From contig RFKQ01000045.1 of assembly GCA_003694635.1 (NCBI GenBank), forward strand, positions 1-35,947: DNA of 35,947 nt, given 5' to 3'. This DNA is from Planctomycetota bacterium. Lineage in GTDB: Bacteria; Planctomycetota; J132. The notes under the pieces are model-generated. The model was not told the DNA's origin. It made no database searches and was given only the letters and a program-made list of their open reading frames with translations. Positions 1 to 35,947 of the stretch are shown here, in pieces (within the stretch, counting starts at the first letter, position 1; every line of letters starts with the position of its first letter). The position numbers and the translations under genes are program-made.

Positions 1-1656
1 CCTACCCCCGAAACTCCAAAAGAAGAAAAAAAAGAAGAAGACAACTCTCCCCCACCCCCCCTACAAATCGACCTAGAAGGCATCCAACACCGCATCGAGC
101 CCTTTCCCCTCAAAGAAGCCAACTACACCCAAATCTGGGCAATTCCAGGAAAAGTCCTCCTCAGCCACCGCCCCATCCTAGGCTCGCTGGACCAAAGCTG
201 GTACAACGGCTCCGAACCCCCCGCCCATGCAACCTTGGAAGTGTTTGACCTTCAAACCCAAAAAACAAAAACCTTCCCCTTCACCATCACCCACTTCAAA
301 GCCACAAAGGATGGTAAAAAACTTATCTACCAAGCGGGCTATAAACTCCGCGTAGTCGATGCAGAACCTGCCGAAAATGACTCCCCCACCCAAGAACCCG
401 GCCCCGAGAGCGGCTTCCTCGACCTCAACCGCCTAAAAGTAGAAGTGATCCCCGAGGTGGAATGGCAACAAATGTTCGAAGAAATCTGGCGCCTCCAACT
501 CCATCACTTCTGGGTCGAAGATATGTCCGGGGTGGACTGGCACCAAGTCAAAAAACGCTACCGCCCCCTGCTCCCACGAGTGGCTAGCCGCAGCGAATTC
601 TCCGATCTCATCTGGGAAATGCAAGGAGAACTAGGCACCTCACACGCCTATGAATTGGGCGGCGACTACCGAAAAGGGCCCCAGTACAAACAGGGCTTCC
701 TAGGCGCAGAGTTTCGCTTCGACCCCGACAAACAAACCTACCGCATCGAAAAAATCCTCCAAGGCGATCCCTGGCAAGAAGATTACGCTAGCCCCCTACA
801 GCGAATCGGCGTAAACGCAAAACCAGGCGACTACCTCATCGCTATCAACGGACAACCCCTCCATAAGGATTTCTCCCCCGCCCAAGCCCTCGTCCACCAA
901 GCCAACCAAGAGGTGGAACTAACCCTCGAACAAAATGGACAACAACGCACTGTACCCGTAAAAACCACCGGTAGCGAATTTCCCATCCGCTACCGAGACT
1001 GGGTGGAAAATAACCGAAACTACGTCCTCCAAAAAACCAAAAATCGCGTAGGATACCTCCATATCCCCGATATGGGACCAAGAGGCTATGCGGAATTCCA
1101 TCGCTACTACCTCGCAGAACTGGAAAAGGATGCCCTAATTGTAGATGTGCGCTACAACCGAGGCGGACATGTTTCCCAACTTCTCCTAGAAAAGCTCGCT
1201 CGCAAAAGACTAGGCTTCGACCTCCCCCGATGGGGGCAGCCTGAACCCTACCCCGCCGATAGCGTCCTTGGGCCCCTAGTGGCCATCACCAACGAATATG
1301 CCGGATCCGATGGGGATATCTTTAGCCATTGCTTTAAGCTGATGAAACTGGGAAAACTAGTCGGAAAACGGACCTGGGGCGGGGTGATTGGCATCTGGCC
1401 TAGGCATAAATTGGTCGATGGTAGCATCACCACCCAACCAGAGTTTTCCTTCTGGTTCGTCGACGTAGGCTGGAAGGTGGAAAACCACGGCGCTGACCCC
1501 GATGTGGAAGTGGAAATCACCCCTCAAGACTGGGCGCAATACAAAGACCCTCAGCTGGATGCCGCCATTGAAATTCTCTTAAAAGAATTGGAAGAAAATC
1601 CTCCACAACTCCCAAAATTTGACAACAAGCCCAATCTAGCTCTCCCTTTTTCCTAA
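1..1656 (+). CDS. Tricorn-like protease, C-terminal part (5' end outside window)
   Basis: The reading frame is open from base 1, so the ORF-track start (a TTG at 235) is not the true start; this is the 3' part of a larger gene. The first ~100 codons contain the end of a beta-propeller (IDLEGIQHRIEPFP is the repeat seen in tricorn propellers). A core helical region, a PDZ domain (around GDYLIAINGQPL) and an S41-type peptidase domain follow. The tricorn catalytic residues are recognisable: Ser-His in LGTSHAYE (about base 631-654), the nucleophile Ser in NEYAGSDGD (about 1291-1317) and the Glu in WKVENHGADPD. Tricorn proteins degrade peptides released by larger proteases. Bacterial homologues often carry a signal peptide, but the N-terminus is not visible here. 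Family assignment is strong; substrate and location are inferred. Confidence 0.9.
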   Translation, partial: PTPETPKEEKKEEDNSPPPPLQIDLEGIQHRIEPFPLKEANYTQIWAIPGKVLLSHRPILGSLDQSWYNGSEPPAHATLEVFDLQTQKTKTFPFTITHFKATKDGKKLIYQAGYKLRVVDAEPAENDSPTQEPGPESGFLDLNRLKVEVIPEVEWQQMFEEIWRLQLHHFWVEDMSGVDWHQVKKRYRPLLPRVASRSEFSDLIWEMQGELGTSHAYELGGDYRKGPQYKQGFLGAEFRFDPDKQTYRIEKILQGDPWQEDYASPLQRIGVNAKPGDYLIAINGQPLHKDFSPAQALVHQANQEVELTLEQNGQQRTVPVKTTGSEFPIRYRDWVENNRNYVLQKTKNRVGYLHIPDMGPRGYAEFHRYYLAELEKDALIVDVRYNRGGHVSQLLLEKLARKRLGFDLPRWGQPEPYPADSVLGPLVAITNEYAGSDGDIFSHCFKLMKLGKLVGKRTWGGVIGIWPRHKLVDGSITTQPEFSFWFVDVGWKVENHGADPDVEVEITPQDWAQYKDPQLDAAIEILLKELEENPPQLPKFDNKPNLALPFS

Positions 1657-1733
1657 CAAAAACCTGAAAAAAGGGAATTTTTCCCTCCCCCTTGACGTAC
1701 AAAAAAACAGATACGAAACCAGATTCAGCGCGG

Positions 1734-1767
1734 GAAGCGATGAAAACTAAGAAGCGATGAAAACTAA
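1734..1767. repeat. 17-bp tandem direct repeat, two copies
   Basis: The unit GAAGCGATGAAAACTAA occurs twice head to tail (1734-1750 and 1751-1767) without mismatch. A related fragment with GATTCAGC lies on both sides (about 1722 and 1794). Function unknown; it could be a small duplication or part of a decayed element. Confidence 0.8.
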
Positions 1768-1925
1768 AATGTATACGAAGCGAGAAAAGCGCGGATTCAG
1801 CTAAATGAAAAGGGAGAATGGCCAGTTGTGCAAGCATGGAACAGGTGCGGATTTGGAAAGCCTTGCGCTATCGTAGAGGAGACCTCTCTCCACAGACCTC
1901 CTAAGTTTAAAAGTTTTCGGAGGTG

Positions 1926-1952
1926 CGGAACCTTTTTTTCAAAAAGTTTCCG
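1926..1952. repeat. Hairpin of dispersed intergenic family
   Basis: CGGAACCTTTTT is followed by TTC and then AAAAAGTTTCCG. The arms pair over 11 of 12 positions. Related hairpins occur at 1985-2014, 10581-10725 and 34610-34744. Confidence 0.7.
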
Positions 1953-1984
1953 AGTAAGACGAGTGAGAAGAGTTTTTGAAATGT

Positions 1985-2014
1985 CTGAAAACCCTTTTTC
2001 AAAAAGGTTTTCAG
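1985..2014. repeat. Hairpin of dispersed intergenic family (CTGAAAACC type)
   Basis: The arms CTGAAAACCCTTTTT and AAAAAGGTTTTCAG are separated by a single C. The core is nearly the same as the hairpin at 34714-34744, some 33 kb away, which shows a dispersed family and not a local accident. It lies about 30 bases upstream of bolA. Confidence 0.75.
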
Positions 2015-2046
2015 GAAGAAAAAAAAAGCAAGAAAGGAAAGTCTAG

Positions 2047-2289
2047 ATGAGCGCGAGTATCGAGGAAATTCAGTCTTGTGTTCGGGAGGCTTTGGGAGAT
2101 GTTCGAGAGGTGATTGTCGAAGATCTTACTGGGGGGGGAGATCATTTCCGGATTCAAGTTCACTCCCCCGTTTTTGTGGGAAAGCCGCTACTGGAGCAAC
2201 ACCGCTTGGTACAGTCTGCCCTTCGCTCGTTTTTGGACAGCGGAAAAATTCATGCCATTGAGGTAAAAACCGTTCCTATAGAAAGTTAG
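2047..2289 (+). CDS. bolA: BolA/IbaG-family protein
   Basis: An 80-residue protein covering a single BolA domain: the helix-strand region with GGGDHFRIQV, then LEQHRLVQSAL and the C-terminal IHAIEVKT with the conserved histidine. BolA proteins bind monothiol glutaredoxins through a shared Fe-S cluster and take part in Fe-S trafficking and iron homeostasis. The next gene, 19 bases on, is exactly such a glutaredoxin, which supports the call. The ATG at 2047 follows AAGGAAAG. Oddities: the coding strand is G-rich (for example 21 G against 8 C in 2101-2160), unlike all other plus-strand genes here, and there is a run of eight G at 2131-2138 inside the gene. The sequence is closer to the short IbaG/BolA2 type than to long BolA1. 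Confidence 0.88.
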   Translation: MSASIEEIQSCVREALGDVREVIVEDLTGGGDHFRIQVHSPVFVGKPLLEQHRLVQSALRSFLDSGKIHAIEVKTVPIES

Positions 2290-2308
2290 CCCGGAAAGGA
2301 GCCAAAAC

Positions 2309-2650
2309 ATGAGTCAAAAATCCAAAGAAGAAATTTTAGAGGAAATTAAAAAAGATATCCAAAATCACAAAATCATCGCCTTTATCAAAGGGGAGAAGCT
2401 AATGCCCGTGTGCGGTTATTCTCGCACTGTGGTCAATATCTTTCACCAACTAGGCGTTCCCTTCGAAACCCGAAATGTCTTACAAAGCGAGGAATACCTG
2501 CGAACCCTAAAAGAATACACCCAATGGCCCACCACGCCTCAAGTCTTCATCAATGGAGAGTTTATTGGAGGCTGCGATATCACCCTAGAACTATATGAAA
2601 GCGGTGAACTGCAAAAGAAAATAGAAAAAGCCCTCCAAGCCGAAAACTAA
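2309..2650 (+). CDS. grxD: Monothiol glutaredoxin (Grx4 family)
   Basis: A 113-residue single-domain protein. The active site is CGYS at residues 35-38 in the context KGEKLMPVCGYS; the family norm is CGFS, so this is a conservative Tyr variant. Other family marks are WPTTPQVFINGEFIGGCDI, containing the cis-Pro (TP) and the glutathione-binding GG-C-D. Monothiol glutaredoxins hold and deliver [2Fe-2S] clusters and pair with BolA, encoded just upstream. A strong ribosome site (GGAAAGGAG, 2293-2301) precedes the ATG. The next gene starts 10 bases after the stop, so the three genes probably form one transcript. Confidence 0.93.
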   Translation: MSQKSKEEILEEIKKDIQNHKIIAFIKGEKLMPVCGYSRTVVNIFHQLGVPFETRNVLQSEEYLRTLKEYTQWPTTPQVFINGEFIGGCDITLELYESGELQKKIEKALQAEN

Positions 2651-2660
2651 ACCCTTTGCT

Positions 2661-3503
2661 ATGAGCGATATTCATTTGTACGAGGGCTTCTATCCAGGCG
2701 CACCTCCGTGCCGGATTTATTACCGCTTCTATCAACGCCATCAGCGCTCCTACGCCCCTACCATTCTGATTGTGCACGGTCTAGGGGAACACAGCGGACG
2801 ATACCAAGAGCTGATCCAACACCTTCTGAAACTAGGTCTTCAGGTGGCCTGCCCGGATCTGCGCGGGCATGGCCTATCCTCTGGTACCCGAGGACATACC
2901 TGGAAATTCGCCCATTACTACGAGGATATTCTGCGCCTGCAAAAACGTCTTTCGCTCTATCGTCCAATTCTTCTTGGCCATAGCATGGGTGGCCTGATCG
3001 CCCTGCGATTTGCCCAGCTGTACCCCGAACATTGCCGCGCGCTTGTTCTCTCCTCCCCCCTGCTCGGGGTAGCGGTGGAGGTCCCCCCTCTTAAGCAAAT
3101 CTTCGCAAAAATCGCCTTCCACCTCCTCCCTACCCTCCGCTTAGCCAACGAAATCGACCCTCAACACCTCAGCCACGACTTGGAAAAAGTCCGTCAATAC
3201 CAAAACGATCCACTGGTCCACGCTTGGGTAACACCACGCTGGTTTGGCGAAATGCAAGCTCAACTTGCACTAGCGCATAGAAACGCTCAGAAACTTCGCC
3301 TTCCCCTGCTGCTTCAACTGGCCGGAGACGACAGAATTTGCGATCCTGCGCAAGCGGAAAATTTTTTTCACCACTGCGCCAGTAGCCCAAAAACAATCCT
3401 TCGCTACCCAGGGCTTTTTCACGAAATCTATAATGAGCTAGAACGCAAGCAAGTTTTTCTAGATCTCGCCCAATGGCTAAAAAATACGCTAAAAATTCCT
3501 TAA
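2661..3503 (+). CDS. Alpha/beta hydrolase, monoacylglycerol lipase-like
   Basis: A 280-residue protein of the serine aminopeptidase/Hydrolase_4 type. HGLGEHSGRY (residues 39-48) forms the oxyanion region and GHSMGG the nucleophile elbow with Ser108. By alignment from memory with monoacylglycerol lipase, the acid is Asp224 (AGDDRICDP) and the base His254 (GLFHEIYNE). These features are typical of monoacylglycerol lipase and lysophospholipase-type enzymes that cleave acyl-glycerol esters. No signal peptide, so probably cytoplasmic. It follows grxD by 10 bases without its own clear ribosome site. The link to Fe-S proteins is positional only. Confidence 0.85.
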   Translation: MSDIHLYEGFYPGAPPCRIYYRFYQRHQRSYAPTILIVHGLGEHSGRYQELIQHLLKLGLQVACPDLRGHGLSSGTRGHTWKFAHYYEDILRLQKRLSLYRPILLGHSMGGLIALRFAQLYPEHCRALVLSSPLLGVAVEVPPLKQIFAKIAFHLLPTLRLANEIDPQHLSHDLEKVRQYQNDPLVHAWVTPRWFGEMQAQLALAHRNAQKLRLPLLLQLAGDDRICDPAQAENFFHHCASSPKTILRYPGLFHEIYNELERKQVFLDLAQWLKNTLKIP

Positions 3504-3718
3504 CCTTTTTGGCAAATTTCTACCTCAACTAAACGCAAACTTTTCCCCTCTCCTCCCCCCACTCCAACCACAAACCAAAATCCCTCGTTTGCCGGAAAAC
3601 AAAAAAAACAGTTCTCTCATTGAGAAAAATCAAAAATCCTCTACAATATTTTACCAAACCAACTAAAATTTTTCCCAAGCCAACCGCTCGCTGGACCTTT
3701 TTCAGGAAAAATAAAAAG

Positions 3719-4771
3719 ATGAAGTTATCTTTTTCCACAAAAAAGTTTTTTAAAATGCGCTTTTTGGGGACCATAGCCATCGTGATTTTCTCGGTGGAAT
3801 TCCTGATTATGTTTCTCCTCGACTACCTTCCTCCCCTTACTCCCTTCCAAGAAATGCTGCTGGATTCTACCTCTTTGGTCTTGCTTTCTACCCCTCTGCT
3901 CTATAAATTTCTCTACGCCCCCCTCATCAGTCAGCTGCAACTCCAACTACAAAAGCTAGAGAAAACCAGCACAGAGGTCTCCTATCAATCCAGAGAAATC
4001 CTAGCTACCGTAAAAAGCCAAAAAATAAGTGTTGAGCAAACCTACAAGGCATTGCGAGACTTTACCGTCAACCTCGAAGAACTCACCCAAAGCTCCAAAC
4101 AAATCGCCCAGCTGGCCAAAGAAATTCTTGAACTTTCCAAACTCTCTTATAATCTAAGCCAAAATACCTCTCAAACCCTCCAACATAGCAAAGAAGCTAT
4201 GGAAAATATCGAACAATCCACCTCCACTTTGACCGCCAGAATCTTAAAACTTCAAGAAAGAAGTGACGAAATCACCAATACTTTGGAAATCATCAGAGAA
4301 ATCTCCAATAAAACCGATATCCTCTCCCTCAACGCCGCCCTGGAAGCCACAAAAGCCGGAGAAAGCGGCAAAAGCTTCGCACTTGTCGCCAAAGAAATGC
4401 GCCGCTTGAGCGAAAAAGTCAAGCAGTCCGCCAACCAAATCAAAAAAATCATTCAAGATACCCAGTCCGCTATCCACGCCAGTGTCGTGGCCGCAGAAGA
4501 TGGGAAAAAAACCACTCAAACCAGCATCCAAACAATCAAATCTACCATCGGTGAATTTCAAAATATCTTCGAACTCTCCGAATCCATCAATCAAGCCACC
4601 AATCAAATCTCCGTTGCCACAGAACAACAAAACCTAGCCACAGAACAAACCCTTTCCCAATTGCAAGATACCTTCGATTCTATGAAAAAAATACAAGAAG
4701 GCATCCAAGAAATCCAAACCTCCCTAGATGAGCTAAACTCCATCACCACCCATCTACAACACATTTTTTAA
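3719..4771 (+). CDS. Short membrane-bound MCP-like signalling protein
   Basis: I start the gene at the ATG at 3719 (350 residues), not at the TTG at 3620 given in the ORF track, because the extra 33 residues are basic and low-complexity. Two hydrophobic segments (about residues 14-37 and 47-70) flank a short loop LDYLPPLTPFQEMLL, an arrangement also seen at the front of some sensor kinases. The rest is a long helical coiled coil with the hairpin tip of methyl-accepting chemotaxis proteins (ISNKTDILSLNAALEATKAG, then FALVAKEMRRLSE). There is no sizeable sensor domain and no evident HAMP domain. No che genes are in the window. It lies 50 bases before a response regulator gene, probably in the same transcript. 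Confidence 0.85.
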   Translation: MKLSFSTKKFFKMRFLGTIAIVIFSVEFLIMFLLDYLPPLTPFQEMLLDSTSLVLLSTPLLYKFLYAPLISQLQLQLQKLEKTSTEVSYQSREILATVKSQKISVEQTYKALRDFTVNLEELTQSSKQIAQLAKEILELSKLSYNLSQNTSQTLQHSKEAMENIEQSTSTLTARILKLQERSDEITNTLEIIREISNKTDILSLNAALEATKAGESGKSFALVAKEMRRLSEKVKQSANQIKKIIQDTQSAIHASVVAAEDGKKTTQTSIQTIKSTIGEFQNIFELSESINQATNQISVATEQQNLATEQTLSQLQDTFDSMKKIQEGIQEIQTSLDELNSITTHLQHIF

Positions 4772-4821
4772 CCCTCGATTTCCCCAAAACAAAGCCCTCC
4801 CTTTCAAAGCCTATCCCTATA

Positions 4822-5508
4822 ATGGAAACCATCCTGATCATCGAAGATGACCCATCCATCCTCCTCGGTTTAGAAAAAAACCTCCGCTTCGAAGGCTACC
4901 ACGTCCTCATCGCCAAGGATGGCGAAGAAGGCTTAAAAATGGCTATCGACTTTCAACCGGATGTCATCGTCCTCGACATTATGCTCCCGAAAATTAACGG
5001 ATTTGAAATCTGCAAAACCTTGCGAAAAAACGATATCCATATCCCCATCCTTATCGTTTCCGCCAAAAACCAAGAAATGGACAAAATCCTAGGTCTGGAT
5101 CTGGGAGCCGATGATTATATCTGCAAACCCTTTTCTATTCGCGAACTTCTTGCCCGCATCAACGCAGTCCTGCGAAGAAAACGAAGATATGACCAAACAA
5201 CCGAATCCATCCAATTCGGCTCTATCTCCGTTAATTTTAGCGCCAGAGAAGTCCAAAAAGATGGGAAAACCCTCGAAATCTCTCCCAAAGAATTTGAACT
5301 CCTAAAATTCCTTATCCAAAATAAAAACAAAGTCCTCGACCGCAAACTTATCCTAAACAAAGTCTGGGGCTACAACTACTACGGAACCGCCCGAACCATC
5401 GATAACTTTATCACAAAACTTCGCCAAAAAATCGAAAATAACCCCAACCAACCCAAATATATCCTCACCGTCCGAGGAGTGGGCTACAAATTCTCCCTAC
5501 CAGATTAG
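4822..5508 (+). CDS. OmpR/PhoB-family response regulator
   Basis: A 228-residue two-domain protein. The receiver domain has the acidic pocket (IIEDD, residues 6-10), phospho-acceptor Asp52 (VIVLDIMLP), Ser80 and Lys102 (CKPF). A winged-helix DNA-binding domain follows (about residues 130-226), ending with RTIDNFITKLRQKIE and the wing YILTVRGVGYKF. It would activate or repress promoters when phosphorylated. No histidine kinase gene is present in the window, so the partner is unknown; the upstream MCP-like protein is the only candidate input nearby. A terminator-like hairpin follows 46 bases after the stop. Confidence 0.94.
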   Translation: METILIIEDDPSILLGLEKNLRFEGYHVLIAKDGEEGLKMAIDFQPDVIVLDIMLPKINGFEICKTLRKNDIHIPILIVSAKNQEMDKILGLDLGADDYICKPFSIRELLARINAVLRRKRRYDQTTESIQFGSISVNFSAREVQKDGKTLEISPKEFELLKFLIQNKNKVLDRKLILNKVWGYNYYGTARTIDNFITKLRQKIENNPNQPKYILTVRGVGYKFSLPD

Positions 5509-5554
5509 CAAAGACTCTCCCTTTATTCGTTCCTACGGCTTTTCCCCGCGACCC

Positions 5555-5575
5555 TTTGGCTTGGCCAAAATTTTT
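5555..5575 (+). terminator. Rho-independent terminator after response regulator
   Basis: TTTGGC, loop TTG, GCCAAA, one A, then TTTTT. It sits between the converging response regulator and GTPase genes and has the T-tract on the + strand. The stem is only six pairs, so efficiency is uncertain. Confidence 0.6.
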
Positions 5576-5618
5576 ATATCTAAAACTCTTTCGAACGCCT
5601 CTATCTCCTCTTTTTTTC

Positions 5619-8600
5619 TTACCTCACAAGCTCAATAGAATACGTAAACTTCGTCTTCTTCTTATCCTCCCGTACAATCTCTATCGTCTCCCTACGCGGA
5701 AAAACCCAATTGAACTTGCTCTTGCTCCAATAGGAAATAAAATCCGGCTTCGTGGTCCGGTATTTCCCCAAAATATCATCCCCTCCCCGTGGCCACCCGT
5801 CTTGATCGCAAACCCAAACCTCAATCACATCCCCATATTTCCACTGAAACCGAATGCTGTGGTTCCACTTGGGATACCAACTATCTGTGATAACAGGGGT
5901 GCGCCCCACTTCCTTTCCATTGATCTTAAAAATAATGTAGCCGTCCGGTTTTTCGTTCTGAATATCCGGTAGATCCCCCTCATGAAAAGTGATAATGTAG
6001 GTTTTGGGAGTAAGGATGCGCTTGTAGAAATTTACATCGATACGCAACTCCGTAGTTCGCTTTCCCTGAGGGAACAATTTTAAATATCGCTGCGCCAGTT
6101 GAAAGCACTTGGGGATATCGTTCTGATCCAAGTGCAGACGATAAAACCAGTAGAGAATTTCCGACTGATAGAGGCGAATTCGCTGCTTTTGCTGCAAAAG
6201 CCGCTTTTCCAAAGAAGGATCAGGGCTTTTTTTTAGCCAAAAAGAAATATACTTATCCACCCTCTCTTGCAAAGATTGAGCCCTCGAAAGCCTGATTTGA
6301 AACTGGGCCACCTGGACCACACTGGAGATGGTTTTCATAAACTTTTGAGAGTCTTCCTCAAAATCTTTCAGTGCCCTGAATAACTCTCTCCGCTCTTTTT
6401 GCTTGGCCGAGCTATAAAAATCCTGAACTCTTTTAAAAATTTCTGGATAAGATCCTCCGGATAGAGAAGAAAATTTCTTCTCCAAACGTCCCAACTTCTG
6501 GTACAAATCCAAATGGGGATTTTGCACAAGCTCCTCCAACTCCAATAAGCGATCCAACCGCTGCTTCTGCTCTTTCGCCTTTTCTACCAACGGAGATTTG
6601 GGATTGGAGGTAATAAACGACAAAAGTGCTTTTTGATAACCCTTAAGCTTGGCCAAATCCCTTCCCTCATAAACCGGCAATGAACGAAAAAGCCGCTCTT
6701 GCAACCGCTGAATCTGGGAAGAAGCCTTCTCTTCAAACGGTTTTAAATTCGAAAATGTAGAATCCACCGCCATCAGCTGCCGAATCTGATGGCGCAAATC
6801 CTCTAACATATCAATACTAGACTGAATTTTCAACACACTCTTGGCCTGCTTTTCAAGAGCTTGGAGAAAGTTGGAAAAAAACGTCTGAAAAATAGGATAA
6901 ATCCTAGAAAAAAACTCTGGCCTCGCCCTCAAAATCTGCCAAAGCTCCCGCTGAATTTGGCGCAACTTGACCACATTTCCTTTCGCCTGAGCTAGGCTAT
7001 GCTTAAGCAAAGTAAGAGACTTTTGAACATTTTTCTCCTGAATGCGCTGCTCCAAACTTAACCGGACAGAACGAATCAAAGAAAGCAAGGACGCCTTCTC
7101 CAACGACTGAGAATAGGAATTCTCCACCGCCACCAATTGGTTATAAAACTGCTGAGAAGCGGTGTTGGCCTCTAAACGACGTAAAAATTTTTGCACCTTT
7201 AATCGAAGTTTGTATTTTAAATCCCCATCTGCATAAGCAATGTACAACGCCAACGGCTCCATCGATTTGGCCAAATCCTCCAAGCTCTGAAACTTAGCAA
7301 ATCGTTGCAAAAACTCCTGAAGTATGCCATTGGCCAAATATACAATTTTTTTCTGAACATAGGCAACATGAGCCGAACAGCGCTTCTTGCCGCTAAGATA
7401 GGATTTGTAAAGCTGGAAAATCCTCCGCTTATCCTTTTCTCTCTTTGCAAGAAACTCGATCCGTCTCAAATCCTCCTGACAAATCTTTAACTCTATCTCC
7501 AAAATGGCTTTGGCAACCTCTGAAGAATAGGGGCAGTTCTTGTGCTGAAGCTTGTGCGCCTTCCACCTCCTCAATACCTCCAACATACCATTCGGAGACG
7601 AGGTTTTGGAAAAAAGGCGAATCCTCCAATACTCCTTATCCTGAAGCCTGCGCCTCCAATCATGGAGCTTTCTTTGCAACCGATCAGCATAGATAAAATC
7701 ACCAAAATACTTCCCTATCTTCTTAAAATTGCGATATACCTCCAAATAACGCTCTGGATACTGCTGGAATTTCTTCTCCAACTCCAATGCCTGTTGAAAC
7801 ACAATCTTTTGCGCCTGAATTTTTAGATCCTCTAACCTCTGGATGAGCGATTTGGAGAGGAAAGAATAAGTTAGATAACTCTGCGCCCTTTGGTAAACAA
7901 GAAAAGGATTTTCCCGAATGTTTTCTTTTGACCAATCCAAAAAATTTTGGATCTCCCGCTGCCGCCCCCTCTCCGCCTTCGCATAAATCCCCATCACAAA
8001 AGAATGAAGCGGAAAATAAACCGAAAACCGCTCCGCACTCCGATAACAACGCTGAGCAAACTCACCCCCCACGTTTCTCTCCAGCATCTTCAACAACCGC
8101 CTCCCTTCCCATACCCCCCAAAGAAGATACAAAAAACAAATCCCAAGAAAAAACAACCCAACCCATTTCATCCGCTTCCGAGCACGCAAAACCGCCTGCT
8201 GCTGCAACTTCTCAAACAGAAAAAAAAGCGGCTCCTCCACCTTGTACGGAGCAATGGTTGCCACCAAACGCCAACGCTGACCCTCCGACTCCTCCCGCTG
8301 AGCGTTCCCATTGCCTACAGCAGAAACCGCAAAAATCGAACCGTAATCCTTGACGTGATGCTGGAGATACTTGTGAATGCGCCCTAGACGATCCTGGACA
8401 AAATCCTCCAACTTCTCCCAAATCTGAGGATTGGAATCCGCCTTGGTCACAGCCACCGCTACCGGCGGCGGCAAAACACGAGCGCCCGAGGCCGCCCTCT
8501 CAATCGCCCGCTCAAAAAGCGCCAAATCATCCTGATAACGCTTCAAATCCGAGGAATTTAAATCATCCGCCGCCGCCAATAATAAATACGCATCCGCCTG

Positions 8601-8945
8601 AAGAAAATACGCCTCAATCTCCTTTGTGCGCTCGTTTTGCACGTGCGAATCCAACCACTCCCTTAAGTCAGATCCCCGAAAATCTTTGGTATAAACCGAA
8701 AAACTCTTCCCCTCCTTCTCATGAAAAAGCTCAAAAAATAACGGCTTACTCTCCAACGTCGCCGGAGGAAATTCCTTCTGCTCTAGACGAAGTATATTCT
8801 CCCGATAAAAACGACTGGTGTTTAAATCCGGACGAAGTACCCACTCAGAATGATGATAAAAATAATGCATCAAAGCCGTCAAATACGTGGTCTTCCCACT
8901 CCCACTTGGACCCACAATGGCTATGGAAAACCGCTTTTTCCACAT
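5619..8945 (-). CDS. Large GTPase-TM-coiled-coil protein with C-terminal C2 domain
   Basis: A 1108-residue protein I cannot place in a named family. The N-terminus is a P-loop GTPase: GPSGSGKTT (12-20), DFRG (88-91, G3-like), TKAD (167-170, G4). One strong hydrophobic segment follows (about 260-280). About 690 residues of charged, helical, coiled-coil or repeat-like sequence come next. Residues 979-1065 look like a C2 domain: PDGYIIFKINGKEVGRTP, WYPKWN, then VCDQDG and GGDD. The acidic positions that bind calcium in classical C2 domains appear filled (Asp991/994, 1001, 1047, 1049, 1056). The closest known idea is the double-GTPase/TRAFAC-like class used in bacterial conflict and membrane systems. 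TssM has a comparable GTPase-TM-large domain topology but different details. The gene starts 19 bases after serA and is probably co-transcribed with it. Confidence 0.75.
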   Translation of the reverse strand: MWKKRFSIAIVGPSGSGKTTYLTALMHYFYHHSEWVLRPDLNTSRFYRENILRLEQKEFPPATLESKPLFFELFHEKEGKSFSVYTKDFRGSDLREWLDSHVQNERTKEIEAYFLQADAYLLLAAADDLNSSDLKRYQDDLALFERAIERAASGARVLPPPVAVAVTKADSNPQIWEKLEDFVQDRLGRIHKYLQHHVKDYGSIFAVSAVGNGNAQREESEGQRWRLVATIAPYKVEEPLFFLFEKLQQQAVLRARKRMKWVGLFFLGICFLYLLWGVWEGRRLLKMLERNVGGEFAQRCYRSAERFSVYFPLHSFVMGIYAKAERGRQREIQNFLDWSKENIRENPFLVYQRAQSYLTYSFLSKSLIQRLEDLKIQAQKIVFQQALELEKKFQQYPERYLEVYRNFKKIGKYFGDFIYADRLQRKLHDWRRRLQDKEYWRIRLFSKTSSPNGMLEVLRRWKAHKLQHKNCPYSSEVAKAILEIELKICQEDLRRIEFLAKREKDKRRIFQLYKSYLSGKKRCSAHVAYVQKKIVYLANGILQEFLQRFAKFQSLEDLAKSMEPLALYIAYADGDLKYKLRLKVQKFLRRLEANTASQQFYNQLVAVENSYSQSLEKASLLSLIRSVRLSLEQRIQEKNVQKSLTLLKHSLAQAKGNVVKLRQIQRELWQILRARPEFFSRIYPIFQTFFSNFLQALEKQAKSVLKIQSSIDMLEDLRHQIRQLMAVDSTFSNLKPFEEKASSQIQRLQERLFRSLPVYEGRDLAKLKGYQKALLSFITSNPKSPLVEKAKEQKQRLDRLLELEELVQNPHLDLYQKLGRLEKKFSSLSGGSYPEIFKRVQDFYSSAKQKERRELFRALKDFEEDSQKFMKTISSVVQVAQFQIRLSRAQSLQERVDKYISFWLKKSPDPSLEKRLLQQKQRIRLYQSEILYWFYRLHLDQNDIPKCFQLAQRYLKLFPQGKRTTELRIDVNFYKRILTPKTYIITFHEGDLPDIQNEKPDGYIIFKINGKEVGRTPVITDSWYPKWNHSIRFQWKYGDVIEVWVCDQDGWPRGGDDILGKYRTTKPDFISYWSKSKFNWVFPRRETIEIVREDKKKTKFTYSIELVR

Positions 8946-8964
8946 ACCAATAACATCCCTTCTA

Positions 8965-10551
8965 TCACAATCGAACCTGCACCAAAGAGATCACATCCTC
9001 CAACTGCCGAAGCTCCTCCAATACCTCCACCGAAGCAGGACTATCCACATTCCAAAAAGAAATCGCACGATTGCGCCTCCGATCCAAACCAAGCTCCAGC
9101 CGCGAAATGTTGATCCCGTGCCGCCCTAAAAGCGAACCAACCCGGCCAATCACACCAGGACGATCCCTGTTCTCCATCACCAAAATAAAACCCTCCGGAG
9201 TAGCCTCCAGCGGAAATTCATTCAAACGCACAACCCGCAACTCCTTCTTGCCAAAAAGCGTCCCCCCAATCTCTACACTCCTCCCCCCTCCCCAAACCTC
9301 TACTCCAATAGACGAATGAAAATCCAAACTTTCTTCCTGGATCTGACGAAAAGAAATCCCATGCCGCCTCAACAAAAACGGAGCATTCACCAAATTGACC
9401 GTGCTGTGAAAATTCTCTAATACTCCCTTCTGAACCGCAAGCCCAATCGGCTCCAACGATAACCGACGTACCTCCCCCTGATAATGAACCGAAAGACGCT
9501 CCACCGGCGCCTGCAACAGCTGCGCCGCCATGCTCCCTAACTTCTCTCCCAACCGCATATAACTCAACACCAACGGCCGATTCTCTAATGGCAAAGCCGG
9601 AAAATTTACCCCATTCCTCACCTCCCGATAAAGCAAATAACGACAAATCTGCTCCGCTATCGCCCGAGCAATACTCCGCTGCGCCTCCTGGGTAGATGCC
9701 CCTAAATGTGGCGTGCATATGAAATTCTCTAAAGCCAACAACGGATGATCCACCGGCGGTGGCTCCTGCACAAATACATCAAACGCCGCCCCTGCTATCC
9801 TCCCCTCCCGCAACGCCTCCGCTAAATCCTCTTCATTGACAATCCCACCCCGAGCACAGTTGATAAGATAAGACCCCGGCTTCATCAACGAAAGATTGCC
9901 CCGATGAATCAAATCCCGAGTGCCCTCGTTCAACGGCGTATGACAAGTCACCACGTCCGACTCCCGAAGCAACTCCTCCAACGTCCTCCTCTCAATATGA
10001 AGCTCCAAAAACCTCTCCTCCGACGTGTAAGGATCATACGCCACTACCCTCATCCCCAATCCCTGCGCCTTCTGAGCCACCACCCGACCAATGTTGCCCA
10101 ACCCAATAATCCCCAACACCTTGTTGTGAAGCTCCCGACCTACCAACCTCCCCTTCCACCACTTCCCCGACTTCAAAGACTGTACCCCCTGCGGAATGTT
10201 CCTCACAAGCGCAAACATCAAAGCAATCGTATGCTCCGCCGTCGTAATTGTACTCCCCTCCGGAGTGTTCATCACCAAAATCCCTCTCTGCGTCGCAAAC
10301 TCCACATCTATGTTGTCCACCCCTATCCCCGCCCGACCTATCACCTTCAAACGCGAAGCAGACTCAAGTACCTCCCTATCCACCATAGGCGCAGAACGTA
10401 CCACCAACGCATCAAAATCCGAAATAATCTGCGCAAGCGACGATGAATCTAATCCCACCTGAACCTCCACCTGAACCTGCGAATACGATGCAAAAACCTC
10501 AAGCGCCTCCGGCGCAATCTTCGTGGCCACAAGCACCCTATAACTATCCAC
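8965..10551 (-). CDS. serA: D-3-phosphoglycerate dehydrogenase
   Basis: A 528-residue long-form SerA that oxidises 3-phosphoglycerate to phosphohydroxypyruvate, the first step of serine synthesis, in the cytoplasm. The substrate-binding domain has GRAGIGVDNID (72-82). The NAD domain has GLGNIG (150-155) and the catalytic set Arg234 (NCARGGIVNE), Glu263 (QEPP) and His282 (CTPHLGAST). An intervening domain comes next, and a C-terminal ACT domain (about 455-528, MENRDRPGVIGRVGSLL) is the usual serine-sensing module. The start is GTG, supported by an AAGGAGG seven bases upstream. The large GTPase gene follows 19 bases after the stop. Confidence 0.96.
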   Translation of the reverse strand: MDSYRVLVATKIAPEALEVFASYSQVQVEVQVGLDSSSLAQIISDFDALVVRSAPMVDREVLESASRLKVIGRAGIGVDNIDVEFATQRGILVMNTPEGSTITTAEHTIALMFALVRNIPQGVQSLKSGKWWKGRLVGRELHNKVLGIIGLGNIGRVVAQKAQGLGMRVVAYDPYTSEERFLELHIERRTLEELLRESDVVTCHTPLNEGTRDLIHRGNLSLMKPGSYLINCARGGIVNEEDLAEALREGRIAGAAFDVFVQEPPPVDHPLLALENFICTPHLGASTQEAQRSIARAIAEQICRYLLYREVRNGVNFPALPLENRPLVLSYMRLGEKLGSMAAQLLQAPVERLSVHYQGEVRRLSLEPIGLAVQKGVLENFHSTVNLVNAPFLLRRHGISFRQIQEESLDFHSSIGVEVWGGGRSVEIGGTLFGKKELRVVRLNEFPLEATPEGFILVMENRDRPGVIGRVGSLLGRHGINISRLELGLDRRRNRAISFWNVDSPASVEVLEELRQLEDVISLVQVRL

Positions 10552-10557
10552 GATATT

Positions 10558-10564
10558 CCTCCTT
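10558..10564 (-). promoter_or_regulatory. Strong ribosome binding site deciding the GTG start of serA
   Basis: On the minus strand AAGGAGG lies six bases before GTG at 10551. No ATG is close by, and the first residues (YRVLVATKIAPEAL) fit the usual SerA N-terminus. Confidence 0.85.
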
Positions 10565-10580
10565 ATAAATCCTTACTCAG

Positions 10581-10601
10581 AACCTTTTTAGAAAAAAGGT
10601 T
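10581..10601. repeat. Hairpin of dispersed intergenic family
   Basis: AACCTTTTT, spacer AGA, AAAAAGGTT: nine perfect pairs. It is the first of three hairpins in the 220-base gap between serA and the ABC genes. Confidence 0.75.
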
Positions 10602-10628
10602 TCAAACCTCTAAAAACTTTTCGCACTT

Positions 10629-10664
10629 TAGGGGAAAAACTTTTTGAAAAAAGTCTTTCCCCTA
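10629..10664. repeat. Hairpin of dispersed intergenic family
   Basis: The outer arms TAGGGGAAA and TTTCCCCTA enclose an inner pair ACTTTTT/AAAAAGT. This is an extended hairpin downstream of the ABC genes and upstream of serA. Confidence 0.75.
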
Positions 10665-10695
10665 AAACCCCTTTTCCAAAACTTTTGAGACGTAA

Positions 10696-10725
10696 GGGGA
10701 ACCCTTTTTAAAAAAGGTTTCCCCC
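10696..10725. repeat. Hairpin of dispersed intergenic family, possible terminator for the ABC genes
   Basis: GGGGAACCCTTTTT pairs with AAAAAGGTTTCCCC with one mismatch. The flank CCCCCTACCACCCC and, further on, CCCAAAAACTTCTCC recur almost unchanged at 34636-34675. On the minus strand this is the hairpin closest to the end of the ABC operon, so it may act as a terminator. Confidence 0.75.
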
Positions 10726-10771
10726 TACCACCCCCTCCCAAAAACTTCTCCTTCTCCACTTCTCCCCCCCT

Positions 10772-12637
10772 TTACCCGCCCGGCGAAGCCGGCGCATAAA
10801 GACTCCGATGAAGACGATAATAACGCCCCCTGCGCCTCAACAACGTCTGGTGATCCCCCACCTCCTCTACCCGACCTCGATGAAGAACAACAATCTTATC
10901 CGCCCCCTGAATCGTACTCAATCGATGCGCAATCACAATACTCGTTCTCCTACGCAGCAACCTCCCCAATGCCCGCTGAATCAACCGCTCCGTCGGCGTG
11001 TCAATCAGCGACGTAGCTTCGTCCAAAACCAAAATTGCCGGCTCCACTACCAACGCCCGCGCAAAACTCAACAACTGCCTCTGACCCGCACTAAGCGTCC
11101 GCGCCCCCTCCTCCAAAAAATGATTATACCCACCCGGCAAACGCTCAATAAACTCATCCACAAATATCTCCCGACAAACCCTCCGTACCCTCTCAAACGA
11201 AACCGCCGAATCTCCCAAACAAATATTGTCCAAAATGGTGCCCCGAAATAAAAAAACATCCTGAGGAACCACCGCAATATACCTCCGCCATCGCTCAGGC
11301 GAAATCCGATCCAAATCCACCCCCCCTACCTCTATCCGCCCCCTTGTAGGAAGATAAAATTTTAACAATAACTGAATCAACGTGCTCTTCCCTGCCCCAG
11401 TATGTCCCACCACCGCTACCGTCTCCCCCGGCCGGATGGTAAACGAAATATCCTCTAACGCATAACCCTCCCCACCATAAGTAAACCAAACTCCCTGAAA
11501 ACAAATCTCCGAAGAAAGAATTCTATCCCGCCCCCAGCTGCCTACCTCCTCAGAAACCCTCTCCAACACAGGATCCGGGCTCGCATCAAAAACCCTAAAA
11601 ATCCGCTCACAAGAAGCCATCGCCGACTGCAAAAGATTGTACTTCTCCGCCAAATAACGAATGGGCTCATAATAATAACCAAGCAACCAAATCAATGTGC
11701 TCAACGTAGCAATATCCAACTCCCTTTGGGTAATATAAAAATGCCCAAAATAAAGCAACAACGCCAAACTAAGCCCCTCCAAAAACTGCACCGTGGGAGC
11801 GTAAAAAGCCCGCACCCGAACACTCTGAAGATAGCTCCGCTTCAAATCCTCGTTGAGAGCGCAAAAACTCCGCTTCTGCCACTCCTGCTTGTTGCACAAC
11901 TGAATCAAAGACATGCCAGCGATATTCTCCGCCATAAAAGCGTTAAACTCAGAAATACGCTGGCGCAACTGCCGATAAGCCCTCCGAGCAAAATAACGAA
12001 ACACCCAACTCACCAACACCACCAACGGCAGAATCCCAAGAGCTATTGCCCCTAACCTCCACGAAAGATACGGAATCGCCACCGAAATCGCCACCACCGT
12101 AAAAATATGACGAAAAAGATCTATCAATCCAAGACTGACAAACTCCTGAATCGATTGAACATCATTGCTCACCCGCGTAACCAACCGCCCCACCGGATTT
12201 CGATGAAAATACGAAATAGGCAAGCGAAGCATGTGCTCAAAAAGCTTGGTGCGAAGCAAATAAATCACCTTCTGACCAAAATACTGCAAAATAAACTGCT
12301 GCCCCACACTCAACAAAAAAATCAAAACGGAAACCACAAAAAAAAGTACACCTAACCCCAGCAAATGACTCCCCCCATGAAAAAACGACTGCCCAAATAA
12401 ACCCCATAACCACTCCAAAAACCCACTCTCCAAACGCCGCTGCTGAGCTAAATCCGCCACCACCCAACCCTGCACCACAACGTAAAGAATGCGCAAAGCC
12501 GCAATCATTACCCCCAAAATCCCCCCAAAAATAGCAAAAAAAAGATACGGACGCAAAAACGGATAAAGCCTGCGAAGCAAAGGAAGATCCACCGCCCTTT
12601 CCCGTATCTCATCCGAGTGAAAATAACTATCCGACAT
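10772..12637 (-). CDS. ABC exporter half-transporter, catalytic-type subunit
   Basis: The ORF track extends to 12775, but the ATG at 12637 has a good ribosome site (GAGGGAGG) and gives a normal 621-residue exporter starting MSDSYFHSDE. An N-terminal six-helix membrane domain is followed by the nucleotide-binding domain: Walker A GHTGAGKST, signature LSAGQRQ (Gly to Ala against LSGGQ), Walker B ILVLDEATS with the catalytic Glu, and H-loop IVIAHRLSTI. This half overlaps the end of the upstream half-transporter gene by 11 bases, suggesting translational coupling and a heterodimer of the TM287/288 or TmrAB kind. Substrate unknown: lipid, peptide or drug are all possible. Confidence 0.92.
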   Translation of the reverse strand: MSDSYFHSDEIRERAVDLPLLRRLYPFLRPYLFFAIFGGILGVMIAALRILYVVVQGWVVADLAQQRRLESGFLEWLWGLFGQSFFHGGSHLLGLGVLFFVVSVLIFLLSVGQQFILQYFGQKVIYLLRTKLFEHMLRLPISYFHRNPVGRLVTRVSNDVQSIQEFVSLGLIDLFRHIFTVVAISVAIPYLSWRLGAIALGILPLVVLVSWVFRYFARRAYRQLRQRISEFNAFMAENIAGMSLIQLCNKQEWQKRSFCALNEDLKRSYLQSVRVRAFYAPTVQFLEGLSLALLLYFGHFYITQRELDIATLSTLIWLLGYYYEPIRYLAEKYNLLQSAMASCERIFRVFDASPDPVLERVSEEVGSWGRDRILSSEICFQGVWFTYGGEGYALEDISFTIRPGETVAVVGHTGAGKSTLIQLLLKFYLPTRGRIEVGGVDLDRISPERWRRYIAVVPQDVFLFRGTILDNICLGDSAVSFERVRRVCREIFVDEFIERLPGGYNHFLEEGARTLSAGQRQLLSFARALVVEPAILVLDEATSLIDTPTERLIQRALGRLLRRRTSIVIAHRLSTIQGADKIVVLHRGRVEEVGDHQTLLRRRGRYYRLHRSLYAPASPGG

Positions 12638-14447
12638 CCGGGCCTCCCTCAATACACTGCAGCAACTGCTGCTGGCGATAAGTGTGAGCGTACCAACCGC
12701 CTCGCCGTAAAAGCTGATCGTGGGTGCCCTGCTCAAGAATTTGACCACCCTCCAAAACCACAATCCAATCCGCATCCTGAACCGTATGCAAACGATGCGT
12801 GCTCACAAGAATAGTAGGACGAGGACAAAGGGTCCGTAAATTGGCCAAAATCCTCCGCTCCGTCTGTGGATCCACCGCACAAAGACAGTCATCCAGCACA
12901 AGAATAGGCGGAGACATGGCCAACGTCCGAGCAAGCGCTAAGCGCTGCTTCTGACCACCCGAAAGATTGACCCCCTTCTCCCCTAAACGCGTCCGGTATC
13001 GCTCAGGTAGAGCCTCAATCTCCTCATGAATGCAAGCAAGCCTAGCCGCCCGCTCCACCACCCCAAAATCAACACCTTCCAAACCAAACGCAATATTCTC
13101 CTCCACCGTCATGGAAAAAAGAAAGGTCTCCTGAGGCATATAACCTATACTCCTACGCAACTGAGCAAGAGAAAGCTCCTCCACAGAAAAACCATCCACC
13201 CGAATCTCCCCCTCCTGAACAGAATAAAGCCGAAGAAGCAACCGCATTAACGTGGATTTCCCACTCCCCGTCGCCCCCACCAAAGCAACCGTCTGACCAG
13301 GCTCTACCCTCAACGTGATATTCTCTAACGCAGAATGAGAACTTTGAGGATAAGTAAAACAAACCCCAGAAAAGTCAATTTTTCCACGCAAAGAAACCAC
13401 AGAAACCGAAGATTCCAAAGAAAATGACGAAGGATGACCCAAAACCCCCTTTAACCTCCCCAAACTAGCCATACCCTTCTGATACATGGACATGGTCCAA
13501 CCCAACGCAATCGCAGGCCAAGTCAACAGCCACATGGCGTAAATAAATCCCACCAACTCCCCAGAACTCATCTCCCCCTGCTGCACAAATTGCCCACCTA
13601 TCCAGAGAACCAATAAACTCTGAAGAGAGACCACAAAAGCCATAAACGGCCAAAAAAGAGACTGGTACTTGGCCAAATCCAAATTGTAGCGCAAATAGTC
13701 CTGATTCTCCCGATGAAATCGCTGGATTTCCTGAGGCTCTCGCAAAAAGTTTTTGATTACCCCAATCCCGCTAAAGGTCTCCTGAGCATGAGCACTAATC
13801 ACAGCCAATTGCTGCTGAACTTTCTTGAAATGAAAATGAATCTTCCGAGAAATGTACAAAACCACAAAAGGAAGAAACGGAAGCGTCAACGCTAAATAAA
13901 AAGTTAACTCTACATTCCACGAAATCAACAAAAAAAGAACAAAACAAAAATAGCACAACGTGTCCACAAATAAAAGGAAACCAGCCCCCATCATCATGCG
14001 CACAGCGTCCACATCGTTAGAAGCTAGAGAAAGAAGCTCACCCGTTTGTGCCTTGGTGTAAAAATCCGTATCTAACTCCAAAAGCTTATAATAGTACCGA
14101 CGCCGAATGTCCCGCGCAATGTACTCCTGGGCAAAAAAGAAACATATCCGCCAAAGATAACGCAAAATCCACTGTAAAAAAATCGCACCTAGAAAAATCC
14201 ATAAAATCACGCCAATCTCACCACCACTAAACCTCCGCAAAGTGGTGGCCAATACCCCCGAAGACGGCAACCCCTGAAGAGTGTCTATAGTAATGGAGAT
14301 CAAGAGAGGCGGAATAAGCTCCAAAACATCCACCAATATAAGCACCAAAATGCCAAAAAAATAGCGGACTTTGTAGGCCCTCAGAAAAGGAAGAATGTCC
14401 ACCAAACTGGCCGAGTCCGGCGAAACCGACGAAGAAGACGAGTTCAT
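12627..14447 (-). CDS. ABC exporter half-transporter, degenerate-site subunit
   Basis: I start at the ATG at 14447 (606 residues, MNSSSSSVSPDSA); the track uses a TTG five codons upstream and either is possible. A six-helix membrane domain precedes the nucleotide-binding domain: Walker A GATGSGKST, signature LSGGQKQR, Walker B ILVLDDCLCAVD and H-loop ILVSTHRLHT. The catalytic Glu after Walker B is Asp, the mark of the non-hydrolysing site in heterodimeric exporters. That site is completed by the partner's signature, which is the altered LSAGQ, so the two changes fit one composite degenerate site. It is the first gene of a two-gene operon. Confidence 0.92.
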   Translation of the reverse strand: MNSSSSSVSPDSASLVDILPFLRAYKVRYFFGILVLILVDVLELIPPLLISITIDTLQGLPSSGVLATTLRRFSGGEIGVILWIFLGAIFLQWILRYLWRICFFFAQEYIARDIRRRYYYKLLELDTDFYTKAQTGELLSLASNDVDAVRMMMGAGFLLFVDTLCYFCFVLFLLISWNVELTFYLALTLPFLPFVVLYISRKIHFHFKKVQQQLAVISAHAQETFSGIGVIKNFLREPQEIQRFHRENQDYLRYNLDLAKYQSLFWPFMAFVVSLQSLLVLWIGGQFVQQGEMSSGELVGFIYAMWLLTWPAIALGWTMSMYQKGMASLGRLKGVLGHPSSFSLESSVSVVSLRGKIDFSGVCFTYPQSSHSALENITLRVEPGQTVALVGATGSGKSTLMRLLLRLYSVQEGEIRVDGFSVEELSLAQLRRSIGYMPQETFLFSMTVEENIAFGLEGVDFGVVERAARLACIHEEIEALPERYRTRLGEKGVNLSGGQKQRLALARTLAMSPPILVLDDCLCAVDPQTERRILANLRTLCPRPTILVSTHRLHTVQDADWIVVLEGGQILEQGTHDQLLRRGGWYAHTYRQQQLLQCIEGGPDVG

Positions 14448-14499
14448 ATCTTTTCTGCGCAAAATAACAACTTAAGAATCGCACCCCAAAAAAAAAAGT

Positions 14500-14527
14500 A
14501 TCTTACAGATTTTATAAAAAATTGCAA
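14500..14527 (-). promoter_or_regulatory. Possible promoter for the ABC exporter operon
   Basis: On the minus strand TTGCAA (14522-14527) and TAAGAT (14500-14505) are 16 bases apart, about 50 bases before the start codon. Both boxes match consensus at only four of six positions, so this is tentative. Confidence 0.3.
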
Positions 14528-14608
14528 GACTTGGCCCACAATCTCCAACTCTCCTAAATAGGCAAAAAAAAACAAAACACCAAAACCCCAATTTTTGATA
14601 CAAAGCCC

Positions 14609-14636
14609 TTGACAAAATGAAGATTTTTGGTTTACT
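14609..14636 (+). promoter_or_regulatory. Sigma-70-type promoter for the rng-rplU-rpmA operon
   Basis: A perfect TTGACA at 14609-14614 and TTTACT at 14631-14636 are separated by 16 bases. It faces the rng gene and would give a leader of about 150 bases. It is the only good promoter in the divergent gap. Confidence 0.65.
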
Positions 14637-14669
14637 TTCCCATACCGTCTAAATCCTCAACCCAAGAAG

Positions 14670-14744
14670 GTGCCCCAACTCTGCAAAAGGCGCCGCTGAT
14701 GGAGAAACTCTCCGCGCCAGCAGAAGCTAGTCCGCCCCGCTGGC
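14670..14744 (+). promoter_or_regulatory. Structured leader RNA upstream of rng
   Basis: Between the promoter and the rng start the DNA is GC-rich and can fold. GGTGCC (14670-14675) can pair with GGCGCC (14689-14694). GCTG (14695-14698) pairs with CAGC (14718-14721) around a GGAGA/TCTCC stem (14701-14713). GCCAGC (14716-14721) can instead pair with GCTGGC (14739-14744). The two uses of CAGC exclude each other, as in a switch. In E. coli the rne leader mediates autoregulation and L21 operons can carry leaders; whether this one works that way is inference. Confidence 0.45.
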
Positions 14745-14794
14745 CGATAAGTCCTGATTTGCCTTAGACCGGAAATAAAAACAAGAGCTAGAAT

Positions 14795-16264
14795 ATGACC
14801 AAAAGAATGCTAATCAACGTAGTGGAGCCAGAAGAAATTCGTATCGCCATCCTAAAAAACAACTCGCTAGATGAACTCTACATCGAACGCACCGCCCAAA
14901 CACGATATCTAGGAAATATTTACAAAGCTAGAGTGGTACACCTAGAGCGAAGCATCCAAGCCTGTTTCCTAAACTTTGGCGAAAAACAAAACGCCTTTCT
15001 CCACGTCTCAGATACCCTAGAAAGCTGGCTGCGATCCTCCCAAAAAAATGGGAAAAAAGACAAACCTCTCTATATCCAGGATTTGTTCCGCAAAGGCCAA
15101 GAAGTCCTTATCCAAATCACCAAAGAAAATGTCGGAAATAAAGCACCAACCGTAACCAGCTGTATCAGCTTACCCGGACGATACCTCGTCCTCTTCCCCT
15201 TCCTACCACGCCGAGGCGTGTCCAAAAAAATCGAAGATGAAGAGGAACGACGACGACTCAAAGAACTGATCCACGAATTGGAATGCCCACCAAATATGGG
15301 AATCGTCGCGCGCACCGCGGCCTGCAACCAACCCAAAAAACTCCTCGAACGAGACCTACAATACCTCCTCAAACTCTGGGACCTAGCCTACCAACGAGCG
15401 AAAAAAGAACCAGCCCCCGCACTCATCTACAAAGAAAGCGACCTGGTGATCAAAACCATCCGCGATGTCTACTCCCAAGATATCAAAGAAATTATCATCG
15501 ACGAAAAAGAAGTCTACCAAAAAGTGCGAGACTTCCTGAAAATGATCATGCCCCGACATAAACGAAATGTCACCCTCTACGAACAACAAGAACCCCTCTT
15601 CTACGCCTTCGGAATAGAAAAAGAAATCGAAAAAGTCTATCAACATAAAGTAGAATTGAAAAGCGGTGGAACCATCGTCATCGATCAAACCGAAGCCCTC
15701 GTGGCCATCGATGTCAATAGCGGCCGCTCAAAAGGCGAAGGTACCCTCGAAGCTACCGCATACAAAACAAACCTAGAAGCCGCCGAAGAAATCGCTCGAC
15801 AACTGCGAATGCGAGACCTCGGTGGCCTAATCGTATGCGACTTTATCGATATGATCGACGACCGCCATAAAAGAGCTGTGGAACGAGCCTTCCGAGAAGC
15901 CCTCAAAGAAGACCGCGCACGGATTAAAATGGCCCGCATGTCCCGCTTCTGCATCGTAGAACTAACCAGACAACGACTGCGTACCAGCCTCAACACCGCT
16001 ACCTACACCACCTGCCCTACCTGCCGAGGAACAGGAAAAATCAAAAACCTCGATAGCATGTGTGTCCACATTATACGAGAAATTAAACTGCAAATGACCA
16101 AAAATAGCCGAGAAAAAATTACCCTCACCCTGCACCCCAAATTGGCCAATTATATCCAAAATACACGCCGAGCCACCCTCGCCAATCTGGAAAAAGAATT
16201 CAATATCTCCATCTTTATCGACAGCAACCCTGAATTCTCACTGGAAGAATACCGATTTCAATAA
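14795..16264 (+). CDS. rng: Ribonuclease G / RNase E family endoribonuclease
   Basis: A 489-residue protein of RNase G length, lacking the long C-terminal tail of RNase E. An S1-type RNA-binding domain starts around residue 36 (RYLGNIYKARVVHLERSIQA). The 5'-sensor pocket is at GIVART (Arg173, Thr174). The DNase I-like catalytic domain carries Asp306 (AIDVNSGRSKGEG) and Asp349 (VCDFIDM), equivalent to the metal-binding Asp pair of RNase E. The zinc-link CPTCRGTG is at 407-414. It processes rRNA and tRNA precursors and decays mRNA in the cytoplasm. L21 and L27 follow directly, a common bacterial arrangement. The ATG at 14795 has only a weak ribosome site (AAGAGC). Confidence 0.95.
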   Translation: MTKRMLINVVEPEEIRIAILKNNSLDELYIERTAQTRYLGNIYKARVVHLERSIQACFLNFGEKQNAFLHVSDTLESWLRSSQKNGKKDKPLYIQDLFRKGQEVLIQITKENVGNKAPTVTSCISLPGRYLVLFPFLPRRGVSKKIEDEEERRRLKELIHELECPPNMGIVARTAACNQPKKLLERDLQYLLKLWDLAYQRAKKEPAPALIYKESDLVIKTIRDVYSQDIKEIIIDEKEVYQKVRDFLKMIMPRHKRNVTLYEQQEPLFYAFGIEKEIEKVYQHKVELKSGGTIVIDQTEALVAIDVNSGRSKGEGTLEATAYKTNLEAAEEIARQLRMRDLGGLIVCDFIDMIDDRHKRAVERAFREALKEDRARIKMARMSRFCIVELTRQRLRTSLNTATYTTCPTCRGTGKIKNLDSMCVHIIREIKLQMTKNSREKITLTLHPKLANYIQNTRRATLANLEKEFNISIFIDSNPEFSLEEYRFQ

Positions 16265-16289
16265 ACCCCTCTATACAAAGGAGAAAAAT

Positions 16290-16607
16290 ATGATCTACGC
16301 TATTGTAGAAGATCGCGGTAAACAATACAAACTCAAAGAAGGTATGGTCTTCCATGTGGACCTCCTACCCCTTACAGAAGGGCAAGAAGTAGAAATGGAA
16401 AAAGTACTCCTCCTCTCCAGCAACCAAGGAACAGAAGTGGGCACCCCTTATCTAAAAAACGTTAAAGTCGCCTGCCAAGTGCAAGGTCATAAAAAAGGTA
16501 AAAAAGTCACTGTCTACAAATACAAACGAAGAAAAGGATATCATAAAAAACAAGGACACCGACAACGCTTTACCACCCTCAAAGTTCTCGCCATCCAAAA
16601 AGGATAA
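16290..16607 (+). CDS. rplU: 50S ribosomal protein L21
   Basis: A 105-residue protein of normal L21 length. It begins MIYAIVEDRGKQYKLKEG and carries the C-terminal YKYKRRKGYHKKQGHRQ with the conserved rRNA-binding KRRK...GHRQ pattern. Its ribosome site AAAGGAG (16278-16284) is good. It lies 25 bases after rng and 39 before rpmA. L21 binds 23S rRNA in the large subunit. Confidence 0.98.
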   Translation: MIYAIVEDRGKQYKLKEGMVFHVDLLPLTEGQEVEMEKVLLLSSNQGTEVGTPYLKNVKVACQVQGHKKGKKVTVYKYKRRKGYHKKQGHRQRFTTLKVLAIQKG

Positions 16608-16646
16608 GCTACATAAAATTATCACCCCAAAAAAAGGAGTAACACC

Positions 16647-16883
16647 ATGGCCCATAAAAAAGGACAAGGCTCTTCCCGAAACGGACGAGATAGTAACCCC
16701 AAATTTCGCGGTATCAAAAAGTACGCAGGCGAACGAGTAAAAGCCGGCAACATCCTAGTGCGCCAGCTAGGAACTAAGTTCAAACCCGGCAAAAACGTAG
16801 GAATGGGAAGGGATTTTACACTCTTCGCCCTAAAAGACGGTATGGTGCGCTTTGAAAATAAACGCCGTATCTCGGTAATCTAA
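16647..16883 (+). CDS. rpmA: 50S ribosomal protein L27
   Basis: A 78-residue protein beginning [19 protein letters not shown], the classical L27 N-terminus that reaches the peptidyl-transferase centre, followed by [15 protein letters not shown]. The N-terminus starts directly with MAHKKG, with no cleavable extension of the Firmicutes type. The ribosome site AAAGGAG precedes the ATG. It ends the operon and converges with moaE. Confidence 0.98.
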
Positions 16884-16926
16884 AAAGCTTAAAGCAAGCC
16901 AATCAGAAACTACGCTCCGCACGTAA

Positions 16927-16969
16927 GTGCGAGCACTCACTTCACTAGCCACCTGACAAGTGCTCGCAC
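16927..16969. repeat. Perfect 11-bp inverted repeat between rpmA and moaE
   Basis: GTGCGAGCACT (16927-16937) and AGTGCTCGCAC (16959-16969) flank a 21-base loop. The right arm lies inside the last codons of moaE. There is no T-tract, so it is not a standard intrinsic terminator. It could block both converging transcripts or protect 3' ends. Confidence 0.6.
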
Positions 16970-17370
16970 TCGCTCCACTGAGCAGTGCCGTCTTCATAAA
17001 ATTCCTTCTTCCAAATGGGCACAGACCTCTTGATCTCATCAATGACGCCATCCACCACCTCCAACGCCGCCTTGCGATGAGGAGCAGAAACCACCACCAA
17101 CAAACTCACCTCCCCAATCTCCACCCTACCCAAACGATGAACAATCGCCATGTCCTCAATGGCAAAACTATCCAGCATATCTTGACGGAGCTGAGTCAAC
17201 CTCTTCTTGGCAAACAGCTCGTAGGCCTCATAAAACAAATAACTCACCGCCTTCCCCCGATGATGGTTGCGCACAACTCCCAAAAAAGTAACCAGCGCAC
17301 CACAACAAGGATGAAAAAACTTTCTCTGAATCTCCTCCACCGGAATCGCCCGATAAGTGAGCTGAATCAT
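16945..17370 (-). CDS. moaE: Molybdopterin synthase catalytic subunit
   Basis: I start at the ATG at 17370, 141 residues; the track's TTG is three codons upstream. The protein has GALVTFLGVVRNHHRG with the conserved Arg, a central EAYELFAKKRL and the active-site VPIWKKEFYEDG with the lysines that attack and bind precursor Z, then W-S-E-C. MoaE transfers sulfur from the MoaD C-terminus to make molybdopterin. It follows moaD by five bases with a G-rich ribosome site. It ends inside a perfect inverted repeat. Confidence 0.94.
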   Translation of the reverse strand: MIQLTYRAIPVEEIQRKFFHPCCGALVTFLGVVRNHHRGKAVSYLFYEAYELFAKKRLTQLRQDMLDSFAIEDMAIVHRLGRVEIGEVSLLVVVSAPHRKAALEVVDGVIDEIKRSVPIWKKEFYEDGTAQWSECEHLSGG

Positions 17371-17375
17371 CCCCC

Positions 17376-17633
17376 TCAACCTCCACTTACCGGCGGTATA
17401 AGCGCCAGCTCTCGATGCTCGCCAGTCAAAACCTGATCGTCTTGAACAAACTCCAGGTCCACCGCCAAACGACTGCGCCCAATCAAAGCCGCCAGGTCGG
17501 GATAAACCCGCTGCAACTCCGCCTTCAACTGCGACGCCTGCAAAGGAAACTCCAACTCCACCTCAAGAGGCCGATTGCCATTCTCCTCCCGAAGAAGAGC
17601 AAAAACCTGTACCTGCACCGCTTTGCTGGACAT
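17376..17633 (-). CDS. moaD: Molybdopterin synthase sulfur carrier subunit
   Basis: I choose the ATG at 17633 (85 residues, MSSKAVQVQVFALLREE) with GAGAGG upstream; the track extends to a GTG 14 codons earlier. It is a beta-grasp protein of MoaD length ending in the diagnostic Gly-Gly (ALIPPVSGG), where the sulfur is carried as a thiocarboxylate. It lies between moeA and moaE on the same strand. The C-terminal Gly-Gly next to moaE makes the call firm although overall sequence is divergent. Confidence 0.93.
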   Translation of the reverse strand: MSSKAVQVQVFALLREENGNRPLEVELEFPLQASQLKAELQRVYPDLAALIGRSRLAVDLEFVQDDQVLTGEHRELALIPPVSGG

Positions 17634-17671
17634 CCCAAACCTCTCTTTCCAAAAACAAAAATAAAATCCTA

Positions 17672-18868
17672 TCACCGCCTAGGCAAAAAAATCACCTCCC
17701 CCTCCACACCCTTATTGGCCTCTACCACCCCAAAACCATCCATCAAACGAAGGCAAAATAAATCTCCCGAACCCTTCGTAGGTACCCATTCCCCCTCCCC
17801 ACCCCGCAAACGTAAAGGAAGATAACGCTCCCTAGAATGAGGCGAGAGCGACTCTCCCACCCGAACAAAATACGTCATAAACTCCACCGAACTAGCCCCC
17901 ATCATCTTGGCCATCACCGGCCTCACCAACGTAAGAAATGCCACCAACGAAGACACCGGATTGCCCGGCAATCCAAATACCACCACGCAACGCTCCTCCC
18001 CCCGCCAAGTGCCAAAAATTACCGGCTTGCCAGGCTTGATATGAACCCTCCGGAAATGAAGCTCTACCCCCAATTCCTCCAAAACACCCGGAACAAAATC
18101 CTTTGTCCCCGCACTCACCCCACCCGTAAGTAAAACAAGATCATAACCCAAAAGCGCCCTAGCAATCCTATCCTTCAGCTCAGACTCCCTATCCCCTATC
18201 CCCCCCAAAAGATCCGGTACACAAGGAAATTGCTCCCGAATCAAAGCAAATAACATCGGACCATTGGAATTGCGAATCTGACCCGGCCCCGGCTCCTCAT
18301 CCCAAGAAACCACCTCATCCCCTGTGGCCAAAATAGCCACCCGCGGAGAAGAACCTACCCAAACCTCCGTCTGACCCAACGTGGCCAAAATGGCTATCTC
18401 CTCCGGCCGCAACCGACTGCCCTTGGCCACCGCCAACTCATCGGCCTGAATGTTCTCTCCCCGACGACGCACCGCCTCCCCCACAGATACGCAGCGAAAC
18501 ACCTGTACCCTTCCCCCACCAAAACCACTGGTGTCCTCCACCTTCACCACCGCATCCGCTCCCTCAGGAAGCGGAGCACCCGTCATAATCTCCGCCGCCT
18601 GACCAGCTCGAATCACCCTCTCCGGCATGCAACCAGCAGGAATCCTCTCCACCACCTCCAGCTCCACCGGCGCCGAAACCGTATCCCGCGACCTTAAAGC
18701 AAAACCATCCATCGCCGCCGTGTCCCAAAGAGGATGAGGAAATGAAGCAAAAATGTCCTCCGCAAGATAATAACCGAACGAAGAAAGCAACTCCCGCCGC
18801 TCCACCGAAAGAAGCGGCGCCCTCTCCAACGCTATCCGCAAAGCCTGAGAACGAGAAATCGCCTCCAT
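17672..18868 (-). CDS. moeA: Molybdopterin molybdotransferase MoeA
   Basis: The track's ORF runs to 18949, but the upstream part is a hydrophobic stretch unlike MoeA. The ATG at 18868 with GAAGG upstream gives the normal 398 residues (MEAISRSQALRIAL). Motifs: TAAMDGFALR, ATGDEVV, LTGGVSAGTKDFVPG and FGLPGNPVSSLV, the molybdate-insertion site of the MoeA/gephyrin fold. It inserts molybdate into adenylated molybdopterin. It stands upstream of moaD and moaE and downstream of pilT. No molybdoenzyme or moaA/moaC gene is in the window. Confidence 0.95.
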   Translation of the reverse strand: MEAISRSQALRIALERAPLLSVERRELLSSFGYYLAEDIFASFPHPLWDTAAMDGFALRSRDTVSAPVELEVVERIPAGCMPERVIRAGQAAEIMTGAPLPEGADAVVKVEDTSGFGGGRVQVFRCVSVGEAVRRRGENIQADELAVAKGSRLRPEEIAILATLGQTEVWVGSSPRVAILATGDEVVSWDEEPGPGQIRNSNGPMLFALIREQFPCVPDLLGGIGDRESELKDRIARALLGYDLVLLTGGVSAGTKDFVPGVLEELGVELHFRRVHIKPGKPVIFGTWRGEERCVVVFGLPGNPVSSLVAFLTLVRPVMAKMMGASSVEFMTYFVRVGESLSPHSRERYLPLRLRGGEGEWVPTKGSGDLFCLRLMDGFGVVEANKGVEGEVIFLPRR

Positions 18869-18952
18869 CACCAAAGTGCCTTCATCCCAATAGACTAGAA
18901 AACTATACCCAAAATAAAATAAAAAAAATCCCCCAACCAGAAAAACCATAAA

Positions 18953-20362
18953 TCACAATCGCTCAAAACGCTTGGGATCGTTTGCATAATAAATCGCAGT
19001 CTCTTTATCTATCACCTTCTTGCGCAATAACTCCATAATGGATTCATCCATTAACTTCATCCCATACTTCCTACCCGTCTGCATCACCGAATACAACTGA
19101 AACGTGCGCGCCTCCCGAATCAAATTGCTCACCGCAGAAGTGGTAAACAATAACTCAATCGCCGGCACCATACCCGTACCATCCGCCCGCGGAAGAAGCT
19201 GCTGGGAAATAATCCCCCGCAACGACTCCGAAACCATCGCCCGAATCTGCGCCTGCTCCTTGGGAGGAAAAACATCTAAAATGCGATCCACCGTGCGAAT
19301 CGCATTCGTGGTGTGCAACGTCCCAAAAACCAAATGCCCCGTCTCCGCCGCCGTGATCGCCGTGGAAATGGTGTCCAAATCCCGCATCTCTCCAATCATA
19401 ATAATGTCCGGGTCCTCCCGCAAAGCCGCACGAATCGCTGTCCCCCAACCACTAGTGTGACGCTCCACCTGACGCTGAGTGACATTGCAACCCTTCGACT
19501 CAAAAACAAACTCAATCGGATCCTCCACCGTAATAATGTGATCGTGACGCTCCTGATTGACAATCTCAATCAACGCCGCTAAAGTGGAGGATTTACCAGA
19601 ACCCGCCGGACCTGTCACCAACACAAGCCCCTGATGAAAAGTGGTAAACTTGCGAACACTCTCCGGAATCCCTAACTCCTTAAGCGTGGGAATCTTCTGA
19701 GGTATTAAACGAAAAGTACCATCCACGCCACGCCGCTGCTGACACATGTTCGCCCGAAAACGACCTAAACCCTCTAGCTCAAAAGAAAAATCTAAATCCA
19801 AAGTCTCTAAAAACTTCTCCCTATCCCGCTCGTCCAAAATCTCCAATAACTGCTTCTTGTTCACCTCCGGCTCCAAAACCGGATGATTCATGTAGATAAT
19901 ATGACCATTCAAACGCATAAACGGCTTCGCACCACTAGCCAAATGCAAGTCAGAAGCCCCTACCTGCCGAGCAAATTTCAAATAATTCTTGACGCCCTTC
20001 CCATAAAAATGACTCACATCCTTCGCCTCAATCTTCGCTAAATTAGGCGGCAACTTTATCTTCTTCGCCTCCGCCCCCCCCATCGCCTCATCCCCTACAG
20101 AAGCCGATGAAGATCGCAACTTGGAAGAAACTGGCCTGGACTTGGGCTTCGTAATCCCCTTCTTGGCTAAATGCTTCCAACGAGCCTTATCAATGGCAGC
20201 AAATTGCTTCTCAGAAATGTAATCCAAGTCCAATAAAATCTGGCCAATATCCTTATCCGGCTCCGTATTCTCCTGAATCTCCCGGCACTCCTCCGCCTCC
20301 TCCTTAGTGATGATCCTATTGTGAACCGCAATTTTGATGAATATTTTGTCCTCTTCGCGCAT
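18953..20362 (-). CDS. pilT: PilT-type twitching motility ATPase with N-terminal extension
   Basis: A 469-residue protein; a usual PilT is about 345-370. Residues ~1-65 are an added helical module with the pattern ITKEEAEECREIQ...IGQILLDLDYISEKQF, seen in front of several signalling or secretion proteins. A Ser-rich linker follows (77-90). The PilT core begins near 115 with GASDLHLASGAKPFMRLNG. Walker A is GPAGSGKS (251-258), the Asp box ITVEDPIEFVF, Walker B PDIIMIGEMRD and the His box TGHLVFGTLHTTNA. PilT powers type IV pilus retraction at the inner membrane. No pilin or pil assembly gene is nearby; moeA follows in the same direction. Confidence 0.93.
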   Translation of the reverse strand: MREEDKIFIKIAVHNRIITKEEAEECREIQENTEPDKDIGQILLDLDYISEKQFAAIDKARWKHLAKKGITKPKSRPVSSKLRSSSASVGDEAMGGAEAKKIKLPPNLAKIEAKDVSHFYGKGVKNYLKFARQVGASDLHLASGAKPFMRLNGHIIYMNHPVLEPEVNKKQLLEILDERDREKFLETLDLDFSFELEGLGRFRANMCQQRRGVDGTFRLIPQKIPTLKELGIPESVRKFTTFHQGLVLVTGPAGSGKSSTLAALIEIVNQERHDHIITVEDPIEFVFESKGCNVTQRQVERHTSGWGTAIRAALREDPDIIMIGEMRDLDTISTAITAAETGHLVFGTLHTTNAIRTVDRILDVFPPKEQAQIRAMVSESLRGIISQQLLPRADGTGMVPAIELLFTTSAVSNLIREARTFQLYSVMQTGRKYGMKLMDESIMELLRKKVIDKETAIYYANDPKRFERL

Positions 20363-20416
20363 AAACCCAGCCCTCGAGTGGTGAAATGGTGAAAATAAAT
20401 GAAAATCTAGCTAAAA

Positions 20417-20489
<73 letters not shown>

Positions 20490-20538
20490 ATAATTAATCA
20501 AACCGATTACTCTTCTAAAAACTTCATTTGATGATAGA

Positions 20539-20566
20539 ATTATACAAAAAGAAAAGAAGAAATCAA
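20539..20566 (-). promoter_or_regulatory. Sigma-70-type promoter for tRNA-Arg
   Basis: On the minus strand TTGATT (20561-20566) and a perfect TATAAT (20539-20544) are 16 bases apart. The predicted start is about 45 bases before the tRNA. It may also serve pilT and the moe/moa genes downstream. Confidence 0.7.
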
Positions 20567-20626
20567 TATTAAAAAAAGTAAATTGACCTAATCCATAAAA
20601 TGGATTACTCTTCATTTTAAAGACTC

Positions 20627-20643
20627 CCCCACCCTGGGTGGGG
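20627..20643. repeat. 17-base perfect palindrome
   Basis: CCCCACCCTGGGTGGGG: arms of eight with a single central base. It opens a GC-rich block inside an AT-rich gap. Confidence 0.75.
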
Positions 20644-20661
20644 AAAGTTATAGGAAAACAT

Positions 20662-20796
20662 AACCCTCTCCATCTCCCTTCTCCCTTTGTTGGGCTAGAA
20701 GGCAGTCTGCCAGGGTGAGGAATAAGAGGGTTTTCCCCTTCCGATCTCGCCCCATTCCGACCCGCCTCCCGAGGGGGAGAGGAGAGGGGAAAACCC
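20662..20796. repeat. GC-rich inverted-repeat block
   Basis: AACCCTCT (20662-20669) pairs with AGAGGGTT (20725-20732), and GGGTTTTCCCCT (20728-20739) pairs perfectly with AGGGGAAAACCC (20785-20796). The middle copy can thus pair to either side. The block looks like a decayed or non-autonomous repeat element of the CCCTCTCC/GGAGAGGG kind. No target-site duplication was identified. Confidence 0.55.
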
Positions 20797-21222
20797 AAAT
20801 ATGGAAAGTGATTATCAGTTTAGCAAAAATCGTGCCTATTTAGGAGAGAAATATAACTTTTATAATCAGATTTGCAACTAATTTTTTATATCTCGTTTTT
20901 TAGCAATGGGTTATGTGTGCAGAAAAATGCGTTCCAATTTTGAAAAATTTTTGCATTGACTTGCAAAATTGGTCAATTTTTTTAAAGTAACCCTGTCTCG
21001 TTTTGGGACACTTCGGAAAAAGCGAATATTTTTCCCCCCTCTCCGCCCCCTCTTCCCCATCGTTACAAAACAACACACTGCCCATCAATTACTACTCCCC
21101 AAAACTTCTTTCCTAAGAGAAGAACTATTTCCTGCAAGTACAGCTTTCTGGAAACAAAAAAAAGTTAATATATAATGAAATTAAAGCAAACACCGCAAAA
21201 CTCAAAATTTTGCTATTTTTCC

Positions 21223-21251
21223 TTGTCAATCCCCTCCTTTGTTGATAGAAT
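21223..21251 (+). promoter_or_regulatory. Sigma-70-type promoter for the CvpA-like gene
   Basis: TTGTCA (21223-21228) and TAGAAT (21246-21251) are separated by exactly 17 bases; each matches consensus at five of six. The leader to the ATG at 21376 would be about 118 bases. Confidence 0.65.
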
Positions 21252-21375
21252 TACAAAAGAAAAAAAACAAATCCCTTAAGCCTATGAAAAGTATTTTCCA
21301 AAGTAATCGCTTCCCTCTGTCCTAACAAGAAAACGTTGGCACATAGCCAGAATTTAGCAAAAAGGAACAAGTACC

Positions 21376-22941
21376 ATGAATTGGATTTTATTGCTAAATA
21401 TCCTCTCAGGTTTGTATATCGCAGGAAATGTCCTCTACTACTCTTCCAAAGGTGTAAACAAAGCTCTGATCAAAAACATCGCCGCTATCCCCTCTCTCAT
21501 CCTCTCTGTCGTTGTGCTGATTAAGTTTGGAGGACAAATCGGGGAGCTGACACACTTTTTTGATGAACCTATCCTCGATTTGTTCATCTCTTACATTCTT
21601 GTTTTTCTTATCATTTACAATACGTCCATGTTCCTTTTTGAGCGTCTGTTGACGAAACTAAAAGAATTGTTTCTCGAAAAATTCAAAGATTCCCCCCAAA
21701 TTCTAAAAAAAACTTTCGTTCGAACACGACCATCGAACCTCCCCTTCAACAGCCAAGAAAACAGACCAGCCTCAAAAACAACACCTTCTCTCTCTACTTT
21801 TCTAGAAAACCGCTCCAAGTCCGAAGCATACAAGCTCAGCCCGCCTCCAACAGGCCCAAAAAACTTTTCCAAAAGCAAAAAAGTTCTCATAATACTTGTG
21901 GCTCTTGTCCTTTTCTTCGCATTTCTCGCCTTTCCCAAAACTACTTTTCTCTTTGTGGTGAGCACCTTGATCACCCGACTCTATAAAAAAAGCGACCAGA
22001 ATCCGCCATCTCTGCAGCAGCAGCAGCAAAGAGCAAAAGAGCAGCAGCAAAGAGCAAAAGAGCAGCAGCAAAGAGCAAAAGAAAAACAAACTATCCGAGG
22101 TCTTGTCTTTTCCTTTGTCTTGCTTCTCTTTACCGCTTTCTTACTACTAATACCTAAAAGCAATTCCTTCCATCTCTTGCACACAGTTGCTCTCTTCCTA
22201 TTCTCTCTATTCTTCATTTTGTTCGGGTTTTACCTAATTCGATCTATCTATTTTGCAATCCTAGATTTTCTTTCTCGATTGAAGCAAAATCTTAACCATC
22301 TTTCACAATGGAAAAGAGATTTTACCTCCACTCTTAAAAAAGCAAATTTAGAAAAAACAAGGTTAGAAAAAGTAGAGAAAAATATCCCCTCCATTTCCTA
22401 CTCCACCACCGCTCCAAACAACTTCCCTCCTCGCTTGCCCGAAAGCAAAAAAATTTCCAAACAAGAACAAAATTTGGCCAGCCTACTCGCAGCCATCCAA
22501 AGCGTGGCCTCCATTTTCTACCTCCTGTTTCTCTTTTATCTATTTCCCATCCTTCCTGGCAATTGGATAGACAAAGTGGATAAAACATTCGCCGGGCAAA
22601 TCTACCGACAAACTATCGTCTCCCCTTTGGAAAAAGAATCCCTCTTCTTCAAAGCCATAAGCCACAGCGGATACCTCCTAGAAATCGGCGAAAAACTCCA
22701 AAAAGATCATAAAAAAACCCTCCAAAAACTTCAACAAGATCCCCGCATCCAACCATTGCTCCAAGAACCTAGTATCCAAAAACTCATCCAAAATCCTGAC
22801 TTCTGGCGCAGATTTCGTCAAAAACCATTCCAAACCCTAAATGATAATAGAGAAATCCAGAGCCTACTCCAAAATCCCAGTATCCGTCAAAAATTGCTCC
22901 AAATCCCTATCAAAGACGCCTGGAAACTGGTCAAAACCTAA
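21376..22941 (+). CDS. Multi-pass membrane protein, CvpA-like ends with central insertion
   Basis: A 521-residue protein without confident family. Three hydrophobic helices at the front (about 3-22, 33-52, 66-90) and the arrangement WILLLNILSGLYIAGNVLYY resemble the start of CvpA (colicin V production) proteins. A helix around 375-395 (SIFYLLFLFYLFPILPGNW) could be the displaced fourth CvpA helix. Between them lie about 280 extra residues with three more hydrophobic stretches and a QQQRAKE triple repeat. The last 90 residues contain short repeats of the DPRIQPLLQEPSIQKLI type, which I recall from C-termini of some CvpA-family proteins. A ribosome site (AAAGGA) fits the ATG. It is followed by an LSm-like gene 56 bases on. 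Confidence 0.5.
   Translation: MNWILLLNILSGLYIAGNVLYYSSKGVNKALIKNIAAIPSLILSVVVLIKFGGQIGELTHFFDEPILDLFISYILVFLIIYNTSMFLFERLLTKLKELFLEKFKDSPQILKKTFVRTRPSNLPFNSQENRPASKTTPSLSTFLENRSKSEAYKLSPPPTGPKNFSKSKKVLIILVALVLFFAFLAFPKTTFLFVVSTLITRLYKKSDQNPPSLQQQQQRAKEQQQRAKEQQQRAKEKQTIRGLVFSFVLLLFTAFLLLIPKSNSFHLLHTVALFLFSLFFILFGFYLIRSIYFAILDFLSRLKQNLNHLSQWKRDFTSTLKKANLEKTRLEKVEKNIPSISYSTTAPNNFPPRLPESKKISKQEQNLASLLAAIQSVASIFYLLFLFYLFPILPGNWIDKVDKTFAGQIYRQTIVSPLEKESLFFKAISHSGYLLEIGEKLQKDHKKTLQKLQQDPRIQPLLQEPSIQKLIQNPDFWRRFRQKPFQTLNDNREIQSLLQNPSIRQKLLQIPIKDAWKLVKT
22021..22083 (+). repeat. In-frame 21-bp tandem repeat, three copies
   Basis: The unit CAGCAGCAAAGAGCAAAAGA(G/A) is repeated at 22021, 22042 and 22063 and encodes QQQRAKE three times. 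The copies are identical except for the last base. Such exact repeats can change in number by slippage without breaking the frame. Confidence 0.95.
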
Positions 22942-22997
22942 AGCCCCCCAACAAAACCCCCAAACCAAACTTAAACTCCCTTATCTTGAGAATAATC

Positions 22998-23276
22998 ATG
23001 AAAAGCACAGATAAAATCCTTGAAAAATACCTCAACCAACAAGTCATTGTAGACACCAACACCAATTTCGTCTTTATCGGCACCCTTGTAGAAATGACCC
23101 CCGACTACGTCCTGCTTCAAAACGCAGACGCCCACGATATCACCCAAGGTTCCTCCTCAAAAGAGCGCTACCTTATTGAATCCAAAAAATATGTGGTAAA
23201 AATAAACCGCAAAGAAGTCCTTATCCGAGGCGATAAAGTAGTCAGTATTTCCCTTCTGGAGGATCTAATCGTATGA
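22998..23276 (+). CDS. Small LSm/Hfq-fold-like protein
   Basis: I start at the ATG at 22998 (92 residues, MKSTDKILEKYL); the track's TTG is four codons upstream. The body has the Sm pattern: QQVIVDTNTNFVFIGTLVEM (Sm1-like strands), then YVLLQNADAHDI and, after an insert, KYVVKINRKEVLIRGDKVVSISL (Sm2-like: N-R...I-R-G). In Sm proteins the Asn-Arg and Ile-Arg-Gly positions contact RNA. Members of this small family are, from memory, common in planctomycetes and largely uncharacterised. The stop overlaps the next start in ATGA, so translation is coupled to the secreted TPR-like protein. Confidence 0.7.
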   Translation: MKSTDKILEKYLNQQVIVDTNTNFVFIGTLVEMTPDYVLLQNADAHDITQGSSSKERYLIESKKYVVKINRKEVLIRGDKVVSISLLEDLIV

Positions 23277-24205
23277 AAAATCCTTACTTTCTGTGGATAA
23301 AAATAAAAATCTACCTTCTTCTGCTCCTGCTCATCCTAGTCTACCCAACAACCGCCCAAGCGGATATCCTTGTACTCAAAGATGGACGACGAATTGAAGG
23401 CAAAATCGTCGAAAGCAACCCCTCCACCATCGTCGTCCTCGTCAAAGTAGGCACCTCCTCGGCAAAAATCTACCTGGAACGCAAGATGATCCTCCGCATC
23501 CATAAACAGAAGAAAACCTCCTGGGAACAAATTTTAGAGGAATATGAATATCGACTCAAATCCGCCCAAAAAAGCCAAAAACCTCAAGAATGGGAAGCTC
23601 TCGCCAAGTGGTGCCAACGGGAAAAACTCCACAACAAAGCCCAAATGGCCCTGCAAAAAGCGCTTAAACTATACGAAAACAACACTCAAAAACAAAACAA
23701 TACAAACAGCTGGCTGGAATTTGCCAAATGGTGTGTCCAAAACAAATTTTTTAAAAAGGCAGAACAAGCCTACCAAAAGGTAATCTCCCTAGACCCTGAA
23801 AATGCTACAGCGCGGAATTATTTGGGATACGTACGTTATAAAAATAAATGGTACCGAGCGGAAGAAATAGAAAAAATTCGCGACAAAGAAATGCGCCTAA
23901 AAGGCTACCTGAAATACAAGGGAAAATGGTACACACCAAAAGCTCTAAATACACTCCTTCAACTGGAAAAAAACAAAAAATGGGAAGAAAAACTGAAACT
24001 CCTTCAACAAAAAAATGACCATCTATCTCAACTCCTCCAACAATCCCAAATCAAAATCTCTAACCTCGAACAAAAACTCCAAACCCTTGAGCAAAACTAC
24101 CTTCACCTACTTCAAAAGTTTAAATCCCTCTGGCTATCTCTCTACCAAAAAATGCAAGAACAAGATAAAAAAATCCTAGAACTCCAAAAATCTCTCTACA
24201 AATAA
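23273..24205 (+). CDS. Secreted or lipid-side TPR-like coiled-coil protein
   Basis: A 310-residue protein with a signal peptide (IKIYLLLLLLILVYPTTAQA, cleavage near residue 30). A small beta module comes first: DILVLKDGRRIEGKIVE and an IYLERKMILRI strand pair. Helical repeats with W-C landmarks follow (EALAKWCQREKLHNKAQ; LEFAKWCVQNKFFKKAEQ; AYQKVISLDPENATARNYLG), then YKNKWY/YKGKWYTP motifs and a C-terminal coiled coil from about residue 225. This composition is typical of planctomycete periplasmic proteins of unknown role. It overlaps the LSm-like gene by four bases. I see no catalytic motif. Confidence 0.7.
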   Translation: MKNPYFLWIKIKIYLLLLLLILVYPTTAQADILVLKDGRRIEGKIVESNPSTIVVLVKVGTSSAKIYLERKMILRIHKQKKTSWEQILEEYEYRLKSAQKSQKPQEWEALAKWCQREKLHNKAQMALQKALKLYENNTQKQNNTNSWLEFAKWCVQNKFFKKAEQAYQKVISLDPENATARNYLGYVRYKNKWYRAEEIEKIRDKEMRLKGYLKYKGKWYTPKALNTLLQLEKNKKWEEKLKLLQQKNDHLSQLLQQSQIKISNLEQKLQTLEQNYLHLLQKFKSLWLSLYQKMQEQDKKILELQKSLYK

Positions 24206-24467
24206 AAAACTCAATCCCCAATATATTTTTCTGATGCTCCAAAAACCCGATTGAATTTTATTTCCAGACCCCGCTTCTCCCCCACCTTTAAAAAGCTCTA
24301 CCCGGGAAACCAAGTCTTCGCAAGGTCCCCTTATCCCCCCTTGCCCAAGGCAGCTTTCATCAATCAATCAACCAACTCTAACTTTATCAAAAATAAAGGC
24401 TTTTAAACTCCCTCTTTGTTCCTCAAAAAAATTTACCCACTTCAAAATAAATAAAGTTTACAAAAGA

Positions 24468-27239
24468 ATGAAAAAAAACCTCTACTCGTTTCTAGCTGAA
24501 TTCGCCATCCGCTACAAAAAACAAATCCTAATCACCACCCTCCTACTCTCCCTCCTACCCCTGAGCCTACTCCCCTCCCTAGAGCTTCGCACCGACTACG
24601 CGGAGCTCATTCGCCAAGAAGCACCCTACCAAAAAAAATTTAACCAATACCTCAAGAGCTTCGGAGCCTCAGAAGCTCTCTTTGTTATCATCCGCTCCCC
24701 CTACGCCCGAGAGATAGCCCAAACCGCCAATGACCTCCTACTCCAACTCAAAGATAAAAACAATCGCCCCCTTGTGCGCCGAGTGCTCTTCAAAATAAAT
24801 AAAAAATTTATGTACAAATACGGAATACTCTTCGCCAACCAAAAAGAATTCCAAGAAAGCATAGAAAACGCCACCTTCCTTGCCTACCTCCAAACAGCCA
24901 CCAATCTAGCCGAGTTTCTCTCCTCCATCACCCTTGCCATGGATGAGGCTAGCCGCCACCTTAACCTAAACTCCTCACCCTCCGACCTCATCTTCATCGA
25001 ACAGCTCCTTCAAGGCATACAAAACGCCTTAGTAAAGAAAAAAGTAGACCTCCCCCCTATCCTAAAACGCCATCAAAAATCCGTCTTCAAAGAAATCGAC
25101 CCCGACGGCTACTTCGTCCTCCCCAACCATCAACTTATGATCCTCATGCAGGTGTTCCCAGAAACCACAAGCGACGATTACCAAAAACTAAAAATCTTTC
25201 TCAATGGCGTAAAAAAATGCTTCCAACAAGCCGCCCAAAACTATCCTAATACCAAAATCTTCTACACCGGCAGCCCCCAGCTCACCGTGGATGAAATGGA
25301 AGACTCCTCCCGCGATATCCAACGTCTCACCCTCTTCTCCATCCTAGGCGTAGGCCTAATCTTCACCCTTTTCTTCGGCCGCTTCATCTGGCCTATCCTC
25401 TCCATCCTAGTGCTAGGAATCGCCATCCTCTGGACCTTCGGCTTGGCCGTCATCCTCTTCGGATATCTCAACATTGTCTCCGTCGTCTTTGCCGCCGTTC
25501 TCATCGGATTAGGAATAGACTTCGGCATCCATATCATCGAAAGATACTCCGAATCCATCTGCAGCAGCGCAGAAATCACCCCCCACAAAGCCGCCAAAGA
25601 AGCCGTTGTCAAAACAGGCATCGCCATCACCACAAGCGCACTCACCACCTCCGCAGCCTTTTTTATAAGCGCCTTCTCCGGATTTAAAGGCTCCTTCCAA
25701 CTGGGAATCCTTGGCGGATTGGGAATCTTAATCTGCCTCGCTTTCATGGTCACTCTCCTCCCCGGAATACTGGTCTGGATCGACCAAAAACGCCCCCTAC
25801 CGAAAGTCCACCCAGAATGCAAAACCTCCCGCATCATCCACCTCGTTCTACGCCTACTGAAATACCCAAAAACCGTAATCGCCCTCACCATGCTCGCCGT
25901 CTTCCTCTCCAGCTTCAGCGTCTTTTCCACCCAATTTGATACCAACCTCCTCAACCTTCAAAGAAAAAACTCCCAAGCCAAACTCCTCGAAGAAACCCTT
26001 ATCGAGGACTACGGTATCTCCGCTAGATTCGCTATCCTCCTAAAATCTTACCCCTCCCTAACCCAAAAAGAACACAACCTCAAAGCCAAAGAAGCCCTGG
26101 AACAAATCCGAACCCTCGTGGAAAAACTCAAATCCCTCCCCAGCGTCAACCCCTCCAAAGTGGAAGCCATCACCAATCTCCTCCCTCCCGAAAAAGTACA
26201 GGAAAAACGCCTCCAAATTCTCCTCCACTCCCCAAAACTACAACGATTCCGCCAGCTCTACCCCACCCTCCAATCCCAACCACCAAAACCTATCTCCCCC
26301 CAACCTCCTAGCCGAAAAAATCTAATCCAAGCCCTGGAAAAACTCCAAGAAAAAATCGAAGACCTCCAAGAAAAAACCTTCGGAAAAGAAGAAAACTGGA
26401 CCGTCTTCTTCGAAAAAATTATTCAAAAAATCGACAACCTCCTCCAACTTCTCTCGAAAACAAACTATGAAAAAAAACACCTCCTCCAATATCAACACCT
26501 AATCCTACACAATTTCCGGGAAAATGCCAAAATCCTTCCCGCCCTCTATAAACCTCAAAAACTAACCCTTAAAGATATTCCCCCAGAACTCAAAACCTAC
26601 TTTATCTCCCCCAATGGACTATGCGCCATCTATGTCTACCCCAAAGAAAATATCCGTATCCAAAAAAATCTCGAAAACTTTATCCAAGAACTCCGCTCCG
26701 TCGACCCTCACATCACAGGCCCTTCCGTCCAAACCTATGAAGTGCTCAAAGAAATGAAAGAAGGATACCAAAAAGCCGGCCTAATCGCCGTCTGCGTCGT
26801 CTTTCTTATCCTTCTGCTAGAATTTCGCAACCTCTGGATCGCTTCCCTCGCCATCTCCCCCCTAATCTTCGGCTCCCTCCTCATGCTCGGATGTATGTAC
26901 CTCCTCAACGTCCACTTTAACCCCGCTAACCTCATGGCTCTCCCCCTCCTCTTCGGCGTCGGCATCGATAACTCCATCCATATCCTACATCGATTCTATC
27001 GAGAAAAAGAATATAACCTGCCCACCATTCTCCACTTCACCGGCAAAGCTATCCTCATCACCTCCCTCACCACCATCGTCGGCTTTGGTAGCTTCCTCCT
27101 CGCCAGCCACCAAGGCCTCAAAAGTCTCGGGATCATCATGAGTATCGGTATTCTCTGCTGCCTATTCACCAGTCTTGTGCTCCTCCCATGTATGCTAAAA
27201 CTCCTTTCTAAACAAGGTAAAACCCATGACGACCCCTAA
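24468..27239 (+). CDS. MMPL/RND-family exporter (HpnN-like)
   Basis: A 923-residue protein with the duplicated RND layout: one N-terminal helix (about 18-38), a large soluble domain, a helix bundle, then the same again. The first bundle has GLGIDFGIHIIERY and the second FGVGIDNSIHILHRFYRE, the sterol-sensing/MMPL helix-4 motifs with the conserved Asp. RTDYAELIRQEAPYQKKFNQ after the first helix is the MMPL/HpnN front pattern. Such proteins move lipids or hydrophobic compounds across the inner membrane with proton energy. HpnN exports hopanoids, but no squalene-hopene cyclase is here. The gene overlaps the next one by 14 bases. No clear ribosome site at the ATG; the 262-base gap upstream shows nothing certain. 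Confidence 0.88.
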   Translation: MKKNLYSFLAEFAIRYKKQILITTLLLSLLPLSLLPSLELRTDYAELIRQEAPYQKKFNQYLKSFGASEALFVIIRSPYAREIAQTANDLLLQLKDKNNRPLVRRVLFKINKKFMYKYGILFANQKEFQESIENATFLAYLQTATNLAEFLSSITLAMDEASRHLNLNSSPSDLIFIEQLLQGIQNALVKKKVDLPPILKRHQKSVFKEIDPDGYFVLPNHQLMILMQVFPETTSDDYQKLKIFLNGVKKCFQQAAQNYPNTKIFYTGSPQLTVDEMEDSSRDIQRLTLFSILGVGLIFTLFFGRFIWPILSILVLGIAILWTFGLAVILFGYLNIVSVVFAAVLIGLGIDFGIHIIERYSESICSSAEITPHKAAKEAVVKTGIAITTSALTTSAAFFISAFSGFKGSFQLGILGGLGILICLAFMVTLLPGILVWIDQKRPLPKVHPECKTSRIIHLVLRLLKYPKTVIALTMLAVFLSSFSVFSTQFDTNLLNLQRKNSQAKLLEETLIEDYGISARFAILLKSYPSLTQKEHNLKAKEALEQIRTLVEKLKSLPSVNPSKVEAITNLLPPEKVQEKRLQILLHSPKLQRFRQLYPTLQSQPPKPISPQPPSRKNLIQALEKLQEKIEDLQEKTFGKEENWTVFFEKIIQKIDNLLQLLSKTNYEKKHLLQYQHLILHNFRENAKILPALYKPQKLTLKDIPPELKTYFISPNGLCAIYVYPKENIRIQKNLENFIQELRSVDPHITGPSVQTYEVLKEMKEGYQKAGLIAVCVVFLILLLEFRNLWIASLAISPLIFGSLLMLGCMYLLNVHFNPANLMALPLLFGVGIDNSIHILHRFYREKEYNLPTILHFTGKAILITSLTTIVGFGSFLLASHQGLKSLGIIMSIGILCCLFTSLVLLPCMLKLLSKQGKTHDDP

Positions 27240-28659
27240 CGAAAATCAAGAAGAAACCTTCGTGGCCCTCCTACTAGAAAAACACAGAGACTTTCCAGTC
27301 TCCACCATCGCAGAAATCGTCTCCAAACACCTCGGAGGTACCCTCGCAGATATCACTGGAATGATCCGATATGGACGAGGAATCATCCAAAAAGGAATAG
27401 AGCTTCATCAAGCCCAAGCCATACAAAAAGATCTAACCCAAATCGGCGAATCTAGCTTCCTTGTGAATATGAACGAGTATATCCCTCCACCACAAGTCTA
27501 TAACATAAATAAAGCCGCCTTTGAAAACGATGGCCTAAGAGTATTCATCAGCGGATACAAAGAAAAACTCCTCCCCTGGAAAGATATCTTGGCCATCAAT
27601 GTCCTCACCCTCAACCTCCCCGCCAAAAAAGAAGAAATCAAAAAACGCTCCATCCTAGTTCAAGAAAATGAACAAACCATCAGCGATCTAGCACAAAAAC
27701 TTCTAGAAGACCTCGAGAGATACCGCCACAAGGGCTTTATCCCAAACCTTTTTGTAGATATCTTTTACCGCAAAGGCCCCGCCATCTATCGAGTTCATAC
27801 GGACCGATTTAACTACCAATTCCTCCCCTCACCACAACCTCATTCAATAGATAATTTTATCAATTTTGTCCTGCTTTTGTTGGAAAAAACTCCCCAAGCC
27901 TTGCGCACCTACGAAACTCAAGGATTTTTAAAAGGCATAGAAAACGCCTTCCAAAAAACAACCAGCCTAGAATGGCCAGAAATCCTAGATAAAACGCTTG
28001 TCTACAAAAAAGAAGAACTCCTCCACTACAACGAATGGCTAGCCCAACACCTGCAAAGAAAATTCGGCCTAATCTACGAAGAAAATCAAACCCTAAAAGA
28101 AAAACTAACCACCCCCTACCAATCCAGCCAAACTACCTCCTCCAGCAGCGGCTACCGCGGCCCCATCCTGCTCGGCGGCCTCGGCGCCATTTACTTCCCC
28201 ATAGCCCTCTACCTATGGTGCTTCTACCGCCATAGCCAAAACCTACCCGCCATCCCTATCTCCACCTCATCCCTGGAAATCGCCATCCTCTCCCTCACCG
28301 GCGCAGTTATCGCAACCTTGCTCCTGCTCAAACTCTTCCTAAAATCCATCAATCTCAAGTATATCTTCTCCCTCCTCTTCATCCTCATCGTATTCTTCCT
28401 AACCTACCCCTGGATCCTGATCATCACAAAAGAACCCCAATTCCAAGCCATTCACCAACAAACCCAAATCTACAAAAAAGTCGAAAACTACCGCCTCCAA
28501 CACAAAAAACTCCCCCCAAACCTAGAAACCCTATTCCACGGCATCCACCCAAAAGACCCCTGGGGAAACCCCTGGCAGTATACCGTCCAAAGCCCACAAC
28601 AATACAATATCCGATCCTATGGCCCCGACGGCCTACCAGGTACCGCAGACGATCTCTAA
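27226..28659 (+). CDS. Membrane protein with C-terminal GspG-like (pseudopilin) domain
   Basis: A 477-residue protein I do not recognise as a whole. Residues ~10-85 form a small alpha/beta module (LGGTLADITGMIRYGRGII...), reminiscent of the ribosomal L7/L12 C-terminal fold. Residues 86-300 are soluble and unknown. Three membrane helices follow at about 312-334, 349-373 and 378-401. The last ~75 residues match the end of type II secretion major pseudopilin: LPPNLETLFHG, KDPWGNPWQY, SYGPDGLPGTADDL, which in GspG binds calcium. True pseudopilins have a single N-terminal helix and prepilin peptidase site; here the domain is carried at the far end. It overlaps the MMPL gene by 14 bases, so a shared membrane function is likely. 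Confidence 0.72.
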   Translation: MTTPNENQEETFVALLLEKHRDFPVSTIAEIVSKHLGGTLADITGMIRYGRGIIQKGIELHQAQAIQKDLTQIGESSFLVNMNEYIPPPQVYNINKAAFENDGLRVFISGYKEKLLPWKDILAINVLTLNLPAKKEEIKKRSILVQENEQTISDLAQKLLEDLERYRHKGFIPNLFVDIFYRKGPAIYRVHTDRFNYQFLPSPQPHSIDNFINFVLLLLEKTPQALRTYETQGFLKGIENAFQKTTSLEWPEILDKTLVYKKEELLHYNEWLAQHLQRKFGLIYEENQTLKEKLTTPYQSSQTTSSSSGYRGPILLGGLGAIYFPIALYLWCFYRHSQNLPAIPISTSSLEIAILSLTGAVIATLLLLKLFLKSINLKYIFSLLFILIVFFLTYPWILIITKEPQFQAIHQQTQIYKKVENYRLQHKKLPPNLETLFHGIHPKDPWGNPWQYTVQSPQQYNIRSYGPDGLPGTADDL

Positions 28660-28697
28660 AAACCCCCTCCTTCCTCCACCTCCACCGACCCCCAAAG

Positions 28698-30260
28698 CTA
28701 CAGTAAACTAATCTTGCCTAACCACCGATCTAAATGAGCTACCGCATTAAGCAACCTCTCCAAATCCCTATCGCAAATGGGACGATTGTGGGCCACTTTA
28801 TTGCGAACGCGATTGAGAACAGTAAGATAGACCTTAAATTGGTCCTGAGAACCAATGATCTTCTTAAAAATATTCCTCCAATTCTTTACGATAATATTCT
28901 CCAAATCCTTCAAAGTAGCATAGCAAATCAAAGGATCATCACAATCCTCCAGCGTATTGTCCTCCTCTTCCCGCCTCTTGCGCAAAACCAATACCTCTCC
29001 CAACTCCCTCTCCGTCCTGCCCCTCCAACGCTCCGGCTCCGTATACACCCCCGCCAATCCCCGCCTCGCCCACTCCTCCCCATACTCGCTGTAGAGCTGG
29101 CTGACCACAAAATTGCGCAGACGATTCTCCACCTGATTGATAATCCCATAGCAAAATTGATTGGAAGCCAACATAAACTGGCCTACCAATAAATCCTTGG
29201 GCGCTACATCACAAACCTGAGAAAAGTGCCGCCTTAAAAGTGGATCTTTGCGCAAAAATAACTCGTAAATTCCATTGCGTAAGCATACCTTCCGATCCGG
29301 ACCTAACCGCAAAACTCCAAGCACAATCAACTCTTCCAAAAATCGCTGAGGCGCCATCAAACTAAGCTGGACCACCTCCCCCAATAAAATTCGCCCCAAA
29401 GCTCTTAAATCCTGCGGAGAAGCCTGAAGAATCCGCTGGCGAATCGCCTTTAAATGAAAGTCCCCCTCCTCAATAAACTCCTCCACAGCTCGATCAATCT
29501 GCCGAAACTGAACCTCACTTGGATGCTTGCTCCAAATGATGCGAAAAAGATTCTGACAAAAATAAGGATGACCACCGGTCTTCTCGTAAATGTAACGCGC
29601 ACCAATATCATGAATAGAACAACCATGTTTCTGAAAGTAAACCTTGGCAAACTCCACCGTCTGATCCTCACTAAAGTCCGATAAATGTATCTTGGAAGCC
29701 GCATTGGAAAACGGCGAAGTCCTCTCAGGATCTAAATTCTTCCATAAAATCGCGCCACCTAGCACAAAAAACATTTGCTTTAAATAAGGGTATTGATCGC
29801 GATAAGTATGAAGCTGCCGTATAAGAGAAACAAATTCTTTTTGCCTAGAGAAAGAAAGATTTTGAAAGTCGTCCAAAAAGAAAATAAAATTTTTTGAACA
29901 CCCCCTCAACACCTCCTCAAAAAGAAAAGATAACCCCTGACTCTCCAATCGCCTAAACTTCTCAAGGCGCCGATGAACATACTTCACCGGCCTAAGCTGC
30001 TGAGAAATCTCTAACGCCAACAACACAAACAAAGAATCATTCCAACTGGAAACATTGATCAACAAAGGAACGTACTGCTGGTAGTCCGGCAAGCTCTTTA
30101 AATACAAAATACACTGCCTAAAAAAAACACTTAACCCACTCTGCAACGGCGCTGAAACAATGACATACTCCAAACGCCTCAAACAAAGCTCCAGTTGAAG
30201 GATTTCCTTCTCGCGCCAAACTTCCCAAATTCCATCTCGCTCAATCACTCGACTCTTCAT
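28698..30260 (-). CDS. ATPase-like protein with C-terminal HEPN (Swt1-type) putative RNase
   Basis: I use the ATG at 30260 (520 residues) with GAGAGG seven bases upstream; the track's GTG is five codons earlier. The N-terminal half is a STAND/AAA-like P-loop domain in which Walker A is degraded (SAPLQSGLS, 36-44, Leu where Lys is required) while Walker B FIFFLDDF (125-132) and the TGGHP motif (228-232) remain. A winged-helix-like part follows (about 275-345). Residues ~375-515 resemble the Swt1-type HEPN domain: VENRLRNFVVSQLY, NWRNIFKKIIG, then RVRNKVAHNRP with the R-x4-H catalytic pair Arg486/His491. HEPN proteins of this kind cut RNA in conflict systems. It follows the double ATPase gene by 19 bases. 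Confidence 0.75.
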   Translation of the reverse strand: MKSRVIERDGIWEVWREKEILQLELCLRRLEYVIVSAPLQSGLSVFFRQCILYLKSLPDYQQYVPLLINVSSWNDSLFVLLALEISQQLRPVKYVHRRLEKFRRLESQGLSFLFEEVLRGCSKNFIFFLDDFQNLSFSRQKEFVSLIRQLHTYRDQYPYLKQMFFVLGGAILWKNLDPERTSPFSNAASKIHLSDFSEDQTVEFAKVYFQKHGCSIHDIGARYIYEKTGGHPYFCQNLFRIIWSKHPSEVQFRQIDRAVEEFIEEGDFHLKAIRQRILQASPQDLRALGRILLGEVVQLSLMAPQRFLEELIVLGVLRLGPDRKVCLRNGIYELFLRKDPLLRRHFSQVCDVAPKDLLVGQFMLASNQFCYGIINQVENRLRNFVVSQLYSEYGEEWARRGLAGVYTEPERWRGRTERELGEVLVLRKRREEEDNTLEDCDDPLICYATLKDLENIIVKNWRNIFKKIIGSQDQFKVYLTVLNRVRNKVAHNRPICDRDLERLLNAVAHLDRWLGKISLL

Positions 30261-30279
30261 CAAAACGCCTCTCACTCTC

Positions 30280-33042
30280 CTAACCAGTGCACCGCTTCCT
30301 CATAACTTCTCCATAGTAAGGATTGCTCAAACGATAACGCCTTCCCATCTTTTTCAAAATTCCTAAAAAAAACAACTCCTCTAACCCCTTTTCCACCTGC
30401 AGCAAGGGAAGGTGGATAGAAATATCTTGGGATGTAAATTTTTCTTTGGAAAGAGATAGAATCGCCTGAAGAAGACACTTTTTCCCCTCGTCCAATCCCC
30501 CCTCATACAGACAAATCAACGCCTCGTGAAAATCTTCCAAGTGGCTTACTTGCTCAATATCCTCCTCCAAAACCACCCTTCTACCTCCCCCTTTAAGACG
30601 CCTTTGAATAAGAGCTATCAGCTTCTCTAAAAGAGCTGGATTCCTACCCGTATACTCCAACAACAGCTCCAGAAGACTCTTATCTTCCAACTCCAAGCCC
30701 CTCTGTTTGATGAAATGAAAAGCCAACACCTTCGCCTCCCTCTCATCTAACGGAGTTAAATGAAGAATCTCCATATCCAAAAGAGGCAAAAGCCCAATCC
30801 CCCCCGTAAGAATAACGCGAAACCCTTCACTAAGCTCCGCAGACAGCTGCTCAAAAGCCTCCAAAACTCTCTCCGCCTGCGACCGCTTCCTCAGAAATAC
30901 CCCCTCCACATCGTCCATAAGCACCAACACCCGCCGGCCATGGCAAAAACTCTCGGCAACAAACTCCTTTAAAACCTCCAACCCCTCCTCCAACGTAGAA
31001 CTCTTGATATGAAAATTCGTCAAAATTCCCTGAAGAAGGTCCTCAAGACCCCTCATCGCCTTGGCCTGGACATAAGCCATTTTGTAGCTTAAATCCATAC
31101 CATAGATCTCTTTTAGCGTCGCTAACATAGAGCTCTTACCCACCCCATTTCCCCCTAAAATCGCATAATTCTGCCCAGAATCCTTGAGAATTTGCTCAAT
31201 CTCCCTCCGCCTAAGAATAAATATCTCCGACTCCTCCTCCGCAACAACATCGTTCCTCTTCCTCTTCAAAAGCTTCTGAGCTTCCTCCACCAACTGCAAA
31301 AGAATATCCGCCAAATTCTCCCTCTCCCTCAAAATACGCGGATAAATGGAGTTGGTAAATCTATAATACTTCTCCTCTTTTTTTAATACACTCGTCATCG
31401 TCAGCTTCCTCAATTCACTTCTAAGCTGAAACGGCTCCATCTCTAGCTCCAATGACTTCAAAGATTCCATCAACTGGAGCTCCGTAAACGAATCCCAGTC
31501 TTCAAAAATAATATGACATACCAACAGCTTGGGCAAAATATCCCCCTGCTCCTCTCCCTCCCGAAAGTTATCCAAGTGATTCCCTACCACCAAATCCCGA
31601 TACGCCTCACTGCGATACACATCCTCCACATCCTCCTCCTGAATATAACGCCGATTCTCCGAAGCAATCTTCTCGATCAAACACTTGCAATAGTGCTGGA
31701 CAAAACAAGGATGCCCCGCTGTATACTCATAGATTTTATCCACTATTTTCTTTTTTGCCAGAAAGCGAATCCCCAAACGATGGCACATAGGCTCTTCAAT
31801 AAGACGTCGACAGTCTTTCTTGCTCAACTCCTTAAGCTCAAAAGGCTCCGCAAAATTCCGAAAGGGAGCATAAAGGCGGTAAAATTCAGAATAAAGTTTC
31901 TTAAAACCCGCAAAAAAGAAACGACATCTACTCTTGAAATCATTGTGGATATTGCGAAGAGACACAAATATCTTACTCGCAGACCTCCGATCAATATCCA
32001 CCAAATCGTCCACCTCATCGATAAAAACCGTCACCCTATCCGGCCTAGAACGCAAATAGTCGCGCAACCTCTGCTCAAAATCCTCCACCGTCTCCACCTC
32101 AGCTGAGTCCACCCCCAGCTGCTTTAAAATCTCCCTTCCTAAAAATAAGTTGTTCTTTACCCCCTCGCAAGTGATAAACACCGTCTTCTGCCCCGATTCC
32201 TCATTCAAAATTTCCTGAATCTTCTTTAAAAGCGAAGTTTTCCCCATCTGACGTCCGCCATAAATCGCATAGCTGATAGCCTGATCATTCATCATCAAAT
32301 CAATGGCCTTCTTTCTACCAAAAAACATCAAGCTAGACGTGCTCCCATGAGTGCGATAAGGCTGTATGTCAAGCAAATCCAACTGCTCTGTGATCGCCTG
32401 GTTAAACGCAATCGGGGTCTTGCTCGCTAACAAAATGTTTTTAAGATTTCTAAGGTGCAAAACCACAAAACGATAACGACTCTCCTTGGTAAGATGAATA
32501 AAATCCTCCGTATTGTACATTGTCAAAATAAACGCCACTTTCCGAAAATACTCCTGAGGACCACTCTCTATCAGATTGACAAACTGCTGAAGCTCCTGAG
32601 AGGGAGCGTCACCTTTGGAGTAAAAGAAAAATAAATTCCCTTTCAAACACTCCAAAAACGGATTGATCAACTGGATATACGCCACCTCCTCTTTCATCAC
32701 CCGATTTATCCGAAAATCCCCAAACTCCCCCAACGCCCCCAAAAAACCAGAAAGGCTTCCCTCTTTTTGCTTTTTTCCTTGCGCTGTATGAAGTAAACTT
32801 TTATAATATTTAATAAGCTGAAGAATCTTCGACCAACGGTTGGCGTTGATCTCCAAAACCTGAAAAAATGTCTTAGTATTGGACCTTTTTTCAAAAACCC
32901 GATACACCTTTTCTAAAGTGATCAAGTTCAATTGCTCCCGAATAAACTCCCTGGAAACGCTTCTCTTCTTCCCTACCGCAGTGCAACGTATCATCTCTAC
33001 CAATCTACGCACCTCTTCGTCAGAAACATTCTCAAATTTCAT
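30280..33042 (-). CDS. Double P-loop STAND/AAA-like ATPase
   Basis: A 920-residue protein. Residues 1-90 are a helical N-terminal module that could be an effector-associated or adaptor domain (inference). Residues 90-235 are helical and unknown. First ATPase: Walker A GGRQMGKTS (262-270), Walker B VTVFIDEVD (337-345), TAGHP (441-445), then winged helix (about 500-575). Second ATPase: Walker A GGNGVGKSS (630-638), Walker B VLVLMDDVE (705-713), TGRNP (798-802), then winged helix (850-915). Both sites look intact. The GxP motif and winged helix place it near STAND/AAA ATPases used as sensors or switches. It starts at an ATG after AGGGAG and is followed by the HEPN-bearing gene in one operon. Confidence 0.8.
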   Translation of the reverse strand: MKFENVSDEEVRRLVEMIRCTAVGKKRSVSREFIREQLNLITLEKVYRVFEKRSNTKTFFQVLEINANRWSKILQLIKYYKSLLHTAQGKKQKEGSLSGFLGALGEFGDFRINRVMKEEVAYIQLINPFLECLKGNLFFFYSKGDAPSQELQQFVNLIESGPQEYFRKVAFILTMYNTEDFIHLTKESRYRFVVLHLRNLKNILLASKTPIAFNQAITEQLDLLDIQPYRTHGSTSSLMFFGRKKAIDLMMNDQAISYAIYGGRQMGKTSLLKKIQEILNEESGQKTVFITCEGVKNNLFLGREILKQLGVDSAEVETVEDFEQRLRDYLRSRPDRVTVFIDEVDDLVDIDRRSASKIFVSLRNIHNDFKSRCRFFFAGFKKLYSEFYRLYAPFRNFAEPFELKELSKKDCRRLIEEPMCHRLGIRFLAKKKIVDKIYEYTAGHPCFVQHYCKCLIEKIASENRRYIQEEDVEDVYRSEAYRDLVVGNHLDNFREGEEQGDILPKLLVCHIIFEDWDSFTELQLMESLKSLELEMEPFQLRSELRKLTMTSVLKKEEKYYRFTNSIYPRILRERENLADILLQLVEEAQKLLKRKRNDVVAEEESEIFILRRREIEQILKDSGQNYAILGGNGVGKSSMLATLKEIYGMDLSYKMAYVQAKAMRGLEDLLQGILTNFHIKSSTLEEGLEVLKEFVAESFCHGRRVLVLMDDVEGVFLRKRSQAERVLEAFEQLSAELSEGFRVILTGGIGLLPLLDMEILHLTPLDEREAKVLAFHFIKQRGLELEDKSLLELLLEYTGRNPALLEKLIALIQRRLKGGGRRVVLEEDIEQVSHLEDFHEALICLYEGGLDEGKKCLLQAILSLSKEKFTSQDISIHLPLLQVEKGLEELFFLGILKKMGRRYRLSNPYYGEVMRKRCTG

Positions 33043-33105
33043 CTCTATCTCCCTTTAAGCCTTTTCGCATCTGAACTCACTCAACGTTTCGAAAAAAAAA
33101 TCAAA

Positions 33106-33132
33106 ATTATCTTTTCTAACCAAATTTAGCAA
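33106..33132 (-). promoter_or_regulatory. Possible promoter for the ATPase/HEPN operon
   Basis: On the minus strand TTGCTA (33127-33132) and GATAAT (33106-33111) are 15 bases apart in the AT-rich divergent gap, about 65 bases from the ATG. Spacing is short and the -35 weak. Confidence 0.25.
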
Positions 33133-33188
33133 AATAAAAAAACATTCCTGTTAAATCCATAATAAAACTCAAGATTTGAGGAGGACTT

Positions 33189-34568
33189 ATGTGGAGAGAA
33201 ACGCATGTCTACCTAAGACGTAAAAAAATCTGGTTTTCCCTTCTCTTCTTTGCTTTTATTTTTAATCCCAAACCCAGCCAAGCCGCTCCCAATCCTCTTC
33301 AGAAAGACATCGATAACGCCATCAAAAAAGGCGTCAAGTACCTCCTCTCTCGCCAAATACCACAGGGACACTGGGATGTGGATACCTTCTCCGGCTACCC
33401 CCTAGGTAGCACCGCCCTGATCACACTTACCCTACTAAAATGCGGAGTCTCCCCCAACCATATCGCCATTCGACGCGCCTTCAACTATATGAACCAACTT
33501 CCTTTCCAAAGAACCTACAGCGTGGCCCTCTACATTATGGCGCTAGAAGCTAGATATACCCCGCCGAAAAAAATTTTAAAAAAATACGCCAAACGCCATA
33601 TCCGCCGAACAACCGTCCTCCGCCGCCGCTTTCGCAAATACGCCAATCGACAAGATAGAGCTCGTCTTTTAGACGCCGTCAATTGGCTAATCAATAATCG
33701 CAACCCAGACGGAGTCTGGAGCTATGCAAAGTCCACCTACTATGACCACTCTAATACCCAGTACGCCCTGCTAGGCCTAGCCGCCGCAGAACGACTAGGG
33801 GTAAAAATTAAATCCGAAGTCTTCTTTAAAGTAGCCGAACACTTCCTCAAAGTACAAACGCCCGATGGAGAACAAGTCCAACCCTTCCCCGTGCCAGCAG
33901 CCGAAGAACCCATTAGCCATGTCCTGAGAAAAAAACTGGAAAGAAAATGGAAACACGTCCCTAGGCGTAGCCGAACCGTCAAACGAAAAGCCTACGCCTA
34001 CGGAACCTCAAATAAAGAACAAATCTATAAAGCGCGCGGCTGGGGATACCGTGCCATCACTCCCTCTTCCGATCAAAAACAAAGAAAAATCTCCCCATTC
34101 TTCCGAGCTTATGGAAGCATGACCGTCGCAGGCATCGCCTGCCTAGTCATCTGCAAAGCACACCTGGAAAAATGGGCCGCACGCACCTACAAATGGAAAA
34201 AACTTCGCCCCGAACTCAACCGAGCTATCCGCGATGGCTGCGCTTGGATAGCCAAAAATTTCAGCGTCCAACGAAACCCTGGAATAGGTGGCTGGAAATG
34301 GTACTACCTCTACGGACTAGAGCGCGCTGGCGTACTTAGCGGCATCCAATATTTCGGAAAATACGACTGGTATCTACTAGGCGCCAAAGAAATCCTAAAA
34401 GAGTTCCAAAACAATAAAGACCATATCAGCGGCCAAAAAGGTCACGGATCCTCCCCAGAAATCCGTACCTGCTACGCCCTCCTCTTCTTAAAACGCGCCA
34501 CCGTCCCCCTCCGCCAACAACCACCCACCCCCAAACGCGTGGTCACCGGCGCAGGATATAGACGCTGA
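33189..34568 (+). CDS. Secreted terpenoid-cyclase-like (alpha/alpha toroid) protein
   Basis: A 459-residue protein with a signal peptide (basic start, KIWFSLLFFAFIF, cleavage near PSQAA, residues 32-33). Toroid repeats of the prenyltransferase/squalene-oxidase type follow: AIKKGVKYLLSRQIPQGHWD, AVNWLINNRNPDGVWSYAKS, and NRAIRDGCAWIAKNF...GGWKWYYLYGLERAG. The aspartate-rich catalytic motif of squalene-hopene cyclases (DxDD) is absent and the protein is exported, so it is not a hopanoid enzyme. Such exported toroid proteins are abundant in planctomycetes with unknown role. An ideal ribosome site (GAGGAGG) precedes the ATG. It is divergent from the ATPase operon and convergent with rtcB. Confidence 0.82.
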   Translation: MWRETHVYLRRKKIWFSLLFFAFIFNPKPSQAAPNPLQKDIDNAIKKGVKYLLSRQIPQGHWDVDTFSGYPLGSTALITLTLLKCGVSPNHIAIRRAFNYMNQLPFQRTYSVALYIMALEARYTPPKKILKKYAKRHIRRTTVLRRRFRKYANRQDRARLLDAVNWLINNRNPDGVWSYAKSTYYDHSNTQYALLGLAAAERLGVKIKSEVFFKVAEHFLKVQTPDGEQVQPFPVPAAEEPISHVLRKKLERKWKHVPRRSRTVKRKAYAYGTSNKEQIYKARGWGYRAITPSSDQKQRKISPFFRAYGSMTVAGIACLVICKAHLEKWAARTYKWKKLRPELNRAIRDGCAWIAKNFSVQRNPGIGGWKWYYLYGLERAGVLSGIQYFGKYDWYLLGAKEILKEFQNNKDHISGQKGHGSSPEIRTCYALLFLKRATVPLRQQPPTPKRVVTGAGYRR

Positions 34569-34609
34569 CAAAACTCTTGAAACGCAAAAAACGAACCTTT
34601 TTCTTCGCA

Positions 34610-34640
34610 GGGGGAACCATTTTTAAAAAAAGTTTCCCCC
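34610..34640. repeat. Hairpin of dispersed intergenic family
   Basis: GGGGGAACCATTTTT faces AAAAAAAGTTTCCCCC. The flank that follows (TACCACCCCTTCCCAAAAACTTCTCC) is nearly the same as at 10726-10752, so hairpin and flank are copied together. Confidence 0.7.
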
Positions 34641-34713
34641 TACCACCCCTTCCCAAAAACTTCTCCGATTTAGAGGAAATACCTTTCCCCTAAAAACCCC
34701 TTTCCACTTACTC

Positions 34714-34744
34714 CTGAAACCCTTTTTAGAAAAAAGGTTTTCAG
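34714..34744. repeat. Hairpin of dispersed intergenic family (CTGAAAACC type)
   Basis: CTGAAACCCTTTTT, spacer AGA, AAAAAGGTTTTCAG: 13 of 14 pairs. The right arm is identical to that at 2001-2014. It lies 29 bases after the end of rtcB on the minus strand and may terminate it. Confidence 0.75.
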
Positions 34745-34772
34745 ACTTCACCTCCAAAAACCCTCGCTTTTT

Positions 34773-35947
34773 CTACCCCTTGATCACAACCAAAGGCTTT
34801 ACCCTAGCCACAATCTTAGAAAGCCCCGCACGCTCCACCACATCCACCACCTCCGCCACATCCTTATACGCATGCGGCATCTCCTCCGCAATCGTACGCT
34901 TTCCTGTGGCTTTGACAGTAACCCCATACCCCTCTAAAACCTGAAACATATCCATATTCTGACACTTCTTGCGAGACTTCACCCGGCTTAAAATCCTCCC
35001 AGCCCCATGACAGGAACTACCAAAACTAGCTTCCATTGCTCCCGGCGCCCCCACAAGTACATACGAATAACGACCCATATCACCCGGAATTAAAACCGGC
35101 TGGCCAATTTCTCTATATTTGCGCGGAGTCTGAGGATGACCCGGCGGAAAAGCACGAGTGGCCCCCTTACGATGAACACATACCCGACGCTCCTTCCCAT
35201 CCACTTTATGCACCTCAAACTTCGCAATGTTATGACAAACATCATAAATTATCTCCATTCCCAACTCACTCCCCCGAATTTGAAACGTGTGCAAAAACGA
35301 CTTCTTCGCCAAATACATAATCACCTGCCGATTTGCCCACGCAAAATTGGCCGCGCAAGCCATCGCCGCTAAATAATCCTTCGCCTCAGGACTACTCAAA
35401 GGAGCACAAGCCAACTGTTTGTCCGGTAAAGAAATCCCATATTTCTTCACCGCCCTCTCCATCACCTCAATGTACTCCGAAGCTATCTGATGCCCATATC
35501 CCCTCGAACCACAATGAATGATCACCACAATCTGACCCTTCTCCAAACCAAGCACCCCGCCAATCGACGTATCATAAACCTCCTCCACCACATCCACCTC
35601 AAGAAAGTGATTTCCAGATCCAAGTGTCCCCACCTGCTGCATCCCCCGCTTCACCGCATAAGAACTTACCAACGAAGGATCCGCTCCCCCTAAACATCCT
35701 CCCTCCTCAATAAACTCCAAATCCTCCTCCCTACCATACCCCTCCTCCACCGCCCACCTTGCACCCCGCAAAGCCAACCTCTCCATCTCTCGCTCGCTAA
35801 GCTTGCGAATCCCCCCTCGCGCCGCCACCCCCGTAGGTACATCCCGAAAAAGCCGCCGAGCCAACTGCTCCCTCTTCCCCAAAACCTCCTCCTCCCGCAA
35901 ATGAGTGCGCAATAAACGCACCCCACAGTTGATGTCATAACCCACCC
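34773..35947 (-). CDS. rtcB: RNA-splicing ligase RtcB (N-terminus outside window)
   Basis: The frame is open to the window edge; the apparent start at 35945 is a GTG inside VGYDINCGV, a motif about 90 residues into RtcB, so the gene is partial at its 5' end. Conserved metal and guanylate sites follow: VGTLGSGNHFLEV, IIHCGSRGYGHQ, DVCHNIAKFE and SSCHGAGR, which includes the histidine that takes GMP. RtcB joins 2',3'-cyclic-phosphate or 3'-phosphate ends to 5'-OH RNA ends using GTP and manganese. The GYDINCGVR form is the one seen in archaeal-type RtcB. No archease gene is visible, but it could lie outside the window. Confidence 0.95.
   Translation of the reverse strand, partial: VGYDINCGVRLLRTHLREEEVLGKREQLARRLFRDVPTGVAARGGIRKLSEREMERLALRGARWAVEEGYGREEDLEFIEEGGCLGGADPSLVSSYAVKRGMQQVGTLGSGNHFLEVDVVEEVYDTSIGGVLGLEKGQIVVIIHCGSRGYGHQIASEYIEVMERAVKKYGISLPDKQLACAPLSSPEAKDYLAAMACAANFAWANRQVIMYLAKKSFLHTFQIRGSELGMEIIYDVCHNIAKFEVHKVDGKERRVCVHRKGATRAFPPGHPQTPRKYREIGQPVLIPGDMGRYSYVLVGAPGAMEASFGSSCHGAGRILSRVKSRKKCQNMDMFQVLEGYGVTVKATGKRTIAEEMPHAYKDVAEVVDVVERAGLSKIVARVKPLVVIKG

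Follow-up and report, generated by a model that had tools for sequence, protein, structure and literature searches.

A planctomycete DO-GTPase with a membrane helix, a helical-repeat rod and a terminal C2 domain, and relatives encoded beside MlaE-type lipid transport genes

What role might a bacterial GTPase play when its far end is a C2 domain? The question is raised by P0001, a gene on contig RFKQ01000045.1 of a Planctomycetota bacterium (assembly GCA_003694635.1), in an analysed stretch of DNA (the window) of 35,947 nucleotides. An earlier note, made from the sequence alone, described the product as a GTPase of no recognised name with a single membrane segment, about 700 coiled-coil-like residues and a calcium-type C2 domain that would lie outside the inner membrane if the helix spans it, and proposed that it tethers or remodels membranes at the expense of GTP. 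The open frame and both of its end domains are real: the DO-GTPase and C2 matches each exceed their Pfam cut-offs, and the plus strand of the same segment is riddled with stops. The order of GTPase, transmembrane (TM) helix, rod and C2 (Table 1) can be stated with near certainty. The function that we favor, with a probability of roughly 0.4, is that of a GTP-controlled, periplasm-facing, membrane-docking arm of Mla-type lipid transport.

Table 1. Features of P0001 and the gene directly upstream, in window coordinates
Feature	Residues	Coordinates	Strand	Basis
P0001, DO-GTPase - TM - helical rod - C2 protein, 1108 aa		5619..8945	minus	single open frame
DO-GTPase domain	8-243	8217..8924	minus	PF19993/PF19975 above cut-off; AF2 blocks mostly pLDDT 70-88
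G1 / Walker A, GPSGSGKT	12-19	8889..8912	minus	GKT invariant in family alignment
G3, DFRG	88-91	8673..8684	minus	D and G invariant in family alignment
G4, TKAD	167-170	8436..8447	minus	K and D invariant in family alignment
Single membrane helix (predicted)	261-279	8109..8165	minus	hydropathy (KD 1.98) and charge bias
Helical rod (predicted)	about 285-955	6081..8093	minus	AF2 all-helical, moderate to low confidence
C2 domain	about 972-1070	5736..6032	minus	Pfam C2 above cut-off, independent profile, low-confidence model
Putative calcium loop 1	D994...D1001	5943..5966	minus	sequence
Putative calcium loop 3	D1047-x-D1049...D1056/D1057	5775..5807	minus	sequence
serA (phosphoglycerate dehydrogenase), directly upstream of P0001		8965..10551	minus	TIGR01327, 591 bits vs cut-off 454

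The N-terminal domain does have a recognised name, falling within the DO-GTPase (double-GTPase) families (PMC7159879). Residues 8-194 match Pfam DO-GTPase2 (PF19993; E 1.4e-8, 35.1 bits against a cut-off of 27), and DO-GTPase1 (PF19975) matches nearly as well (E 2.4e-8, 34 bits against 27). The P-loop motifs that were originally picked out by eye (G1, G3 and G4) are intact, with key residues invariant in the family, and a G5-like SAVG lies at residue 208. DO-GTPase families have been described with a glutamate in the Walker B region (PMC7159879); P0001 has DFRG-S where several relatives have D(Y/F)xGE, the alignment column of the glutamate meant in that description being uncertain. P0001 is the sole above-cut-off DO-GTPase2 in its genome, which holds one further weak match below the cut-off.

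When the modelled GTPase (AF2) is compared with solved structures, the nearest folds among the matches listed are the Ras, Rab and Rag/Gtr GTPases. Dynamin is absent both from the Pfam matches of P0001 at E up to 1 and from the structure matches listed; the remodelling of membranes that had been suggested is not supported. P0001 resembles DO-GTPase1/2 (PF19975, PF19993; PMC7159879) in its profile, its Walker A, G3 and G4 motifs and its proximity to the membrane, and its kin in one relative (G050) share the tandem paralogues of these families. In contrast to these families, it adds a long rod and a C2 domain and has no zinc ribbons by Pfam. C2 domains go unmentioned in the main text of the DO-GTPase paper (PMC7159879). 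The GTPase family is known and named, and neither its C2-tipped rod form nor a link of such GTPases to MlaE was found in the open-library literature.

The middle of P0001 is rich in leucine and charged residues. AF2 breaks these ~670 residues into about 30 helices of 4-58 residues each, with short loops between them, so the term "coiled coil" is better replaced by "helical-repeat rod"; an array of short helices is, on this model, more likely than one continuous coiled coil. The rods of sibling proteins range from 186 to 671 residues in length, and FL..YP.S motifs resembling those of TPR or BamD proteins occur in these siblings. Eight such motifs are seen against a shuffle mean of 1.4, and none of 1000 shuffles reaches eight.

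The C-terminal module matches Pfam C2 (PF00168) at residues 992-1064 (E 9.1e-8, 32.7 bits against a cut-off of 22), in agreement with the C2 pattern recognised earlier. A profile built from non-GTPase C2 domains alone gives it 20.0 bits, compared with 4.7 for the best of 200 shuffles. AF2 does not resolve the C2 within the full-length protein; modelled separately, it has an all-beta core at low confidence (mean pLDDT 42, pTM 0.37). Every one of the best 50 solved matches to this separate model is a C2 domain or a protein that contains one (best E 1.6e-3); MCTP2, Munc13, perforin and extended synaptotagmin are among them. phmmer searches of PDB chains yield nothing significant for the P0001 C2 alone, with the MCTP2 C2 at an E of 0.35, or for the whole protein. 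The structure comparison agrees with a C2 fold, an eight-stranded beta sandwich, in its matches but not in the confidence of the model, and because the models are weak, the assignment is based on the profiles together with the consistency of the C2 structure matches. By profile scan, this is the sole C2 found in the host genome, whose assembly is 67% complete, and 14 well-known control genomes gave none.

The architecture recurs. Among 392 genomes of the phylum, scanned with the C2 and DO-GTPase2 profiles and then followed up, the same order is found in G122, G376, G088 and G050 (as a tandem pair in the last), all Planctomycetota. Two further genomes, G281 and G268, show the order with a less secure C2 assignment. 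When scored with the independent C2 profile, three of eight family C2 calls do not exceed shuffles. P0001 alone, used as a query against named genomes, returned no relative. The full-length family alignment is too diverse for a pattern search, and a pattern was instead drawn from the GTPase-domain alignment of closer relatives; it matches on Planctomycetota contigs in the GTDB collection.

It is the gene neighborhoods of these relatives that point to lipid transport. Directly upstream of the GTPase-C2 gene in G088 and G050 lies a gene fusing ABC_tran and MlaE domains, both above their Pfam cut-offs, and the gene after the GTPase encodes a weak MCE-like stretch behind a TM segment (E about 1e-4 among 25 sequences), so that relatives share operons with components of Mla/MCE systems. 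Inspection of 60 ABC-MlaE matches shows a GTPase-type gene immediately downstream of the match, on the same strand and -1 to 34 bp away, at five loci in four genomes (two in G088, the others in G050, G106 and G070). This count used a GTPase profile rebuilt from confirmed DO-GTPases, an earlier iterative profile having also matched ABC transporters. The naive chance that five of about 14 loci are adjacent is about 2e-12, or about 9e-5 if only two events are independent, both being rough values calculated for four adjacent slots among 4000 genes; even on the second value, coincidence is a very unlikely explanation. C2 domains themselves are tied to the same machinery in G010 (contig C100; loci L081 and L195), where the gene for a 316-aa fusion of MCE (MlaD, PF02470) and C2 (L195 5519-6469), both domains above Pfam cut-offs, immediately follows that of an ABC-MlaE fusion.

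The link is uneven across the family. Scored with the independent profile, the C-termini of the MlaE-linked GTPases of G106 and G070 do not exceed shuffles, and no C2 is recognisable there. At the loci seen in the C2-bearing siblings G122, G281, G268 and G376 there is no MlaE neighbor. The host of P0001 has an ABC-MlaE fusion gene on another contig, with no GTPase neighbor. P0001 is not linked to MlaE or MlaD in this 67% complete assembly and stands alone behind serA, and its proposed lipid role is therefore carried over by homology. No paper combining MlaE, a GTPase and "MCE protein" was found in the open library. The operon links in relatives suggest a so far undescribed tie between a GTP switch and inter-membrane lipid traffic, and we hold a role for the family in Mla-type lipid transport to be a possibility that falls just short of an even chance.

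At 60 loci (L137-L196), from many Planctomycetota, the MlaF-type ATPase and MlaE permease apparently form one polypeptide of about 500-600 aa. These fusions often follow a 400-450 aa protein that has a TM segment at its N-terminus and an MCE-like look.

Other fusions in the phylum bear on a different role, in which the C2 and rod would respond on the outside to a ligand or to stress of the envelope or its lipids, and signal inward through the DO-GTPase, with defence against invaders (biological conflict) as one use. Kinase-TM-C2 proteins (L007, L087) and relatives in which the GTPase-TM-rod unit follows a Ser/Thr kinase (L009, L010, L011) would signal likewise. It has been proposed that DO-GTPases switch conflict systems in the vicinity of the membrane (PMC7159879), and PspF operons, a membrane-stress context, have been noted to include a DO-GTPase (PMC11237479). 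However, P0001 has no effector domain within it or directly beside it, the MlaE neighbors of its relatives point to transport, and the GAP1-N2 partner that one class of DO-GTPase conflict systems would have is absent from the genomes searched. Unlike GAP1-N2-type DO-GTPase systems, the 12 genomes with family or strong DO-GTPase2 matches, host included, yielded no GAP1-N2 gene (PF20013) in a search limited to that family, which matched C. glutamicum as its positive control. A sensor of this kind is conceivable, with the odds against it at about two to one.

Several other genes were noted around these GTPases. Those flanking the GTPases of L105 (2710-4389, 8536-10809), L106 (1564-3339, 9598-11412), L010 (11928-14051) and L011 (3-2465) seemingly have in common an N-terminal domain with a W...GR pattern, and a TM segment. 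This N-terminal domain matches no Pfam family and may represent a diverged, GAP1-N-like partner for the DO-GTPase. Multi-TM ABC transporters with an N-terminus that looks FHA-like by eye adjoin other DO-GTPase genes (L010 3663-5978, L071 5554-7809). C2 candidates at the C-terminus of the kinase-GTPase fusions scored no higher than shuffles and were discarded.

Judged by sequence, P0001 carries all five acidic positions of a calcium-type C2 (D994, D1001, D1047, D1049 and D1056/57), and the apparently complete site reported earlier is upheld; because the loops are intact, docking by P0001 could be calcium-assisted. In most sibling C2 domains the acidic loops are degenerate, so calcium control would be particular to P0001, and calcium dependence finds no support as a trait of the family. 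The same degeneracy is what might be expected of a mainly structural protein, in which the rod and C2 serve as a fixed spacer or protein-docking module, the C2 binds protein rather than lipid, and the GTPase controls only assembly. Many eukaryotic C2 domains indeed bind no calcium and act as protein modules. The full acidic set of P0001 and the fusion of C2 to MCE, a lipid-handling domain, both argue otherwise, and we consider a mainly structural role improbable.

P0001 has one hydrophobic segment, as first described, with a basic cluster, RARKRMK (254-260), just before it. The N-side flank holds six K/R and no D/E, and the C-side flank four K/R and two D/E. The N-side flank is the more basic in all 18 family proteins checked, which predicts that the GTPase is cytoplasmic and the C2 lies beyond the inner membrane. 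In G106, G070 and G050, relatives possess an extra TM segment at the N-terminus, so that the GTPase is bracketed by helices; a fourth relative, from G088, also has an N-terminal helix, its second helix being weaker. A signal-like or TM segment likewise stands at the start of many other C2 proteins in the phylum, some of which pair C2 with MCE or with an M48 peptidase (L089 in G314 and L094 in G349, both with a signal-like N-terminus), suggesting that C2 domains are used outside the cytoplasm here. This appears to be the reverse of the usual place of eukaryotic C2 domains, which is the cytosol. Taken together, these features make it very probable that the C2 of P0001 lies outside the inner membrane, as had been supposed. 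That the hydrophobic segment fails to cross the membrane or the C2 stays cytoplasmic, with a cytosolic GTPase-C2 then working at the cytoplasmic side of the inner membrane, would suit the cytosolic habit of classical C2 domains and the predicted nature of the topology, but is most improbable given the uniform charge bias, the relatives with N-terminal TM segments and the C2 domains fused to MCE or found in signal-bearing proteins.

As a GTP-controlled arm of Mla-type lipid transport, the reading that we prefer, P0001 would be an inner-membrane DO-GTPase whose single helix carries the helical-repeat rod and C2 into the periplasm. GTP binding or hydrolysis in the cytoplasm would alter the state of the rod, either its assembly or its reach, and the altered rod would allow the C2 tip to dock on, or release, a lipid surface, which may be that of the outer membrane or the periplasmic side of the inner one. 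Because the relatives' GTPase lies in Mla/MCE-type operons, we propose a GTP-gated role, as a tether or a gate, in lipid transfer between the two membranes. The tethering half of the earlier proposal is plausible and acquires a lipid-transport context from the MlaE/MCE neighbors of relatives, whereas its remodelling half is unsupported. The most specific version, in which the calcium-type C2 tip of P0001 docks on the outer membrane in a GTP-driven manner and gates MlaE/MCE transfer, is unlikely.

P0001 would work like the extended synaptotagmins and tricalbins without being a member of them, since it too has a membrane anchor, a long linker and a C2 tip. In both cases this tip may bind a second membrane so that lipid can be transferred. 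P0001 differs in being bacterial, in its added GTPase, in showing no SMP domain and in a C2 that is predicted to face the periplasm. Nor is it any of the Mla subunits MlaE, MlaF or MlaD. With the elongated transenvelope MlaD of Veillonella it shares the proposed part of a lipid-conveying bridge that is anchored in the inner membrane and reaches the outer one, but the Veillonella protein consists of an MCE domain and an outer-membrane barrel, with no GTPase or C2 (PMC10665443). The way in which lipids travel across the periplasm is still unsettled, and the MlaD of PVC bacteria, planctomycetes among them, is without the outer-membrane barrel with which the envelope is bridged in other bacteria (PMC10665443). 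In the most specific and unlikely version, proteins such as P0001 could do this bridging job in planctomycetes and would amount to a bacterial equivalent of membrane contact sites based on C2 domains. If the preferred reading is true, they would offer a bacterial parallel to such sites, and one group of DO-GTPases, hitherto proposed as conflict-system switches, would gain a testable housekeeping role. To our knowledge, a protein of this kind would also be the first GTP-controlled part of Mla/MCE-type lipid transport.

In the window itself, only 19 bp separate the serA stop codon from the P0001 start, with a purine-rich AGAAGGG upstream of the start, so the two genes probably share one transcript. 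Upstream of serA, on the minus strand, two overlapping MsbA/SmdAB-type ABC exporters (10772-14462) probably form a heterodimer; as a lipid link for P0001 these MsbA-type genes were set aside because serA intervenes and no relative shows such an arrangement. Farther along are an MMPL/sterol-sensing-like RND transporter of 923 aa (24468-27239, plus strand) and, at 28698-33042 on the minus strand, adjacent genes for an AAA/STAND NTPase (920 aa) and an AAA_35/Swt1-like HEPN protein (525 aa), a probable defence or conflict pair.
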